A stretch of 64,000 nucleotides of DNA, taken from NCBI RefSeq assembly GCF_003628535.1, contig NZ_RBCI01000014.1:186001-250000 (forward strand), given 5' to 3'. The position numbers and the translations under genes are program-made. A model generated the notes under the pieces. The model saw only the letters and a list, made by a program, of their open reading frames with translations. It had not been told where the DNA came from and searched no databases. This document shows, piece after piece, positions 1-64,000 of the stretch. This DNA is from Flavisolibacter nicotianae (GTDB lineage Bacteria > Bacteroidota > Bacteroidia > Chitinophagales > Chitinophagaceae). Position 1 is the first letter of the stretch. Each line of letters opens with the position of its first letter.

Positions 1-1319
1 GTACCGTTTCCAAAGACGTTCAGTGCCTGCCAGATGTTGAACCGGAAAGGATTGGTGTAATTAAAGCTCGAAAACGTGGTTCCGGCATTCACTTTCAGCC
101 AGTCGGTCACCTGTACGCCGCCTTTGGCCCGGAAGTCATAGCGATTGTAGTTGTCAGAGCGCAGATTGAAAATACCCTCCTGTTTGTAAATTTTACCCGA
201 AGCCATATAATCAACTTTCTCCGAACCGCCAGACATGCTGATGGCATTTTCAATGGACGCAATCGAGCTTTTGTAGAGGTCATTGTACCAGTCAGAATTC
301 CCATAGTAAACATAGTTGCCATTCACCGGGTTCACCGTAATGTCCGGAAGCTGTCCGGGGTGTTCCGAGCGGTATTTGAGCGAATCGAGGTAAGAGTCGG
401 AAAAAGGCAGGCCACTCGATCCGATGGAGGAAGGTGTTTGCGAATAGTCGTACCAGCCGCCATACGTCTCTTTGTATAATTTGGCCCATGTATAGCCATC
501 GGTCACAACGTCTGGCTTGTTGCTGGGTTTGTTGAAGCTGTAATTACTCGAGAAATTAATTCTCGCTTTGTTTCTCCCCGGGTTTTTGGTTGTAATGAGG
601 ATGACCCCAAACGCACCACGGGAACCGTAAATGGACGCGGAGGCTGCGTCTTTCAATACGGTAATGCTGGCCACGTCTTCAGGGTTCACGTTTCGCGGAT
701 CGCCTGAAACCCCATCGATCAGGATCAGGGCTTCACCACCAGCCCCGATTGACGTAAGTCCCCGTACGTTCCAGGCCGGCGCAGACGTTGGCCGTCCGCT
801 GGTGTAATTGATGTTGAGGTTTGGAATAACCCCTTCCAATGCCCGGCTGATGTCGGTAACAGGGCGGTTTTCAAAATATTTACTGGTGATCTGATCAACA
901 GCCCCGGTCAGGTTGGCTTTTTTTTGCGTGCCGTATCCCACCACGACGACTTCATTCATCGCCTTAACATCTTTCTCCAATTGAACATTGAGGACGGTGC
1001 TGCCTGCAACGGCAACCTCCCGGGGCAGATAGCCGACAAAAGAAAAGATCAGGGTATCGCTCCCGGATGGCGCATTGATCTCAAAATGCCCGTTGACATC
1101 GGAAATCGCACCGGCGCTGCCGTGCTTCAGCACAACATTCACACCGCTGAGCGCTGCTCCATTTGGGTCTTTGACGCTTCCGCTGATCCTGCGCTGGGCA
1201 TAACCCTGAACAGAAAGAAAAAGAAATAGCACGAAAACACTTCTGGTCAGAAGTGCCTTTAGTCGCACCAAGTAAAGAGGGGTCCTTTTTGGAATACCCG
1301 GCAAGCAAAATTTTCTCAT
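1..1319 (-). CDS. SusC/RagA TonB-linked outer-membrane receptor, N-terminal 439 residues (runs off window)
   Basis: The protein imports a glycan fragment or other bulky nutrient across the outer membrane using TonB energy, normally with a SusD lipoprotein lid. Reading from ATG at 1319 gives an exported N-terminus ending in QGYAQ, a carboxypeptidase-regulatory-like beta-sandwich (KDPNGAALSGVNVVL), then the SusC signature VVVVGYGTQKKANLTGAVDQ and a TonB plug with LILIDGVSGDPRNVNPEDV and ASIYGSRGAFGVILITTK. The frame stays open to the left edge, so the barrel and any susD lie outside the window. A GTACATTTGTAC palindrome sits about 72 bp upstream, and gntR is divergent. Together these suggest it takes up the substrate of the operon at 4.3-15 kb. 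The family call is firm; the substrate is not known. Confidence 0.93.
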   Translation of the reverse strand, partial: MRKFCLPGIPKRTPLYLVRLKALLTRSVFVLFLFLSVQGYAQRRISGSVKDPNGAALSGVNVVLKHGSAGAISDVNGHFEINAPSGSDTLIFSFVGYLPREVAVAGSTVLNVQLEKDVKAMNEVVVVGYGTQKKANLTGAVDQITSKYFENRPVTDISRALEGVIPNLNINYTSGRPTSAPAWNVRGLTSIGAGGEALILIDGVSGDPRNVNPEDVASITVLKDAASASIYGSRGAFGVILITTKNPGRNKARINFSSNYSFNKPSNKPDVVTDGYTWAKLYKETYGGWYDYSQTPSSIGSSGLPFSDSYLDSLKYRSEHPGQLPDITVNPVNGNYVYYGNSDWYNDLYKSSIASIENAISMSGGSEKVDYMASGKIYKQEGIFNLRSDNYNRYDFRAKGGVQVTDWLKVNAGTTFSSFNYTNPFRFNIWQALNVFGNG

Positions 1320-1390
1320 GACGATTTGTTTAGTGGTCTTTATTTAGCAGAACGTTTAACACCAACAGCGGCAACATAAATAAATATGTC

Positions 1391-1402
1391 GTACATTTGT
1401 AC
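1391..1402. promoter_or_regulatory. Predicted GntR operator, susC/gntR divergent promoter
   Basis: GTACATTTGTAC has GTACA/TGTAC arms around a 2-bp centre. It lies between the divergent susC and gntR starts. Nearly the same sequence, preceded by ATGT and followed by ACT, recurs at 4258-4269 in the other divergent promoter of this locus. FadR-type GntR regulators usually bind short palindromes built on GT..AC half-sites, so autoregulation plus control of susC is the likely role. Assignment is inferred from position and repetition. Confidence 0.6.
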
Positions 1403-1525
1403 TTCAAATATATGACTTATTTAACAAAACAAAAACCTCTCGTATTTTTTTTAAATTTGCCTATATTCTTACATGATTTTCGTCCGCAACCACCCCAATA
1501 GTTTTCAAATTTTACCTTCAATACT

Positions 1526-2215
1526 ATGCAGCTCACCAAAATAAAACCGATCGAGAACCTGACACAGGTCGACAAGATCGAGCAGGCATTGCAAGAATAT
1601 TTTGAACGTGCCAACCTCCAGCCGGGCGACTCCATTCCCAAGGAAATGGACCTGGCCAAAGCGTTGGGTGTCAGCCGGACTGCCTTGCGGGAAGCCTTGT
1701 CGCGGTTCAAAACACTGGGTTTGATCGAAAGCAGAAAGAACAAGGGCATGACGCTTTCCTTTCCCGACCTGTTTTTGAACATGGAGCGGGTGATGTCGCC
1801 CAAGTTGCTCGGCGGGCAAACTCTCAATGATATTTTCGAACTGCGGCTGGTGCTGGAGATTGGAATTTGCGAGCTTTTGTTCAAACGCAAGAACATCCAG
1901 AATTTGCTGGAACTGAAAAGCATCGTGGAGAAGGAAGAAAAAGCCACGAACAAAAAGGAGATCCTGAAATATGACATAGAGTTTCATTCCATGCTTTATA
2001 AAATGTCGGGCAATGAAACCATGCTGCGGTTTCAAAAACTGCTGATCCCCATCTTTAACCATGTGTACCAGGAGTTGCACCTGGAAGAACAGCCCCTGCG
2101 AAACAACGAGATCACACACCGGGACCTTTACAATACGCTGAAAGACGGCGACCCGGATGAGTTCCGCACGAAAATGAAAAAACACCTGAGCCCCTATCTC
2201 AAGGATATTATTTGA
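1526..2215 (+). CDS. FadR-family (FCD) GntR transcriptional regulator
   Basis: This 229-residue DNA-binding regulator has a winged helix at residues 12-80 (PGDSIPKEMDLAKALGVSRT, then REALSRFKTLGLIESRKNKG), followed by an all-helical FCD ligand-binding domain. The usual FCD metal ligands are visible: D150 and H154 in DIEFHSML, H179, and H198 in EITHRDLY. FCD regulators typically repress catabolic genes and respond to organic acids, sugar acids or amino acids. It lies between the partial susC and the eleven-gene operon, and identical palindromes at 1391 and 4258 point to it as local regulator. The ATG at 1526 gives the normal family length. The effector is unknown; an acidic pathway intermediate is the natural guess. 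Confidence 0.9.
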   Translation: MQLTKIKPIENLTQVDKIEQALQEYFERANLQPGDSIPKEMDLAKALGVSRTALREALSRFKTLGLIESRKNKGMTLSFPDLFLNMERVMSPKLLGGQTLNDIFELRLVLEIGICELLFKRKNIQNLLELKSIVEKEEKATNKKEILKYDIEFHSMLYKMSGNETMLRFQKLLIPIFNHVYQELHLEEQPLRNNEITHRDLYNTLKDGDPDEFRTKMKKHLSPYLKDII

Positions 2216-2235
2216 GGAACAACTTCATTTGCTTC

Positions 2236-2278
2236 GAATGAAAAAGGTGATGGGCATTTACCATCACCTTTTTCATTC
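2236..2278. terminator. Bidirectional terminator between convergent gntR and lipoprotein gene
   Basis: A perfect 18-bp stem (GAATGAAAAAGGTGATGG and its complement) surrounds a 7-base loop, with an A tract on the left arm and a T tract on the right. It lies 20 bp past the gntR stop and about 70 bp past the stop of the convergent gene at 2351, so it can terminate transcription from both sides. Confidence 0.88.
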
Positions 2279-2350
2279 AGGTATTCTTGCCAAAGCTGTT
2301 TACGCCAGCGGAAAGGCTTTGCTATCTACAATGGCAAACGTTGTGATCTT

Positions 2351-3391
2351 TTATTTCTCCTTCAACCGGAGTTTGACCCGGTAGTAGGAAAACTTCCGGC
2401 CGCCTTTGTCATAATCGCTGTGCACCATGTTGGTGGCATAATAGTAAAGCCAATACGTGTCTTTCCCGGCAGCGACCAGGCCCGGTGCCACAATCCCCCA
2501 ATTGGCCTGTGCTCCGTCCAGCAGGGCACTCGTCAGGTCAACACTGGTCAGGATGGGCTGCCCTTTGTACATATAGGCAAGCCCAAATTTGATGGCGTTG
2601 TTCTTTTCATTGAAGAATGTAGGAAACAAAACATCCAGGTCAGCACTCACATTGGCAGCGGCTGGGTTGTAGAGGTGGGGAAAATCGCTGCTGAAATCCG
2701 CAGTTAAAATATTGTGCGGCGCCACCAGGGTGTTCCAATTGATGTCCGTCACGGCCAGGCCAATGGTGCGATACCGAATGTTGTTTTGCATTTCCCAGTG
2801 CCGCAGGTAGATATAATAACGGTTATCGCGACGGATAACGGAAAACTGAGAATCGTGTTTCTCATTCCAGAGCACCCGTTTGTTGACCCAATGAAGCCCG
2901 TCCTTCGACTCTTCGATAAAGGTTTTTTCCCTGAACTTGTCTGTGCTGTCTTTGGCCGTATAGATCATTTTATACGGATAAACCGCTGCAGGCTCAATGA
3001 AAACATCCTGCTCGACAATGCCATCTTTTTGCGGGTGTCCTGTTCCCCGCAAGATGTTGTTTGGCTGGCCCGGCACTTCTTTGATCCAGTGTTCGCCGTC
3101 GGTCGAATGGGCATAAACAAGGTAATCAGAATAATCGTCTTTGCGGCGGTTGTCCCAGGACGAATACCACATTTGCCATTTATCACTGCCTAGTTTTAAG
3201 ACTTTGAAATACCCCATCATCTGCTCTTCCCAGGGGAGCGTTTGGGTCAGCACCGTTTGCCGGCTGCCCTTTACAACATCCAGCGTAAACGGCATATCAG
3301 CCGTACTGTAGCGGACAAAAGTACGGGAGCTGGCGCATCCGAGGAAGAGAATACAAATACTGCAAGTCAAATAAAAGAAAAGACGCTTCAT
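2351..3391 (-). CDS. Secreted lipoprotein, five-bladed beta-propeller glycosidase-like
   Basis: The ATG at 3391 gives a lipoprotein signal MKRLFFYLTCSICILFLGC with lipobox LFLGC, so the protein is membrane-anchored after export; an upstream in-frame start would bury this signal. The roughly 325-residue mature part alternates aromatic-rich strands with turns such as MWYSSWDN, LVYAHSTDGEHWIKE, EESKDGLHWVNK and YYIYLRHW. That pattern is typical of GH43/GH32-like five-bladed propellers, which cleave or bind glycans, but I could not assign a catalytic acid triad with confidence. It starts 25 bp after the SGNH hydrolase gene and probably shares its transcript, so both likely process the substrate outside the cytoplasm. 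Confidence 0.68.
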   Translation of the reverse strand: MKRLFFYLTCSICILFLGCASSRTFVRYSTADMPFTLDVVKGSRQTVLTQTLPWEEQMMGYFKVLKLGSDKWQMWYSSWDNRRKDDYSDYLVYAHSTDGEHWIKEVPGQPNNILRGTGHPQKDGIVEQDVFIEPAAVYPYKMIYTAKDSTDKFREKTFIEESKDGLHWVNKRVLWNEKHDSQFSVIRRDNRYYIYLRHWEMQNNIRYRTIGLAVTDINWNTLVAPHNILTADFSSDFPHLYNPAAANVSADLDVLFPTFFNEKNNAIKFGLAYMYKGQPILTSVDLTSALLDGAQANWGIVAPGLVAAGKDTYWLYYYATNMVHSDYDKGGRKFSYYRVKLRLKEK

Positions 3392-3416
3392 GCTTCTTGT
3401 TTGGTTCGTGTATAAA

Positions 3417-4229
3417 TCAGCAGAACGGAACATGGCCGCTACAGGTAAAGGAACGATCGTCGCAAATGTCCAGGTGCTGGAAAAGCAGGCGGGCCATTTC
3501 CAGGTGGCCTTTCCCGTTGGGGTGCAAGGGATCGTTCCGCCATTTTTCAGCCACAACCTTTTCCTGATTGACCTCCCAGGAACGCCAGTGATCAATCAGG
3601 ATCAGGTTATGCTGGTCGGCTAGTTTCCGCATTGTTTCAACAAAGAAGGGCAAATCACTTCGCTCATTCTTCGTTGGGTCAGCCCCCATTTCAATCGTGT
3701 TCGGCGTTTGCAGGACCGGTATGGCCTTGAGAGCACGGATCTTCTGCACCAGTGTTTCGAGATTTTTCCCGTATTCTTCTACCGGGATACGGCGGCTTTT
3801 GGCCGCATCATTGGTGCCGATCATAAGCGAGACCACAGCGGGTGAAAACTGGGCGATCCGCCAGTCGAAATCGGCAAGAATTTCTCTGGTTGTCTGGCCG
3901 CTGACGGCCGTATTGATGATAAAATCTCTGGAACGGTTCATTTCAAACCGCACATGTTCCGAAAAAATTTCCGGGTACGAACGGTAACCCAGCGTGTGCT
4001 TAGCCCCTTGCGTTATGCTGTCACCGGTAAAGATCCATTTCATCGGTTTTTGCCTGTCAGCGATGGCGGCCTTCAGTGCCTGCAGATCGTCAATCTGCCT
4101 CGTGGCTGCCTTCACTGGCGAACAGGAAGCCAGGACCTCCTGACCCAACAGCGATGCCGCACCCAAAGACAAGGCACTACGGAATGATTTAACTAGGAAA
4201 TTTCGCCGGCTTTGCGTTTGCTCATGCAT
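3417..4229 (-). CDS. SGNH/GDSL-family hydrolase with twin-arginine-like leader
   Basis: This 270-residue esterase or deacylase of the SGNH fold begins with a twin-arginine-like leader (SRRNFLVKS plus a hydrophobic stretch), so it is exported. Block I is FTGDSITQG with nucleophile S71, block II AVSGQT, block III IGTNDAA (N140), and block V NDPLHPNGKG with D233 and H236. Such enzymes remove acyl groups such as acetate from sugars or act as lysophospholipases. The gene is divergent from the eleven-gene operon across the palindrome at 4258 and heads the SGNH-lipoprotein unit. A periplasmic de-O-acylation step for the imported substrate is an inference. Confidence 0.88.
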   Translation of the reverse strand: MHEQTQSRRNFLVKSFRSALSLGAASLLGQEVLASCSPVKAATRQIDDLQALKAAIADRQKPMKWIFTGDSITQGAKHTLGYRSYPEIFSEHVRFEMNRSRDFIINTAVSGQTTREILADFDWRIAQFSPAVVSLMIGTNDAAKSRRIPVEEYGKNLETLVQKIRALKAIPVLQTPNTIEMGADPTKNERSDLPFFVETMRKLADQHNLILIDHWRSWEVNQEKVVAEKWRNDPLHPNGKGHLEMARLLFQHLDICDDRSFTCSGHVPFC

Positions 4230-4257
4230 GGTTCTGCCATTTAAAAAATAAATGTAC

Positions 4258-4269
4258 GTACATATGTAC
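4258..4269. promoter_or_regulatory. Predicted GntR operator, SGNH/operon divergent promoter
   Basis: GTACATATGTAC is a perfect 12-bp palindrome, with one further GTAC directly on its left. It lies 29 bp upstream of the SGNH start and about 70 bp upstream of the operon's first codon. It matches the site at 1391-1402 in 11 of 12 positions, plus flanking bases. It is therefore the predicted binding site through which the local GntR protein controls both divergent transcripts. Confidence 0.62.
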
Positions 4270-4338
4270 TACATATTTACACTTTTCTTCCCTATCTTTA
4301 TTCGCAGGTAGAAACCGCCAAACTTAACCCAGAAGATT

Positions 4339-5283
4339 TTGCTCGCCAAAGCCAATCATACCCACTTCGATTCCTTTGTAGCCAAAGCCAGCTTTGCCGG
4401 GCCGCATGTCCTGATCATTGCCGGCGTGCACGGTGATGAAGTAGAACCCATGCTGGCAGCCATCCGGCTTTCCAAAACACTTGAAGGCAGTTTGAAAAAA
4501 GGCCGTGTCACAATCGTACCGGTAGCCAACCAATCTGCTTTTGCACGGAACAGCCGTGTTGGAGAAGACAACCTCGACCTGGCGCGGACCCTGCCCGGCA
4601 AAAAAGGAGGAAGTGTCACGGAAGAACTGGCTTATACCCTAAGCCGGGTGATCGAAAAAGTCGATTTCCTGCTTGATCTGCATACCGGTGGTGGCCTTTT
4701 TGATATCCTCCCCCTCACCGGCTATCTCTTGCACCCTGATGAAACTATCCTGAAACAGCAACAACAAATGGCGGAAGCATTCAATCTGCCGGTGATCTGG
4801 GGAACCGACAGCCAGGTGCAGGGACGGACGCTTTCGGTGGCCAGAGACTTCCGCATCCCGGCTATTTACGCCGAGTGCAGAGGAGGCCTTTCCGTCAACA
4901 AGCAAACAGTTCGGCGGTACGAAAAAGGCTGCTTGCGTGTGCTGGCGGCGCTTGGTATGACTGCTCCAATCAGCGGTTCGGCCAATAAGGTGGATTACTG
5001 GCTGGAAGACAACAACCCCGGACAGGGACACCTGCAGGTAAAGCTGCCTTCGCCGGCGTGCGGCATCTTTCTTCCGGCCGTTAGCCTTGGACGACAGGTT
5101 ACGAAAGGAAAGCTGCTGGGTCAGATTGTCAACCCATTGACACAAATAAAAACAAGTGTCAGGGCCCCGGAAGACGGGTTGGTTTTCATGCTGCGCATCC
5201 CCGCTATCGTGCAGGAAGGCGATTCTCTTGGCGGTATCCTGCCCATCACACAAAAAGGCAAAAAACGGATTCATGCAAGCTAA
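4339..5283 (+). CDS. M14/AstE-AspA-like zinc deacylase (succinylglutamate desuccinylase/aspartoacylase family)
   Basis: The enzyme hydrolyses an N-acyl amino acid or N-acyl amine in the cytoplasm. The zinc site is visible as H31 and E34 in GVHGDE and H115 in DLHTGG, with the catalytic glutamate E179 in AIYAECRGG. The C-terminal domain (about residues 220-310) looks like the small beta-domain of this family. There is no ATG upstream of the zinc motif: an in-frame stop at 4309 leaves TTG at 4339 (or ATT just before it) as start. Family relatives include AstE, aspartoacylase and the ectoine-pathway deacetylase DoeB. As first gene of the operon it probably unmasks an amino group. Its stop overlaps the next gene. 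Confidence 0.85.
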   Translation: MLAKANHTHFDSFVAKASFAGPHVLIIAGVHGDEVEPMLAAIRLSKTLEGSLKKGRVTIVPVANQSAFARNSRVGEDNLDLARTLPGKKGGSVTEELAYTLSRVIEKVDFLLDLHTGGGLFDILPLTGYLLHPDETILKQQQQMAEAFNLPVIWGTDSQVQGRTLSVARDFRIPAIYAECRGGLSVNKQTVRRYEKGCLRVLAALGMTAPISGSANKVDYWLEDNNPGQGHLQVKLPSPACGIFLPAVSLGRQVTKGKLLGQIVNPLTQIKTSVRAPEDGLVFMLRIPAIVQEGDSLGGILPITQKGKKRIHAS

Positions 5284-6085
5284 CGTAGCCATCATCACAG
5301 GTGCATCGAGAGGAATTGGCCGGGAAACAGCCCTGGCCTTTGCCGCAGCCGGCTATCACACAGCCGTTGTTGCCAACAACCAGGCGGCGCTGGACCAGGT
5401 AAAACAGGAAATAGAAACCCATTACCAAACCCAATGCCTGGTCTGCGCCGGCGATTTGCACGACCTCACCTTCACGCAGTCGATTGCAGCAACGGTTCGT
5501 GAGCACTTCGGCCGGATTGATGTACTGGTCAACAATGCCGCCTGGCGCACCATTGAAACGATGCGCACCATTACCGCGGAAACCTGGGAAAAAACGCTGC
5601 GGATCTGTGTGACGGCACCCGCCTTTCTTGCACAAAGCTGCGCAGCGTTGATGGAAGAAAACAGCTCGGGTGGCTGCGTGATCAATATTTCCAGCATCAT
5701 GTCGCAAAAGGCTGGTGGCAACAGCCCGGCCTACATAGCCAGCAAGGGTGCGATGGAAAGTCTCACAAAAGAGTTGGCCGTGACCTATGGCCGCAGCGGT
5801 ATCCGGGTGCTGTGTGTACGGCCCGGCGTAATCGATACGGACATGAGCAGTGACTATGTTTCGGAAGAAGGCGACGACATCAGCCGGCTGATGACCGACG
5901 AGTTGTTACAACTGACACCCGTTTGCCGAAAGGGAACAGGCCAGGATATTGCCCAGGCACTGGTCTGGCTTTCTTCGCCTGACGCCGCCTATATCACCGG
6001 CTGCGACCTCACCATCGATGGCGGCCTGTCGGCGAACTTCAGCAGCTATTTTATTAAAAACCTTCAATTCCCAAAAGAATATTGA
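5273..6085 (+). CDS. SDR-family NAD(P)-dependent oxidoreductase (first of two)
   Basis: This classical short-chain dehydrogenase has 270 residues from the ATG at 5273; longer in-frame openings would run deep inside the preceding gene. The nucleotide-binding motif is TGASRGIG (10-17), with NNAA at 87-90, the catalytic serine in INISS (140/141) and YIASK (Y154, K158). It overlaps the deacylase stop by 11 nt and ends in an overlap with the next gene, so translation is coupled. These enzymes interconvert alcohols and ketones. In this operon it probably oxidises a sugar or hydroxy-acid carbon, but the substrate cannot be read from sequence. Confidence 0.9.
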   Translation: MQANVAIITGASRGIGRETALAFAAAGYHTAVVANNQAALDQVKQEIETHYQTQCLVCAGDLHDLTFTQSIAATVREHFGRIDVLVNNAAWRTIETMRTITAETWEKTLRICVTAPAFLAQSCAALMEENSSGGCVINISSIMSQKAGGNSPAYIASKGAMESLTKELAVTYGRSGIRVLCVRPGVIDTDMSSDYVSEEGDDISRLMTDELLQLTPVCRKGTGQDIAQALVWLSSPDAAYITGCDLTIDGGLSANFSSYFIKNLQFPKEY

Positions 6086-7161
6086 AAACGGTTGTACACG
6101 ATAAAAAAAACGAGATCACCATTTCCAGCCGGTTTTCGATTGGCGAAGGCCATACACCATTGATCCCATCCCGCTTTATCGGGCCATCAATGGGACTGAA
6201 AAATCTTTATTTCAAGCTGGAAAATTTAAACCCGACAGGCTCATACAAAGACCGGTTTGCGGCAGCGTTTATTGGAACACTCCTGCAGAAAAAAGTCCCC
6301 TTTTGCCTCGCCACGTCCAGCGGCAACACCGGTGCGGCGCTTGCGGCTTATTGTGCCGCAGCCAATATCCCTTGCTACGTGGTGGTTGTGGACAATGCAC
6401 CCGCCGACAAGATCCGGCAAATGCATGCCTATGGCGCCAAAACCCTGATGGTGGGAGGATTTGGCATCAACACCGGCATTACCAATGCTGTTTTTTCCGG
6501 ACTGGAACAACTGGCAAAAGCTAAAGAAGTTTCCCTCCCCATAAGTGCCTATCGTTATTGCCCCGAAGGCATGCAGGGAGTTGAAAGCATAGCAGAAGAA
6601 GTCCTGAGAGACTTGAACCGAGAAGTTGATCACCTGTTTTCACCAGCAGGTGGTGGAGGGCTCACGTTGGCTGTGGCCAACGGCGTTCTTTCGTCTGTCA
6701 CTCCAACGTCGTGCAGAGTGCATTGCGTGCAGCCCCTTGGCAACAACACCATCGCCGGTGCCCTGCGCAACGGACTTGCCAACGCAGTGGAAGTGCCGAG
6801 ATCAACCACCACTGTCAGCGGCCTGCAGGTGCCGGGCATCCTGGATGGCAACGAAACGCTGCAACGGTGCCGGCAAACAGGCGGAACCGGGTTTGTAGTG
6901 ACTGACGAAGCGGTTTACAACATGCAAACAACACTGGCCCGAAAAGAAGGCATTTTCTGCGAAGCTGCAGCAGCCGTTAGCGTCAGTGGGCTCGCCGAAG
7001 CCGTGCAAAATAGTGAGGTTGAGCCAGACGACACCATCGTTTGCCTGATCACCGGATCGGGTTTCAAAGACATGAATTCACCGGCCAGAAATACAGGGAC
7101 AAAATCCATCGAAACAAAATATTCTGTTGACAATCTATTCCAATTTTTAGCAACCATATAA
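6082..7161 (+). CDS. PLP fold-type-II lyase, threonine-synthase/dehydratase-like
   Basis: This 359-residue enzyme belongs to the tryptophan-synthase-beta fold of pyridoxal-phosphate enzymes. The Schiff-base lysine is K56 in PTGSYKDRF, the substrate-carboxylate loop is SSGNTG (79-84), and the phosphate-binding glycines are in SPAGGGGLTL. It starts with TTG at 6082, whose bases overlap the TGA of the preceding gene; no suitable ATG exists. The family eliminates water, phosphate or ammonia from amino acids and yields 2-oxo acids through enamines. A RidA protein encoded two genes downstream fits, since RidA hydrolyses those enamines. A likely job is dehydration and deamination of a hydroxy amino acid or 2-aminoaldonate. 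Confidence 0.87.
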   Translation: MKTVVHDKKNEITISSRFSIGEGHTPLIPSRFIGPSMGLKNLYFKLENLNPTGSYKDRFAAAFIGTLLQKKVPFCLATSSGNTGAALAAYCAAANIPCYVVVVDNAPADKIRQMHAYGAKTLMVGGFGINTGITNAVFSGLEQLAKAKEVSLPISAYRYCPEGMQGVESIAEEVLRDLNREVDHLFSPAGGGGLTLAVANGVLSSVTPTSCRVHCVQPLGNNTIAGALRNGLANAVEVPRSTTTVSGLQVPGILDGNETLQRCRQTGGTGFVVTDEAVYNMQTTLARKEGIFCEAAAAVSVSGLAEAVQNSEVEPDDTIVCLITGSGFKDMNSPARNTGTKSIETKYSVDNLFQFLATI

Positions 7162-7165
7162 GCAA

Positions 7166-8083
7166 ATGACCCAATTTAAAAAGCAACTACAAGGCGTGTG
7201 GCCGGCCATGTTTACCCCGGTGAATAACGAGGGCAAACTGAACGTAGCCGAACTGGAGAAACTGATCGAAATGCTGGTCAAGGAAGGTGCCGATGGCCTT
7301 TACATCCTGGGCTCTACGGGTCAGGGATTTCTTTTCAGCGAGGCCGAAAGAAAAGAAATTACGGAGTTGGTGGTGCAGATGGTACGCAAACGAGTTGGCG
7401 TGATCGTGCAGGTGGGTGCCATCAGCACGGAAGAAAGCATGCGGCTGGCCTGCCATGCGGCAAGAACCGGAGCCGACGCCATCTCTTCGGTCGGGCCAAT
7501 CTATTACGGGCTTTCCGGCAACATGGCGTTTGAGCATTACCGCAGAATATCCTTTGCCTCCGACCTGCCGTTTATTCCTTACCAGATTGGCCATGCCACC
7601 AACAAAGTCCTGATCGAAAAGCTCATGGACATTCCCAACATTGTCGGCATGAAACTGACCACGCTGAATTTGCTCGAGATCAGCAGCGTGTACCGGCAAA
7701 CGGGAGGCACCTGGCAATTGTTCAGCGGCGCCGATGAACTGATCTGTCAGGCAGCGCTGTGCGGGACGGCCGGCGCCATCGGTTCGACCTACAACGTGTT
7801 GCCTTCTTCTTTCAAACAAGTAAGGGAGCGTTTCCTGGCCGGCGAAGTAGCAATGGCCAATGAGTTCATGCTCACTTTCCAAAACCTTATTGAGGACATT
7901 CTCCCGGTGATCTGGTCGTTTTACCGGCGGGCCATGATCCTGAAGCACAACATCGACATTGGCGATCCCAAACCACCCCTGCTGGCACAGCCGCTTCGGT
8001 GGAACGACGAACAAATTCTTCAGATGGTTAACAGCCTCGAAGAGATCGTCAGCCACCATGTAACCCCAATGATAAATCACTAA
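7166..8083 (+). CDS. DapA/NanA-family class I aldolase or dehydratase
   Basis: The (beta/alpha)8 lyase has 305 residues. Family positions are visible: GSTGQG at 49-54 (the GTTGE/GSTGE loop with Q in place of E), a tyrosine in IPYQIG (Y139), and the Schiff-base lysine K163 in VGMKLTT. Members cleave or form 2-keto-3-deoxy acids, N-acetylneuraminate or dihydrodipicolinate. Inside a catabolic operon next to a deaminating PLP enzyme and a lactonase, a 2-keto-3-deoxy-aldonate aldolase giving pyruvate is more likely than lysine biosynthesis. It starts 4 nt after the PLP gene. The Q for E change may alter substrate choice. Confidence 0.88.
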   Translation: MTQFKKQLQGVWPAMFTPVNNEGKLNVAELEKLIEMLVKEGADGLYILGSTGQGFLFSEAERKEITELVVQMVRKRVGVIVQVGAISTEESMRLACHAARTGADAISSVGPIYYGLSGNMAFEHYRRISFASDLPFIPYQIGHATNKVLIEKLMDIPNIVGMKLTTLNLLEISSVYRQTGGTWQLFSGADELICQAALCGTAGAIGSTYNVLPSSFKQVRERFLAGEVAMANEFMLTFQNLIEDILPVIWSFYRRAMILKHNIDIGDPKPPLLAQPLRWNDEQILQMVNSLEEIVSHHVTPMINH

Positions 8084-8094
8084 TCATTACACCA

Positions 8095-8475
8095 ATGAGT
8101 ATACGTTATTATAAAGGCGGCGACATGCCGGATAGTCACCTACCCTTCAGTCCCGCCGTGGAAGCGGGGCCTTTTATCTTTATTTCCGGCCAGGCTTCCG
8201 TTGACAAAAACGGAAAGATCGTCAACGACAGTTTTGAAAACGAATGCCGCCGGTCTTTCGAAAATGTGCACAGCATTTTGCAGGCCACCGGTCTTGATTT
8301 CAGCGATGTCGTTCAGGTCAGAAATTATGTCGGCCGCCAGGAAGACCTCCAACGTTTCAACGAGATCTACAGGGAGTTTTTTTCGGAACCTTACCCTGCC
8401 CGTACAACCCTGATCGGCTGCCTGGGTACCTTGCTAAAATTTGAAGTGGATGTCGTTGCCTACCGGAAGCCATAA
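8095..8475 (+). CDS. ridA: RidA/YjgF-family enamine/imine deaminase
   Basis: This 126-residue protein has the full family length. The conserved arginine R103 sits in PARTTL and the glutamate E117 in KFEVDVVA; both line the RidA active site at the trimer interface, and GQASVD and VRNYV are further family blocks. RidA proteins speed release of ammonia from reactive 2-aminoacrylate-type enamines formed by PLP dehydratases. That suits its place two genes after a fold-type-II PLP enzyme. The start of the following gene lies inside its 3' end. Whether it is a true RidA or a pathway-specific paralogue cannot be settled here. Confidence 0.92.
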   Translation: MSIRYYKGGDMPDSHLPFSPAVEAGPFIFISGQASVDKNGKIVNDSFENECRRSFENVHSILQATGLDFSDVVQVRNYVGRQEDLQRFNEIYREFFSEPYPARTTLIGCLGTLLKFEVDVVAYRKP

Positions 8476-9943
8476 GACTTTTCGCATTGCCATCCTGGGC
8501 ATCTACCACGAGTCCAACACCTTTGTTCCGGCGTCAACAACGCTGGCGGATTTTCAAAACAGCCGCTGGCTGAAAGGAACTGCCCTTTTGGACGCCTATC
8601 GCAATGCCTTTCATGAACTGGGTGGTGCCATCGAGGTTTTTTCGGAAACCAACGTGGAGATGGTGCCGGTGTTTTATGCAGAAACAACACCCGGTGGAAC
8701 CATCACCAGCGAGGCATATGCGGCTTTGCAAGAGGAGTTGCTGAACGAACTGGCAAGCGCCTTGCCGGTTGACGCCTGCTTTGTGGTGCCGCACGGCGCC
8801 GCCGTGGCCGAAAACCACCGGGACATGGATGGCGAATGGCTTTCTGCACTCCGGCAGTTCCTCGGCAAAGCAATACCTATTGTTGGTACACTGGACCCCC
8901 ATGCGAATGTCAGTCCGCTGATGGCTGGCGCTACACAGGCACTGTTCCCGTACCGCACCAATCCGCACATTGATCAGCGGGAAACCGGTCGCCGTGCTGC
9001 CCATTTTTTGCTCTCAATCTTACAGAACAATAGCAGGCCGGTGCAACGTCTGTGGCAGTCACCAGTTGCCATCAGCATTGAGCAGCAACACACGGAAGCG
9101 GATCCCTGCAAAAGCCTGTACCAATTTGTGCGATCGCTGGAAGAAAAATATCCCTGCACGCAGGTTGAGATTGCACTTGGTTTTCCCTATGCGGATGTAC
9201 CCGAAATGGGCACCTCTCTGCTTTTGATCAGCGAAAACGGCAACACAGATTTTGAAGCAATCGAACAAGAGTTGACTGCTTATTTTTTGCAGCACAAAAA
9301 AAGCTTTGCTGCGACAAAAAAAACGGTTGAAGAAACCTTGCAGCGAATACCAAGTAGCCCGAAGCCTGTTTTGTTATTGGACATGGGCGACAACGTTGGT
9401 GGCGGCAGTGCCGGCGACAGTACCTTCCTGCTCGAAAAGCTGGAAAGTACAACCCACAAAACACTCATCTGCCTGTACGCTCCCGAAGCAGTAGCCGCTT
9501 GCAAAAAACAAAAAGATGAACAAGCATTTCTACTCTCGTTTGGCTGCCATCCGGAAAGCGCTAAAGCATTTACAACAATATCTACCCTGCTCGGCCGCTA
9601 CGATGGAAAGTTTGCAGAAGAAAAACCAAGGCACGGAGGACAGAAGACATTCGACATGGGAGACACAGCCGTGATCAGAACAGAAAAAGGGAACACTGTC
9701 CTCCTGCACAGCAAGCGCATGCCGCCGTTCAGTCTTGCGCAGATCACCAGTTGCGGCATCGATCCAAAAGACTTTGATGTGATCATTGCAAAAGGCGTCA
9801 ATGCACCCATTGCAGCATACAAAGACGTTTGCCCGACGATTTTACAGGCCAACACACCCGGTGTGACACAGGCCGATATGACACAGTTTCTCTATCAGCA
9901 CCGGCGAAAACCCCTCTACCCTTTCGAAAACGTTGACACATGA
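8450..9943 (+). CDS. MlrC-like M81 metallopeptidase family protein
   Basis: About 497 residues are read from the ATG at 8450, which lies 26 nt inside ridA; an in-frame TTG lies nine bases earlier. Family motifs include ILGIYHESNTFVP near the start, TTPGGTITSEAYA, VPHGAAVAEN, GTLDPHANVSP and later DMGDNVGGGSAGDST, all typical of the MlrC N-terminal and C-terminal domains with metal-binding histidines and aspartates. The named member opens linearised microcystin, but most homologues lie in catabolic clusters and act on unknown small molecules, probably amides. Its operon place suggests hydrolysis of an amide or peptide-like bond in the substrate. Confidence 0.9.
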   Translation: MSLPTGSHKTFRIAILGIYHESNTFVPASTTLADFQNSRWLKGTALLDAYRNAFHELGGAIEVFSETNVEMVPVFYAETTPGGTITSEAYAALQEELLNELASALPVDACFVVPHGAAVAENHRDMDGEWLSALRQFLGKAIPIVGTLDPHANVSPLMAGATQALFPYRTNPHIDQRETGRRAAHFLLSILQNNSRPVQRLWQSPVAISIEQQHTEADPCKSLYQFVRSLEEKYPCTQVEIALGFPYADVPEMGTSLLLISENGNTDFEAIEQELTAYFLQHKKSFAATKKTVEETLQRIPSSPKPVLLLDMGDNVGGGSAGDSTFLLEKLESTTHKTLICLYAPEAVAACKKQKDEQAFLLSFGCHPESAKAFTTISTLLGRYDGKFAEEKPRHGGQKTFDMGDTAVIRTEKGNTVLLHSKRMPPFSLAQITSCGIDPKDFDVIIAKGVNAPIAAYKDVCPTILQANTPGVTQADMTQFLYQHRRKPLYPFENVDT

Positions 9944-10761
9944 GAAAAATCACTGGCCATACAAAACTCTTTTCACTGCCTTTTTACACGGAAGGGCCTG
10001 TGGTAGATGAAATGGGAAACATCTTTGTCACAACCCTGCAGGGCGGCACCATTCTGAAGATGGCGCCGGGCAAAGAACCAGTGGTTTGGGCACACCTGAC
10101 TTGCCCCAACGGACAGGTGCGGCTGCCCAACGGTGACCACGTGGTTTGCGACTGTCAATCGGCAGCGCTGGTACACTTTACTTCGTCCGGCGAATTCCTG
10201 CAAAATGTCATAAAAGACTTTTGTGCCGGTATGCCCGTGAAGACTCCCAATGATGTCATTGTCGATAATGCCGGGAATCTTTATTTCACAGATTCGATAC
10301 GTCATGAGGGCAGCGTTTTTTTTATTGGTGCCGATGGTTCTCAAAAAGTCATCGCCAGCCAGCTTGACTATCCCAACGGACTCGCTTTGTCCAAGGACGA
10401 AAAAACGTTGTTCGTCGCGGAAAGTTATCAGAACCGTATACTTGCTTTCGAACTTTCATTTGACGGCCAGAAGAAAGAATCAAATGTCTTTGCCAACTTA
10501 CCCGAACACCCTTCAGGTGAGGCGATCAACAACCTGCCCGATGGAATCAAAGTGGATGAAGAGCGTTGCCTTTGGGTAGCCCATTACGGCATGGGAAAGA
10601 TCCATCGCATCCTCCCTGATGGAAGCATTAGCCAGTCCATCGATCTGCCGTTTCCTCTAGGGAGTAATATTTTTATCAGCAATCAAACAATCATTGTCAC
10701 TGGCGGTTACGGTGAACCCGGGCCGGGTGGCGTTTACCAAATAGCTTTGGCCAATGAATGA
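9940..10761 (+). CDS. SMP-30/gluconolactonase-family lactonase
   Basis: This six-bladed beta-propeller has 273 residues. The metal ligands of the family are in place: E18 in FYTEGPVV, the asparagine in TPNDVIVD and the aspartate in LPDGIKVDE, with NLYFTDS and DYPNGLALS as blade motifs. These enzymes open aldonolactones made by sugar dehydrogenases, using a divalent cation. The ATG overlaps the mlrC-like stop (ATGA). With aldo-keto reductase and SDR genes beside it, the order dehydrogenase, lactonase and aldolase resembles non-phosphorylative sugar oxidation. The protein shows no convincing signal peptide, so it is probably cytoplasmic. Confidence 0.9.
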   Translation: MRKITGHTKLFSLPFYTEGPVVDEMGNIFVTTLQGGTILKMAPGKEPVVWAHLTCPNGQVRLPNGDHVVCDCQSAALVHFTSSGEFLQNVIKDFCAGMPVKTPNDVIVDNAGNLYFTDSIRHEGSVFFIGADGSQKVIASQLDYPNGLALSKDEKTLFVAESYQNRILAFELSFDGQKKESNVFANLPEHPSGEAINNLPDGIKVDEERCLWVAHYGMGKIHRILPDGSISQSIDLPFPLGSNIFISNQTIIVTGGYGEPGPGGVYQIALANE

Positions 10762-11677
10762 GCCCCTAACGTTATCGAAGCTGACCCTCGGCACCGTGCA
10801 ACTGGGCCTGCCCTATGGCGTGGCCAATACGAGTGGTCAGCCTGAGACAAGCTATAGCCACGAGTTGTTGCAGTTTGCACTTGACAAGGGCATCCGCATA
10901 CTCGACACCGCCAGAGCGTATGGCAATGCGGAGCAGGTCATCGGCAGCTTCGCAAACCGGAAATACTTCACCTGCATTTCCAAGTTCAAATTAAGTCCAG
11001 AAGCACTCGATAATCCGTCGCTGGCCATAGCGGAAGCAAGACAAAGTGCAATCACCTCCTGCGAAATGTTGAACGTCGATTGCCTCCCGGTTTTGTTGTT
11101 TCACAAAGGACCTGAGGAGCCAATTGAGAAAGTTGCCTCTCTCCTGCCCCTCATCTTTAAAACCTTGAAGAGTGAAGGGCTGATTGGTGAAGGCGGGCTT
11201 TCGGCTTACACACCGGATGAATTAATATGTATACGGGACTGGGAAACCATCCGTTCGGTTCAGGTGCCGATGAATGTTTTCGACACGCGGTTACTGCAAG
11301 GAAATCTTTTGCAAACACTTGCTGAAAAGAACGTTCGCGTTTTTGTACGCAGCGTGTACCTGCAAGGCTTGCTCCTGATGGAAACGCACCCACCGCATTT
11401 ATCTTTTGCAAAACCCTATCTTGACCAACTGGAAGCAATAGCAAAAAAAGCTGATCGGACCATCAAAGAACTGGCCTTTGCATTTGTAAGAGATACACCC
11501 GGTGTCAGCAGCATCGTGGTAGGTGCTGAAACAATCGGGCAAGTGCAGGAGAACATCGAACTTTTGGCAACACCGCCGTTGCCCGAACACATAACATCCG
11601 AAATCAAGCAGCGTTTCGCTGCCGTACCGCTGGATCTCATCACACCGGCACGTTGGCCGCAAAAACAAACAACATGA
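10754..11677 (+). CDS. Aldo-keto reductase family protein
   Basis: The TIM-barrel oxidoreductase has 307 residues and begins 8 nt before the lactonase stop. The catalytic tetrad can be read as D51 and Y56 in DTARAYGNAE, a lysine near 77 in CISKFKL, and a histidine in LLFHKGP. The C-terminal GVSSIVVGAET is the usual cofactor-binding segment. The subgroup resembles bacterial L-fucose or D-threo-aldose 1-dehydrogenase-like reductases. It could oxidise a sugar to the lactone handled by the neighbouring SMP-30 enzyme, or reduce the aldehyde released by the aldolase. The direction cannot be decided from sequence. Confidence 0.9.
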   Translation: MNEPLTLSKLTLGTVQLGLPYGVANTSGQPETSYSHELLQFALDKGIRILDTARAYGNAEQVIGSFANRKYFTCISKFKLSPEALDNPSLAIAEARQSAITSCEMLNVDCLPVLLFHKGPEEPIEKVASLLPLIFKTLKSEGLIGEGGLSAYTPDELICIRDWETIRSVQVPMNVFDTRLLQGNLLQTLAEKNVRVFVRSVYLQGLLLMETHPPHLSFAKPYLDQLEAIAKKADRTIKELAFAFVRDTPGVSSIVVGAETIGQVQENIELLATPPLPEHITSEIKQRFAAVPLDLITPARWPQKQTT

Positions 11678-12471
11678 AGGTAACCGAGCTCTATCATCTT
11701 ACGGGGAAAACGACGATTGTCACTGGTGGCACCGGGCTGTTTGGCAAACCCATCTCTTTTGCCCTGGCAGAAGCCGGGGCCCACGTAATCATTGCGTCAA
11801 GAAACGAGGAAAGCTGCAAAGCCGTTGCCCAAGAAATCAGGCAGAACGGCTACCAGGCCGAAGGTGCTTTTTTAGACCTAGGTGATGAAAAAAGCATTCT
11901 GGCGTTGGTTGACAAGGTTACAGCAATGCACAACCGAATTGACATACTGGTGAACAATGCTGTCTCGCGGGAAAACTATAAAAAGCTGGAAGAAACGACA
12001 GCCGAAGACTGGGAAACGGCGCAACACATCAACGCCACCGGTTTAATGCTCATCAACAAAGCCGTGGTGCAGCAGATGGTGAATCAGGGAAAAGGCAGCA
12101 TCGTCAACATCGGTTCCATACAGGGAGCGGTGGGTCCAAACTTCGAAGTTTATGGATCAACGGGCATGACAAGCCCACTCAATTACACGTATGACAAATG
12201 GGGCATGGTGGGCCTTACCAAATGGATGGCAAATGCTTATGGCAAACACAACATCCGCGTGAACTGCATCAGCCCCGGTGGCTATGGGCCAGGCATTGAA
12301 GCCTCGTTTGGCGAAAATGAATTCACTGAAAATTACAAGCGGCTGACGCCCCTGCGCCGGTTTGTCTACGATGACGACATCAAAGGTCCCGTTGTCTTTT
12401 TGGCTTCAGAAGCATCGGCTTATATCACAGGGCACAATCTTCTTGTTGACGGCGGCTGGACAAGCTGGTAG
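11674..12471 (+). CDS. SDR-family oxidoreductase (second of two)
   Basis: This classical short-chain dehydrogenase has 265 residues from the ATG at 11674, which overlaps the reductase stop as ATGA. TGGTGLFG (17-24) binds the cofactor, NNAV follows the fourth strand, and the active site has a serine in IGSIQG and the Y171-x3-K175 pair in NYTYDKWG. It ends with the typical ITGHNLLVDGGWTSW. It resembles gluconate 5-dehydrogenase-type or other sugar-acid SDRs more than the first SDR, and the two share little beyond family motifs. Two dehydrogenases in one operon imply two redox steps. Confidence 0.9.
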   Translation: MKVTELYHLTGKTTIVTGGTGLFGKPISFALAEAGAHVIIASRNEESCKAVAQEIRQNGYQAEGAFLDLGDEKSILALVDKVTAMHNRIDILVNNAVSRENYKKLEETTAEDWETAQHINATGLMLINKAVVQQMVNQGKGSIVNIGSIQGAVGPNFEVYGSTGMTSPLNYTYDKWGMVGLTKWMANAYGKHNIRVNCISPGGYGPGIEASFGENEFTENYKRLTPLRRFVYDDDIKGPVVFLASEASAYITGHNLLVDGGWTSW

Positions 12472-12476
12472 AACCA

Positions 12477-13730
12477 ATGTTTGCGATGGAAAAAACAACA
12501 ACGCCTGCAGAAAAAAAGGAAACGCTTCCGCCCAGGGCCTGGCTGGCGGTCGTCCTGCTTTTTTTTGTCGGTCTGCTCAATTATCTCGACCGGAACACCA
12601 TCACCACCATGCACACGTCCATCACCGTGGCGATCCCGATGTCGGATAAACAGTTCAGCCTTCTCACGGCTGTTTTTCTTTGGGTCTATGGACTGTTCAG
12701 TCCCTTCGCCGGCTACCTGGCCGACCGCTTTGGCCGCAGCCGCATTATTATCACCAGCCTTTTTATTTGGTCGGCGGTGACTTGGCTCACGGCACATGCT
12801 GCCAATTTTGAGCAGCTTTTGGCTACCCGGGCACTGATGGGATTGAGTGAAGCCTGTTACATTCCGGCGGCGCTTGCCCTGATCTCCGACTACCACAAAG
12901 GCTCAACGCAATCCACAGCGACAGGCATTCACATGGCCGGCGTTTTTATCGGTGCCAGCCTGGGTTTTGTTGGCGGCTGGATCGCGGAAGATCATAGCTG
13001 GAATTTAGCGTTTACCATTTTTGGTGGCATTGGAATCGTGTATGCGATCGTGATCGCGTTTTTGCTGAAAGATCCACCACAAGAAAAGCTAAATGATCCC
13101 GCTTCAACTCTTCCGGCTGAACAGGGTAATTTTTTCAGGACGATCAAAGAGTTATTCTCCATTCCTTCGTTTTACGCGATGCTCGCCTTTTGGAGTTTAC
13201 TGAGCATCGTCGCCTGGTTGATCACCGCCTGGCTGCCCACGTTTTACCTGCAGCGGTTCCATCTCTCGCAGAAGATGGCCGGCGTCTATGCAACGGCTTA
13301 CCTGTACCCGGCATCCGTTGCCGGTCTTGTGCTTGGCGGGATTATGACCGATCAATGGAGTAAAAAAAACCGGCGGGCCCGCATGCTGGTGCCGGCACTG
13401 GGGCTTTGCGTCGCAACACCAATGGTTTTTCTGGCAAGCGATACAACAATCCTTACCCTTGCCATTTTATTTTTTATGATCTATGCCTTCACCAAGGCCT
13501 TCAGCGATACCAACATGATGCCGATCCTATCCACCATTGCCACAAAAGAAAAACGGGCAACGGGTTACGGCATTTTAAACCTGTTTAGCTGCATTGTCGG
13601 TGGCATTGGTATCTACGCCGGCGGCTACCTGCGGGATGCGGAGGTGAGCTTCACCACCATTTTCCGGTGGGCTTCTTTTCTGATCCCGGTTTGCATTGTG
13701 CTTTTACTCCTTATCAAGTCGAAAAAATAA
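12477..13730 (+). CDS. MFS transporter (hexuronate/anion symporter-like)
   Basis: This 417-residue inner-membrane permease has about twelve hydrophobic helices. The loop between helices 2 and 3 is GYLADRFGRSR, the classical MFS signature, and LNYLDRNTI in helix 1 is common in the anion:cation symporter and spinster-like groups that carry sugar acids and organic anions. It starts 5 nt after the second SDR. In the operon it probably brings the periplasmic product of the SusC, SGNH and lipoprotein steps into the cytoplasm. The ATG at 12477 leaves a short charged cytoplasmic tail. Confidence 0.9.
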   Translation: MFAMEKTTTPAEKKETLPPRAWLAVVLLFFVGLLNYLDRNTITTMHTSITVAIPMSDKQFSLLTAVFLWVYGLFSPFAGYLADRFGRSRIIITSLFIWSAVTWLTAHAANFEQLLATRALMGLSEACYIPAALALISDYHKGSTQSTATGIHMAGVFIGASLGFVGGWIAEDHSWNLAFTIFGGIGIVYAIVIAFLLKDPPQEKLNDPASTLPAEQGNFFRTIKELFSIPSFYAMLAFWSLLSIVAWLITAWLPTFYLQRFHLSQKMAGVYATAYLYPASVAGLVLGGIMTDQWSKKNRRARMLVPALGLCVATPMVFLASDTTILTLAILFFMIYAFTKAFSDTNMMPILSTIATKEKRATGYGILNLFSCIVGGIGIYAGGYLRDAEVSFTTIFRWASFLIPVCIVLLLLIKSKK

Positions 13731-13738
13731 AAAGCTTT

Positions 13739-15049
13739 ATGCCTGTCGAGAATCGCTACCAAAAATCATCTGACCTGTTGCGCCGAAGCAAAAACGTTCT
13801 TGCCGGGGGCGTGTCATCTGAATTCCGGAAATACAATCATCCGCATGCCCTGTTTTACACCCACGGTTGCGGCAGCCGAATTTATGATGTGGACGGCAAC
13901 GAATACCTTGATTTTACCCTGAGCCAGGGACCGCTCATTCTGGGACATTCGCACCCAAAGGTGCTTGCGGCCATCAGCGATTATTCGGAAGAAGGACAAC
14001 TTTTTGCGGGGCAACATATCCGGGAACTGGAGTTGGCCGAAACCATTCAGCGACTTATCCCTTCTGCCGAACGGATGCGCTTTTGCCTGGACGGCTCGGA
14101 AGCCGTGCAGACTGCCTTGCGCATTGCCAGGGCAAAAACCGGCCGGCCGAAATTCCTGCGCTTTGAAGGGCATTACCATGGCTGGCTGGACAATGTGGCC
14201 TGGGGACTTTCCACTCCATCGCCGGAAGCATTGGGCTCACAGGAACACCCAACTGTTTTTCCCTGGAGTGCGGGACTTGCGGATGGCGCAAAGGATGAAT
14301 TCGTGATCCTTCCCTGGAACGACGCTGACCTGCTGGCAAAAACCCTTGCCGAACAATACCACGAAATTGCTGCTGTCATCACCGAGCCTGTTATGTGCAA
14401 CAACGGCTGCATTGAACCACGCGAAGGTTACCTTGAGGAGATGCGCCGTCTTTGCGATCAATATGGAATTACGCTCATTTTTGACGAAGTGATCACCGGT
14501 TTTCGCCTGGGACTGAGCGGAGCACAAGGACGCTTCAACATCACGCCTGACGTGTCCATCTTTGCCAAGGCCATTGCCAGCGGCTACCCGATCAGCGCCA
14601 TTGTGGGCAAACAAGAGTGGATGCAACTGATCGAAGACGGCACGGTGATCCATGCAGGCACGATGAACTCCGGAAACAGTTCGGTAGCTGCAGCCCTTGC
14701 CACCATCAACGTACTGGAAACAGAAAACCCTTATCCCCGGATGTATACGCTGGGAAATGAGCTGATGGAAGGCTTACGACAACTTGCTTCGGAAGCCGGC
14801 CACAACCTGCTGGTGCAAGGACCCGGGCCTGTTTTTCACACGGGCTTTACCAATGCAAATTCCGTAAACGACTTCCGCGACACACTGAAATATGATAAAG
14901 CAAAACTAAATCGGTTCATTAGCGGCATGCACGACAGAGGCATTCGTATCATTGGAAGAGGGCTGTGGTATATCAGCGCGGCTCACACAAAGGATGATAT
15001 CTCGCTGGCTTTGCGGGAAGCGAAAGCTGTACTGAAAACCATGATTTAA
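13739..15049 (+). CDS. Class III aminotransferase, glutamate-1-semialdehyde aminomutase-like
   Basis: The PLP fold-type-I enzyme has 436 residues from the ATG at 13739, 8 nt after the transporter stop. Key residues are K277 in DVSIFAKAIASGYP (Schiff base), D249 in LIFDEVITGFR, GSEAVQTALR for cofactor phosphate, and HYHGW for ring stacking. The family contains haem-pathway HemL and many catabolic or secondary-metabolism aminotransferases and aminomutases. Last place in a catabolic operon argues against haem synthesis. It probably moves or removes an amino group from a pathway amine. It is the last gene in the run, and no clear terminator follows. Confidence 0.9.
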   Translation: MPVENRYQKSSDLLRRSKNVLAGGVSSEFRKYNHPHALFYTHGCGSRIYDVDGNEYLDFTLSQGPLILGHSHPKVLAAISDYSEEGQLFAGQHIRELELAETIQRLIPSAERMRFCLDGSEAVQTALRIARAKTGRPKFLRFEGHYHGWLDNVAWGLSTPSPEALGSQEHPTVFPWSAGLADGAKDEFVILPWNDADLLAKTLAEQYHEIAAVITEPVMCNNGCIEPREGYLEEMRRLCDQYGITLIFDEVITGFRLGLSGAQGRFNITPDVSIFAKAIASGYPISAIVGKQEWMQLIEDGTVIHAGTMNSGNSSVAAALATINVLETENPYPRMYTLGNELMEGLRQLASEAGHNLLVQGPGPVFHTGFTNANSVNDFRDTLKYDKAKLNRFISGMHDRGIRIIGRGLWYISAAHTKDDISLALREAKAVLKTMI

Positions 15050-15062
15050 AAAGTGATCTGCA

Positions 15063-15203
15063 AAAGCGAGCGGGCGGAAAAAGGCAGTTCTGCTGATAGC
15101 CGCTACAGACAAGAGTTTCAGCCAAAACAAAAAAAGGCAACTCCTCAAAAATATGGAGTTGTCCCGTCAGGTGGAGCTGTGCAAACAGTATCAGCACTTT
15201 TGA
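15063..15203 (+). pseudogene. 3' remnant of a serine recombinase
   Basis: One frame from about 15063 to the TGA at 15201 reads KKAVLLIAATDKSFSQNKKR, then QLLKNMELSRQVEL. This matches the C-terminal end of the longer recombinase ruin at 24.1-24.8 kb (KAVLLISAMDKGF, then GQLFKNLELSLQVEL). Only about 46 codons remain, with no start and no catalytic domain. The bases just after it (CAGGAGCAAACCTTCG) also recur after the 24.8-kb copy, so both come from related elements. Confidence 0.65.
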
Positions 15204-15835
15204 CCCGAGATAGAAAACCAGGAGCAAACCTTCGATGAATTGCACGTTCAAGCGCAATATGCTGACTTGCTAGACTTGAACGAAAAATCGATATTCTGTA
15301 TTTAAATACCCGGCGTGTAGCCGGCCACGGCATTTTATACCACCAGATTCGTTACCGTGACTTCTTTGGAAGCAATAAAAATTATTTTGTTGACAGTTTG
15401 CGGCACATGTAAGCCTCTCAAAATAGACAAACAAAAAACAGTATATTTTTTTTTGCATAAACAGACGGTTTAGGCCAGCGTGGCTTTCTTACGTACGTCG
15501 AACCGCAAGCACCCAGATCACCAGCTTAAAAAATGCATGCCTTTTTCTCCACTGTTCTTGCACCAGAACAAAAAAATTTCTGCAATCCAATCCAGGCCTT
15601 CATTTCCTTCGTCCATTTTTTCCAACTCCTCCCAAAACCGCCGACTGTTATCCAACAACCGGGTGAATTATCGAGGCTGCTCCTGCCCTGTTGAACTATT
15701 TCACCCCCCAATCAACAATCGCATGCAAAAGAAATATCGACTCTTTTGTGGGTGAAATTCCTGCCTGTTTCTGAGTTTCGTGCTATTCGCCGTTTCAGGC
15801 TTTGCTTCCTCGCACCGGGCCTCCCCGCCCATTTC
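15204..15835. other. Gene-poor spacer after the catabolic operon
   Basis: About 630 bp lies between the recombinase remnant and the stop of the T9SS protein. The short open frames here overlap each other on both strands and show no family motifs or plausible starts. A T-rich tract around 15445-15455 is visible. I see no convincing gene or RNA. Confidence 0.6.
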
Positions 15836-18800
15836 TCAGCGAATCACAACAAAGGAAACCTGCTCCTGCCTGCCGTCCGGCGCAGCCAGCACAAGCGTAT
15901 AAGTTCCGCCAGCAAGATCCCTGGCCGAGACTGGGTATACAGCAAGGCCGCCACTGTATTGCACTGCCTGAACCCTCAGCAACTGGCCGCTGGCCGTAAA
16001 AAGGCGCACTGTGTAGCGGCCCGGCGACTTGCCGCTGAGGACCAGGTTGGTGGTGGCAGCTTTAACCGGGTTGGGAAAAACGAAAGCCGGCTTTCCTTCC
16101 GGTGTGACAGGAAGCGCACGGGCCTGCCTTGCCGTTGCCGCGGCCGTTCTGAAACGGATCACAAAACGCCGGGGGTCTTTACTCGCACTGTCATTTGTGA
16201 GCCCAAACGCATAATCCGTCTCCTCTCCGGTGAGCGGCACTTCCGTCTCCTGCCGGCTATAGCGGTCGTAAAGGACAGCCTTTGGTCCCTGGGCCAAAAA
16301 GCCGGAACCCTTGAAGGTAAAATGATACCCGCGTTCAGCCGCATTCCAAAGCCGCAGTTGCAGGGAATCGCCGCTCTGGACACCACCCCTGCTGGCAACG
16401 ATCAGGTTTTCCGCCCCGTCAGGAATCGAGAGGTTCTCTTCGATGTTGGCGAGTTTGGCAATGCCGCCACACTTTTCCGGCGAGGCGCCATACTGCGCCA
16501 GTACACCGTCCAGCCGGATGTTTTCACCGTCCACCTGTGCATAAAGGTTCACGCTTAGTTTGGCCACTTCCGTTCTCACCTGGCGGAAAACGGAAAAGCC
16601 GGGCTGTCCGTTGGATTTATGGGTTTCCTGCAGGGTGAGGGTGTTTCCAGTGGCCGCATTGGTTGCCGGCACCACGAAAAAGCCTTCTCCGGAACCAATA
16701 ATGGGTTCGATGGCAGAACCAGATCCGGTGCCGCCGGCCGGTATGGCCTCGTAACCGCCGGTAGCTGACGGCTGCATGACCATATAGCCCCCGCTTGTTC
16801 CCTGGCCGGCATTCCAGATCCAGTAGTAAGGTTGAATTTTGGTGCTGTTGTCAGCATACAGCTTTCTGAAATCAAGCGGTGAGGCATAGGGGTTGCCAAC
16901 CAGGACATGGCTATACGTTACCGGAACAGGGATGGTGTAGGCCACGGCCTGTTTCAGGGTTCCTTTGGCGCGGAGCGTAGTGGTCCCGCCTGCGGTGCCG
17001 GTCGATACCGTGCGGTCGCCGCGAATAAAGACCAGATAGGCTTCAAGATTGGAAAAGCCGGGGCTGATGGTATTTTCTAATGGCACCCAGTTGGCGTTGA
17101 TGTTGCTGTTTGAGGGAACGTATTTCCTTATAGAAGCCGAGCTGCCGGCAACAGCCGTCCAGAAGTCGAAACCATTGTCAGTGGCCGTAGCGGAAGTTCC
17201 CTGGGCATTGCCGGTGATCAACGTGCCGTAGCCACTCATCTCGTTATTACTGCCGTTCCAGGAACGCCCTTCCTGCCAGGCATCGTGAACAGAGATCCCG
17301 GCAACAGGGGAGGTCACCAGCCGCCAGCGACGGTTGCTAAAAGCCGGGATATAGCGTTCTACTGTTACCTTGCCCGTGATCGCATTGCCGGTGCTGCTGC
17401 CGTTGTTGGTAAGATCACTTACTCTTGCCGTTGTGGCCGACCCCGACTTCAGGGTCAGGTAATCATTCGTGGCCAGGGTCTTGTTGCTCACCGCACCAAA
17501 GCTCAATGCCCCGGTCAGGTTCAGCTCACCCGCAAGGTTCACATCGTTGCTGATCACCAGGTTTTGCACCGTATTGCCGGCAAACAGGCCGGCAGAAAGG
17601 GTTTGAACCGTACTGCCGCTGAATTCAATGGTCCCGGCTGTTGCGTCGAAGACGCCGCCGTTGTTGGTAACACTGCCAAATATCTGCAGTTTGCCGTTCA
17701 CGGTGAGGTAGGGGCTAAAGCCGCCACCGTTAAGGGTCAGGTTGCGCACTTCGCCGGTGACAGCCGGTTTGATGGTGGGATAGCCGTCGATCACATCAGC
17801 GGGGATCACCGCATCGGTGGAACGGGTGGGCACCCCGCACGACCAGTTGCTGGCCACCTCCCAGGCGGTACCGCTCGTGGCACCGGAGCCGGGCAAGGGG
17901 CCCTGCCAGGTGGTAACAGAGGGAGGAGCGGTAGAAACGGTGACACTGTTGGACGCCAGGTTGCCACAGGGGGCATTGCTTTTGACAAGCACGGAATACG
18001 TGCCGGCATCTGTCGCCGCATCATAGGTTTTCCGGTATTCAGCACCGGTGGCGCCGGCAATGGCGGCGCCGTTCAGGTACCACTGGTAGCCTGCAGCATT
18101 GGTGGCCCCTACCGAAAGGATCATCGTGCTGTTGTGGCACACAGCTTTGGAAACCGGCTGTTTTGTGATCACAGGCGGCTGGTTGACAGTCAGCACAGCA
18201 ACATTGCTGTAGTTAACGGGACAGGCAGAGGGTCCACCCAGCACGGCCCGGTACTGGTAACTGTTCATACTGGCAGCCGCATTGCTGATGGTCAGCTTTG
18301 TCGACGTCGTGCCGCTTGTGTTTATGGTGTAAATGCTGTTGCTGGTCACGGTGGTCCAGGAACTGCCGTTGTCGGTGCTTACCTCCCATTTCAGCGAACT
18401 GGCATTGGAGGCGTTGAGGGTAATGGTGGCTGCCCCACTGGTACAAACCGAAACAGATTGCGGCTGGGAAGTGATGGCTGGCCCGTCAACGGCGGTAAGC
18501 AGGCCTTCCATGGTGTTAGTACAACCGGTAGCATCATCGGTACCGGTGACCTTGTAGCTCCATTTCCCGTCGGGGGTTTGCACAAACTCGAGGGTTCCTC
18601 CTACCCCCGGCACGGTAAAGTTTTGTCCCGGGGGCGTGTTCCCGCCCGGGTTGACAGAGTTGAAGGTATACGTGACGCCTTCCTGCGAGCCGCTCAAGGT
18701 AAAGGTAGCCGGAGTACCGTTGGTGCAAAAAGCACCGGTAGCTCCATCCGGCCCAGTCAAGGTGAACGCAGTGGGTAGGTCATTGATCTTGATGCCGGTG

Positions 18801-19654
18801 GTGGCCTTCAGGTCCGAACAGCCCGTACTGGCCACCGTGTACAAAATCGTGTAGGTTCCGGCGGCACTGTTGGTCACATCAATCACACCGGTCGTGCTGT
18901 TGATGGAAAGGCCTGCCGGCGTGGCGGAATAAAGGCCGCCGCCAACGCCACTAACAGTGGGGCTTGCCGTAGTGTTGGGGTCTTTGCAATAAGTAGTTTT
19001 AGGATAAGTGATGGTTGCTACAGACGGGCAGGCATAACCGCGGATGTTTACGCCTTTCAGATTAAACCCCGTGTTTTGTGTTGCCAGGCCCCACACATAG
19101 ATACGTACAGAAAGAGTTTGTCCTGCGCTAACGGTGAGATTTGGCGAATTGAGGGTGGTGGTGGCCCAGGTGGCGGTTGGAGTGAGCGTGTTGCCCGTAA
19201 AGACAGCGGTAGTGTTTGTAGACAAAAAATACTGAACCTGAAAAGAGGCGTTTGTAGATGTCCCATCTGAAAGATTGCAGGAAAAGCTGAATTCGGAAAG
19301 GGTAAAGGCAAAGTTGTTGGCCGGTGAAACGGAGAATTCAAGGTAACCGGATCTGGCCTGGGAAGTCCCGTTCAGTTTTGTGAACGTTGCGCCTTTGTCG
19401 GCAGAATACACTGCATTGGAAGCACCACTGACAACCAGGTTTCCAGCCGTTAGATTACCGGCGACGGTAGCCGTACCACTGCTGGTCAACGGCCAGGAGG
19501 CGGAACTGTTCTGCGCCGATGCGGCCCCGAACAGCAAGATACAAAGAACGGTGGCCATCACTTGCAACCGGTGCTGGTTGACAAAGCAGGCCCTGAAAAA
19601 AGTACGCAATACGGTTTTTCCTGCGCCTGTACGCAGCGTGATCCTGTGTTTCAT
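15836..19654 (-). CDS. Giant secreted multidomain protein with T9SS type A sorting domain
   Basis: The 1272-residue exported protein has a long basic leader ending AASAQ near residue 48. The N-terminal part resembles a lamin/choice-of-anchor beta-sandwich (residues about 50-210). Ig-like repeats follow, with phrases such as ITSQPQSVSVCTSGAATITL, KWEVSTDNGSSWTTV and KQPVSKAVCHNSTMILSVGA. Next comes a filamentous, T/S/N-rich beta segment (GGVFDATAGTIEFSGSTVQT). The last 80 residues, starting AFVFPNPVKAATTN and ending in basic residues, form a type A C-terminal secretion signal. It is probably a surface adhesin or matrix protein. No catalytic domain is seen. Codon usage is markedly GC-rich, and two long open frames on the opposite strand are shadows. 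Confidence 0.9.
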   Translation of the reverse strand: MKHRITLRTGAGKTVLRTFFRACFVNQHRLQVMATVLCILLFGAASAQNSSASWPLTSSGTATVAGNLTAGNLVVSGASNAVYSADKGATFTKLNGTSQARSGYLEFSVSPANNFAFTLSEFSFSCNLSDGTSTNASFQVQYFLSTNTTAVFTGNTLTPTATWATTTLNSPNLTVSAGQTLSVRIYVWGLATQNTGFNLKGVNIRGYACPSVATITYPKTTYCKDPNTTASPTVSGVGGGLYSATPAGLSINSTTGVIDVTNSAAGTYTILYTVASTGCSDLKATTGIKINDLPTAFTLTGPDGATGAFCTNGTPATFTLSGSQEGVTYTFNSVNPGGNTPPGQNFTVPGVGGTLEFVQTPDGKWSYKVTGTDDATGCTNTMEGLLTAVDGPAITSQPQSVSVCTSGAATITLNASNASSLKWEVSTDNGSSWTTVTSNSIYTINTSGTTSTKLTISNAAASMNSYQYRAVLGGPSACPVNYSNVAVLTVNQPPVITKQPVSKAVCHNSTMILSVGATNAAGYQWYLNGAAIAGATGAEYRKTYDAATDAGTYSVLVKSNAPCGNLASNSVTVSTAPPSVTTWQGPLPGSGATSGTAWEVASNWSCGVPTRSTDAVIPADVIDGYPTIKPAVTGEVRNLTLNGGGFSPYLTVNGKLQIFGSVTNNGGVFDATAGTIEFSGSTVQTLSAGLFAGNTVQNLVISNDVNLAGELNLTGALSFGAVSNKTLATNDYLTLKSGSATTARVSDLTNNGSSTGNAITGKVTVERYIPAFSNRRWRLVTSPVAGISVHDAWQEGRSWNGSNNEMSGYGTLITGNAQGTSATATDNGFDFWTAVAGSSASIRKYVPSNSNINANWVPLENTISPGFSNLEAYLVFIRGDRTVSTGTAGGTTTLRAKGTLKQAVAYTIPVPVTYSHVLVGNPYASPLDFRKLYADNSTKIQPYYWIWNAGQGTSGGYMVMQPSATGGYEAIPAGGTGSGSAIEPIIGSGEGFFVVPATNAATGNTLTLQETHKSNGQPGFSVFRQVRTEVAKLSVNLYAQVDGENIRLDGVLAQYGASPEKCGGIAKLANIEENLSIPDGAENLIVASRGGVQSGDSLQLRLWNAAERGYHFTFKGSGFLAQGPKAVLYDRYSRQETEVPLTGEETDYAFGLTNDSASKDPRRFVIRFRTAAATARQARALPVTPEGKPAFVFPNPVKAATTNLVLSGKSPGRYTVRLFTASGQLLRVQAVQYSGGLAVYPVSARDLAGGTYTLVLAAPDGRQEQVSFVVIR

Positions 19655-20284
19655 AAAGACGAATTTGACACGCGAAGTGTGATTTCTTACGGATGATCTT
19701 TCGCAGGAAATTGGCGAAAACGCGGCCTGTGCAAAAAAGATTTACAGCGAGGGAGCAGTTTTCATTTGGGTTTTTCAGGGGACTGGACGGGTTGATTATT
19801 AAATAAAGGTACGGTTATCCGAAAGTTTGGATTTGAGGCGCAAAATAAATTAGGTTTTTGAGTTTTACAACTTCCCTTGCAGCTGCAACGCTACAGTCAT
19901 AAAAACGGCAGCGCAGTATAGAAAGCCGGTTGCGCAGCTGCTTTTACTTTGGTCAGCCCCTAGGTTGTACAACAGCTGGTAAAGAGTGGTTACAGGGTTG
20001 ACGTATGCGAAGAACTGCAAGTCCCAGGAATAGAAAATGACATTACAAAGAGGCGTAAAAGACCTGAATAAATATCAGTGCATTTTTATAAATTTTGCGG
20101 CTAAAGGCGGCTTTCTTTACCCTAGATAGTGCTAGGAAAAGGTTGTTTTGGTATTCACTGATTTCTTCACAAAGCTCGGCTTCCCCTTCGACAGGCGGCA
20201 AGGAACTTCGGCATAAAAAAAATACTTACCCTAGAAGTGGCGCTGGCCGTCACATTGTACGGAAAGAAAGCTGGAATAAACCTT

Positions 20285-20322
20285 CGATACAACGAAGGTC
20301 CAGGTGCTCGAATCAGGCCATG
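20285..20322 (-). repeat. Inverted copy of the dispersed repeat core
   Basis: On the minus strand the sequence reads GGCCTGATTCGAGCACCTGG followed by a hairpin arm CCTTCGTTGTATCGAAGG. This matches the GGCAGAATCGAGCACTTGGA core and hairpin of the copy at 61.07 kb. Only the core is recognisable; the ends are lost. Confidence 0.5.
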
Positions 20323-20527
20323 ATAAAGACAAATTTGGACTTGAGCTACTAAGCAAAGAAGTCAGTATTCTGTATTTTGCACGGGAGAAAAAAGAAGGCA
20401 GGATAAAAATCCCGCCTTGTTATATGTTCCAATATTCATCAAAAAGTCCAATAACAAATTTCCAAAGACTGCCCCTCTTTTACCCACAACAATTCAACGT
20501 CTGACTGCCGCATGACCGAAAAAAAGC

Positions 20528-20546
20528 CCCCTCCTTTTCAGAGGGG
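20528..20546. terminator. Hairpin with terminator-like look
   Basis: CCCCTC and GAGGGG arms enclose a 7-base loop, with an A-run on the left. It is the first of six such hairpins over 1 kb with no gene between them. Confidence 0.45.
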
Positions 20547-20793
20547 ACCTCTATGCGAAGAATGGGAATGGGTACCTTGGTTTCAAAGAGACAGCGTAAT
20601 AGGGCGTCCGTTTTACAGGGTCAAAAGCCACACAGCCTGGTGATGTAGCCTGACACTGCTTTTTCATTGCGTAATGGACAAAAACGGGTAAAGCCGTGGG
20701 TAAGAAGGCGGGCAAGGCAAAAGGTTTAATGCCGGATGAAAGTTTCCCTGCCTTAGATTTGCCCCCTCTTATAAGCAGTTAGTTTTGGTTACG

Positions 20794-20824
20794 CCCCTTG
20801 TGTCTACAAGGGGTTCTTTTTTTC
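20794..20824 (+). terminator. Strong intrinsic terminator-like hairpin
   Basis: CCCCTTGT-gtct-ACAAGGGG is a perfect 8-bp stem with a 4-base loop, followed closely by TTCTTTTTTT. This is textbook terminator structure for plus-strand transcription, yet no recognisable gene precedes it within about 1 kb. It may end a small non-coding transcript. Confidence 0.65.
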
Positions 20825-21041
20825 TCTGCCTGGTCCGTCGTAGTATACAATGACCGAAGCCAAGAAAGCGTAATTCGACAGTTACAATATAGCGGAGGCA
20901 AAATACCTGCAGCAGTAACTGGTGGGAAGAAAAGCCGTTTTACAGGAGAGCGGTGTGAGCAATTGGGCAGCTTTTCTTAGCGTGAATGTCGTTGAGAGAT
21001 TAGTTGTACTTACCGTCTACGCTATTTAAATAAATACACAT

Positions 21042-21079
21042 CGGGACATTTCCTGTCTCCACCCGGACATTTCCTGTCT
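21042..21079. repeat. Tandem 17-bp repeat, possible IS end relic
   Basis: CGGGACATTTCCTGTCT at 21042-21058 recurs as CCGGACATTTCCTGTCT at 21063-21079, a 21-bp period. Short, repeated, helical-turn-spaced motifs of this kind are found at ends of IS21-type elements, but no transposase is present. The assignment is tentative. Confidence 0.35.
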
Positions 21080-21090
21080 TTTATACTACA

Positions 21091-21112
21091 GACCCTCTAT
21101 GAAGAGAGGGTC
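21091..21112. other. Hairpin GACCCTCT/AGAGGGTC
   Basis: A perfect 8-bp stem with a 6-base loop lies 12 bp after the tandem repeat. Hairpins of similar kind follow at 21157-21180 (AGCCCC/GGGGCT), 21401-21423 (GGCCT/AGGCC with an inner CTG/CAG) and 21553-21571 (TCCCTCC/GGGAGGGA). None ends a visible gene. Confidence 0.5.
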
Positions 21113-21849
21113 TTGCTTTCCGGAAACTATTTATTATTAGGGAACTGGCAACAAAAAGCCCCAACTAGAAAGAGGGGGCTACGGATTAAACTTAAATGAA
21201 ATGAAGGGTAAACATAAAGCACAGCCCGGTAAAATCAAAGAGTCGATATAGAAAACCAATAGAATATTGAAAACCAGCGCCTTGGATTTCATTAGGTGCT
21301 GCGCAATAAATGAATGTAAATGACCTTTTAAGAAAAACGATAATCGAGGCAAACGCAAAAAGGTTCAGGACTGTCCTGTGCTTTGTGATATAAAAGAAAA
21401 GGCCTGCTGTTGAAACAGAGGCCGATGATTAAAAACAAAAATGAGCGATGCATGGCATAAAGATCAACTCCTGTACCACGGATCAGGTTGGGAATAAAAT
21501 GTCAATAGGCCGTGTCTTCCCTTTGCCTTGGACACAGCCAGGAAAACAAAAATCCCTCCTTATGGGAGGGACAGGCCTGTACTGACGGATCGGTTTACGT
21601 AACGTTTTCGTCTACTTGTTTTCTTGGGGTATATCGGATCAATAACGGGCTTTCAAGGGAACAAAACGGAGAATTGACAAGGCAGTGTTCTGGCATACCT
21701 GCTTCTCCATCGGTAGGCCGGCCGTAAGGCTTCAACCAACCGCTACCGCAAACCTAACGGAATTCTTGGCAAGAAAGAAATCGGATTCATATACAGAACG
21801 GCACAACTATGCCAGTGAAGGCAGATGTGAAAACTAGCCTGAAACGCAA

Positions 21850-22056
21850 TTATTCTACTCCCCTGTTCGGGAATGCTGCAGGATGGGCGGTTTTCCGCCT
21901 TGAAAGTTGAATGGAAAGCTGCGTCACTTCGTGGCGTTTATCCCGGAGGTCTTTCCACGGCACACCGCTGAGCAGAAGTGCATTGAGTTCCTGAAGTTTC
22001 GTTTCATAGAGAGTTTGCATGACTGCAATATCCAGGGTACTCCATTCTCGTTCCAT
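21850..22056 (-). CDS. Small hypothetical protein (68 residues)
   Basis: The short soluble protein has a helical, charged middle part (LYETKLQELNALLLSGVPWK, then DLRDKRHEVTQLSIQLSRRK), which looks like a small helical hairpin. The GVPW-K-D pattern gives the impression of a small conserved Bacteroidota protein, but I do not recognise a family. It stands alone, with no operon partner. The ATG at 22056 follows an unremarkable leader. It could be real, or a leftover open frame in eroded DNA. Confidence 0.4.
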   Translation of the reverse strand: MEREWSTLDIAVMQTLYETKLQELNALLLSGVPWKDLRDKRHEVTQLSIQLSRRKTAHPAAFPNRGVE

Positions 22057-22259
22057 GTTCCAACTTCCTCCCGTGTTTTGTACTGAGATCAGTCACAAAC
22101 AAACAAAAATGGTGCTAAAAGGTCTGCCACGACAGTCAAAAACACGAGATTAATAGGCTTCAAACCAATCCGATAGTTTACGAAAGGAAGCCCGGCCGTC
22201 GGTGCCAAGGAAAAAGGATGCCACTCATTTCCCATATCGTATAGGACATAAAAGTCGAT

Positions 22260-22574
22260 TTGGAGTCCTTAAATGGACTTAAACAGATCAAAGACACCAT
22301 GGATAAATACCTCTATGACCAGATGCACGAGCGGCTGCAAACCCGAAAGGCCAAACAAATGAAAAAGCTCCGATGGGCTACCGTTGAACCGGTGATCGGC
22401 ACGCTGGTGAACTCTTTGGGCATACGCCGGGTGAACACCAGAGAGATCAAACCGGCCAACAAATGCGTGCTGATGGCATCGGTCTGTTAAAACCTCAAAC
22501 GCCTGCTCAAATGGACAAGTGAAAACCTCAAAAACACCGAAGAAACACTTGCAAACTGCTTTTTTATGCTGTGA
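22260..22574 (+). pseudogene. 3' remnant of an IS1182-type transposase
   Basis: The frame reads LYDQMHERLQTRKAKQMKKL, RWATVEPVIGTLVNSLGIRR, and VNTREIKPANKCVLMASV. This is the C-terminal block of IS1182-family DDE transposases, which contains the catalytic glutamate region (STVEPV-G-L). A TAA interrupts the frame at 22487-22489, after which NLKRLLKWTSENLKN continues in frame to a TGA at 22572. The N-terminal two thirds, including the first catalytic aspartates, are absent, so it is a dead fragment. Confidence 0.75.
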
Positions 22575-22697
22575 CTTCTAACAGCGCAGCAGATCAGAAA
22601 AAGCTGGCTGAAGGTGGCTGTTAGTAGATGAAGAGCCAACAGGATCCAAATAAGCGAAAACAGATTTTAAGAACTGAGTTGTGCAACAGCCACTGCT

Positions 22698-23106
22698 GTT
22701 AGCAGCGTCTGGAAGGGCTATCGAACTCTTAAAGTCCTTTCTTGACCTTCTTCGGGGAATATATAAAATTCCATTGTCAACTTACCAGATGTAAATAAGG
22801 TTTCACCGACAAAGTCAAACGGTTGAAGAATGACAGTATCCTTCTGTGTTATAGCTTCAGCAAAACAATACCTGTAAGTTTTCTCCACTTTGATAGGCTT
22901 AGTTAGCTTTCCGCTCCTTACTTCATTGAAGAAGTAGTCCTTGCCCGAAATTTTGACGTGAAGTGATTTAAAATCCTCTCGTGAGCTGTTCTTGAAGTTC
23001 ACATAAACGCCTTGTGGCTTTTTGTCAAACCCACATAGTAAGAGAATAAATACTATAAAACAAACTATTTGTCTCATATAAAAAGTCTGGTTGCAACGCT
23101 GCTAAC
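22698..23106. repeat. Inverted GTTAGCAGCG repeats bracketing a single gene
   Basis: GTTAGCAGCG at 22698-22707 and its exact complement CGCTGCTAAC at 23097-23106 enclose the small gene at 22718-23077 and almost nothing else. A second bracket of the same type surrounds the next gene, and the 200-bp spacer between the two holds a perfect 12-bp inverted repeat (AGCTCAACATTT, 23144-23189). The layout resembles mobile gene cassettes. Confidence 0.5.
22718..23077 (-). CDS. Small exported protein of unknown function (119 residues)
   Basis: An N-terminal hydrophobic segment MRQIVCFIVFILLLCGF suggests export, and the cysteine at its end could be lipidated although LLLC is not a classical lipobox. The rest is a small beta-rich domain with NFKNSSREDFKSLHVKISGK and KTYRYCFAEAITQKDTVILQ. 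No family is recognised. The gene is more AT-rich than its surroundings and is enclosed by the GTTAGC inverted repeats, both of which point to acquisition as a unit. Confidence 0.6.
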   Translation of the reverse strand: MRQIVCFIVFILLLCGFDKKPQGVYVNFKNSSREDFKSLHVKISGKDYFFNEVRSGKLTKPIKVEKTYRYCFAEAITQKDTVILQPFDFVGETLFTSGKLTMEFYIFPEEGQERTLRVR

Positions 23107-23311
23107 GGTTTACGTATTAGCGATGGGAAATTTGAAAAACGTCAGCTCAACATTTGTACAAAGGCCGATAGAATTATAAATGTTGAGCTTATTACTGTCA
23201 GGCCCCTATTGCTGCAATACGCTCCTATGTTTACAATTGAGTAAATTCAGTTAAGGGGATCAATAACATATTCGAAAGAACAAAGGGCGGAATAAAATGT
23301 TCAATACGCTT

Positions 23312-23948
23312 GTTAGCGGTTCGGGCTTTCTTGTCTCACTGTTATATTTCTTATTTGTCAACACGTTTGTAATGGAGTTGTGTTAATCCTGTGTCAAATG
23401 ATTTTACGCTTACAAATTCAAGTTGCTGTTCAGGTCTGTTGTCATTAAATAGTCTTATCCCATTACCAACCAAAATCGGTATAACGGAAATAATAAATTC
23501 ATCTATCAAGTCGTGTTGTAAAAGCTCATTGATAATTTCTGCTCCACCATCACAATAAATGTTTTTTCCGTTTTCAGATTTTAGTCGTTGCACCAAGTCC
23601 GTCAAATTTCCTGAATAAAAGTTGGTTCTACCAACACTTGGTCTTTCAGTTCTTGTTATTACATACACGTCTCGCTGTCCATTGTCGTAATGAGAAGCAC
23701 CAATTTCTTTACGTACATAATCATAAGTCTTTCTACCAATAATTAAAGTGTCGATGGTTGCCGTGAAGTCCGCATAACCGTAATCTTCTCCTTCCTTTTC
23801 TACTAATTTCAAAAAACTAAGGTCGTCTTTAGGTTTGGAAATGTAGCCGTCTAAACTTGTTGCTATAAAAAGAGATAATTTTCGCATTTTTCTTTTTTAA
23901 GTTCTTGTTGCATTATCTGTCTGGGTCGTCCGTCGCCTGACCGCTAAC
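23312..23948. repeat. Inverted GTTAGCGGT repeats bracketing the DHFR-like gene
   Basis: GTTAGCGGT at 23312-23320 and its complement ACCGCTAAC at 23940-23948 enclose only the gene at 23351-23887. The core GTTAGC is the same as in the neighbouring bracket at 22698-23106, while the flanking bases differ. This makes two consecutive one-gene modules. Confidence 0.5.
23351..23887 (-). CDS. Dihydrofolate reductase family protein (RibD C-terminal fold)
   Basis: This 178-residue cytoplasmic protein begins MRKLSLFIATSLDGYISKP, the standard opening of the RibD-C/DHFR-like family. It also has DTLIIGRKTYDYV, YVITRTERPS, NIYCDGGAEIINELL and DEFIISVIPILVGNGIRLF. Such proteins bind NADPH and reduce a pterin- or pyrimidine-like substrate; many are accessory genes of unknown role. 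It is AT-rich, alone, and bracketed by GTTAGC inverted repeats, suggesting cassette-like acquisition. A trimethoprim-resistance role is possible but nothing in the sequence shows it. Confidence 0.88.
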   Translation of the reverse strand: MRKLSLFIATSLDGYISKPKDDLSFLKLVEKEGEDYGYADFTATIDTLIIGRKTYDYVRKEIGASHYDNGQRDVYVITRTERPSVGRTNFYSGNLTDLVQRLKSENGKNIYCDGGAEIINELLQHDLIDEFIISVIPILVGNGIRLFNDNRPEQQLEFVSVKSFDTGLTQLHYKRVDK

Positions 23949-24100
23949 ATCTACCGGCTTGCTGCTGTGCTGGATTTCAGCGTTCGGTCAGCCAAAACAA
24001 AAGCCGATAAATGTTTTATTGTTCAAGATAAATTCTTTAGCTGAATGATGTTGTGTCTGCCTGAACTGCCGCCCATTGTAGTACAGGTGATGAAGTTTAT

Positions 24101-24842
24101 TTGTCCGCCAGCATAGCGGGAACCCGTTGTGAGTGTTGCGGAAGGCAACTAACCGGCAGTTCCTCCCGAAGCAAAACAGGCGATCGTCACTTTTACTACC
24201 ATTGCAATCATTGTGGGCAGCAACGTATTCGTGCTCAAAAACGCACGACATCATGGCAAACATTCTTTTTGAATTTAAAGTAAACGGACAGGCAAAGGAA
24301 CTTTATGAAACCATAGTTAAAAAGCTGCTGCCAAAAAAGCAAACCTAGGTACGCCCAATTGCCAAAATACAGGCCGAGATCAAACAAGTGCAAAGCCGCC
24401 TTGATGCACTCGATGATAACCTGATGGACAAAGTTATTGACGCGGCCAGCTATGCCAAAGCTAAGACCCGTTTTACCACAGAGCTACAGAAGTTGTAGGC
24501 AGAACTAGAAAGTCAAAGTTCCACTTTAAGTGAGTTTCAGAAGTTTTTAAAGACAGGCATTCATCTGTTGGAAAACCTGCCGGATTTCTACCGGAAAAGC
24601 AGCCTGGAAACAAAACGAGAAGTGGTGTGTTCGATCTTTCCTGAAAAGATCCAAATTTCTGAAAACAAGAGTCGACCACCAAAAATCAACAAGGCCGTTC
24701 TGCTTATATCCGCCATGGACAAGGGTTTCAACTCAAAGAAAAGGGACAACTCTTCAAAAATTTAGAGTTGTCCCTTCAGGTGGAGCTGACCGAACAGTTA
24801 TCGAACACCTTATTGGAAGAATTAATAATATTTTTCAGCTAA
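24101..24842 (+). pseudogene. Large serine recombinase, decayed C-terminal half
   Basis: Pieces in different frames form one protein. A zinc ribbon RCECCGRQLTGSSSRSKTGD followed by HFYYHCNHCG comes first. Then NILFEFKVNGQAKELYETIV, a coiled coil AEIKQVQSRLDALDDNLMDK interrupted by a TAG at 24496, LLENLPDFYRKSSLETKREV, and KEKGQLFKNLELSLQVELTE ending at a TAA at 24840. At least two frameshifts and one stop break it, and the catalytic domain is missing. Such recombinases integrate or excise mobile elements at attachment sites. The remnant at 15.06 kb matches its end. Confidence 0.78.
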
Positions 24843-24913
24843 AACATTGATATTGTGATATTTATCTCTCCAGCCATTTTTCCTCCTGGTGTTCGATAAT
24901 TGTCCGGTCAGCT
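24784..24913. repeat. 26-bp inverted repeat enclosing the recombinase end
   Basis: The left arm 24784-24809 (AGCTGACCGAACAGTTATCG, then AACACC) and the complement of the right arm 24888-24913 agree in 24 of 26 bases. The left arm is coding sequence of the decayed recombinase, so the right arm is an inverted duplicate of its 3' end. The 78 bp between is AT-rich. It may be an element end or the trace of a second inverted copy. Confidence 0.6.
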
Positions 24914-25098
24914 ATCAGGCCATTTGTGTGCAAGTCAGAAAAACAGGAACAAACCTTCGTTCTATCTAAGGTCAGAGTGCCCATTTAGCCGTTCATGTAA
25001 ACTACTCAAGCCAATAGAGTAAAAGAACCGGAAAAGCCATTACACAGTGCATAGCTCGGTCAGCTACCCGCCTATTTTATCACCACCTCGGCTATTTT

Positions 25099-25205
25099 TG
25101 CGTAGCAAGTTGTTGAGCACCGAAAATCCCATTCCACTTCTCTCCTATCCATTTCCATCATTGGCTGAATCGAGCGATGTGACCTTCGATCTATCGAAGG
25201 TGGAT
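25099..25205 (+). repeat. Dispersed repeat, copy B (5' half)
   Basis: The copy starts with GCAAGTTGTTGAGCACCG, contains CTCTCCTATCC and GGCTGAATCGAGCG, and ends with the hairpin CCTTCGA-tcta-TCGAAGG (25183-25200). The right half of the element is missing. Immediately downstream the CHAT-like fragment begins. Confidence 0.65.
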
Positions 25206-25346
25206 GTACACTATTCTGCGCGGCAACCTGAAGCGCTTAGAAAAGCAAGTCATGCATTGAGGGAGAAATATCCATACCCTAATTATTGGGGAGGATTTAT
25301 CTGTCAGGGTAAAAATGAGCCAATTAGATTGACAGAGAGTGAGTAG
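25206..25346 (+). pseudogene. C-terminal fragment of a CHAT-domain-like protein
   Basis: After the repeat the frame reads EALRKASHALREKYPYPNYW and GGFICQGKNEPIRL. This resembles the end of CHAT (caspase-like) domains, where an AL..A...L......HPYYWA.F...G pattern is common. The catalytic His and Cys would lie upstream and are absent; the fragment is fused in frame to repeat sequence. It is probably all that remains of a TPR-CHAT protein. Similarity is judged by eye only. Confidence 0.35.
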
Positions 25347-25700
25347 AAGTTCAAGATGGAAAGATGCATTAATTTGTGATATTTCAATACATGTGAGACA
25401 ATGGTTAATTAACTTTTCTGTTTTGGGCGCTGCTAATTTAAAAGGATTCTCCGCTTTTCGTTGCTTGTATTTCATTAATTTTCAATGGATTGGAGATTGG
25501 TTCGAAAACCTTCATCCAAGGTATAAGTAGTTCATCAAGAATGGTTAGTGAAAGGAAAAATGTAAGGTTCCCCACTTTTCGACTGGTGAGGTTAGAAATA
25601 TCAACGGGTAATGGATTGGAATGGGCCCTATTGAAAAGCAGCGGTTTTTACATCTAAGAACAATCATCACTATGTTGCCCGTTTTCCTATCAGTAAGTTG
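25347..25700. other. AT-rich spacer without recognised gene
   Basis: A 63-codon open frame at 25339-25530 (FQWIGDWFENLHPRYK at its end) has no recognisable family and no partner. The rest up to the histidine kinase stop shows no gene. This marks the right edge of the eroded region. Confidence 0.5.
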
Positions 25701-26966
25701 TTATACGTGCCTGATACAAAAACGATGGAAGCCATCGTCGTATTGGTAGGAAATGGATAAATGCGATGTGTCGGCAATCCGTTTTGCGATGGCTAACCCT
25801 AAACCGGTGGAAGGATCCGTGCCAATTTGGGAGGCATGGAACCGCTGAAAAAGGTCCTGTGCATCAATGGCAAGAAGATTGCTGGTGTTGCTGAGGCAAT
25901 ACTCCTTGTTATTAATCCGAATATTTATTTTTCCACCATTGAAATTGTATTTGATGGCATTGCCCAATAAGTTGCTTACCAGTGAATCCGCCAGGAAGAG
26001 ATGCAGCATAGCGGTAAAGTCACTTTCAACATGCATTTCCACGGATAGTTTTTTGTCTTTAATCATTTCATCAAAAAGGCGCAAATATTTTTGAGTGGTA
26101 GCTGCCAGGCTGATCGTTTCAGTGCCTTCAAACTGGTGGTTTTCAATTTTTGCCAGTAATAATAACGATTGATTCAGTTTGCTTAACCGGCTTAAAGCCT
26201 CCGTCGCCTGGGCAATCGTGCCTAGCTGGGCGTCATTCAGGTTCCTGTCCTGCAACAAGAGTTCGAGCTTGGAAAGGGCAACAGCAAGAGGAGTCTGCAT
26301 TTCATGAGCTATATTCTCTGTAAACTCTTTCATATTCAGGTAGTCACTCTGAATTTTTTGCACCATGGTATTCAGTGTGGCATTCAGCTCATTGAACTCT
26401 TTAATGTTGGTTTCTTCAAAGCGAATACCTTCTATTTTCTGCAGTTCCAGGTGGCGCACCTTTTGGAGGGATGCCTGGAATGGCCTCCAGATACGTTTGT
26501 TGATAACCCAATTGAACAGAAGGGTGGCTCCAAATAATCCGGCAAAGACCAGCAACAGGATGGAGGTGATGTTCGTCACCAGGGCCAGTTTTTGTTCCTG
26601 GGATTTACGGATGACAATCTGGTACGTGATGCCGTTGACGTTCACCACATGTGCCAGCTGCCGGTACGGGATCTGCACACTGGCTCTGGCCTTGGTGCCG
26701 CTGGTGTTGGACAACTCCGGGTAGGCGGTGGGTGGATCCTGTGTCGGGTATATGAGCAGGTCGGGTGACCTCAGAATGAAATTGGTGCCATCGGCCGTTG
26801 CCGTTTCCAGATACTGCAACCATTGTGCTTCTTCATACACCAGCTCCTTGTCCGCCTGCTCATTGATTTGCGTACTGTACAGCCGGAACAGGAGATAGCC
26901 GGCAGCCACCAAAAGGGGAACCATGGCCAGTAGGAAATACAGCGTTGTTTTTGTCAGTAATCGCAT
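25701..26966 (-). CDS. Sensor histidine kinase, two-component system
   Basis: This 421-residue inner-membrane kinase has transmembrane helices at about 8-29 and 133-155 that enclose a roughly 100-residue periplasmic sensor. A HAMP-like linker (KRIWRPFQASLQKVRHLEL) follows, then the HisKA domain with phospho-acceptor H221 in FTENIAHEMQTPLAVALSK. The ATPase domain has LVSNLLGNAIKYN (N box), a short D/G box, and STGLGLAIAKRI (G2 box). It lies 56 bp downstream of its OmpR-type partner on the same strand. The adjoining htrA gene suggests the pair senses envelope or protein-folding stress; that is inference from context. Confidence 0.9.
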   Translation of the reverse strand: MRLLTKTTLYFLLAMVPLLVAAGYLLFRLYSTQINEQADKELVYEEAQWLQYLETATADGTNFILRSPDLLIYPTQDPPTAYPELSNTSGTKARASVQIPYRQLAHVVNVNGITYQIVIRKSQEQKLALVTNITSILLLVFAGLFGATLLFNWVINKRIWRPFQASLQKVRHLELQKIEGIRFEETNIKEFNELNATLNTMVQKIQSDYLNMKEFTENIAHEMQTPLAVALSKLELLLQDRNLNDAQLGTIAQATEALSRLSKLNQSLLLLAKIENHQFEGTETISLAATTQKYLRLFDEMIKDKKLSVEMHVESDFTAMLHLFLADSLVSNLLGNAIKYNFNGGKINIRINNKEYCLSNTSNLLAIDAQDLFQRFHASQIGTDPSTGLGLAIAKRIADTSHLSISYQYDDGFHRFCIRHV

Positions 26967-27022
26967 GCCCTATTTTTTTGTTTTCCTGCAAGAGTCCAGG
27001 TGGCTTTTATGCATTTCAGCTT

Positions 27023-27700
27023 TTAGTTGTCCGTAAACCGGTAACCCACTCCGTGAACCGTTTTGATGTAGTCCGCAGCGCCTGCATCGATCAATTTCTT
27101 GCGCAAATTTTTTATGTGCGTATAGATAAAATCATAATTGCTTACCTGTTCATATTCATCTCCCCAAACGTGGGTGGCAATAGCGGCTTTCGTTAAGACC
27201 CGCCTCTGGTTGGCAATAAAATATTCCAGCAGGCGGTATTCTTTTTCGGTCAGGTCTAACCCCTTATTATGAACACTTACTCTTTGTGCATCGGGCTCCA
27301 GCCGGATTTCATGAAAGGAGATGGCTTTGCTGCCGCTAAAGTTGCGCCGCCGGATAATGGCCTGTATACGGGCACTAAGCTCCGAGAGATGAAAGGGCTT
27401 GGTGAGGTAATCATCCGATCCCAGTTCCAGGCCGGCAAGTTTATCCTCCAGCGAGGTGCGGGCAGAGGTGATAATAATACCTGCTTTTGCTTCTATAGCT
27501 TTTAACTCTTTCACGATGTCCAGTCCACTGCCATATGGCAGGTTGATGTCAATGATCACGCAATCATAATTGTATTGCCGTACCTTTTGCAGACCGGCTC
27601 TGAACTCAGACACAGCTTCACAAACAAACCCCTGTTGTTCCAGGTAGGTCTGCATGGACTCCCGCAAGGCCGGTTCGTCTTCAATAATCAAAAGTTTCAT
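27023..27700 (-). CDS. OmpR-family response regulator
   Basis: The protein has 225 residues from the ATG at 27700; an in-frame extension upstream reads through the htrA terminator and is unlikely. The receiver has the acidic pair in IIEDEP, phosphorylation site D51 in CVIIDINLP, T/S in ITSART and K in LTKPF. The C-terminal winged helix contains LDLTEKEYRLLEYFIANQRR and ends THIKNLRKKLIDAGAADYIK plus TVHGVGYRF, standard for OmpR/PhoB. It is cotranscribed with the kinase at 25701. Confidence 0.92.
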   Translation of the reverse strand: MKLLIIEDEPALRESMQTYLEQQGFVCEAVSEFRAGLQKVRQYNYDCVIIDINLPYGSGLDIVKELKAIEAKAGIIITSARTSLEDKLAGLELGSDDYLTKPFHLSELSARIQAIIRRRNFSGSKAISFHEIRLEPDAQRVSVHNKGLDLTEKEYRLLEYFIANQRRVLTKAAIATHVWGDEYEQVSNYDFIYTHIKNLRKKLIDAGAADYIKTVHGVGYRFTDN

Positions 27701-27742
27701 GGACATAAAAGTACCCCTTTCAAAAAACCGGTGCATAAAAAT

Positions 27743-27763
27743 GCCCCACCGCAAGGATGGGGC
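27743..27763 (-). terminator. Terminator after htrA
   Basis: GCCCCA and TGGGGC form a 6-bp GC stem with a 9-base loop. Read on the minus strand it is followed by ATTTTTAT. It lies between the htrA stop and the response-regulator start, so it separates htrA from the two-component genes. Confidence 0.7.
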
Positions 27764-27797
27764 TTTTATAACTGAAATCAATATGAAAATGAGTTTG

Positions 27798-29294
27798 TTA
27801 CTGAAGGTCATTCAATGCATATTGATATTCCCGCTGGGGATTGTTTGGGTAAATCCCGCTCATGATCGCACTGCTGCCGGCTTTTTGCAGGGCCAGCCTC
27901 AGTTCGTCTACAGTTGTAATTTTTTGGTCATTGATTTTTGTAATTATAAAACCTTCTTTGATACGTGTCTGTTCCGTCAGGGCACCTGGCACCAGCGACT
28001 TTACAGTCACGCCACCACCAATGCCCAGTTGGGCGGCTTGTGCCTTGGGTACGGCTTCAAATGTGGCACCCAGGCTTTCTAAGGCTTGCTCCTTCAGGCT
28101 GGCATACACTCCGGATTCACCTTTCAGGGTAGTAGTGGCTGTTTTCTCGGCACCATTGCGCTGGAAACCAATGCTCACTTTATCACCGGGACGCATAGTC
28201 GCAATCTTTTCAATGATCTGTGTACCACTGGTAACGGATGTGCCGTTTATTTTGGTAATGAAGTCACCTTTCTGAATGCCTGCAGCGGCAGCGGCACTGT
28301 TTTGAGCCACCTCCATTACAAACACACCTTCACCCTCCTTCACATCATACTTTTGGCGGTCTTCATCGCTCATTTGATCGTTGCCAAACATAACACCGAG
28401 GTAAGCTCTTTTTGTACTGCCGTACTTAACGATATCCGTAGCAATTTTATTGACCATATTGGAAGGAATGGCGTATCCGTAGCCGGCATAGGAGCCGGTA
28501 GGTGAAGCAATGGCACTGTTGATGCCAATCAGGTCCCCATCCGCATTTACCAGGGCGCCACCGCTGTTACCAGGGTTGATTGCAGCGTCCGTTTGAATAA
28601 ACGCCTCTAAAGGGGTCTTGCTGTTCTGGCTATTGATACCGATACTCCTGGACTTCGCACTAACGATTCCTGAGGTTACCGTCACATCTAAGTTCAGTGG
28701 ATAGCCAACGGCCAATACCGACTGTCCCAAATGTACATTGTCCGAGTTGGCAAAGTTCAGGTAAGGAAGGTTGGTGGCTTCGATTTTTACAATCGCCAGG
28801 TCACTGCTTGGGTCTTTGCCCACTACTTTTCCCTTGTAGGACTTGTTATTGCTCAGGGTAATAGATAATTCATCGGCGCCATCTACCACGTGGTTATTGG
28901 TAACGATGTAACCATCGGCACTGATGATCACACCAGAGCCGGAAGCACGCCTGGGCTGGGCCTGCATATTTCCCTGGCCTCCAAACATGTCGTTAAGATC
29001 ATCGCCAAAGAAATCCTTGAACGGATTGTTTTGCAGGTCTGGCGCACCGGCTTGCCTGGCTTTTGTCAGGGTTTTAATGTGTACTACTGCCGGTACTGCT
29101 CTCTTAGCCGCTTTTTCAAAGTCTATCGCAGGGTCGGCTGTTGCTGTATAGCTCGCATTTTTGAATAGAGAAGCCTTTTGGCTACTGTCTAAGCCGGGCA
29201 AATGATTTTGCTGGTACTGGCTGAAGCCCCACAGACTTCCAAGGGAAGTGGCGGCGGCAACTGCTACCGTTGCAAATGATTGTTTTATTGTCAT
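27798..29294 (-). CDS. HtrA/DegP-family periplasmic serine protease
   Basis: This 498-residue exported protease and chaperone has an N-terminal hydrophobic signal segment (residues 8-25), then a trypsin-like domain. The catalytic triad is H135 in VTNNHVVDG, D165 in DPSSDLAIVK and S244 in INPGNSGGALVN. Two PDZ domains follow (about 300-380 and 400-490), with AYLGVMFGND opening the first and ITKIN repeated in both. It degrades or refolds damaged envelope proteins. It lies upstream of an OmpR/HK pair on the same strand but has its own terminator. Length and domain order are normal for Bacteroidota. Confidence 0.94.
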   Translation of the reverse strand: MTIKQSFATVAVAAATSLGSLWGFSQYQQNHLPGLDSSQKASLFKNASYTATADPAIDFEKAAKRAVPAVVHIKTLTKARQAGAPDLQNNPFKDFFGDDLNDMFGGQGNMQAQPRRASGSGVIISADGYIVTNNHVVDGADELSITLSNNKSYKGKVVGKDPSSDLAIVKIEATNLPYLNFANSDNVHLGQSVLAVGYPLNLDVTVTSGIVSAKSRSIGINSQNSKTPLEAFIQTDAAINPGNSGGALVNADGDLIGINSAIASPTGSYAGYGYAIPSNMVNKIATDIVKYGSTKRAYLGVMFGNDQMSDEDRQKYDVKEGEGVFVMEVAQNSAAAAAGIQKGDFITKINGTSVTSGTQIIEKIATMRPGDKVSIGFQRNGAEKTATTTLKGESGVYASLKEQALESLGATFEAVPKAQAAQLGIGGGVTVKSLVPGALTEQTRIKEGFIITKINDQKITTVDELRLALQKAGSSAIMSGIYPNNPQREYQYALNDLQ

Positions 29295-29620
29295 GGTTAT
29301 GATCCTTTTGTTTACAATGCAATCTTACCATGCAGTTCTGTAGCAGTTCTGAAGATTTCTGTAAAGAGGTTGTTAAACGCTGGTTTCTGAATGTGCCTTT
29401 ATAAAATGCGTACCTATCCATCGCCTTGGTATGAGGGATCTAAGGCACCGGAGGTTTTAACCTCGAAGACAAAATTTACTGGCAGGGCTGGCAGTTACCG
29501 GAAGATGGTTACGGTTCCTTTTTCATACTTCATCTTACCCCGGCAAGTTGTTGAGTACCGGATTCGGCCGTCCACTCCCCTCTTCACCATTTCACCTTTG
29601 GCAGAATCAAGAAGGGAAAC
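29295..29620. other. Promoter region of htrA plus spacer
   Basis: The first 100 bp upstream of htrA is AT-rich and presumably carries its promoter, though no clear TTTG/TAnnTTTG pair is seen. The rest is occupied by the left part of repeat copy C. No gene is recognised. Confidence 0.5.
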
Positions 29621-29640
29621 CTACGATATATCGTAGGTTG
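29535..29640 (+). repeat. Dispersed repeat, copy C (5' half)
   Basis: It begins GGCAAGTTGTTGAGTACCGG, contains GGCAGAATCAAG, and ends with the hairpin CCTACGA-tata-TCGTAGG at 29620-29637. The hairpin forms the 3' end of the truncated gene at 29621-29914, on the opposite strand. Confidence 0.68.
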
Positions 29641-29914
29641 AAGCGCAAAACCGCGCTTCAGCTGGTATTTTGAAAAAAGGCGATACTTTATTACTGGCCA
29701 CTCTAAATATCGTTTGTACCATATCCTTTCCATCCCTGAAGAAACTATTATCGAAATATGACTTTATATAGGCTACCGTTTCTTCATAAGTGGGCTTGCC
29801 CTCAATGTTTTTTATTTTACTGGCTGTAGTAGACTTTTGGGGTGTTTGAGCCTTTATCGCTGGTGCAGCCAGGCAGGTGGCAACCAAAAAAAACAATATT
29901 TTTTTCATCGTCAA
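29621..29914 (-). CDS. Truncated exported paralogue (97 residues), 3' end lost in repeat C
   Basis: A signal peptide MKKILFFLVATCLAAPAIKAQ (start at 29914 or 29908) precedes SKIKNIEGKPTYEETVAYIK. That matches SKIKNIEGKPSFQETTNYIN in the middle of the 334-residue protein encoded next to it. The N-terminal domain of that protein is missing here, and the C-terminus reads into repeat copy C, so the last residues are repeat-encoded. It is probably a non-functional deletion derivative, though the frame is open. Function of the family is unknown. Confidence 0.6.
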   Translation of the reverse strand: MTMKKILFFLVATCLAAPAIKAQTPQKSTTASKIKNIEGKPTYEETVAYIKSYFDNSFFRDGKDMVQTIFRVASNKVSPFFKIPAEARFCASTYDIS

Positions 29915-29933
29915 TTATAGAGATCTAAAAACT

Positions 29934-30938
29934 TTAAAACGAAATAGGATCCGGTGCGCCACAGAGTTTACGCAAGTGCTCGAAAGCTTTGTAAATTTTC
30001 TCCTCTTTATATTGTGAGGCATTAAAACTATCGAAGGCTGTATTCCACAAAGGCAAATGCATAACCGGAGTAGCTGATTTTCCCTTTTCTACAAACCAAA
30101 GTCCTACCTGAAGGCAACCACCCCTAAAACCTTCTCCAGTAACAATTTTTATTTCTTCAACATTTGAAAGATCAATTTTGTAGCTTTTCGCTTCGCTGGA
30201 AGTTGAGTACGATTTATTTACATCCCATACATAACTGCTGATCAAATAAACATGACCATTGATGTGTTCACCAACTGTGGCAGAGCGGCTTTTGTATTTC
30301 ACGAGATTGCAGAACAAGTCATTACTTTTCCCGTCTTTTAAGAAGGCATTGATGTAATTCGTAGTTTCCTGGAAGGAAGGCTTTCCTTCAATGTTTTTTA
30401 TTTTACTGCTGGTGATAACAGCTGTTTTAAAAAGGTTTCCTTTTGCTATTACGATCTGCTTTAGCCTATTAGCAGCAATTTCCAAGTCTTTTATTTTACC
30501 TTCTTCGGAAGATGAAATGTTAAAGTAAAGGTCCTTACCAATTTCATTTTCTCTATCTTTCACCAAGTTTGTTTCCTTATCAATGCCGAAGGATTCGCGG
30601 GTTACTTGATTTGTTTTAAAGGAAAAGAAAACCATGATATCTTCATCAACAGCTTTAGGCTTTATAATACTCACCTTTTCAAAGTCTGCCCAGTTGATGT
30701 TGGAAAAAGTTTCTTTATTAATAGAATATTTCCAATCCTGTGTTTCAACAAATGTTCCACCTGTAAAGGAAGCCGAACGGATAAAATCATGTTTTTTAGC
30801 ACTTGCATTACCCGTCTGAGCCATTTGATTTATAAAATTGACACAATCCTCGGCCGTAGAAGTGGCGGTTATTTGTTGTGCCCTGACAGCTATGGTGCAT
30901 AGAAGAAAGAAAGAAAAAATATAAGAAAGCTTTTTCAT
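29934..30938 (-). CDS. Exported protein of unknown function (334 residues), family founder
   Basis: A clear Sec signal peptide MKKLSYIFSFFLLCTIAVRA ends at QQ. An N-terminal region with ITATSTAEDCVNFINQMAQT is followed by a beta-rich middle part. A second unit begins SKIKNIEGKPSFQETTNYIN and carries a C-terminal domain with WNTAFDSFNASQYKEEKIYK and FEHLRKLCGAP. Two truncated paralogues sit at 29621 and 31575. I do not recognise a named family. Being exported, soluble and multiplied in tandem, it may be a periplasmic or surface binding protein. It is more AT-rich than genes at either end of the window. Confidence 0.7.
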   Translation of the reverse strand: MKKLSYIFSFFLLCTIAVRAQQITATSTAEDCVNFINQMAQTGNASAKKHDFIRSASFTGGTFVETQDWKYSINKETFSNINWADFEKVSIIKPKAVDEDIMVFFSFKTNQVTRESFGIDKETNLVKDRENEIGKDLYFNISSSEEGKIKDLEIAANRLKQIVIAKGNLFKTAVITSSKIKNIEGKPSFQETTNYINAFLKDGKSNDLFCNLVKYKSRSATVGEHINGHVYLISSYVWDVNKSYSTSSEAKSYKIDLSNVEEIKIVTGEGFRGGCLQVGLWFVEKGKSATPVMHLPLWNTAFDSFNASQYKEEKIYKAFEHLRKLCGAPDPISF

Positions 30939-31085
30939 TTTGGTATTTTTTTGAAGAGTACGTTTTATTCACAGAGTATAATATTACCGAGTAGCAACCG
31001 GCTGCAGAATGTTCTAAAGTTTTTGCAGTTGAATCGCATGGGAAAGGATTGGTTTAAATAAGTAAAACCATACTGTAAAAACGAT

Positions 31086-31523
31086 TTACTTCAGGTTTTC
31101 ACAGCTAAATCCAAAATTGGTAGTTACCACATTATATCCCTTTTCTTTTTGTTCAGCTATCCATTCCGTCAGGCGCTGTTCGGCATGGGCTTTTGATTTC
31201 AACTGGTCATAAGTACTGAACTTTTTACGGTCAATCATTTGAAAGTTATTGTTTTCACCATAAGGAAAAGCTTCTGTATAATACGCCTTCAGGTGACTAC
31301 TAAAGCTTCTTTTGGCTTCAGCAAAGAAATCAATGTCCCTGTATTTATTGCATTCTGTGTAACCTGGAAAATAAATAATCCGGCTGGCGTAACCTGTATG
31401 ATCCTTCCATACGCCATCTACAACGATAAAAGCATAATAACCTTCATCAGCTGGTTTGGATTTAAATGACAGGAGGGGCAATAAAGCGATCAGAAATAAA
31501 CTCAGAAGTTTCATAGTTTTCAT
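31086..31523 (-). CDS. Exported small protein of unknown function
   Basis: The start is placed at MKTMKLLSLFLIALLPLLSF (31523), which gives a proper signal peptide. The mature part of about 120 residues contains YYAFIVVDGVWKDHTGYASR, IIYFPGYTECNKYRDIDFFA and a helical tail with AEQRLTEWIAEQKEKGYNVV. It shares the neighbourhood and strand with the exported paralogues on either side but no clear sequence similarity to them. No family is recognised. Confidence 0.62.
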   Translation of the reverse strand: MKTMKLLSLFLIALLPLLSFKSKPADEGYYAFIVVDGVWKDHTGYASRIIYFPGYTECNKYRDIDFFAEAKRSFSSHLKAYYTEAFPYGENNNFQMIDRKKFSTYDQLKSKAHAEQRLTEWIAEQKEKGYNVVTTNFGFSCENLK

Positions 31524-31574
31524 TGTTTGTTTTAACGGTTGATTTATGTTAAATGGGATATATAACGTAAACAC

Positions 31575-31790
31575 TCATGCAGCATGACAAAGAGTAAATG
31601 GGAAAAAGGTTATTTCAATAGTACGAATACCAGCAGTTTCTTTTCCTTTAATAGTCTTGGTAGCCGATTCAATATATCGAACACATTCCTGTGCAGAAGA
31701 AGTGATGGAAATAGTTTGGGCTTTCAACACGCCTGCAGCCAGGCAGCAGATAGCTAAGAACAGCAGTTGTTTCAATTGTTTCATTTTCAT
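31575..31790 (-). CDS. Truncated exported paralogue, N-terminal part only (71 residues)
   Basis: It starts with MKMKQLKQLLFLAICCLAAG and cleaves near VLKAQ. The mature stretch TISITSSAQECVRYIESATK aligns with TATSTAEDCVNFINQMAQ of the 334-residue protein. The rest is absent, and the frame ends after FPFTLCHAA. Together with the 97-residue fragment it represents the complementary half of the same family. The ATG at 31790 is chosen because upstream codons precede the hydrophobic core with unlikely sequence. Confidence 0.55.
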   Translation of the reverse strand: MKMKQLKQLLFLAICCLAAGVLKAQTISITSSAQECVRYIESATKTIKGKETAGIRTIEITFFPFTLCHAA

Positions 31791-32209
31791 TAGACGGATT
31801 GTCTTTCTTTCGACAGTGTCGCTGCAAAGACGGTAGCCGGATGCTTGTCCATTGCAGATTCCAGCCAATTTAGCCGGCGTATAGTATTCGTTTCAATCCC
31901 ATTGATCCTGTCAATAATAAATAACAGAAGGGAGTTGCTTTCCTTTATAAAAATTTTTATTGTACGGAAATAAATCCGCTGCAAATGTAGAAGCCCGTAA
32001 AAAGCAGCGCAATACCCCAAAGGGAGTAAATTTTTATGCGGCTATAGAAAATGACTGCCCTCCTCCCTATCTTGCAAACCGTTACAACCGCCGATAAGGA
32101 ACACAAGGCATACATGGGGAAGGAAAGTTGTCCGGCGCAACGAATGCGTGAATCCATCGCCGCCTTTTGTTTCAGCGTTCGAATCAGGCTGCTGTCCTTC
32201 GTTTTATTT
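31791..32209. other. Divergent intergenic region
   Basis: About 420 bp lies between the truncated exported gene (minus) and the 7TMR-DISM kinase (plus). An in-frame extension of the kinase upstream to 32051 lacks any membrane or signal character, so I treat it as non-coding. The stretch 31900-31960 is AT-rich and could hold promoters. No further feature was found. Confidence 0.5.
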
Positions 32210-34102
32210 ATGAACCGGAAAGTCCTTCTCCTCTTTTTCACAGTCTTCTTCTTTATGGTAAAAGCTGCGGCGCAGCTCTCCTTGTTTTACAACAACACGC
32301 CGGTGCCTTTGCCACAGACTGGAATTTGGATTTTCAGAGACGGCTCCGGTCAGCACGACCTGTCCCGCTACAACCAGGTGCATTCTCTTTTTACCGGTTA
32401 TGCAAAAAACAACGCTTCCTTCAGCTACAAAAACCAAATGGTATGGATTAAGGTGGAAGTGACTACATTTTCAAAGAGCAACGACAGCCTGGCCTATCTC
32501 GTCATCCGCAATCCGCACATCAACTTTTTGCAGGTGGGTTTTTTGCAGCAGGATACCTTGCTGAAATCCTTCCCGCTCACCGGCGACCACCTGCCCTTCC
32601 GTTCCCGGGCCGTAAATCATACCGATTATGTGTTCCCGATTCCCGCTAATTTTCACCTGTCAACAGGCGCCGTCCTTATCCTGGCCGACAAGCGGCTCGA
32701 ACAGCTAACCGTGCCCATTCAATTTTTTTCGGAGGACGGCTTCATGGAATATACCGCTGACAAAAACATGCTGGCCGGATTGATCTTCGGACTGAGTATT
32801 TTTTTGTTTGTCTTCAACCTGTTTTTGTTCTGGCAAATGCGGGAACAGCTATTTGTGTTCTACGGCTTGTACATCCTGATGATCGTGTTGTACATCATGG
32901 CCGATTACGGCTATGCTTTCATGCATTTGTTCCCCCGCCATCCGGCGCCGGCCGATTTTATGCGGCCGCTGACCATTTCGCTGGCGACGGTACTTTACGT
33001 TTTCTTTTGCCTGGAGCTGATGGAACTGAAAACCAACTTGCCGGTTGTTCATAAATGGATGCGGCGGGTAATGGTGACCTTTTTGATCCTGCTTGCCGTA
33101 TTGCTTGTTACGGGCAGCCGGTCCACGGCCGGCATCATTGTTTGGCAACGGGCCATGCAGCCCATTCTCACACTATTTGGCGCGGCCAACCTTGTGTTGG
33201 CTATTGTGGCCTGGCGCAAAAAAATAAAATGGGCCCGCATAGTGGTTGCCACCACACTGGTGCTGTGGATCAGCAGCGGCCTTTATGGTGCTTTTATTTC
33301 AGGCACACTTCCCGATACGCTGTTCACCCGCAACCTGCTGAACTTTGGCTTCCTGACCGATATCTGCATCCTGGCCTTTTCCCTTTCGCTGCGTTTTAAG
33401 CATTATAAAGAGCAATCGGAAAAGCTGCTGCGAAAAACGCAGATCCAGGAACATCAGATCTTTAAATCGGTAACCGATTACCAGGAGAAGGAACTAAAGC
33501 GGCTTAGCAGTTTGCTGCACGACTCGGTTGGCGCCCGGTTAAGCGCCCTGCGACTGACGCTTGAAAACGGGACCGGCCTTTCGCAGGACCATAAAATCAA
33601 TGAAGCACTGCTTGGCATCAATGAAGTGTCAAACGAGGTGCGTCATTTTTCGCACAGCCTGTCCCCCATCCTGCTGCAACAAAAAGGAATCGGCAAAGCA
33701 CTACAACAGTATGTGGACAGCATCAACAAAAACAGGAAGCTGTTCATTCAGTTCGAAATGATCGGCTCCCGCCAGAAGACATCGTTTCGTTACGAGCTGC
33801 TCATTTATAATATCGCGCAGGAATTAATTCAGAACATTATCAAACATGCAAATGCATCGGAAGCCATTGTGCAGGTGGTGCTGGAGGAAGAGGTTGTCTC
33901 CATTTTTGCAGAGGATAACGGACGCGGATTTGACACCAGCTTGGTAAAAGAAGGGCTGGGTTTTACCCAAATCCGTCAATTGGTTAACTTCGTGAACGGA
34001 AGACTTGACATCAGGTCTTCGCTAAACAAAGGCACCCAAATATCGATTGAATTTTTCACCTTACCCGATGCAAGTACCGATCCGACTCTTAATCGCCGAT
34101 GA
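32210..34102 (+). CDS. 7TMR-DISM sensor histidine kinase (HisKA_3 type)
   Basis: This 630-residue inner-membrane sensor reads from the ATG at 32210, which puts a signal sequence MNRKVLLLFFTVFFFMVKAA at the N-terminus. Residues 30-170 form an extracellular 7TMR-DISMED2-type beta domain (SYKNQMVWIKVEV; LVIRNPHINFLQVGF). About seven transmembrane helices follow (MLAGLIFGLSIFLFVFNLFL onward). Then come a coiled linker, the HisKA_3 dimerisation region with H437 in SLLHDSVGARLSALRL, and HATPase_c with ELIQNIIKHANASEA and DNGRGFD. Such kinases sense carbohydrates or other extracellular ligands and pair with NarL regulators. The downstream LuxR regulator overlaps by 35 nt. Confidence 0.92.
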   Translation: MNRKVLLLFFTVFFFMVKAAAQLSLFYNNTPVPLPQTGIWIFRDGSGQHDLSRYNQVHSLFTGYAKNNASFSYKNQMVWIKVEVTTFSKSNDSLAYLVIRNPHINFLQVGFLQQDTLLKSFPLTGDHLPFRSRAVNHTDYVFPIPANFHLSTGAVLILADKRLEQLTVPIQFFSEDGFMEYTADKNMLAGLIFGLSIFLFVFNLFLFWQMREQLFVFYGLYILMIVLYIMADYGYAFMHLFPRHPAPADFMRPLTISLATVLYVFFCLELMELKTNLPVVHKWMRRVMVTFLILLAVLLVTGSRSTAGIIVWQRAMQPILTLFGAANLVLAIVAWRKKIKWARIVVATTLVLWISSGLYGAFISGTLPDTLFTRNLLNFGFLTDICILAFSLSLRFKHYKEQSEKLLRKTQIQEHQIFKSVTDYQEKELKRLSSLLHDSVGARLSALRLTLENGTGLSQDHKINEALLGINEVSNEVRHFSHSLSPILLQQKGIGKALQQYVDSINKNRKLFIQFEMIGSRQKTSFRYELLIYNIAQELIQNIIKHANASEAIVQVVLEEEVVSIFAEDNGRGFDTSLVKEGLGFTQIRQLVNFVNGRLDIRSSLNKGTQISIEFFTLPDASTDPTLNRR

Positions 34103-34676
34103 TCATCCCGTGTTTATTGAAGGTTTTCTAAACATCCTCCAAGCTCATTCTAATTACGAAGTTGTTGCCACAGCGGTAACCGGCGATGAGGTTTTAAGAA
34201 AGATTGCCGCTGCGGAGCCGCACATAGCACTGCTGGATGTAAACATGCCCAACACGAACGGCCTGGAACTAGTGAAGAAAATAAAAAGGGCATGGCCGGC
34301 CACCCGCATTATTCTTATTACTATGTATATGCCTGCTGATATAGGCGTGGAAACAAGGAACGAAGAAATTGACGGCTATATTCTCAAAAACTCCGGTAGC
34401 CAGGTGATCTTGGATGCATTGGATGAAGTGAAGAACGGAGAGAAATATTTTGACCCGAACATTGAATCTTTCAACCACCATACCAACGATCATTTTCCGA
34501 AACAGCTAAAATTAAGCTCCCGGGAAAAAGAAATCCTGCAATTGATCAGGGCCGGGCATAGCAATAAGGAAATTGCCGCCCGCCTGTACCTCAGTGAGCT
34601 GACCATTAAAACTCATAGAAAAAATATCATGAAAAAAATGGGGGCTCGCAACCTGGCCGAGTTGCTGCGAACGTAA
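34068..34676 (+). CDS. NarL/LuxR-family response regulator
   Basis: The protein has 202 residues from the ATG at 34068, inside the end of the kinase gene, so translation is coupled. The receiver shows IADDHP (acidic pair), D57 in HIALLDVNMP, T in LITMYM and K in YILKNSG. The C-terminal LuxR-type helix-turn-helix reads LSSREKEILQLIRAGHSNKE and IAARLYLSELTIKTHRKNIM. It is the output partner of the 7TMR-DISM kinase. Target genes are not evident from the window. Confidence 0.94.
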   Translation: MQVPIRLLIADDHPVFIEGFLNILQAHSNYEVVATAVTGDEVLRKIAAAEPHIALLDVNMPNTNGLELVKKIKRAWPATRIILITMYMPADIGVETRNEEIDGYILKNSGSQVILDALDEVKNGEKYFDPNIESFNHHTNDHFPKQLKLSSREKEILQLIRAGHSNKEIAARLYLSELTIKTHRKNIMKKMGARNLAELLRT

Positions 34677-34744
34677 TGGCACATGAACGAAAAAGAGTGG
34701 ACGCCTCCTTCAAAAATTAAAAATCCAGCTATTGTAATCACTCT

Positions 34745-34766
34745 TCCTGCAAAACAGGAGCTTTTT
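34745..34766 (+). terminator. Terminator of the 7TMR kinase/regulator operon
   Basis: TCCTG-caaaa-CAGGA followed by GCTTTTTC lies 70 bp after the regulator stop. The stem is short, but the T tract and position support termination. Confidence 0.6.
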
Positions 34767-34777
34767 CACTTTTAACC

Positions 34778-35116
34778 CTTGCCTGGCAAGGGATTGAACA
34801 CCCAATTTAGTGCTGCTCTCCTATCCAACTCGGCACCAATGGCAAAATCGAGAGCTTCGACCTACGATCTGTCGTAGGTGTCATTTCGGGATGATGATGA
34901 AAACAAAAGAATTCTTGAAAACGAAAGCTGTTTATGTTTGAAAGAGTTCTCAAAACGACCCAAAACGACGCAAAACGAGGGTAGTTCACCCTGGCGTCAC
35001 CTTTTTCTTTTTTGCAAGTGTAATAAGCTGATAAATAACCACTTACCCGAAATGATTCGAGTCCCTCAGGAGCCACAGAGTAAGTTTCAAAATCAGTCAA
35101 TCCCTTGCAGGGCAAG
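34778..35116 (+). repeat. Dispersed repeat, copy D (full length, 339 bp)
   Basis: Its ends are imperfect inverted repeats: CTTGCCTGGCAAGGGATTGA at 34778-34797 and the complement of 35097-35116 agree in 18 of 20 bases. Inside are GGCAAAATCGAGAG with hairpin CCTACGA-tctg-TCGTAGG (34861-34878) and an AAAACGAC-rich stretch. A tRNA 3'-end-like TTCGAGTCCCTCAGGAGCC follows from 35056. No coding capacity is seen. It behaves like a non-autonomous mobile element, and its right end touches an IS3 fragment directly. Confidence 0.75.
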
Positions 35117-35369
35117 AGAAAACGGAATTACAATTCAATATATCCAACCAGGAAAATCGATGCAAAACGGATACATTGAACGTTTAAACAGAGTGTATCG
35201 AGAAGCAGTTGTTGATGTCTATCTGTACTTTGATCTGTACCAGGTGAAACAACTAACGGCCGAGTGGATGGACGAACACAACTGCAGAGGGCCCCATGAA
35301 GCACTAAATAACCATACCCCTGAAGAATGGAAAAACAAGGTAGTTAATAATGAAACTACTCTGACCTAA
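35117..35369 (+). pseudogene. IS3-family transposase (OrfB) C-terminal fragment
   Basis: The frame reads ENGITIQYIQPGKSMQNGYI, then ERLNRVYREAVVDVYLYFDL and EWMDEHNCRGPHEALNNHTP. This is the end of the rve integrase core of IS150-like IS3 transposases, including the final catalytic glutamate in NGYIERLNR. The two catalytic aspartates and OrfA are missing. The fragment begins exactly at the right end of repeat copy D, so the repeat or a deletion at it removed the rest. Confidence 0.78.
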
Positions 35370-35472
35370 AACTGTCTGTGAAAAGGGGTACTTACACAGC
35401 TTTAGGAAGTATAGCACCAGTTGGTACAGGGAGTAGGTTTGAACGGTAACCGCTTCCTTTGGGGGTTGCATT

Positions 35473-35928
35473 TCACTGTAAACTTGGAGTCCAGGTGTGT
35501 TTTTCATCTTGTACATATTTGGCCCAGCTGTAAAGTGCATCGTAGATCTTTAGCCCTATCGCCAGTTGCTGGTGGTCATCAGTGTAATTGTGGGAAAGGC
35601 CAGCGGAGATGGCCCATAAACCCGCCGCTTGCGGGGCCAGGTCAAAGCGGTCTGTGTCAGCACCCCGCACGATGGTAGCCAGTTGATGGAGTGCAGGATC
35701 GGACAACTGGTGTCTTTTAACAATGTAGTCGAAGGTGCATTGCTCCCCATAGTGGGAGTATTCCGCACCTGGGATGTCGTAGGGGATCGCCCCCCGTTTC
35801 TCCGCTTCAGAAAACACCTTGTCTTTCGGCACATAGATAAATTCCGCGTCAGGATCGACAAAGCGTTTGATGAGCCACGGACAAGCGATCCGATCAATCT
35901 TGGGGCGTTCGCGGGTGATCCATTTCAT
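35473..35928 (-). CDS. ChrB-domain protein (chromate resistance-associated), stand-alone
   Basis: This 151-residue soluble protein is the C-terminal domain of ChrB by its opening MKWITRERPKIDRIACPWLI and by FDYIVKRHQLSDPALHQLAT, VRGADTDRFDLAPQAAGLWA and ISAGLSHNYTDDHQQL. Conserved cysteine, histidine and aspartate residues suggest metal or redox chemistry. In proteobacteria ChrB regulates or supports chromate export by ChrA, but no ChrA is present here. It is the last gene of a five-gene minus-strand run and a paralogue of the AraC-fused protein at 36606 (same opening motif). Its actual function in this organism is unknown. Confidence 0.85.
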   Translation of the reverse strand: MKWITRERPKIDRIACPWLIKRFVDPDAEFIYVPKDKVFSEAEKRGAIPYDIPGAEYSHYGEQCTFDYIVKRHQLSDPALHQLATIVRGADTDRFDLAPQAAGLWAISAGLSHNYTDDHQQLAIGLKIYDALYSWAKYVQDEKHTWTPSLQ

Positions 35929-35958
35929 ATCAAAACAATTTGGTTGTTTCAGGATAAA

Positions 35959-36543
35959 TCAAAAAGCAATTCCGAATTGGATGCCCACAGTTGCCGACGT
36001 GGGCTGGTTGTTGCCAAAACGCACGGGCAGCGGAACGGCCACGAAGTAGCTGGTGTTTGTGTTCTTCACGATCACCTTGTTCAATACAGGTGTAAAGCCA
36101 TACCGCCCTGCTGTTTCAAATGCGGCCCGTCCAGCAAACGTCAACCCGTGTCCCAAGGCCCACAAAACACCAGGGTGGATCAACAGATTATTGGTTTTGC
36201 TGGCGTTGTTTTCTGCTTTTACAAAGGGAACGATCTCCAGTGAAAAACCAACCTTGGGACTTTTCCAGATGTTGATCCCCAGCGGCATTCCCACCGTGTA
36301 GGAGTGCTCGAAGTTCTTGGTGGTACCCGTTTCGGAGAAGGTAACCAGCGGGTGCACGATCCCAACATAGCCAACAATTCTGGGGAACACGGGTGCTGGG
36401 GATTGGGCCTGTGCGTTAAGGGACGGGCACGCAAAAACCGATGCCGCCATCGGGAAAAGCAGGAGCTTTACACGGGTTCTGATGATGTTCGGTAATGTAG
36501 CGATGCCAAGGGTGTAAGATCCTCTGTGTTTCAGTATAATCAT
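35959..36543 (-). CDS. Putative outer-membrane beta-barrel protein
   Basis: The exported protein of about 194 residues has a signal region ending SLNAQAQS. The rest consists of short amphipathic strands (IVGYVGIVHPLVTF, HSYTVGMPLGINIW, KVGFSLEIVPFVKA, YFVAVPLPVRFG) and ends TVGIQFGIAF. A terminal phenylalanine after alternating hydrophobic residues is typical of outer-membrane barrels. The start at 36543 (MIILKHRG) is preferred over 36570, but neither gives a classical short leader. It lies between the two ChrB-domain genes, 30 bp from the stand-alone one. Confidence 0.65.
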   Translation of the reverse strand: MIILKHRGSYTLGIATLPNIIRTRVKLLLFPMAASVFACPSLNAQAQSPAPVFPRIVGYVGIVHPLVTFSETGTTKNFEHSYTVGMPLGINIWKSPKVGFSLEIVPFVKAENNASKTNNLLIHPGVLWALGHGLTFAGRAAFETAGRYGFTPVLNKVIVKNTNTSYFVAVPLPVRFGNNQPTSATVGIQFGIAF

Positions 36544-36605
36544 TTTGTCTGGTCTGTTATTTGACCGCAATCTACCTGGAACATGCTGCTGAGAATAGAA
36601 CAGGA

Positions 36606-37460
36606 TTAACCATTTGTACCACCTTTACCTTTTTGCAACGTTTTTCGGTAGGCGGACGGGCTTTCCCCTTGCTGTTGCTTAAAGGTTCGGGTAAAATGGC
36701 TTTGGTCGGAAAAGCCCGTGAGATAGGCGATCTCGGTCAGGGAATACGTGGTGGTTTGCAGAAGCTCCAGGGCCTTTTCAATGCGGCGCTTACGGATGTA
36801 TTCTCCGAATGATAAGTTGTCAAAGTATTTGGAAAACTCCCGCGAGAGGTAAGCGGGGTGAATGTCGAGGTCTTTGGAGATCTCTTTTAAAGTCAGGTTG
36901 GTGTCGATCTGATCCTGGATCATGTCTTTGAGTTCTTTGGCCCAGGCGGGGATCTTTTTACCTTTTGATTTCTGCTGTAGGAACTGGTGGAACACATCCA
37001 GCAGCAAGTGTTCAACGGGGTTCTGCGTGTGCCGTTCCTTTTGCAGATGCTTAGCCCAACTGTACAGGGCATCATAAAGCATCATGCCTTTTTGAAGCAA
37101 TTCCTGATCGTTGGGTGTGTTGTGCGAAAGCCCCGCTGAAATGGCCCATAACCCAGCTACTTGCGGGGCCAGATCATGTCTGTCGGTATCGGCACCACGG
37201 ACAATGACCGCGAGGGTGTGCACGGCAGGATCGGTGATCTTGTATTTTTCAATGAAGTAGTCGAAGGTGCACAGGTCTTTGTAGTGGGTGAACTCCACAT
37301 CAGGTACATCGAAGGGCACGGCTCCCCACTCTTCGGCTTTGGCTTTCACCTGATCGTGCGGAACGTAGATGATTTCCGCCTCCTTATCAATGAACCGTAG
37401 GATCAGCCAGGGACAAGCGATGCGGTCAATTTTGGGGCGCTCTCTGGTGATCCACTTCAT
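36606..37460 (-). CDS. ChrB-domain protein fused to AraC-type DNA-binding domain
   Basis: Residues 1-145 are a complete ChrB domain (MKWITRERPKIDRIACPWLI, VRGADTDRHDLAPQVAGLWA). A linker rich in Lys and Gln leads to an AraC/XylS helix-turn-helix pair at about 180-280: LTLKEISKDLDIHPAYLSRE, FSKYFDNLSFGEYIRKRRIE, and the second helix unit SLTEIAYLTGFSDQSHFTRT with FKQQQGESPSAYRK. The whole reads as one open frame, so the fusion is real in this sequence. It is most simply a one-component regulator whose sensor is the ChrB domain. It starts 3 bp from the propeller lipoprotein stop. Confidence 0.88.
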   Translation of the reverse strand: MKWITRERPKIDRIACPWLILRFIDKEAEIIYVPHDQVKAKAEEWGAVPFDVPDVEFTHYKDLCTFDYFIEKYKITDPAVHTLAVIVRGADTDRHDLAPQVAGLWAISAGLSHNTPNDQELLQKGMMLYDALYSWAKHLQKERHTQNPVEHLLLDVFHQFLQQKSKGKKIPAWAKELKDMIQDQIDTNLTLKEISKDLDIHPAYLSREFSKYFDNLSFGEYIRKRRIEKALELLQTTTYSLTEIAYLTGFSDQSHFTRTFKQQQGESPSAYRKTLQKGKGGTNG

Positions 37461-37463
37461 GTT

Positions 37464-38465
37464 CTATTTTGTTTGATACACTAAAAGCTCGGTCTCTTTA
37501 CCCGATGCAGCCCGTACACCGACAACATAGAGGTGTAGCATGGGAATGAGTAAAGAGGTTCTGGCACCACTTCGGGTGGCAACATTCGCAATTTTGATGA
37601 ACTTGTGTCCTTCTTCCTGAAAGATGTTAACGGTACCGTTCCCGCCGCTGATGTAAACACGGTGGCTCTGGGGATCGTAATACAGGTCATCTGTGTCACC
37701 AACGATGTCCACGGTACCCATAGGGTTCCCGCTTTGCGTGTTAATGATCTCCATCTTTGCTGGCCTACGGTAACCGACAAAGATGCGGTGGCCGCTGGTG
37801 TCACTGGCCATCGGGAAGTTGGATGATAAATCGTTGTTGCTCCACCGTTTCACCAGCTTCATGGCTTTGAGATCTACTACACCAACGCTGTGATCATCTG
37901 GAAGGTTCACATAAAGAGAATGTAGCGCCTTGTCCAGTTGAAAACCTTCTGGGTGTGCAGGAAGTTTGATGTCTGCCACTTGCTGGTGGGAGTCGGCGTC
38001 AATGACTGCAATACCTCCCGCTCCGTACCCAACGTAGATCTTCCGTTCCAGGCTATCGTAACGAACATCGTCTGCGTCGGACGATAGCTTGACGGTTGCT
38101 TTCTTTTCAAATGTTCGGGCATCGTAGAAGTAACAGGCACCGCTGCCACCGTTGGCAACAAAAATTTCCTGATGCTGCGGAATGTACCCGACACCCTGGG
38201 GTTCGTCAAGGCCCGTGATGGAATGGAGTGCCTTCCCTGATGGCAAGTGGATTACCTCCAGCGTATTGTTGCCCAATGCGGCCATGTATACCACCTGGTC
38301 TTTCAGGTTCACGTCCATGTGGTCCAGGCGTCCTTTTACATCGGGGAGAGACACTTCTTTGAGCAATTGTAGGTGTTCCGTTCCCATGACAGGCTGGCTC
38401 TGGCAACTGGAGAACAAACAGCATGTAACCAGCACCAGGAAGCTGTATTTGTAGTGTTGCCGCAT
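37464..38465 (-). CDS. YncE-like beta-propeller lipoprotein
   Basis: The 333-residue protein carries a lipoprotein signal with lipobox LFSSC. Seven or so repeats of about 42 residues follow, such as VVYMAALGNNTLEVIHLPSG, EIFVANGGSGACYFYDARTF, KIYVGYGAGGIAVIDADSHQ and RVYISGGNGTVNIFQEEG. These match YncE/cytochrome-D1-type propellers, which usually bind partners or nucleic acids or metal ligands and are not enzymes. It sits 1 bp from the DUF1259 gene and 3 bp from the ChrB-AraC gene, so it belongs to the same operon and probably works at the periplasmic face. Confidence 0.8.
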   Translation of the reverse strand: MRQHYKYSFLVLVTCCLFSSCQSQPVMGTEHLQLLKEVSLPDVKGRLDHMDVNLKDQVVYMAALGNNTLEVIHLPSGKALHSITGLDEPQGVGYIPQHQEIFVANGGSGACYFYDARTFEKKATVKLSSDADDVRYDSLERKIYVGYGAGGIAVIDADSHQQVADIKLPAHPEGFQLDKALHSLYVNLPDDHSVGVVDLKAMKLVKRWSNNDLSSNFPMASDTSGHRIFVGYRRPAKMEIINTQSGNPMGTVDIVGDTDDLYYDPQSHRVYISGGNGTVNIFQEEGHKFIKIANVATRSGARTSLLIPMLHLYVVGVRAASGKETELLVYQTK

Positions 38466-38466
38466 C

Positions 38467-39447
38467 TCAATGATTGTTCATTTGCATATTGTGAGTTCCC
38501 GTGGACGGTTTGTTTTTGCCTGTCTGGTCCAGTGCCGCTTTGAGACCTTTGGCCAGTGTTTCCGCACTACCGACACCCCAATAATGTAGAAAGAAGATCC
38601 TGGGTTGTTCGTGCACCATGTGGTTGTGCACGGCCACCACTTCAATCCCATTTTCCACCAGTGCTTTGATCACACCAGCCACTTCATCCTCCAGCATGGT
38701 GAAGTCTCCCGCCACCGCTGCATGATCGGGTGTGCCTTGGAAGGCCGCCCAGGTATTGAAGCCCAGAAAGGTGGTTACGGGTGCGCCGTGTTCGGTGAGT
38801 TTAACGTCGGGGCGTCCGATGGTGTATTTGTACACCCCTTTGCTCATATCAGCTTTGTAACCGAGGATCTCGTCCAGCCGTTTTGTGTCGAGGGTGTTTT
38901 CTACCGTTCCATTCGATGCGGTACCTTTTGACGGATCGCCTCCACGGACTTCCTTTATTTTGTCCAGAACAGCTTTGGCTTTTTGCGCCATTTGTTCTGT
39001 TGGCCCTGAGCCGCCGATGTGCATATACATGACGTTGGGATGGTTACGGACAAAATGGTTGTGGATAGCGGTAATGGTAAGGCCCTGACGGATGACTTCC
39101 TGTTGCACGGGTTTTAGATCCGTTTCTGAAAGTACCAGGTCTCCCATCACCATTGCACCCGCTGAAACAGGTGTGAAGGCCACCCAGGTTCCAAGGCCCA
39201 TCGCTGGGATGATTTTAAAGCTATCTACTTCAATGTTCAAATCGTTTTGGGGAACGATGATCTTGTACGCACCGTTGTTTGCGGTGCCCTTCAAATCCAT
39301 TACACGGGTAATAACTGCTGTATCAAGGACCCTTCCAATTGGTCCAGCTTTATGGTTTTGCTGTGCCTTAGCGGCTAGAGAGGTGATCAGAACAACCGCC
39401 AGCGGCAATATGACAAATGGATTAGTGAAGCGATGTATAAACTTCAT
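38467..39447 (-). CDS. DUF1259 (LppY/LpqO-like) exported protein, tandem domains
   Basis: Read from the ATG at 39447 (MKFIHRFTNPFVILP), it has a signal peptide ending AKAQQ and about 310 mature residues. Two related halves each contain a gating sequence: GLGTWVAFTPVSAGAMVMGD, then ITAIHNHFVRNHPNVMYMHI in the first, and GFNTWAAFQGTPDHAAVAGD, then VVAVHNHMVHEQPRIFFLHY in the second. The conserved HNH.....P....H pattern suggests metal binding. The family has no established function but often lies near chromate- or metal-related genes. It is the first gene of the five-gene run. Confidence 0.85.
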   Translation of the reverse strand: MKFIHRFTNPFVILPLAVVLITSLAAKAQQNHKAGPIGRVLDTAVITRVMDLKGTANNGAYKIIVPQNDLNIEVDSFKIIPAMGLGTWVAFTPVSAGAMVMGDLVLSETDLKPVQQEVIRQGLTITAIHNHFVRNHPNVMYMHIGGSGPTEQMAQKAKAVLDKIKEVRGGDPSKGTASNGTVENTLDTKRLDEILGYKADMSKGVYKYTIGRPDVKLTEHGAPVTTFLGFNTWAAFQGTPDHAAVAGDFTMLEDEVAGVIKALVENGIEVVAVHNHMVHEQPRIFFLHYWGVGSAETLAKGLKAALDQTGKNKPSTGTHNMQMNNH

Positions 39448-39734
39448 TATACAAGTGTTTGCTTTCAAATTTAAGATAGTTGTGCTCATTCACTATCCAA
39501 AAGTCATCGATGCACTGGTGGAAACAGATGGGATCATGACCGAGCTTGACCAGCTGAATAAGTCCTTACCCCAGCGCAAGGATCGTGTTTTGAAACTATC
39601 CACCGCACCGACTTTCGGTGGAAGAAAAACATCTCTGTTGTGGCCACGCTTTTTTTGAAAATGACCCCGCGCCAGTAGTGGGTTTCAGGCCACAAAAAGA
39701 ACAGGGTTTTTCGACCACACTAGAACCACCACAC

Positions 39735-40184
39735 ATGAAAGTCGCCATCTATATCAGGGTATCAACAACAGGAAAAGGTCAGGACGCAGACAACCAGCGG
39801 GAGGTCCTTAGGGAGTACTGCCAACGTATGGGTTACCAGATCCACGATGAATACAGGGATGAAGTGTCGGGCGGCACCGCGGAGCGGCCAGCGTTCAAGC
39901 GTTTGTTTGAGGACGCTGCGAAGCGGTGGTTCGATCTGGCGCTGTTCTGGTCCTTGGATCGGTGGAGCCGTGAAGGTACCAGGGCCACCATCCGATACAT
40001 GGAACAACTGGAGAGCTACGGGATCAACTATAGAAGTTATACGGAACAGTACATCGAGTCGTCTGGGAGCTTCAAAGATGTCATCCTTGCGCTTTTGAGC
40101 ACGTTGGCACGTCTGGAGAAAATCAGGCTCTTTGAGCGTGTAGGGGCTGGGCTTGCCAGGAGCAAAAAGTGTACGCGTAGATGA
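39735..40184 (+). pseudogene. Serine resolvase/invertase, truncated after the catalytic domain
   Basis: From the ATG at 39735 the protein reads MKVAIYIRVSTTGKGQDADN with nucleophile serine in IRVST, followed by SGGTAERPAFKRLFED and the active-site arginines in FWSLDRWSREGT. The dimer helix ends RLEKIRLFERVGAGLARSKK, then CTRR and stop. Resolvases of this type normally continue with a helix-turn-helix (about 40 more residues), which is absent. It therefore probably cannot bind its site. An in-frame extension upstream is unrelated. Confidence 0.72.
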
Positions 40185-41510
40185 AATTTCGCCGGCGCAT
40201 ACACTTCCACTAAAGTATTCCTCTTTCAAAATTTGTCAAATGGGTGCATTTATTTGCTGATCGATCATCGTAGACCGTTTGTTTCGTCAAGAGTGTGTTA
40301 TGGAGTACCCAAGCGACCTCTCCCCGCTTTTCAACCGCACTTACCTGGCAAATTCAAGCACTACACGATCTGTCAAACGTTACTAAAGTTCGTGGCCCTA
40401 TTGATCATTTCAATTTGCTTCGACAGAAAGCTAATTATTTCGGAACCTGTTCCCAAAACGGACCAACGACGCAAAACATGGGGGCCTGAGGTTCAATATT
40501 ACCGGTGAAATCGCTAATGGGACTCGAAACGGGCAGAGAGGAACGAGTATTGGTTTCGGTGCAAGTTTCGTTTCTTCACCGCTGCACTGAAGGAAGTCCA
40601 CTTGATTTTGTTCGCAAAAGAGTGAAGACAATTGGAAAGCTGAAGCTGCACTCAAACAATGGATTAATTAAAGCAGAGATGAATCAGATGGGAGGTTTCC
40701 GGAGTTTGAACAGGAGCTGCCCCATATTCATCACGTGCCAAACAAAGTTCGGACTCGGAAAAGCGGGCAATCAGGATGCGCTGCTTGCATAGCAAGAGAA
40801 AGTCAGGGAGTTTTGCCGCCTTTAAAAAACGGCAGGTTTCTTCAATGGAAGAAAAGTACAGCGAACGTGGAATCACGGAGTAAATAGGTTAAAGTTAAAT
40901 ATGATCGTTGCAACGGTAAACAGCCCATTTGCCTGATGGTGCTGAATCTGCTGGCAACGAAACAAATCTATGGCGCCGCTGAAAGGTGGAGAATAGCATG
41001 TTTATGTGATTTCTTTGAAAAACAAAGACGCCCCTGTAAAGACAGAGGCCGCACCAAACGGATCTGTTTATCGGTTAAGGAACAGCCAAGTCGTTGCTAT
41101 TTTTCGCCTTTTTAAACCTTATTGCCCAAAGGGCTTCTGCCCGATGCAGGAGGTATTTTAATCGATAGCGGAAGCGGTGAAGATTCATCTGAAAGAGCTT
41201 TTGCGTTCATAGAAACGGATTTGGTTAATAAGTTAAACCCTGTCAACGACAGTCCGTATTTCCACAGGCAACGCTATCTCCGATAAGACTTACAAACACG
41301 ATCGACAACATGACTGATCTTGGCTATATCCGAATCGGCATCTAACCACTGGTGACCGGAAATGTCTTGGCTTCAGCTGCATGGACCGAATAGTTGTCAT
41401 CATTCCAGTCATGGCTATTCGTTTCCGGAGTGCACGTAAAATTGGTACAATTTTCCGGTAGGCTTTGTCTGGGAATGGTAGTTGATTTAGAAACGCCAAA
41501 AACCTTACGA
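40185..41510. other. 1.3-kb spacer without recognised gene
   Basis: Between the truncated resolvase and the response regulator no open frame has family motifs. A diverged copy of the dispersed repeat occupies about 40290-40500. A 95-codon frame at 40505-40792 and a 70-codon frame on the other strand overlap each other and look like chance. Nothing else is supported. Confidence 0.5.
40290..40500 (+). repeat. Dispersed repeat, copy E (diverged)
   Basis: Matching segments are CTCTCCCCGCTT, GGCAAATTCAAGCACTACAC, GATCTGTCAAACG and, further on, CCCAAAACGGACCAACGACG with CAAAACATGGGGGCCTGA. They occur in the same order as in copy D (CTCTCCTATCC; GGCAAAATCGAGAG; CAAAACGACCCAAAACGACG). The hairpin has lost its symmetry. 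It is a weak but ordered match. Confidence 0.45.
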
Positions 41511-42062
41511 ATGCCAACAAAAATAAAGGTGCTCCTTGTTGAAGACAATGCAGACGAACGTTTGTTCATGAAGGAAGGATTTGTTCAAAGTGGTCTCTAT
41601 GAGGTCATCGGTGAAGCTGAAAACGGGAACGATCTGCTGGAACTCCTCAATTCATCCAACACTTATCTACCCGATGTCATCCTCTCTGATTTGAATATGC
41701 CTGGCAGAAATGGTTATGAAGTAATCCTGGATATAAAGACCAACCGTGCGTTCGCTCAGATTCCGGTCATCATCCTTACCACAGCTCCTTTAAAACCCTA
41801 TGCGAAACGCTGCAAAGAACTGGGCGCTTGCGCCTATTACACAAAGCCCGATACGTTTCTGGAATACAAAGAATTTGCGGAAAAAATTTATGAAGATGTG
41901 AACGCTTGCATCAGTAAAACAAACCTTGAATATAGCAGTGTAAAGCAAGCAAGGGAAAACTTTGTTCAAAATCTTGGATTGCTGACGAGGCTGATTTTTC
42001 GCTCCCTTCAAGGTGATACCAGGTGGCAAATAACAGATTATTTGGCTCGGCAGGCAAACTGA
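41511..42062 (+). CDS. Single-domain response regulator with C-terminal extension
   Basis: The protein has 183 residues from the ATG at 41511. The receiver has VLLVEDNADERLF, phosphorylation site D60 in VILSDLNMPGRNGYE, T in IILTTAP and K in AYYTKPDTF. This pattern is common in Rcp1-like stand-alone regulators. The last 50 residues are helical and contain SVKQARENFVQNLGLLTRLI, with no recognised DNA-binding domain. No kinase neighbours it, so it probably receives phosphate from an unlinked hybrid kinase. Confidence 0.85.
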   Translation: MPTKIKVLLVEDNADERLFMKEGFVQSGLYEVIGEAENGNDLLELLNSSNTYLPDVILSDLNMPGRNGYEVILDIKTNRAFAQIPVIILTTAPLKPYAKRCKELGACAYYTKPDTFLEYKEFAEKIYEDVNACISKTNLEYSSVKQARENFVQNLGLLTRLIFRSLQGDTRWQITDYLARQAN

Positions 42063-42286
42063 TTTTTGCTAAAGTGCTGTAGGTATTCAAATAAAAAGCT
42101 GGTAAAAAAGTTACAAACTCCGATAAACAGTTTTACCAACAATTCAATGATTACACCCTGTAAACATTGAATTATGCCGGTATTCTCCCGTACATTTTGT
42201 CGAAATCAGTATCACCATCCTTCCTTTCGTTTAACTTTTTGTCTTGTATAGCATCCTTGTTAGGTAGAGAAAGTGCTATGCCAAAA

Positions 42287-42986
42287 TCAATTATCGCTAT
42301 CGTTATTCCCTCTAAGGAAACCGAACGCCTTTTTCCTGCCCTCCAGCATGGAGACAAAGGAAAAGGCGCCAAACCGTTCCTCATTTACTTCACCGCCAGC
42401 AAGTTTGATCAGGCGAATCATCCGCTGTGATTCACCGTGCTCACCAAAGGGCAAAACCATCATGCCGCCTGTCTTTAACTGCCGAACCAATACTTGTGAA
42501 ATCTGGGGTGCGGCTGCGGTCAGGACAATTTTGTCAAAGGGTGCATAGCGGGGCAAACCCTCATAGCCATCGCCATAAAAGAACTGGAGAATGGGATAAC
42601 GTTGCAAATACTCAAAATGCTGGCAGCGGTCAAAGAGCTTCTTTTGGCGTTCGATGGTAAATACATCCGCGCCCATCTCTGCCAGCAGGGCTGCCTGATA
42701 GGCACTTCCCGTACCAATCTCCAACACTTTGTCAAGCGGCTGCACTTGCTAGAGCGCTGTTTGGTCGGCGACCCTGTAAGGTTGCTAGATGGTTTGACCG
42801 TGGCCGATGGGAAATGCCTTGTCCATATAGGCCATGTCATCCTGCTGGCTGTGCATAAAGAAGTGATGGGGGACCATTGGCAACGGCGCCCAACACATTT
42901 GCATCATCGATGCGCTTTGCCCGGATTTCGTCCACCAGCCGTAGTCTGCGCTCCAGATGTTGTGGTGTGTCAATTGTCGGTCGCAT
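42287..42986 (-). pseudogene. pcm: Protein-L-isoaspartate O-methyltransferase, broken
   Basis: A start at 42986 reads MRPTIDTPQHLERRLRLVDE with IRAKRIDDANVLGAVANGPP before a stop. The homologous protein continues in another frame: DDMAYMDKAFPIGHGQTI, a TAG where SQPY is expected, QPYRVADQTAL, a second TAG, then the SAM-binding block QPLDKVLEIGTGSAYQAALL and the rest to 42287. One frameshift and two TAG codons thus split it. Pcm repairs isoaspartyl damage in aged proteins. It lies beside other stress genes, one of which (hsp20) is also broken. A sequencing error could explain the shift but not easily all three lesions. Confidence 0.8.
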
Positions 42987-43026
42987 AAGGGTTCATTTAA
43001 AAAATCAAGATGCGTTTCAAAAAGTA

Positions 43027-43058
43027 AAGATGGCCCTCCAAACCGGAAAGGCCATCTT
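43027..43058. terminator. Hairpin terminator downstream of the DUF892/membrane-protein pair
   Basis: AAGATGGCC and GGCCATCTT form a 9-bp stem with a 14-base loop. A/T-rich flanks are on both sides, so it may serve the minus-strand pair at 43194-43951 and protect against read-through from the other side. Confidence 0.68.
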
Positions 43059-43193
43059 CATTTCCCGTCACCGGCAGCAGCCGGCGCAGGTTGTACAGGT
43101 CCATTCTCCATCTCACCGAGGTGAGGCACCTGTAAAAAAACTCTATTCACATTTGTCTCTTTTGTAAGTCACAGACTTTGTGCCAGAATGAAT

Positions 43194-43418
43194 TTATTTT
43201 CTGCTTTTTCCACCCATGAGCAAAAGCACAATGCCCCCGGCAATGACAAGCCCACCCACTACCGGCGGCCAGGTGACTGTCTTGGTTTCTTTGGTAGAGA
43301 TGTCAATCGTGCCGGTATCCAGCACCTTTTTCTTTTGCTGAAAGCTGAACCCGCCGGTAACAATCATGGCAAAGCCGAAAAGTAGTAAGGCAATTCCAAT
43401 AATGGTGTTTCCTCTCAT
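43194..43418 (-). CDS. Small two-helix membrane protein
   Basis: This 74-residue inner-membrane protein has helix 1 GNTIIGIALLLFGFAMIVTG and helix 2 VVGGLVIAGGIVLLLMGG. They are separated by a polar loop with KKKVLDTGTIDISTKETKTV. The two-helix, glycine-rich arrangement occurs in small stress-linked membrane proteins (DUF3185-like), but I cannot fix the family. It follows the DUF892 gene by 8 bp and is likely cotranscribed. Confidence 0.72.
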   Translation of the reverse strand: MRGNTIIGIALLLFGFAMIVTGGFSFQQKKKVLDTGTIDISTKETKTVTWPPVVGGLVIAGGIVLLLMGGKSRK

Positions 43419-43426
43419 GGTTATGC

Positions 43427-43951
43427 TTATTGTTCTTTACCCGCCTGGTAGTTGATGCCGCTCTCTGCAATCTGCGTAAGCAGGAAGTCGGCTCCTTTTT
43501 CTTCTTCCAGGGTTTGCCCCAACAATTCCTTGGCTTCCATGAGCCCCAGTGTTTTGGCCAGTTGCGCCAGGCCACCATAGGTGGCTATTTCATAATGCTC
43601 CGCTTTTTGGGCAGCGAAGATGATGCCCACATCCCGTTGTGCACTGCCGTCATCTGTTTCATCAATGATGTCTTCGCTCTCATCTAAAATGCCGGCCATG
43701 GCAGGACATTTCTTGCCATCAGCTTCTTCGCCAAGCAGGGCAAACACCTGCCCCAGGCGCTCAACGTGGGTTCTTGTCTGCCCCATGTGATTACCCAACG
43801 CATCTTTTAACTGTTTTGTGGTAGCGGCTGCCTGAAGCTTTGGCAACTTCTTGACCAGCTTTTTCTCCACCCAATAGATGTCCCGCAATTGCTCCAGGAA
43901 GAATTCCTTTAGTTTGGAGTCCTGAAGGGTTGTTGAAAACTGTGTTTCCAT
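43427..43951 (-). CDS. YciE/DUF892 ferritin-like protein
   Basis: This 174-residue four-helix protein belongs to the DUF892 family, opening LKEFFLEQLRDIYWVEKKLV with KKLPKLQAAATTKQLKDALG. Further blocks are HMGQTRTHVERLGQVFALLG, GIIFAAQKAEHYEIATYGGL and TLEEEKGADFLL. Paired Glu and His residues across helices suggest a di-iron site as in ferritin-like folds. Family members accompany osmotic, oxidative and stationary-phase stress genes. Here it clusters with broken pcm and hsp20 and a small membrane protein. Confidence 0.9.
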   Translation of the reverse strand: METQFSTTLQDSKLKEFFLEQLRDIYWVEKKLVKKLPKLQAAATTKQLKDALGNHMGQTRTHVERLGQVFALLGEEADGKKCPAMAGILDESEDIIDETDDGSAQRDVGIIFAAQKAEHYEIATYGGLAQLAKTLGLMEAKELLGQTLEEEKGADFLLTQIAESGINYQAGKEQ

Positions 43952-44222
43952 AAGATTTTTTCAAAGAGGCCGAAAGAATGGTGCCAGACAGTTTCTAACA
44001 GCCGCAGCAGAAGGTCTTTGAAGGCTTGGTTTTTGGTTCGTTGGATGTAAACAACAGAGATGAAATACCTCATCGTGATGTTTCTTTTATTTTTTGCCGC
44101 TTGCAACTATAGAAGCAACACTCTACCATAGAAGCCAATGTTATCATCACTGTTTTTAAACAAACCCAACATCCGAAATGGTATAGTTTTTCGGCCGTTC
44201 CGTCAACCCTTTCTCTTCTGAG

Positions 44223-44626
44223 ATGGCAGACATCACTAGACGTCACAGTGGCGGGATTTTTTCAACCTGGATTTCTTCAGAAACCACGGTGAGAAACTCC
44301 CAATTACCAGCGGTAAACAACTGTGAAGACAAGAAATGCTACATTGTTGATGTGGTGGCCCTTGGTTTCAAGAATGATGATTTCCAGATCAATATGGATG
44401 ACGACCTTCTGACCATCAGTGCCGAAACCAAACAGGAAAGGTGAAAATGAAAAATACTACAGTCCGCGAGAATACAGCAATAGTTCCTTTACCCGCTCCT
44501 TCCAGCTACCCGAGAATGCGCAGGCGGAATCCATCAACACAAAGTTCGGGGATGGCGTGTTGAAAATCACCATTCCGGAAACAGAGCAGAAGCTAAAAAG
44601 CTGTCAGGCAGATCAACATTGAGTAA
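44223..44626 (+). pseudogene. Hsp20/alpha-crystallin small heat-shock protein, frameshifted
   Basis: The first frame gives NCEDKKCYIVDVVALGFKND and DFQINMDDDLLTISAETKQE, then TGA. A second frame continues ENEKYYSPREYSNSSFTRSF, QLPENAQAESINTKFGDGVL and KITIPE, the normal alpha-crystallin core. A third frame near 44605 supplies the closing RQINIE with the I-x-I tail motif and TAA at 44624. So one hsp20 gene is present with two frameshifts. Small heat-shock proteins hold unfolding proteins. Either the gene has decayed or the read has indels; both shifts lie in A-rich runs. Confidence 0.78.
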
Positions 44627-45756
44627 AAACCCTATTCATGACCCATTAAAAACAGGCTCAATGGAAAAAGGACCCCTATCAAAATTGCAACGAACATTTT
44701 GCTTTTCATTGTTGGTACCATTCTCGTGTTTGTGCGTTGGTTTTGGTGGTCCTGCCGGCCTCCGTCCTGTTTGAAGCCACTGGTTATGCGCTGATGGGCT
44801 AGATAGTGGGCAGCCATGTCTATCATCATGCCTGGCAGTGAGGTGTTATTAGCGGTACCTTCCATACCGGGGATTATCTATTTTTTTTATTGCGGCAACA
44901 GAGTCATCAACCGGCTCAGCTCCGGGATAAAAATGCCGTTTCACTTTTGGCCATGCCACAGGGCGCAGCATTGGGTACTTGGCGGAAGACAAGAAAAGCG
45001 CACGATATGACTAAGAGCAGCCAAGCCTTTCTTGCATGTGCAAACATAAAAGCTGGTATTGTTATACCAGCTTTTGGCGACAATACATGAGAAGAGAAAT
45101 AGACATGAAAATGTAGATCTTTTTCCTGCAACGCTTCCTTCAAGTCCCAACAGAGACGGCGAAATCGGTTAATTATCAGGCACCTACGTGGAGTCACGAA
45201 ACAAAAACCGGGGGATTTTTGGCGATTTCTACTGCGACGCGTACCTGCTAAAAACCAGTCTTTTTGCGTGGTAATTTTCGCTGCAACCGATTCTTTTTCT
45301 TTAAAAAACCGCCGCCAGTTTTAAAAATTCCGGACGGGTGTCCGCCACGTTACTTCTGTTTTCCAAAAAAGATGTGCTGGCAATACAGCCCTTTGAATCT
45401 GGAACCCGGACCAGTTTTTCTTCCCACCGATCTTTGCGGACCAAAGGCTTTTATCAGCATCATCAGGAAGAAGAGGATAGACGATTCCGGCGTCAAATCC
45501 AGCAAGGCCTGCTGGAGGAGGGTCGTATCCAAATTCAGTTTGGCCAATTGTGGGAACCATGAGGAAGTATAAGTAGCCTGTATCCCACAGAGGATAACAA
45601 GCGAAGCATCGAACAGGGTGCCGTTTACACGGCTGGCAACCCTACAAAAAGAGCGGACCGTTTCTTTACCATGATACTTACCACCTTCTCAATTGTGGAG
45701 CAAGAGTATTTGCTACCCACCAGGCAAAAGCACCTGGCCCAGTCTTCGCACAGCCT

Positions 45757-45830
45757 GGGATCCCCGGTTCAAATCCCAATAGGATCACAGTCTACGTTTC
45801 AAAAACAGTCAAGCCATTGCAACGCTGCAG
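45757..45830 (+). repeat. Dispersed repeat, copy F (3' end only)
   Basis: GGTTCAAATCCCAATAGGAT, CACAGTCTACGTTTCAAAAA and CAGTCAAGCCATTGCA match the end of copy D (GATTCGAGTCCCTCAGGAGC, CACAGAGTAAGTTTCAAAAT, CAGTCAATCCCTTGCA). The T-arm-like GGTTCAAATCC is preserved. The rest of the element is not recognisable. Confidence 0.5.
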
Positions 45831-45914
45831 AAAACATGCAGCGAAACTAAAGAGCAGTCCTGTTGCCAGCATCGGAAAACCGCGACAATTTGTGCAAAAA
45901 ATCCAGAATTTAAG

Positions 45915-45926
45915 GCAAACGTTTGC
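45915..45926. promoter_or_regulatory. LacI-family-type operator upstream of the sugar kinase
   Basis: GCAAACGTTTGC is a perfect palindrome with a central CG, the classical form for LacI/GalR-family regulators. It lies about 110 bp before the kinase start at 46037. Two identical sites stand at 59508 and 59529 at the far end of the locus, so one regulator probably controls all units. Confidence 0.75.
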
Positions 45927-46036
45927 GCAGCAATCTTTCTTTCGGCCGTTGTATGTTTACACCAATCGGGCAGTTTTTTCCGTGCCGTCCATTTGAAAAG
46001 ACGGGGACCGGCCTGTTGACGAACAAACGACTTTCC

Positions 46037-47119
46037 ATGCAAACCAAACTTATTATCGCGGCCTATGGCCTTCACGCAGCTAACTGCACTGCCGTCCCTT
46101 TTGGAACAGGACTGATCAATCGCACCTGGAAGGTCTCCTGCAAACGCTCAGGCACAGACTTTATTCTACAACGACTGAATACCGCAGTCTTTAAAGATCC
46201 TTATGCCATCGGAAGGAATATCAGCGACATTGCCGGTTACCTCGATCTTCATTCTCCAGGCTACCGGTTCATTGCGCCTCTAAAGACAATCGAAGGTGAT
46301 GAATTGTACCGGGGCACGGGACAAGACGAGGTTTACCGGATGTTTCCCTTTTTAGCTGACTCCCTCTCCTTTGATGTGGTCCATAACCCGCAACAGGCCT
46401 ATGAAGCTGCCCGCCAGTTTGCTTTGTTCACAAAACTGCTGGCCGGTTTTAGCGCCCGATCGCTACGTATAACCCTTCCGGACTTTCACAATCTCTCGCT
46501 GCGGTTTGCACAATTCCAGCAGGCACTGACCAACGGAGATCCGGCACGCGGGGAAAAAGCGGCAGACCTGATCGAATTTTTACAGCAACAGGAGGCCATC
46601 GTTGCTACTTACGAGGCTATCAAAGGCAACCCTGAATTTAAGATCCGCGTGACCCACCACGATACCAAAATCAGCAATGTGCTTTTTGATTCGGAAGACA
46701 AAGGCCTTTGTGTCATTGACCTCGATACAGTGATGCCGGGTTATTTCATCAGTGATGTGGGCGACATGCTTCGCACATACCTGTCTGCCGCAAATGAAGA
46801 AGAATGGGACGTCGAAAAAATCACCGTCCGCGATGAGTTTTTTGAAGCGATCGTCAAAGGCTATTTAAGCGAGTTGAACGAGGAATTGAGTGAAACGGAA
46901 AAAAAACATTTTGTGTATGCCGGCAAATTCATGATCTACATGCAGGCCCTTCGCTTTTTGACCGATTATTTAAACAACGATGTTTACTACGGTGCAAAAT
47001 ATGAAGGCCATAACCTGATCCGGGCACAAAATCAGGCCATTCTGCTGGAAAGACTCCTGGAAAAAGAAGAATGGCTCAACCGGATTGTCGCATCCTGCCA
47101 AACAACGGTCAGCCAGTAA
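46037..47119 (+). CDS. Phosphotransferase-family sugar kinase, N-acetylhexosamine kinase (NahK)-like
   Basis: The cytoplasmic kinase has 360 residues from the ATG at 46037. The fold is that of aminoglycoside phosphotransferases. The catalytic loop is THHDTKISNVLFD with D209 and N214, followed by CVIDLDTVMPGYFISDVGDM carrying the metal-binding aspartates. The N-terminal FGTGLINRTWKV is the glycine-rich nucleotide loop. The H-DTK--N-LFD plus IDLDTVMPG pattern matches NahK, which makes N-acetylhexosamine 1-phosphate. It is convergent with the glycosidase genes and has the same type of operator in front. Phosphorylation of released GalNAc or GlcNAc is the likely role. Confidence 0.82.
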   Translation: MQTKLIIAAYGLHAANCTAVPFGTGLINRTWKVSCKRSGTDFILQRLNTAVFKDPYAIGRNISDIAGYLDLHSPGYRFIAPLKTIEGDELYRGTGQDEVYRMFPFLADSLSFDVVHNPQQAYEAARQFALFTKLLAGFSARSLRITLPDFHNLSLRFAQFQQALTNGDPARGEKAADLIEFLQQQEAIVATYEAIKGNPEFKIRVTHHDTKISNVLFDSEDKGLCVIDLDTVMPGYFISDVGDMLRTYLSAANEEEWDVEKITVRDEFFEAIVKGYLSELNEELSETEKKHFVYAGKFMIYMQALRFLTDYLNNDVYYGAKYEGHNLIRAQNQAILLERLLEKEEWLNRIVASCQTTVSQ

Positions 47120-47128
47120 CCCAAAACG

Positions 47129-49495
47129 TTACCTGAACACAACAATGCGGTTGGATTGGCCCGTGAACCTGATTTCATCCGTGGCAGCGATGCGTGTCTT
47201 TCCGTTTAACAGATATTTTTTGCCGGCAAGGCCTTTCACCCGGAGCGTATAAAACCAGCCTGCTTTACTTGTTGACAACCGGTATTCGAGAGACCTGTCT
47301 TTTTTCATTACGCCAAACGTAATGGCTATGTTACCAACAGGAAGGTTGGTGATCTGAATTTTGTTCCAGTCCGCCGGCAGGTTGGGTGCGAAGGTGATAG
47401 TGCGATTAACCGCATCCGGATTGATTCCAAAAATCATGGTGACCAGCGGCGACGCCAGCCCATAGATCGTCCAGGCCTGCACCGGGCAGCCGTAATCAGG
47501 CATCATTTCCGAAATGGAGCCGGGTAATACCCGGCCGAAGGTTTGCACGATCCGATCAACATACCAAAGGCCCTGGTCAATGCGGCCGTACTGGCATTCA
47601 GCCATGGCCTGCACGCCGGTTGCAATCGTCATCATGCTTTGCTTTTCCACGGCCGACAGGTAAGGACCGTATTCACCGCAATGTTCCCTGTGCACTTTGT
47701 CTAGCAGACGAATGGCCTGGTCCGGAGGTGCAATCCCCGTTTCCATCGGCGTGCTGATTACCCAGTTCTTGTTGGTAAACCAGCCTTTCATGGTGCCTTC
47801 AGGAAGCGTTGTGAACTTCGCCAAAAGGGTTTTGTAGAATTGTTGCCGTTCCGCTGTCGCAGGATTGAGTTGGCCTGAAGCGGTAGCAGCCTGTAACTGT
47901 TCGACGGCCCCTTTTGCCGTTTGCATGGCTTGTTCGCGGCTACCATAAAAATCGCAGTAACTGCCCTGCTCTTTGTCCCAGAACAGGGTGTTGATGCGGT
48001 CCTTGAGAAGCGCTGCTTTTTGTGTATAGTCCTTTTGCACAGCGGATTCCTTGAACAAGGTGGCCATTTGCGACGCGGCTTCCAGTGCCTGCTGGGTGTA
48101 CACGGCCACGTCTATCAGCTCCGCGTTCAGGCCTTTAACTTCCATGATCCCATAGCCTTCCGGAAACAGGTTGCCGTTCTGGTCCTTCTCGGTCAGCAAC
48201 CAGGCAATGCCTTTTTTAACGGCAGGATACATTTCTTCCAAAAACTCCCTGTCGCCTGTCCATTGAAAGACCTTCCAGACAGCGATGGGAAACTGGGCCG
48301 TTTCCTGCGAGTTGCCCTTGTTGCCTACAAAGCCGTTGGTCGACATTTCATGAATGATACGCCCATTGCCATTGACTTTTTCAGAGACATTTTTGATGGC
48401 ACGGAGCGTTGATTTGGCCAGACTGAAATCTCCTGTTTCCACCACACCCTGCAGCGCATAAAAATTATCGCAGCCGAAAAGCCAGGGATATTCTACGGCA
48501 CCAGCGCCCAGGAAACGGCCGGTAGAGGGCAGGTCGCAAACCAGCCATTCCGTGTTCAGCTTTCCCCAGGTATAGGCCAGTTGCAGTTTTTTATCCGGGA
48601 TATCAATCATCGACCGGTTAAGGATGGAAACATAATGGGCCTTTTTCTCTTCCAGTAACTGTAACCCGTTTTTCAATAGCTCCTTACAGGCAGCCACAGC
48701 GTCTTTCCTGTTTTGATTGGAGCCTGCAAGAACAAAACTTACGGTCCTGGTTTCGCCGGCTTTTAAGGAAAGACGGTACGTGGTGGCGGCAGCCTTTCCC
48801 TGCCCCCTGGTTTGTATCGGCGTTTTGACTCCTTCGGCGTGAGCGATGGCCGGTAATGAAGAACCCCATGCTGCAAACCAGGGATGCTGTTGGTCGTTGG
48901 CCGTAAACATCCGGCTGGCTTCGTCCCACTGCAGGGTGTCAGGCGCATCCAGGATGTTGTTTTCTTTGGAGAACCATACCGGGCTCAGATCGGTCTTCAC
49001 CACAAAATCCAAATGCAGGTGACGTTCCCGGTTACTGGCATTGCGAAGCGTGTAGCGAACGATGAGGCCCTGCTTTCCCTGTGGGCAATATTGCAGCCGT
49101 TCGATGTCGATACCGTTCAACACAGGGGCATAAAGAAAGCGGTTGCCGTACGGATAGTTGATAAAGTCTTTGGCTTGCAGCAGCCAGCTTTCCTTTTTGT
49201 CGGCGGCATCGGTCAGCTTCAACCAAAAGCCATCCACCAGTTTGATGGGGTGCAGCCACAAGCCTCCCATCTCCCCCTTCACATGCGAGCCCAGGTCGGG
49301 GAAATTGCCATCCTGCGTCCCAATCAGGTAAGTGCGGTCACCCGGCGTCAAGTAGGGTTTGTCGGGATGAAGGCCGTGGGAAGAAAGGCCTTGCATGGCC
49401 GGTGTAGCAGCCCACTGGTTTTGTTGCGCCAGGCATTGTCCGGCAGAAAAAACGGATAGGGAGAGCGCCGTAAAAACCATTGAAGCCTTTTGCAT
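47129..49495 (-). CDS. Six-hairpin (GDE/amylo-glucosidase-like) exported glycoside hydrolase
   Basis: About 788 residues are read from the ATG at 49495, which gives a signal peptide MQKASMVFTALSLSVFSAGQ cleaved at CLAQ. An N-terminal beta-sandwich (to about 290) is followed by an (alpha/alpha)6 toroid with YPWLFGCDNFYALQGVVETG, QFPIAVWKVFQWTGDREFLE and LFPEGYGIMEVKGLNAELID, then a C-terminal beta domain. Candidate acids are the Asp in FGCDNF, Glu in GIMEVKG and Glu in PMETG. This layout is shared by glycogen-debranching-like and GH78/GH95-like enzymes; the exact family is open. It ends 9 bp from the convergent kinase stop. Confidence 0.8.
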   Translation of the reverse strand: MQKASMVFTALSLSVFSAGQCLAQQNQWAATPAMQGLSSHGLHPDKPYLTPGDRTYLIGTQDGNFPDLGSHVKGEMGGLWLHPIKLVDGFWLKLTDAADKKESWLLQAKDFINYPYGNRFLYAPVLNGIDIERLQYCPQGKQGLIVRYTLRNASNRERHLHLDFVVKTDLSPVWFSKENNILDAPDTLQWDEASRMFTANDQQHPWFAAWGSSLPAIAHAEGVKTPIQTRGQGKAAATTYRLSLKAGETRTVSFVLAGSNQNRKDAVAACKELLKNGLQLLEEKKAHYVSILNRSMIDIPDKKLQLAYTWGKLNTEWLVCDLPSTGRFLGAGAVEYPWLFGCDNFYALQGVVETGDFSLAKSTLRAIKNVSEKVNGNGRIIHEMSTNGFVGNKGNSQETAQFPIAVWKVFQWTGDREFLEEMYPAVKKGIAWLLTEKDQNGNLFPEGYGIMEVKGLNAELIDVAVYTQQALEAASQMATLFKESAVQKDYTQKAALLKDRINTLFWDKEQGSYCDFYGSREQAMQTAKGAVEQLQAATASGQLNPATAERQQFYKTLLAKFTTLPEGTMKGWFTNKNWVISTPMETGIAPPDQAIRLLDKVHREHCGEYGPYLSAVEKQSMMTIATGVQAMAECQYGRIDQGLWYVDRIVQTFGRVLPGSISEMMPDYGCPVQAWTIYGLASPLVTMIFGINPDAVNRTITFAPNLPADWNKIQITNLPVGNIAITFGVMKKDRSLEYRLSTSKAGWFYTLRVKGLAGKKYLLNGKTRIAATDEIRFTGQSNRIVVFR

Positions 49496-49589
49496 TTTCA
49501 ATAACATGCCAATCAGTTTTGTGCTGTGTTTCGCAAGAAACAGCCGTGGAAGTTGTTTGTTGGTGGACTCGTCTTTTGCTTGAAACAAA

Positions 49590-49634
49590 CTGTCGTTTCA
49601 AGGACCCAACAAAATCATTGGATTGAAACGACAG
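49590..49634. other. Intercistronic stem-loop
   Basis: CTGTCGTTTCAA and TTGAAACGACAG form a perfect 12-bp stem with a 21-base loop between the DUF5107 stop and the glycosidase start. On the minus strand the tail is TTTGTTTC, which is weak for termination. It may stabilise mRNA ends or reduce expression of the last gene. Confidence 0.6.
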
Positions 49635-49677
49635 GATTTTTTTCTTGCCTGGGGCAAAACAGTATTTGCCGAAAACC

Positions 49678-51489
49678 TTATTCGTATTCGCGATAGGCAC
49701 CGAAGCGGGCCAGCCGATCTTCGCCCAGTTGCGGCGGAATGGGAAGTTCCGGCAGGTGCAGCTTTTCACAGATCTGCATCCATAATCCGGTACGGGTATA
49801 GGTCTGGTGCACTTTCTGGAACGGTGTTGCCAGCAACAGGTCTTTGGCCTCTTTCGCCTGTCCCTTATCGATCAAGAGTTGCACTTTGCGTTCAATTACC
49901 CATTCGTCTTTCAGGGCATCCACCTTTGACAGCCAGGCCTCTCTCTCCGGGATTGTCTGCAGACCAAGATTGCGCAACACCTTATCCCGCTCTACCACCA
50001 CCTGCGGGTGCAGTTGCAGCCAGGTTTCCGTGATAGCGTCAAAAGCTTTCTTCGCACCCTTCATGTCGCCTTTTGCTTTTAGCAAACGAGCCAGCAGCGG
50101 CTTGGCAATGGCAGCGCCGGAAGCGGATAGTTGTTTGATCGCTTCTTCGCTTATGTCGGTGCCCGCCAGCCAGGTGCCGTAATAAAATCGCCACAGTGAC
50201 TGCTCTTCGCCTTTGGTTTGGCTGATCGCCCATTGAAAAGGCGCATCGAGGTTTTCCATACCGGAAGGCGCCCAAAGATTCAGTTCTTCGGAAGGTGGTT
50301 TTGGCAGCTGCCTGCTTTTCGTTTGATAGGCTTTTTGCAGCTGCTTCCAAACCGACACCTCGCCTTCTCTTGCCCATTGAAACAGGGGAATCTCCCCGAC
50401 CGGGCGAAGCGAATTTGCCGGCACTTTCAAGGTGTAGATGTCAAGCTCCCTATCGGAAGGAATCCAGTATTCAACATGCCAGCGGGTTTCATGGGGATGC
50501 AGTTCCAGTTTGATGGACTGGTCGCCAATAGGCCCGCCCTGCACTTCCAGGTAGGTCTGATGCTTTGCAGTGCTGAGTGTAGACCAACTGCTGTCTTCTC
50601 CCCTTCCGTAGCTCCACAGCTTGATACCTGAGGCGATCTTTTCATCGGCAATGTGGTACAAACCGGTACCGAGCGACGGCGTGTAGGCACCAAAGGCATT
50701 GGCATCTTTTGTTTTCCAGAAATAACCGGTCATTTCTTTGATATCCTGCTCGGTCCTGGGTCCCTGCGTGGCCCAGTCGATCGTGTCTACTTTGGAAGCA
50801 TGCGACAAGACCTTGCCCTTTGGAAAATCAAATTTCGTATCGGCCGCAGCAGGCAGCGCCGCATTCGACCACGACATCCAGGGATAGGCCTTTGTGCCCG
50901 GGTTGAAAAACTTCACCCGTTCCGTAACAAAATTGTCCTTTGCACCCAGCGAATATTCCACCGACCACTGCATGCCAAACCGTAGCTCGCGTTCACCGCA
51001 GGTGATATAGGTACGGTCTTTGGTCCGGTCGATTTTATACAGCACCTTTTCGTTCTGGCTGGGCGAATGCGAGATGGGAAAACTCACTTCGATGCCCCCG
51101 GCCACAAAATAAAAACGCGGCAGGATGCGGGTGTAGCGGATCACATCCGGTACGTAAAGCACTTCCTTCCCGGATGGCTTGTGCACCATCGAAACGATCT
51201 TTCCGCCCATGTCCGGGCAGATGGTAACTTTGACGAACCCATTTTCCAACACCACAAACCTGTATTTCTTGCCGACAGGCCGGTTGGAGGTTTCGGCGTA
51301 GCTGTTATAGGGATAGACACCGTTGGGGTCCAGCGCCGTGGGCACCGGGCCAAACGGAGTTAAGACGTGGGTGAGCAGGTCTGCATCGAATTCCTTACAC
51401 ACCACGATGTCGGCAAACGGATTTGCCAGGCAGCGAGTGGTAAACAAGACGGAGATGAAAAAAAAGCAGATGCCGGATTGGATACGCAT
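49678..51489 (-). CDS. DUF5107 exported protein with C-terminal TPR-like helices
   Basis: This 603-residue protein has a signal peptide ending CLANP. A galactose-mutarotase-like beta-supersandwich covers about 40-370 (VVLENGFVKVTICPDMGGKI; YFVAGGIEVSFPISHSPSQN; MSWSNAALPA). Helical repeats follow in the last 170 residues (LLARLLKAKGDMKGAKKAFD). DUF5107 proteins are common in Bacteroidota glycan loci and resemble hydrolase accessory or carbohydrate-binding proteins; catalysis is not established. The C-terminal TPR part is shorter than in many homologues. It lies 3 bp after the GH123-like gene, clearly one operon. Confidence 0.85.
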   Translation of the reverse strand: MRIQSGICFFFISVLFTTRCLANPFADIVVCKEFDADLLTHVLTPFGPVPTALDPNGVYPYNSYAETSNRPVGKKYRFVVLENGFVKVTICPDMGGKIVSMVHKPSGKEVLYVPDVIRYTRILPRFYFVAGGIEVSFPISHSPSQNEKVLYKIDRTKDRTYITCGERELRFGMQWSVEYSLGAKDNFVTERVKFFNPGTKAYPWMSWSNAALPAAADTKFDFPKGKVLSHASKVDTIDWATQGPRTEQDIKEMTGYFWKTKDANAFGAYTPSLGTGLYHIADEKIASGIKLWSYGRGEDSSWSTLSTAKHQTYLEVQGGPIGDQSIKLELHPHETRWHVEYWIPSDRELDIYTLKVPANSLRPVGEIPLFQWAREGEVSVWKQLQKAYQTKSRQLPKPPSEELNLWAPSGMENLDAPFQWAISQTKGEEQSLWRFYYGTWLAGTDISEEAIKQLSASGAAIAKPLLARLLKAKGDMKGAKKAFDAITETWLQLHPQVVVERDKVLRNLGLQTIPEREAWLSKVDALKDEWVIERKVQLLIDKGQAKEAKDLLLATPFQKVHQTYTRTGLWMQICEKLHLPELPIPPQLGEDRLARFGAYREYE

Positions 51490-51492
51490 GTT

Positions 51493-53316
51493 TTATAAAA
51501 TAGAGTTCAGTTTTTGTGTGAGTTGTTCTACCAGCAGCTTCCCTTTGTCCACATCGCCAATAATTTTTTTGGTATCGAAGGCTTTTTCAACAAGGAAGGT
51601 TTTCAGGTGCTGGTCCAGTTGCGCTACCAACTCTTTCACTGTTTTATCCGACGACCGCGAAGCTTTCTCCCGCAGGATGCGGATCTTTTCAAAATCAGAA
51701 ATCCCTTCCCGCAGTTTTTCAAAACGAACGCAACTGTTGCCGCCGGGATAAACCACGAAACAGTCGCCGGCAGGCCACATCGTGTGGCGGGCATCCCGCT
51801 TCGGATCGGCCGGCCAGGCATCGTAGGCCCAGCGCAAAAATCCATCGTAGCCATGCGCGGCGGAATACCAGCTAAGCCAGCGGCCTTCGATCGGCGGTGA
51901 GAAAACAAAATTATTGGGAACCGGCGGGTTGCAGCAAACATAATAGGTCGTCGTTTGCCCTCTTGCCGAACGTTGTTTGACGATATCCACGCTTGATTCA
52001 TTGCCATAGAGGAAACAATAATCATCGAGCAGGGTATCGAGCTCCTTGTGCCAGTTGCCGGCGTATGTGATCTTCCATTTGGGCGAGTGCTGTTTAACCA
52101 CCTTAATGGCTGCCAGCGTTTGCTCCATCGGGTTTTCGTTGATGCCGATATAGGTTTTTTCAAACCAGCCTTTTTTCTCCAGGTGTTTTTTCAGATCGGT
52201 CAGGAACACATTCCAGAACGCTTTGAATTCTTTTGAATCCGGCGCCCAGGACACATACACGTAGTTGCCGGTCTTTTCGTCCATGTACCGGAAGCGAAAA
52301 CCCCAGGGCACCGGCGTGTACACGGTAATAGCCTTGTCGATGCCCACGCTCATGGCCAGTTGTACATAGTCGTCAAAGATGGAATAGTCGAACTTCCAGC
52401 CGCCTTCTTTGCGTTTGATCCATTCGATCATGCCGCCTTCGATCATGTAGGAGTTGTCGGACCAGGGGGAATGCACGGCATAAGTGGTAATATATTTTCC
52501 ACCGGCATCGGCGTACAGTTTCAAGTGTTTTTTCAACAGCGCCTTGTGCTCTTCCGACCAGGGCTTCAGGTTGTTTTGCCAGGCCACGGCCCAGGGATTT
52601 TGCCAGAGGTCGAGGCGGTGTTTCCACTCGGTTGGTTTGGGAAGCACCTGGTTCTGCACCTGCAATTTGACTGCAAGGCTGGACGTATAGTTTTCCGATT
52701 TCACCTCAATAGTACCGCTGTAAATACCGGCTTCGGTGCCTGCCGGAATGTCGACAGAAACCCAAACCGGCCGCACGGTTCTTCCCGGCAGATCGAAACG
52801 TTCAAAAGCTTCGAAGCGGTCGGGCATGAGGTAAACATTTGGAAAAGGACTGGCACCACAGGTGGCATCTTTGGTGCCATACGGATAGTTGCCCACCACG
52901 TACCGAACCAGGTTGACCTGGAAATTATTTTTCGCAATGGTTTTGCCTTGCGCATTTTTCAGATCAGTCAACAGCACCCGTACCTGGTTCAGGGTATCCG
53001 GCGACCAGACCAGGAGCTGCGTGTTCAGTCGCTCGCCCTTCCAGCCGGTTTCCTGCCACTGCAGCGATTCTTTTTCCAGTCCCGGCACTTCACTCCGAAA
53101 ATAGGATTCGTCGGTAGAGGCGAAAGACACGTGCAGGCCCTTTTTCTGTGCCGCCCAGGCCCCGGGGTTCACCGTCGTATCGAAGGTGTATTCATCCTGG
53201 AAGTGGCCGGCAGGTTGCGGCACATTCGAATAGCTGATCTGTCCAGGGTACACCTGAGAAGAGGCATAGTCGGCGATCAACGTAGAGAGGCAAAAAAGCA
53301 AAAAAACTTTTTTCAT
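51493..53316 (-). CDS. GH123-like (DUF4091) exported glycoside hydrolase
   Basis: The protein has 607 residues from the ATG at 53316, with signal MKKVFLLFCLSTLIADYASS. An N-terminal beta-sandwich (30-230) is followed by a TIM-barrel and a closing segment GFLRWAYDAWPADPKRDARH and FEKLREGISDFEKIRILREK typical of the GH123/DUF4091 family. GH123 enzymes are retaining beta-N-acetylgalactosaminidases using substrate-assisted catalysis with an Asp-Glu pair. At the likely position this protein has YIGINENP, that is N393-E394. The acid survives but the aspartate is asparagine, so activity or substrate may differ. The neighbouring NahK-like kinase supports an N-acetylhexosamine product. Confidence 0.78.
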   Translation of the reverse strand: MKKVFLLFCLSTLIADYASSQVYPGQISYSNVPQPAGHFQDEYTFDTTVNPGAWAAQKKGLHVSFASTDESYFRSEVPGLEKESLQWQETGWKGERLNTQLLVWSPDTLNQVRVLLTDLKNAQGKTIAKNNFQVNLVRYVVGNYPYGTKDATCGASPFPNVYLMPDRFEAFERFDLPGRTVRPVWVSVDIPAGTEAGIYSGTIEVKSENYTSSLAVKLQVQNQVLPKPTEWKHRLDLWQNPWAVAWQNNLKPWSEEHKALLKKHLKLYADAGGKYITTYAVHSPWSDNSYMIEGGMIEWIKRKEGGWKFDYSIFDDYVQLAMSVGIDKAITVYTPVPWGFRFRYMDEKTGNYVYVSWAPDSKEFKAFWNVFLTDLKKHLEKKGWFEKTYIGINENPMEQTLAAIKVVKQHSPKWKITYAGNWHKELDTLLDDYCFLYGNESSVDIVKQRSARGQTTTYYVCCNPPVPNNFVFSPPIEGRWLSWYSAAHGYDGFLRWAYDAWPADPKRDARHTMWPAGDCFVVYPGGNSCVRFEKLREGISDFEKIRILREKASRSSDKTVKELVAQLDQHLKTFLVEKAFDTKKIIGDVDKGKLLVEQLTQKLNSIL

Positions 53317-53336
53317 CGTTTTTTGGTTAAACAACA

Positions 53337-53363
53337 GGACAAGGGTCGGTGTGATCCTTGTCC
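53337..53363. other. Intercistronic stem-loop after susD
   Basis: GGACAAGG and CCTTGTCC form an 8-bp stem with an 11-base loop between the susD stop and the GH123-like start. Hairpins at this place in sus-like operons often lower downstream expression relative to susCD. On the minus strand no strong T tract follows, so it is read as an attenuator or stabiliser, not a full terminator. Confidence 0.55.
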
Positions 53364-53397
53364 CGTCTTGTTTTTTATTCTTACAAATCAATTCAAC

Positions 53398-55077
53398 TTA
53401 CCAGCCGGCATTTTGGGCCAATGTTCCTTTCGATAACTGAACCTGTTGCAACGGAAGCGGATCGAGGTAATGCTTGGGCATAAACTTCCGGGTACTGGCT
53501 TGTTCAGCCACGATAAAGCCATCGGCATCAACCTGGATGTCGACACCCGGTTGCAAATTAGGATATCTTGTCTGGTATTCGGTCCCCACAAACTTTACGC
53601 CTTTGATGGCTTGCGGCATGGTGACTTCGGCCGTCTTCCACCGGCGAAGATCATCCCTCCTGAATCCCTCAAACGCCAGTTCAACGGTGCGCTCCCTCCT
53701 GATCTCTGCGAGCATGTCCAACCCGTTTGTGGTCACAAAGGCATTGGTCAGCGGGGGCATACCGGCTCTTGCACGAGTGACGTTGATGGTCCGGTTCAGG
53801 TCCGCATCAGAAATGGAACCTTGCTTTTCGTACAACGCCTCTGCCAGGACCAGCAGGACTTCCGCATAGCGAAACTCTTTAAAATCATAAGCGCCTTTGA
53901 ACTGTGTAGCATCCAGCGTCTCGTCCAGGAACTTCCGGAGCATGTAGCCCGTACGGGTGGCATTGCTTCCATTGAAACCAGGATAGGTCACCTGCTGCAG
54001 GCCGCCTTCAAAAAAGATGGTCGTGCCCGGCACAACAAAGGTCATCGTCATCCGCGGATCGCGGTTTTGAAACTCGCTGGTCAGCGTGGCGTAACCCTGG
54101 AACTGGGAAGACTTGGCAATGGGCAGACCGTCCTTTGCCAGGTACATGTCGGCCAGCATTTTTGTGGGCACCATGTAGTTGAACCAAAGTTCCCTTGTCC
54201 AGTTGTGCGTGATGCGGTTGGCATAATACCGTTTGGCGAGGATGACTTCCTTGCTGTCATCGCCTTCCTGGATGAAAAGATATTTATAGCTATCGGCACC
54301 TTTATCGGTGTACAGGGCATATTCTTTCGATGCGATCAGTTTTTCCGAAGCATCGATGGCCGCCGTGATGTATTTTGAGGCATCACCTTCGTTGTGGTAT
54401 TTTGCCCAGGTACCCTGGTACAAAGCCGCTCTTGCCTTCAGGGCAAGCGCGGCACCCTGGGTCACCCGGCCGATGTCGTCTCCGCTCAATTGGCTTTGTG
54501 TCGGCAACTTGGCGATGGCATTATTCAGGTCGGCTAAAATAAAATCAACGATTTCCGCCTGCGATGATTTGGGTGTGTACAATTCCGAAGCCGTCACGTC
54601 CAGCACTTTGTCGATCTTGGGAACACCGCCAAAGGATTTTGCAAGGTTCCAGTAATTGTAGGCCCGGAAAAACAAGGCTTCTCCTACCCAACGGTCAACG
54701 TCGGCAGGAGCCAATTTGGCTTCCTGCGCTTTCTGCAGCAGGTAATTGGCGGCCCGGATGTATTTGTACGATTGGTCCCACAGGGGCGAATTCGCCTGCG
54801 GCAGGTACGAGCCGTTGCTCTTGCTGCGGTTATCCACTCCCGTGACCGCGTCGGTACCCGAACCAAAGGCGATATCGGAATTGTTTTCCGTGTAATTTCC
54901 GGCATTTTGCAGGCCGTTATAAAAATCGTTTGCAAACAACTTGAAGTCATTCGACGTTTTCCAGAATGAAGCATCAGAGATTTGATCCAGCGGATTCAAA
55001 TCCAGGTCTTTCTTACACCCGACTGTGGCTGCAAGCAAAAGGAGAAAACAAATATTTCTAACACGTATCATGATCAT
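53398..55077 (-). CDS. SusD/RagB-family surface glycan-binding lipoprotein
   Basis: This 559-residue lipoprotein has a signal ending LLAATVGC. Residues ISDASFWKTSNDFKLFANDF open the SusD domain. TPR helices with NYLLQKAQEAKLAPADVDRW and EALFFRAYNYWNLAKSFGGV follow. The C-terminal SusD block contains YDFKEFRYAEVLLVLAEALY and LDMLAEIRRERTVELAFEGF with RRDDLRRW. SusD caps the SusC channel and binds the glycan. It lies 4 bp after susC, and the stop precedes a hairpin. Start codon may be 55077 or 55071; both keep the signal. Confidence 0.95.
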   Translation of the reverse strand: MIMIRVRNICFLLLLAATVGCKKDLDLNPLDQISDASFWKTSNDFKLFANDFYNGLQNAGNYTENNSDIAFGSGTDAVTGVDNRSKSNGSYLPQANSPLWDQSYKYIRAANYLLQKAQEAKLAPADVDRWVGEALFFRAYNYWNLAKSFGGVPKIDKVLDVTASELYTPKSSQAEIVDFILADLNNAIAKLPTQSQLSGDDIGRVTQGAALALKARAALYQGTWAKYHNEGDASKYITAAIDASEKLIASKEYALYTDKGADSYKYLFIQEGDDSKEVILAKRYYANRITHNWTRELWFNYMVPTKMLADMYLAKDGLPIAKSSQFQGYATLTSEFQNRDPRMTMTFVVPGTTIFFEGGLQQVTYPGFNGSNATRTGYMLRKFLDETLDATQFKGAYDFKEFRYAEVLLVLAEALYEKQGSISDADLNRTINVTRARAGMPPLTNAFVTTNGLDMLAEIRRERTVELAFEGFRRDDLRRWKTAEVTMPQAIKGVKFVGTEYQTRYPNLQPGVDIQVDADGFIVAEQASTRKFMPKHYLDPLPLQQVQLSKGTLAQNAGW

Positions 55078-55081
55078 TTTT

Positions 55082-58000
55082 TTAGAAGGTGAGGTCTAGA
55101 CCAAAAGAATAATAGCGTTGAAAGGGATAGTTGCCACCCCAGTCAGCCGATTCCGGATCCCATCCGCCTTTTACGTGAGACGATTCCCAGATATCCTGTC
55201 CGCTGACATAAATCCTTGCCCGTGAAATCGAAATACTGCGCAGCAGATTCTCGGGTAGCGAGTACCCGATTTGAAGATTTTTCAGGCGGATGTAAGCGGC
55301 ATTGATTTGCTGCAGGGTTGAAGCCTGGTAGTTCCAATAACGGATGTCACCATGCGACAGACGCGGGTATTCGGCATTCGGACGGTCTTCATTCCATGTT
55401 TTACCATAGTAGAAAGCCGGTGGCTGTCTCCACCAATCGCTCCAGGGCATGGAATAATCTCCGGTTCTGAAGAGGGTGCGCTGCCCTACGCCCTGCAGGA
55501 AAACGGCCAGGTCGAGACCACCGTATTTAGCGCTCAGATTGATTCCGTAGTTGTAACGCGGAGACGTCGTGCCAACATATTTCACGTCGCCATCGCTGCC
55601 CGGTTTGTCGCTGTACAGGCTGATTTTACCGTCGTTGTTCAGGTCCTTGAAACGGGCATCGCCAATACCGATATCGGAAGGAACGCCACCCAGTTTTTTG
55701 TACGCATCCAATTCCGCCTGGTTTCTGATCAGCCCATCAAACACATAAGCGAAGTAGCTGTTGATGGGATAGCCTTCGCGGTAACCATTCAGTCCAAGCG
55801 TATATGTATTGGAACCACCGAGATTGACCAGTTTGTTCTGCGCATCGCTCACCAATACCCTGGCGGAATATTGAAACTTGCCGATCTTGTCGCTCCAGCC
55901 GAGCGAAGTTTCAAAACCCCAGGTTTTCAGCTCGCCGGCATTGGAAGTTGGCGCCGTAGCACCCAGGAACGTCGGATAAGCGACGCTAATAAGCATATCC
56001 TTGTTCCGTTTGGTAAACCAGTCGAATGACAAACTCAGTTTGCGGGAAAGCAGTGAGGCATCCAGACCGACGTTCTTGTTGATCAGTGTTTCCCAAGTAC
56101 GCTTGTAAGCCACCATGCCATTAAGGGATGCAGCCGGATCCTGCCGGCCGGCACCAAACGGATAAGCGCCGCCCAGCGAGATCTTCTGGATAAAGTCGTA
56201 AAGACCGATTCCTTCCTGGTTGCCCGTGGTTCCGTAGGAAGCCCGCAGTTTCAGGTCATTGACAAGGCTGATATTTTTAAAGAACGATTCTTTGGAAATG
56301 CGCCACCCGGCAGAAATGCCCGGGAACAGGCCCCAGCGTTTGTCGGCCAGTTGAAACCGTGAGCTGCCGTCGTAACGCAGGTTGCCTTCCAGCATGTATT
56401 TATCATCAAACACATAACCAACCCGGGAAAAATAAGAGCCGATCGCCCAATGATCCGCACCGCCTTTGGCGTACATATCGCCGATGCCCAGGTTCAAGTC
56501 CCACACGTTATCGCTCACAATGTTGTACCGGCCGGCCACTTCTGTTTTTGTTTCGTTTTTTTCATACGAGCCGCCCACCATTACATCCAGGTCGTGGCGG
56601 CCGCCCAACTTCTTGTTGTATTGCAGGTAGCTGGTGTAGTTGTGATAATTGATCTGAGCGTTTTGCTCTTCGACCCAGCTTCTGCCGGGGCTGGCAATGC
56701 TGTAATAAGCCAGATTGCCGTCCCATTTGTAAAGCGGAACAGGCTTGCCCATATCGGTACTGTTCTTCAGGAGATTGTTGATGCCTGCCTGCACGTTCAG
56801 TTTCAACCCCTCCACGATGTCGGCAATCAGCTTGAAGTTTGTGTTGATGTTGCGGGTGTTGTAGGTAGATGTCGGAGCTTCTTTGGCAAAGGCTACGGCA
56901 TTGCTCCATCCGCCTTGCGCAAAAAACTTACCGTCGGAGGTGTACACCGGGTGATTGGGCATACCAAAAATCGCTTCGCCGATAACCCAGTTTCCAACGC
57001 CACCGATATCGTTGCGAACCTGGTTATCCAGCGAAACCTTCGACTCGAGGCGGAGACGGCTGGTCAGGTTATAGTCGTAATTAAGACGGAGGTTGTACAG
57101 TTTATTGTTGTCGTTGGCGTATTTGACCACACCATGCTGGTCGCTGTAGCTGCCGGACAGGTAGTAATTTGAATTGGCATTGTTTCCGGAAATGCTGACC
57201 GCGTGGCGTTGCTGAAACCCGTTTTCCAACAGTTCTTTTTCCCAATCGGTGTTGGTAAAGAACAGTTTCCATCCACCATAGATGGGATGCTGAATCGGAT
57301 TGGGATCGTTGTTCAAAATCCTTTGCAGCAGGTCCGCCGTGTACATGGGCGCTGCACCGTTGTGAATATTGGCTTCGTTGTCCATGATGGCCATCTGGTA
57401 GTTGGTCGGGCTTTTCATCATTCCGGTCATGTGGGTCACTGCGAAATTGTTGCTGTAGGTGATCTGCGGCTTGCCGCCCTTTCCCTTTTTGGTCGTCACC
57501 AGCATGACACCGCCGGCAGCACGGGCACCATAAATGGAAGCCTGCGCATCTTTCAGCACCGAAATCGATTCGATATCGGAAGGGTTCAGGAGATACAGGT
57601 TACCCTCGATACCATCGATCAGCACCAGCGGGGACGCCGCGCCGTTTTTTGAAGAGGGGCCACGAACATTCAGGTTGAAATCCTCGGAACCAGGCTGGCC
57701 TGAATAGCGTTGAATGGTGGTACCGGCCACTTCGCCCTGCAGTGCGGCAAGCGCATTGGTTACAGGCCGTGACTGGAACACTTCGGAACCCACTGTAGAA
57801 ACGGCACCCGTGAGGAACTGTTTCTTTTTGGTGCCATAGCCAATCACCACGACGCCTTCCATGGATTTTGGATCAGACACCAGGGTAATGGACAGCGGGG
57901 TTGCCGCATTCACAACCACTTCCTGGGAAAGATAACCAGTGGAAGAAACCACAAGCGTGCTGCCGAGGGAAGCGGCCACACTGAAGTTTCCTTTTGCATC

Positions 58001-58162
58001 CGTGGAAGTGCCGGTTTGCAACCCTTTTACAAGGACGCTGGCGCCTGCAAGCGGCCCTTTTTCATCTTGTACGTTTCCCTTGATTTGTAGCGTCTGGGCA
58101 TGGAGGCCAGAACAATACAGCAGAAACGCAAGCATTGTCAGCATAGACAGTCTAATTTTCAT
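55082..58162 (-). CDS. SusC/RagA TonB-linked outer-membrane receptor
   Basis: The complete protein has 1026 residues. A signal peptide ends LHAQ, followed by a carboxypeptidase-regulatory-like domain (QDEKGPLAGASVLVKGLQTG). Then come the SusC box VVVIGYGTKKKQFLTGAVST, a plug with LVLIDGIEGNLYLLNPSDIE and ASIYGARAAGGVMLVTTKKG, and a 22-stranded barrel ending in YSFGLDLTF with terminal Phe. No N-terminal STN/FecR-interacting domain is seen, so regulation is not by an anti-sigma partner; this agrees with LacI-type operators at the ends of the locus. It imports the oligosaccharide bound by SusD. Confidence 0.96.
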   Translation of the reverse strand: MKIRLSMLTMLAFLLYCSGLHAQTLQIKGNVQDEKGPLAGASVLVKGLQTGTSTDAKGNFSVAASLGSTLVVSSTGYLSQEVVVNAATPLSITLVSDPKSMEGVVVIGYGTKKKQFLTGAVSTVGSEVFQSRPVTNALAALQGEVAGTTIQRYSGQPGSEDFNLNVRGPSSKNGAASPLVLIDGIEGNLYLLNPSDIESISVLKDAQASIYGARAAGGVMLVTTKKGKGGKPQITYSNNFAVTHMTGMMKSPTNYQMAIMDNEANIHNGAAPMYTADLLQRILNNDPNPIQHPIYGGWKLFFTNTDWEKELLENGFQQRHAVSISGNNANSNYYLSGSYSDQHGVVKYANDNNKLYNLRLNYDYNLTSRLRLESKVSLDNQVRNDIGGVGNWVIGEAIFGMPNHPVYTSDGKFFAQGGWSNAVAFAKEAPTSTYNTRNINTNFKLIADIVEGLKLNVQAGINNLLKNSTDMGKPVPLYKWDGNLAYYSIASPGRSWVEEQNAQINYHNYTSYLQYNKKLGGRHDLDVMVGGSYEKNETKTEVAGRYNIVSDNVWDLNLGIGDMYAKGGADHWAIGSYFSRVGYVFDDKYMLEGNLRYDGSSRFQLADKRWGLFPGISAGWRISKESFFKNISLVNDLKLRASYGTTGNQEGIGLYDFIQKISLGGAYPFGAGRQDPAASLNGMVAYKRTWETLINKNVGLDASLLSRKLSLSFDWFTKRNKDMLISVAYPTFLGATAPTSNAGELKTWGFETSLGWSDKIGKFQYSARVLVSDAQNKLVNLGGSNTYTLGLNGYREGYPINSYFAYVFDGLIRNQAELDAYKKLGGVPSDIGIGDARFKDLNNDGKISLYSDKPGSDGDVKYVGTTSPRYNYGINLSAKYGGLDLAVFLQGVGQRTLFRTGDYSMPWSDWWRQPPAFYYGKTWNEDRPNAEYPRLSHGDIRYWNYQASTLQQINAAYIRLKNLQIGYSLPENLLRSISISRARIYVSGQDIWESSHVKGGWDPESADWGGNYPFQRYYSFGLDLTF

Positions 58163-58341
58163 TGCAAGTCGTTTTTGTTCGAATGTTTGTAATTGTAATT
58201 GATAAGTGAAAAATGGATGATGACCGATAACCTCGTTAAGCGTTTATTCAACATTGGCTGTGGCGAAAAACAGGTCGCTGTTTTTGGTTCCAACAGCCAA
58301 CAGGGAATCGCACCGTCGCCGTGTATTTCGTTTAAAGCTTT

Positions 58342-59403
58342 TCACGTAGAAAATTGAAAAATGGTTCGACTCCGGAATTCTTCTCCCGGCAGCAGGACAA
58401 TACTGGGAAAATGCGGATGGTTTGGCGAATCCGGGAAGTGTTGGGTTTCCAAACAAAACCCCGACCGCTCCCTGTATTGCGCGCCATTCTTCCCCGTTAC
58501 GGGCTCCAGGAAATTGCCGGAATAAAAATGAACGGCCGGCTCCGTTGTAAATACATTCAGTGTGATTCCTGTTTTTGGCCCCACAACCGTTGCCGCCTGT
58601 TTCAGCTCACCCGAATATGACTCTTCCAACACCCAACTATGATCATAGCCGCTGCCCAGGCGCAGTTGTTCGTTATCGCCATCGATCGAAAGGCCAATCG
58701 GTGTCGCTGTCCTGAAATCAAACGGTGTCTTTTCCACCGGTGCAAGAACGCCTGTCGGTACAAGCAAGGCGTTCACAGGCAGGTAACGTTCGGCATGGAT
58801 CTGCAGTTTGTGCGCAAGGATTGAACCTTCATCATGCCCGCTCAGGTTGAAATAGGCATGCTGGGTGAGATTGATAAATGTCGGTTTGTCGGTAACCGCC
58901 GAATAGTCGACAATCCAATTGTTATCGTCGTCGAACGTATAGTCAACCGTTACCGTCAGTTCACCGGGATAGCCTTCTTCACCATCAGCACTCGTGTACT
59001 GCATCTTGATGCTGTTCACACCGACGTCTACAACCCTCCATACTTTTTTATTAAAACCCAACCTGCCGCCATGGTGGTGATAGCCCTCTGCTTTCTGGGT
59101 CAGGCGAACGCTTTCGCTGCCGAGGCGAACCGTCTCTCCCACAATACGGCTGGCGCACCGTCCAACCACGGTGCCCAGGTAAAATGCATCGTTACAATAA
59201 TCATCCAAACGAGAATAGCCCAACAAAACATCGGTTTGTTTTTGTCGCACATCTTTCACGCTGAGTGACTGTACAGCCGCACCGTAATTACTGAAGGTTA
59301 GTGTTCCCCCCCTTTTGTTTTGAATGGTAAACAGAACGATTGGCTTACCGTCAATCGTTCCGCAGGGACAGTGTTGGATGGCTGAAAGAGTTGTTTCCCT
59401 CAT
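58342..59403 (-). CDS. galM: Aldose 1-epimerase (galactose mutarotase)
   Basis: This 353-residue cytoplasmic enzyme shows the GalM pattern: an N-terminal TLTFSNYGAAVQSLSV, GRCASRI, the first active-site histidine in EGYHHHGGRLGFNKKVW, the second in FINLTQHAYFNLSGHD, an aspartate in SGYDHSWVL and the catalytic base glutamate in GFCLETQHFPDSPNHP. It interconverts alpha and beta anomers of free aldoses so that kinases can use them. It lies 180 bp upstream of susC on the same strand and just downstream of the double LacI-type operator. It probably heads the catabolic transcript. Confidence 0.94.
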   Translation of the reverse strand: MRETTLSAIQHCPCGTIDGKPIVLFTIQNKRGGTLTFSNYGAAVQSLSVKDVRQKQTDVLLGYSRLDDYCNDAFYLGTVVGRCASRIVGETVRLGSESVRLTQKAEGYHHHGGRLGFNKKVWRVVDVGVNSIKMQYTSADGEEGYPGELTVTVDYTFDDDNNWIVDYSAVTDKPTFINLTQHAYFNLSGHDEGSILAHKLQIHAERYLPVNALLVPTGVLAPVEKTPFDFRTATPIGLSIDGDNEQLRLGSGYDHSWVLEESYSGELKQAATVVGPKTGITLNVFTTEPAVHFYSGNFLEPVTGKNGAQYRERSGFCLETQHFPDSPNHPHFPSIVLLPGEEFRSRTIFQFST

Positions 59404-59507
59404 TGGTTTACAATTCGCATAACTGGCAAACGCTTAACAGGTTTGACTTTTTAAAAGTGCTCTATTTTACGAGAAGTAAAAAACGATGTCTAAACGAAGA
59501 TTTTTGC

Positions 59508-59540
59508 GCAAACGTTTGCTCAGGCTGAGCAAACGTTTGC
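59508..59540. promoter_or_regulatory. Double LacI-type operator upstream of galM
   Basis: Two perfect GCAAACGTTTGC palindromes (59508-59519 and 59529-59540) are spaced 21 bp centre to centre, about two helical turns. The spacer continues the symmetry (TCA-g-GCTGA), so the whole block from GCGCAAA to TTTGCGC is a large near-palindrome. Two dimers would bind the same face of the helix. It lies 105-137 bp before the galM start and matches the site before the kinase at 45915. Confidence 0.82.
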
Positions 59541-59682
59541 GCAAAATTTGTTGCAGGCAGAAAATGTAGATTTCTGGCGTGTTCCCAAAGCGATCGCAAA
59601 AAAAATGCACAGCGATTGAACATTTCCATATCCACCGTGTCCCGTGCCTTGGACAATCGTCTGTGATACTTTTATAAAGCAG
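59541..59682. other. Spacer between operator and repeat copy G
   Basis: These 140 bp between the operator block and the next repeat contain only short overlapping frames with no motif. Any gene divergent from galM has been lost. Confidence 0.45.
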
Positions 59683-59998
59683 CCTGGCAAGTTGTTGAGT
59701 ACCGGGAATTCCTCTCCTCCTATCGAAAACCATAGGCAGAATCGAGCGCTTCAACTTACGATAAGTCATAAGTACTTAAAACGCGCTAACAAAATCATTG
59801 AGAAGCAAAAATGCTATTATCTTCGAAGAAGTTCTTAATACGAGCGAAAACTACGCAAAACGTGAGTAGTTCACCCTCATGTCACCTTTTATAAATTTGC
59901 AAGTGTAATAAGCTGATAAATAACAACTCACCCGAAATGATTCAAGTCCCTCAGGATCCACGTAAGTAGTTTCAAAATCAGTCAATCCCTTGCAGGGG
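59683..59998 (+). repeat. Dispersed repeat, copy G (316 bp)
   Basis: It begins CCTGGCAAGTTGTTGAGTAC, has CTCCTCCTATC, GGCAGAATCGAGCG and an imperfect hairpin ACTTACGA/TCATAAGT (59754-59773). Then come CGCAAAACGTGAGTAGTTCA, GCAAGTGTAATAAGCTGATA, TTCAAGTCCCTCAGGATCCA and the end GTCAATCCCTTGCAGGGG. It is nearly collinear with copy D. Its right end is 4 bp from the stop of the DUF3667 gene. Confidence 0.74.
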
Positions 59999-60002
59999 TC
60001 GT

Positions 60003-60752
60003 TCATGAATGTTTCAATTTTAGAATTAATTCAGCAAGTAGTTCTGTTACTTTATTATTAACGACGATTCCAATTAATAAGGCCAATAGAATACGAGGAA
60101 TAAGGATCTTTATTCTTTTCTTCCTGAAAAAAAGAACGAAACAATAAAATGTCCAAAGAAAAGCTACGACTTGCACTTGAATCAAAAAAGCATTTGTCAG
60201 GAAGTTTATTCTCAACAACAAGCCTACAAAAACAATCTGAAAACATATAAGCATTTCAATAGCAGCTAAAGAATAGAGTATGGTTATAAAGTTTTCGATG
60301 TAATTCAGCTTTAGACGGGAAACAATTAGCCACAAAAAAAAAGAAAGAATCGGTAACAGGAGCAAGCCAAAGGCACTGGCATGGTTTACTATAAAGACTT
60401 GGTATTCTCCGCCCCTTACCCATAACAAATTCCCGGTCCTCTGGTTTTTATAATGCATCCACTCAGGAATGAGTTGAAAAACCAAGAGATGCATGGCAAC
60501 CCATATAAGATAAAGGCTTGCAGGCTTGAAATACTTTTTCCTTTTGCCCTCAAGGTATTCTCCAATCACTTTATCGGGCCGGATGAGCAGTTTGTACGAT
60601 GTAAAAATAAATCCTTTATCGATATGGCTGAAAAAATGAAAAACCTCTAGAATAAGCGACTGCCAGGTCAGTCTTTGTACTTCTTTTTTTTGTCCGCACT
60701 TCGGACAATAATTTTCAGTGATGATGCTGCCACAATTCAAACAGGTGGCCAT
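60003..60752 (-). CDS. DUF3667 membrane protein with N-terminal zinc ribbon
   Basis: The protein has 249 residues from the ATG at 60752, so that it opens MATCLNCGSIITENYCPKCG, a four-cysteine zinc ribbon. The next part, FHFFSHIDKGFIFTSYKLLI with RPDKVIGEYLEGKRKKYFKP, is the DUF3667 signature. About five transmembrane helices follow to the C-terminus. The family is widespread in Bacteroidota with no assigned function. Strongly AT-rich codon use sets it apart from the galM and SusC genes nearby. It stands alone between two dispersed repeats, copies G and H. Confidence 0.85.
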   Translation of the reverse strand: MATCLNCGSIITENYCPKCGQKKEVQRLTWQSLILEVFHFFSHIDKGFIFTSYKLLIRPDKVIGEYLEGKRKKYFKPASLYLIWVAMHLLVFQLIPEWMHYKNQRTGNLLWVRGGEYQVFIVNHASAFGLLLLPILSFFLWLIVSRLKLNYIENFITILYSLAAIEMLICFQIVFVGLLLRINFLTNAFLIQVQVVAFLWTFYCFVLFFRKKRIKILIPRILLALLIGIVVNNKVTELLAELILKLKHS

Positions 60753-61008
60753 GTAAAAATTTATTAGGAAGTTACAGATTGTTTTGTACAAAAATTTTCC
60801 TTATGTAGTCTAACTCCGTATCAAGCAAATTGCCTTTGATTTCCGCTAACCTTTAAACTTGAAGTCGGGTTCAACGTTGTCTAAATTAGATATATTTCAT
60901 CAACCGATTAAGGCAGGGCGACCTAAGCGCTAACAAGGCAAGAAGGCCTGGTGTCCGATACAGAGCCCGGCGAAGTCAAAGATATCGGAACAGGTATTTC
61001 TGCAGTAG
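60753..61008. other. Upstream region of the DUF3667 gene
   Basis: About 250 bp of AT-rich sequence lies between the DUF3667 start and repeat copy H; it presumably contains the promoter. No gene or structured element is recognised. Confidence 0.45.
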
Positions 61009-61337
61009 CCAGGCAAGAGGTTAAATACATCATCCAGAGTACTCCTCCTACCCTATTCAGCACTATTGGCAGAATCGAGCACTTGGAACTACGATCCATC
61101 GAAGGTAGTCTATGCTCTGGCTCGTTTTTAACCCTCAAAGATTTTTGTATAAGAGAGAGCCGCATATTTTTACTGCAGTTCTCAAAACAGGCCAAATTTA
61201 GCCAAAGAGTGAGGAGTTCACCAGTTTGTCACCTGCAGAATACATGCATACGTAAACAGCTGATATAAAGCAATTGACCCCAAAAATTCAAGTTCCAGGG
61301 GGTACAGCGGACAATTCAACATCCATCCCTTGCACAG
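61009..61337 (+). repeat. Dispersed repeat, copy H (329 bp)
   Basis: It begins CCAGGCAAGAGGTTAAATAC, contains GGCAGAATCGAGCACTTGGA with hairpin CTACGATCCATCGAAG (around 61089-61104), GTTCTCAAAACAGGCCAAAT and AGTGAGGAGTTCACCAGTTT. The T-arm-like AAATTCAAGTTCC and the end CATCCATCCCTTGCA follow. Order and spacing agree with copies D and G. It lies just downstream of the alpha/beta-hydrolase gene. Confidence 0.7.
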
Positions 61338-61388
61338 TCAGTTGTCATACTCCTGGAGACATCGGCGGCTAACTGTTTAGAAACCGGT

Positions 61389-62438
61389 TTACAACCATTT
61401 TTTCAGAAAAGCCATAATCTCCTGCCGCATCTCCGGTGTTTCCAGATGGCCCACATCATACATGCGCAATTGCCATGCCTCGGGAGCACCTTCCTTTTGA
61501 TAAACGGCTTTTAGCTCTTTATCAATTTTTTCTAATCCTTTCTGCGGGGTTAGCGGGTCAAACCGACCTGCCAGGCCAAGATGTGGGCGGGGAGCAATAA
61601 GGCTGTTTATTTGGGCCGTCGTAAAATGATTGAGTAAATCCGGCACATAATAATAAATACCGTGCAGGTTAAGTCCTTTTTCTTCTATCAATGTCTGGAA
61701 GTCAGTTAAGCAGCACAGGTCAACGCACACCTTGATCCGTTCGTCCAGCGCCGCCAGCCACCACGACATAGTACTTCCCATGGACATGCCCATCGTGGCT
61801 ATTCGCCTGCTGTCCACGTCTTCCCTTGTTTGCAGGTAATCCAGCGCCCTCAGGTTATCGTATACCATCATCCCCCACATCACTTGCCCTTTCCACAGCA
61901 TTTCTTTGAATAGTTCGTTTTCTGTACGACCGCTCCTCTCCCCAAACCCCCAGCCATCCAAGCATAACCCGGCATAGCCGGCCCTTGCCAGCGCCAGTGC
62001 ATAAGGTGGGCTTTGCATTTCTTTCCTGCCACGTATGAACTCCTCCTTGCCTACCTCATACTGCCCGAAATGGGAATGATTGAATAACACGACAGGCACT
62101 TTCCCTTTGGCCTCTTTCGGTTTTGTAAAATAAGCAGGCACCAGTTCCAAACCATTGATATCGAGTAGCAGCTTTTCTACAATGAATTCATCTCGCTCTT
62201 CCCGTGAAACCACTTTCACAGAAATGGGCCTGCCCAGATCAGGCAACTTGCCCAACAACTGGTACAGCTCTTTGCGTTGCTTTTCCTTGCGGATAGGAAC
62301 ACCTTTGCTATTTGTACGCAAGCCCATGGAACTCTCGTTAGTGACAGTGGTTTGAATATACCCAATTGATCTATGGCAGCCATACATCAATGGCAAAAGC
62401 AGAAAAGAAAGGCTTATCAATTTGTAATCTCTATTCAT
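61389..62438 (-). CDS. Alpha/beta-hydrolase lipoprotein, acetyl-xylan-esterase/dienelactone-hydrolase-like
   Basis: The 349-residue lipoprotein has a signal ending LLLPLMYGC. The catalytic core has an N-terminal oxyanion region with [19 protein letters not shown], the nucleophile elbow [11 protein letters not shown], an aspartate in AGRFDPLTP and a histidine in [14 protein letters not shown]. This combination resembles the Bacteroidota dienelactone-hydrolase/acetyl-xylan-esterase group that removes ester groups from glycans. It lies 330 bp downstream of the isomerase gene on the same strand, so common transcription is possible but not assured. Confidence 0.85.
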
Positions 62439-62769
62439 TTATCAGTTAACAAATACAGGTAAGCTAGTTTTCGCTTCCTTGATGCGCCCTGTTTGTAGCC
62501 GGAAGTCCTAGTCCTCTCATCTTTTATCCTGCTTCACTAAATATACTCAACTGCGGTGTCTTTTGCCGGAAGACCCGATGGTTGAGTAGCACGTGCTTCT
62601 CATGCCAAAGGTCTACAGCGTGCATTTTCTTAGCAAGCAATTCTTACCAAGCAACAAGAATCTGATTGCTTGAATTCAAGCCTTAGTGCGAATGCTTTTG
62701 AAGACCCAACGGAAAAGCAACGTCTTTACGACAATGCCCAAGGTAAATGATCGCCAGTTGCGCAGCCGC
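62439..62769. other. Intergenic region with a long inverted repeat
   Basis: TACTCAAC at 62544-62551 and GTTGAGTA at 62581-62588 can pair, with an inner GTCTT/AAGAC pair, giving an interrupted stem of about 45 bases. It lies downstream of the isomerase gene and may act as its terminator, though no T tract follows. No gene is recognised elsewhere in the 330 bp. Confidence 0.45.
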
Positions 62770-63615
62770 TTAGCTAACCGAGGCGATGCTTCCCTTGAAA
62801 TACCCGACAGACTCCGCCAGGCCCGGCAACGGATCGGTCATGTCTTTTTCATACTCAACGCTGCAAATGCCTTTATAATTGATTTTGTACAGCGCTTTTC
62901 CCAATGCTTCAAAATCAATGACGCCGCGCCCTATCTCAATGGCTTTTGCTTCTTTAAAAGCTCCTGTCACATCCTTGATATGCAAATCAAAAAGCCGGTC
63001 TTTATAGGCGTGAATCGCTTTTCCCACATCCGCCCCGGCTCTTACCGCATGGCCTACGTCCATGCAAAGTCCCATGCGGGCATCCCTGTTTTTGATGCGC
63101 TCATAGACGCTCTGCGGGCTGGGATACAAAGCATCTTCCGGGCCGTGGTTGTGAATGGCCAGTCGGATATTCAGTGCTTTTACTTTTTGTTCTGCGTAAT
63201 CCAGCAACTCGTAGGTGGGCACACCAACGATCATGTCCACACCAACTTTTCTGGCGTAGTCAAACGCTTCGTCCACGGCTTGTTTTGTTTTCATGTAGAT
63301 CACGCCAACGGCATAGATGTTAATGTTGCTTTGCTTACACTGGTTGACGACTGATTGGATCTTTTCATCACTGCTGTTTAATGGCAGATGCTTGTCTTTT
63401 AAAGAAAGGTGAGTCAGATTTAACCGCTTCATCATCGCGAGGGCCTGGTCCAACTCAAACTTGACAAAGGTATAGCCGGCAATGCCCACGGGTAAACGGG
63501 CCTCTTTCTTCGAATCGTTGCTTTTAGGAAAAGAGGCTGTGCTGATGAAAGGCACAGCAACAGAACCGGCTACACTCAGTGCGGTTTTTTGAATAAAGTT
63601 TCTTCTGGATGACAT
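62770..63615 (-). CDS. Sugar phosphate isomerase/epimerase family protein (xylose-isomerase-like TIM barrel), exported
   Basis: This 281-residue protein opens MSSRRNFIQKTALSVAGSVA, a twin-arginine-like leader, so it folds before export. The barrel shows LTHLSLKDKHLPLNSSDEKI, the metal-site glutamate and histidine region in LAIHNHGPEDALYPSPQSVY, MGLCMDVGHAVRAGADVGKA, DLHIKDVTG and a final CSVEYEKDM. Members isomerise or epimerise sugars using a divalent metal; some are 3-keto-glycoside processing enzymes. The upstream gene is a Gfo/Idh-type oxidoreductase, a common partner in Bacteroidota ketosugar pathways. Confidence 0.88.
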   Translation of the reverse strand: MSSRRNFIQKTALSVAGSVAVPFISTASFPKSNDSKKEARLPVGIAGYTFVKFELDQALAMMKRLNLTHLSLKDKHLPLNSSDEKIQSVVNQCKQSNINIYAVGVIYMKTKQAVDEAFDYARKVGVDMIVGVPTYELLDYAEQKVKALNIRLAIHNHGPEDALYPSPQSVYERIKNRDARMGLCMDVGHAVRAGADVGKAIHAYKDRLFDLHIKDVTGAFKEAKAIEIGRGVIDFEALGKALYKINYKGICSVEYEKDMTDPLPGLAESVGYFKGSIASVS

Positions 63616-63684
63616 GGTCGTAATTTGCTTTGTGAGATAATCAACTGCTTCTTTCGCCTGGAAAACTGCTCATGCTTTTCACAC

Positions 63685-64000
63685 TTATTGTGCATGCAGT
63701 CCATTTCCTGCCTGTGCTACCTGGAGTGCTTTTGTTGCCGTATAATATTTTGCCAGCATGCCCGGCACCTCCCACGAAGGCAACTTTTTTTGCTTCAGGT
63801 ATTGAAGGTAGCGTTCCATGACCTGCGCAAAATGGGCTTCATGCCCTACTTTGTACGTTTGTGGGATGTTGACTTTCCACCCCCCTTGAGCTTCTTCTAC
63901 AGCAATGCCCGGATAGGTCTTCGCCAGTTTGCTGATGGCTCTTTGCAAGCCCTCAGCATAGCCCTTTGTTCGCGCCACCGGCAGGATATAAAGGGTTGGC
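63685..64000 (-). CDS. Gfo/Idh/MocA-like oxidoreductase, C-terminal end (runs off window)
   Basis: The open frame enters from the right edge as TLYILPVARTKGYAEGLQRA. It continues with TYPGIAVEEAQGGWKVNIPQ, TYKVGHEAHFAQVMERYLQY and PSWEVPGMLAKYYTATKALQ to the stop at 63685. This resembles the C-terminal domain of the Bacteroidota group of putative Gfo/Idh oxidoreductases, where the conserved H..HF..V..RYL segment closes the substrate domain. The NAD-binding half is outside the window. It is followed after 70 bp by the isomerase gene, likely one operon. Confidence 0.75.
   Translation of the reverse strand, partial: PTLYILPVARTKGYAEGLQRAISKLAKTYPGIAVEEAQGGWKVNIPQTYKVGHEAHFAQVMERYLQYLKQKKLPSWEVPGMLAKYYTATKALQVAQAGNGLHAQ

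Follow-up and report, generated by a model that had tools for sequence, protein, structure and literature searches.

Which compound might be degraded by the eleven-gene operon of Flavisolibacter nicotianae that spans 4339..15049 of the window (the whole stretch of 64,000 nucleotides that was analysed)? In the ORF list of the window, all eleven ORFs are on the plus strand, and adjacent genes overlap or are separated by at most 11 bases. The overlap between the RidA and MlrC genes exceeds 14 bases, and that between the AKR and SDR2 genes exceeds 1 base. The ORFs and the Pfam and NCBIfam matches confirm the earlier note, which described eleven tightly packed genes of named families. Pfam is the basis for M14, the PLP enzyme, the DapA-family member, MlrC, SMP-30, AKR, MFS, and AT3, and NCBIfam for RidA and both SDRs. 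Every NCBIfam match quoted for the operon genes scores below its cutoff. The genes are as follows.

4339..5283, plus strand: M14 AstE/AspA-type N-deacylase (PF24827)
5273..6085, plus strand: SDR1, proposed C1 dehydrogenase (NCBIfam)
6082..7161, plus strand: fold-II PLP enzyme, proposed beta-eliminating ammonia-lyase (PF00291)
7166..8083, plus strand: N-acetylneuraminate-lyase (NAL)-type aldolase of the DHDPS family (PF00701, NAL residues, solved relatives)
8095..8475, plus strand: RidA family enamine/imine deaminase (TIGR00004, 78.9 bits; cutoff 106.25)
8441..9943 (start at 8441 or 8450), plus strand: M81/MlrC metallopeptidase-like protein (PF07364 and PF07171)
9940..10761, plus strand: SMP-30 lactonase family protein (PF08450)
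10754..11677, plus strand: aldo-keto reductase, AKR (PF00248)
11674..12471, plus strand: SDR2, gluconate-5-dehydrogenase/KduD-like (NCBIfam)
12477..13730, plus strand: MFS transporter (PF07690)
13739..15049, plus strand: class-III aminotransferase AT3, GSAM/GntE-like (PF00202; NF041362, 388 bits; cutoff 525)

Residues H31, E34, H115, E179, and R83 of M14 are conserved in 55/55 aligned sequences (the window protein and 54 homologues of at least 250 aa), and the nearest characterised solved relative is DoeB (6twl). The nearest solved relative of the PLP enzyme is threonine synthase. SDR1 best matches a 'glucose 1-dehydrogenase' subfamily (201.8 bits; cutoff 215) and SDR2 a gluconate 5-dehydrogenase subfamily (193.3 bits; cutoff 279). 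Proteins 64–69% identical to SDR2 are encoded in 8 of the 16 other cluster genomes, and M14 and SDR1 form one fused 641-aa ORF in locus L084.

The earlier note proposed a search for conserved versions of the cluster across Bacteroidota. Seventeen loci treated as Bacteroidota, the window among them, carry the gene set, indicating that the grouping is not due to chance. M14 and the PLP enzyme are present in all 17, and SDR1, DapA, RidA, MlrC, and SMP-30 in 16, the exceptional locus ending at a contig end. In the stretches read, some of which are cut, AKR, SDR2, and AT3 are found in 8/17, 8/17, and 5/17 loci, respectively. AT3 paralogues with 67–71% identity are located elsewhere in the same genomes, in another gene cluster, which weakens AT3 as a pathway-specific enzyme. 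In plasmid searches, identity is at most ~32% among the 25 matches listed for MlrC and the 15 listed for the PLP enzyme.

The best NCBIfam match of the aldolase is N-acetylneuraminate lyase (183.9 bits; cutoff 281), and a second NAL model gives 156.1 bits (cutoff 382), compared with 138.5 bits for dapA and 114.1 bits for archaeal KDG aldolase. Its best solved relatives are NALs as well. Residues Y137, K165, T167, G189, D191, and E192 are conserved in 16/16 cluster proteins checked; position 208 carries S (T in three of the 16), matching the canonical NAL of the host. These positions presumably correspond to the catalytic Lys and Tyr and the sugar-binding G-x-D-E and Ser of NAL, E192 being the residue that we take to bind the side-chain hydroxyls. 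The unrelated DapA of one relative lacks them. The aldolase thus keeps the key residues of the NAL type and may cleave Neu5Ac, contrary to the 2-keto-3-deoxy-acid-type aldolase that the earlier note had assumed.

The genes linked to the cluster in relatives point to the same class of sugars. A NanM-type mutarotase gene is found in 14/17 loci (12 by identity threshold, L011 and L045 from clustering), and the two long versions that were tested, from L017 and L028, combine NanM with a sodium symporter (PF00474) in one protein. A GH33-like protein, whose profile matches mostly solved sialidases, is likewise present in 14/17 loci; its residues E228, R244, R306, and Y337 are invariant across 26 sequences, and R48 and D76 are kept in at least 90% of them. 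The loci of the Bacteroidota relatives also carry SusCD. The window contains neither a sialidase nor NanM: the sole NANM match of the host is in a separate nan locus, and its best match to the sialidase-like protein of the relatives has 32% identity. The window does contain the following flanking genes.

1..1319, minus strand: 5' part of a divergent SusC gene (locus L098)
1526..2215, plus strand: GntR/FCD regulator, NanR-like (PF00392 and PF07729)
3417..4229, minus strand: SGNH/GDSL hydrolase, possible O-acetylesterase (PF13472, 93.3 bits)

The best NCBIfam match of the regulator is NanR (NF003011, 85.9 bits; cutoff 260). The SGNH gene (at least 40% identity) is found in 9/17 loci, window counted. 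Upstream of SusC, beyond the window, lie an ORF that is SusD-like on an N-terminal reading only and then a GH36 gene.

The operon is probably a catabolic operon for nonulosonic (sialic-acid-type) acids with an oxidative, non-phosphorylative lower half. Lyase-first action on a nonulosonic acid fits better because of the NAL residues, the sialidase-like and NanM-like genes of the relatives, and the NanR-like regulator of the window. On the basis of families, conserved residues, and gene linkage, the reactions and their order are predicted as follows. MFS would import the nonulosonic acid, and the aldolase would cleave it, releasing pyruvate and a sugar of the N-acyl-mannosamine type. SDR1, whose substrate is not readable from sequence, or AKR would oxidize C1 of this sugar to give a lactone, which SMP-30 would open. 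M14 would then take off the N-acyl group to give a 2-aminoaldonate, from which the PLP enzyme would eliminate the C3 hydroxyl, and RidA would clear the enamine/imine to yield ammonia and a 2-keto-3-deoxyaldonate, which would be KDG in the case of ManNAc. At C-alpha, mannosaminate has the L and glucosaminate the D configuration; N-acyl-L-amino-acid deacylases and fold-II L-threonine-type enzymes therefore suit mannosaminate. KDG would be cleaved to pyruvate and a C3 sugar by aldolases encoded elsewhere or, in some relatives, by an RraA-like aldolase candidate encoded inside the cluster. Genes of C3 metabolism would be expected nearby if only C3 products form; pyruvate-phosphate dikinase and FBPase follow the operon in G123, and a glycerate kinase gene lies 3' of it in L045 (two single cases). 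In four Paenibacillaceae loci (L061, L063, L067, and L075), a GFO/IDH/MocA-family oxidoreductase adjoins PLP, M14, and DapA, and an MBL-fold protein is also present in all but L067; these loci may use a comparable scheme in which the candidate dehydrogenase and lactonase are of other families.

The earlier note had proposed an oxidative amino-sugar route. The families do fit a route that oxidizes and deaminates an N-acylated amino sugar without phosphorylation, but entry of a free hexosamine and a KDG-type last step do not agree with the NAL residues and the sialidase-like, NanM-like, and NanR-like genes. MlrC and the aminotransferase were left without a step, as they are in the present proposal, which also gives no definite step to AKR and SDR2.

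The operon may represent a third bacterial way to use sialic-acid-type sugars. In the parts of the literature covered, two routes are described after the lyase, both via GlcNAc-6-phosphate, one of which is fed by the 2,7-anhydro form (PMC10017367, PMC10570557, PMC8754123). Searches on the operon gene set, on M81 function, and on ManNAc oxidation listed, by title and abstract start, no paper that describes such a pathway. A comparable ong route has been published (excerpt of PMC9537276). As excerpted, a Gluconobacter study reports conversion of mannosamine to mannosaminate and gives no catabolism (PMC9171043), and PMC3360785 concerns a kinase. For comparison with SDR1, the Flavobacterium N-acylmannosamine 1-dehydrogenase is not among the 60 of 238 matches listed. 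Surveys demanding nanE or nanE-II would overlook an oxidative route because it has no epimerase or kinase. If correct, the proposal would assign functions to several orphan enzymes (M14 and fold-II PLP) and define, for free-living Bacteroidota, a pathway of sialic-acid-like sugar use that can be tested.

The host also has a classical nan locus, at C70, apart from the window operon, and its two GlcNAc 2-epimerase family matches are outside the window (C70 and C64). In support of the nonulosonate reading, canonical sialate epimerase is found in 5/6 cluster genomes of the family sample vs 40/238 others (Fisher p 0.0009; genus-collapsed 0.013). A close orthologue of the host nan-locus epimerase is kept in 10/17 cluster genomes, which weakens simple replacement of the classical route. 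Beside the classical locus, a second Neu5Ac route looks redundant, and the operon may serve a nonulosonate that the classical route of the host cannot handle.

A di-N-acylated 9-deoxy nonulosonate such as legionaminic acid, degraded by a dedicated pathway, is a tentative and rather unlikely candidate. The lyase product would be 2,4-diacetamido-2,4,6-trideoxymannose, which cannot enter via a 6-phosphate because it has no 6-OH, and its C1 would be oxidized after the lyase step; this would account for the missing kinase and epimerase in the operon. Deacylation at the two positions would fall to M14 and MlrC, and loss of the two amino groups to PLP/RidA and SDR2/AT3, consistent with an operon that encodes two enzyme types of the amide-hydrolase kind and two that remove amino groups. 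With manno configuration at C2, the amino acid formed would again be of the L type, and the classical locus already present in the host is also in line with such a substrate. However, E192 is conserved, many stretches are without AT3, SDR2, and AKR, and the acyl-removing role of MlrC is putative. To our knowledge, no catabolic route has been described for legionaminic-type sugars. Searches by title and abstract start found none for legionaminic or pseudaminic acid, and the title and abstract start of PMC13317340 contain none for the legionaminic type.

It is improbable that free GlcNAc or GalNAc is converted to the aldonate, deacylated, subjected to elimination, and cleaved by a KDG-type aldol reaction without any nonulosonate. 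The enzyme families are compatible and the ong pathway is analogous (PMC9537276, in excerpt), but we reject this route on the NAL residues and the NanM-like, sialidase-like, and NanR-like linkage; D-glucosaminate would also be ill-suited to an L-type deacylase and a fold-II PLP enzyme.

We give equally little credence to an amino-acid or small-peptide operon in which the NAL relative was recruited for another keto acid. In 69 non-Bacteroidota loci, M14 is near the PLP gene in 41, whereas a DapA-family gene is found in only 11, the sialidase-like cluster in 7, and the NanM-like cluster in 2; 8 of the 11 DapA proteins are without the NAL D/E pair in the alignment (L075 is poorly aligned). These counts speak against the nonulosonate reading. 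AT3 and MlrC occur together in 14/69, some of these loci having dipeptide-type transporters on an N-terminal reading, and M14 is nearest to DoeB. In the Bacteroidota loci, however, SusCD, GH33-like, and NanM-like genes are found instead, and SMP-30 and the two SDRs indicate a sugar.

The doe/eut systems for ectoine and hydroxyectoine degradation share with the operon an AstE-type deacetylase, a fold-II PLP enzyme, and a class-III aminotransferase. An ectoine reading, in which M14, PLP, and AT3 recall DoeB, EutB, and DoeD, is rejected on scores far under the cutoffs (M14, 94.1 bits vs 402.7 for the DoeB equivalog; PLP, 66.8 bits vs 413 for EutB), and none of the eleven ORFs matches an M24 ectoine hydrolase in Pfam or NCBIfam.

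According to the excerpt of PMC9537276, the ong cluster acts on N-acetylglucosaminate from oxidised chitin with a deacylase, a PLP deaminase, and RidA. In both systems, a deacylase and a deaminase convert (in the operon, putatively) a 2-acylamino-aldonate to a 2-keto-3-deoxy acid. The ong enzymes belong to D-aminoacylase and D-amino-acid-deaminase families and are accompanied by a KDG kinase, whereas the window enzymes are AstE/AspA and threonine-synthase-like rather than OngB/OngC-type; the eight-gene list in the excerpt is without NAL, lactonase, and M14.

The Bacteroidetes-type sialic acid locus is NanL/NanE-II/RokA (excerpt of PMC10017367), defined by clustered nanA and nanE-II with rokA present (excerpt of PMC8754123). 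No GlcNAc/ManNAc 2-epimerase is found beside the lyase in the window operon, which is therefore not classed as a member; the eleven ORFs also include neither the ManNAc kinase nor the ManNAc-6-P epimerase of a canonical nanA/K/E cluster. The operon nevertheless shares the NAL-type lyase with the Bacteroidetes-type locus, and its relatives add NanM, the GH33-like protein, and SusCD. Its MFS and the NanR-like regulator are related to those of the C70 locus of the host (39 and 45% identity, respectively). The operon has no epimerase or kinase and adds dehydrogenases, a lactonase, M14, the PLP enzyme, RidA, MlrC, and an aminotransferase.

The eleven-gene, tightly packed operon of named families described in the earlier note stands: its ORFs (4339..15049, forward strand) are present in one direction, family matches agree, and neighbouring ORFs overlap or lie no more than 11 bases apart. 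The host genome is 6.09 Mb in size; its SusC/SusD content and closest relatives of known name place it, with its family, in Bacteroidota. The immediate surroundings are as follows.
Just upstream, divergent: SusC gene
Just upstream, near the divergent SusC: SusD-like ORF, named by N-terminal reading
Just upstream, near the divergent SusC: GH36 gene
Window 2351–3595, reverse strand: 414-aa ORF with a lipoprotein-like stretch; zero matches to its 2351–3493 part in Pfam and NCBIfam

GTDB species genomes were scanned with an alignment of the fold-II PLP enzyme (A1), and the best 80 of 586 relatives were used. Eleven of these, Bacteroidota by name, together with five same-family genomes and the window, give 17 loci, in which gene presence was scored by identity thresholds of our choosing. 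Across these loci a core is conserved, M14 and PLP (17/17) and SDR1, DapA, RidA, MlrC and SMP-30 (16/17); MFS is present in 12/17, AKR in 8/17, SDR2 in 8/17 and the class-III aminotransferase AT3 in 5/17. In whole-genome searches, AT3 is found in 13/17 genomes (E 1e-100) and SDR2 in 9/17 (E 1e-60), sometimes outside the cluster. PLP homologues at E 1e-40 or better occur in 6/244 same-family genomes, host counted, and in none of the host's three congeners. In L084, a locus ending at a contig end, SDR1 and M14 are fused in one 641-aa ORF, possibly an assembly artefact because it is seen in a single MAG. In genome G123, six opposite-strand genes split the operon between PLP and RidA (L008:10698-19037).

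The top family score of the DapA-family aldolase is N-acetylneuraminate lyase (NAL), below cutoff, and its best solved relatives are NALs. E. coli NAL positions 137, 165, 167, 189, 191 and 192 are matched by all 16 cluster aldolases checked (window, 14 loci and G123); position 208 is Ser, but Thr in three, and position 50 is Gln, not Glu, in all 15 covering it. The host's canonical NAL also matches the key positions; the match is absent from a relative's DapA encoded in a different cluster. Three of 11 DapA-family proteins of other groups, all Paenibacillus, retain the D/E pair; as aligned, the other eight lack it, including that of L075, which aligned poorly.

By the same thresholds, the loci carry sialidase-like (14/17), NanM-like (12/17), SusC (11/17), SusD (9/17), RraA-like (9/17), SGNH (9/17) and GntR (7/17) genes, with references drawn from some of the 17 loci, which thus match themselves. 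Clustering adds a NanM-family gene in L011 and L045, giving 14/17 overall. The relatives' Kelch protein is PF24996/TIGR03548, NanM-like; in two longer forms NanM is joined to PF00474 in one protein. In the sialidase-like family (26/27 cluster members aligned, a short one omitted), E228, R244, R306 and Y337 are invariant and R48 and D76 near-invariant. Its profile matches 74 solved sequences at 1e-5, sialidases being the majority of the 60 shown; in the four alignments displayed the Glu, the Tyr and two of the Arg residues line up, the first Arg lying outside the aligned span. The profile also matches PDB 5hx0, "uncharacterized protein Dfer_1899", a name that suggests Dyadobacter fermentans, a cluster-bearing species (L015). 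For this sialidase-like family the host's best match is 32%, with nothing close.

The host has a canonical nan locus as well.
Within C70:73000-92999: GntR, SusC, SusD, NAL, NanM, MFS, BNR_2 sialidase (YRIP motif), GlcNAc 2-epimerase and SASA esterase genes (SusC and SusD named by N-terminal reading)
The epimerase is at least 74% identical in 10/17 cluster genomes, host among them (the G030 copy has an internal stop); 6/17 have matches of at most 38% only and 1/17 has none. At E 1e-150 it occurs in 45/244 family genomes, including 5/6 cluster genomes (Fisher p 0.0009; 0.013 genus-collapsed, the only correction for relatedness).

We consider it likely that the operon is a nonulosonate operon of some kind. 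This comprises the favoured explanation, the proposed route from lyase to 2-keto-3-deoxyaldonate (KDG in the case of ManNAc), which is probable, and a legionaminic-type substrate, a di-N-acylated 9-deoxy acid of the same sugar class, which is rather unlikely. For the proposed route, the M14 ligands and catalytic Glu are retained in 55/55 proteins. The PLP profile is nearest to threonine synthase, so assigning the enzyme an elimination, as opposed to some other fold-II reaction, is inferential. In Fischer projections, the amino group is on the left (L) in D-mannosaminate and on the right (D) in glucosaminate. KDG could be used, since the host has KDPG-aldolase-family (two matches) and RraA-like (two matches) genes elsewhere. 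Two single cases fit C3-only products: in G123 the operon is followed by PPDK and FBPase, and L045 has a glycerate kinase.

Paralogues of AT3 (67–71%) lie in another conserved Bacteroidota cluster (L125, L126, L128, L130, L132, L133, L134, L136 and L137) with a 3-hydroxyacyl-dehydrogenase-like protein, an "ITPPLG"-type ceramidase-like protein, often RidA (none seen in L132 and L137) and an M19-like protein (none in L128), names that rest on N-terminal reading, not family search. By informal comparison, the twelve AT3-paralogue regions (L125, L126, L128-L137) have no NanM-like gene; their BNR matches are weak, in L129 (30%) and L132 (23%) only. The other 69 loci among the best 80 of 586 (L013-L092 minus the eleven Bacteroidota), counting any BLAST match at 1e-8 to the clusters, have M14 in 41, SDR1-like in 27, MlrC in 24, AT3 in 16, DapA in 11, sialidase-like and RidA in 7 each, SMP-30 in 3 and NanM-like in 2. 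A NeuC-like cluster gene is near the actinobacterial PLP loci L076, L077, L078 and L085, confirmed as PF02350 UDP-GlcNAc 2-epimerase for L076 only.

In literature covered mostly at title and abstract level, no paper on the present gene set was found. The passages covered describe the sialic acid routes NanA/K/E and NanA(NanL)/NanE-II/RokA, and NanOx, which handles 2,7-anhydro-Neu5Ac upstream of the lyase (PMC10017367, PMC10570557, PMC8754123). The ong pathway (PMC9537276) is the nearest chemical analogue of the proposed route.
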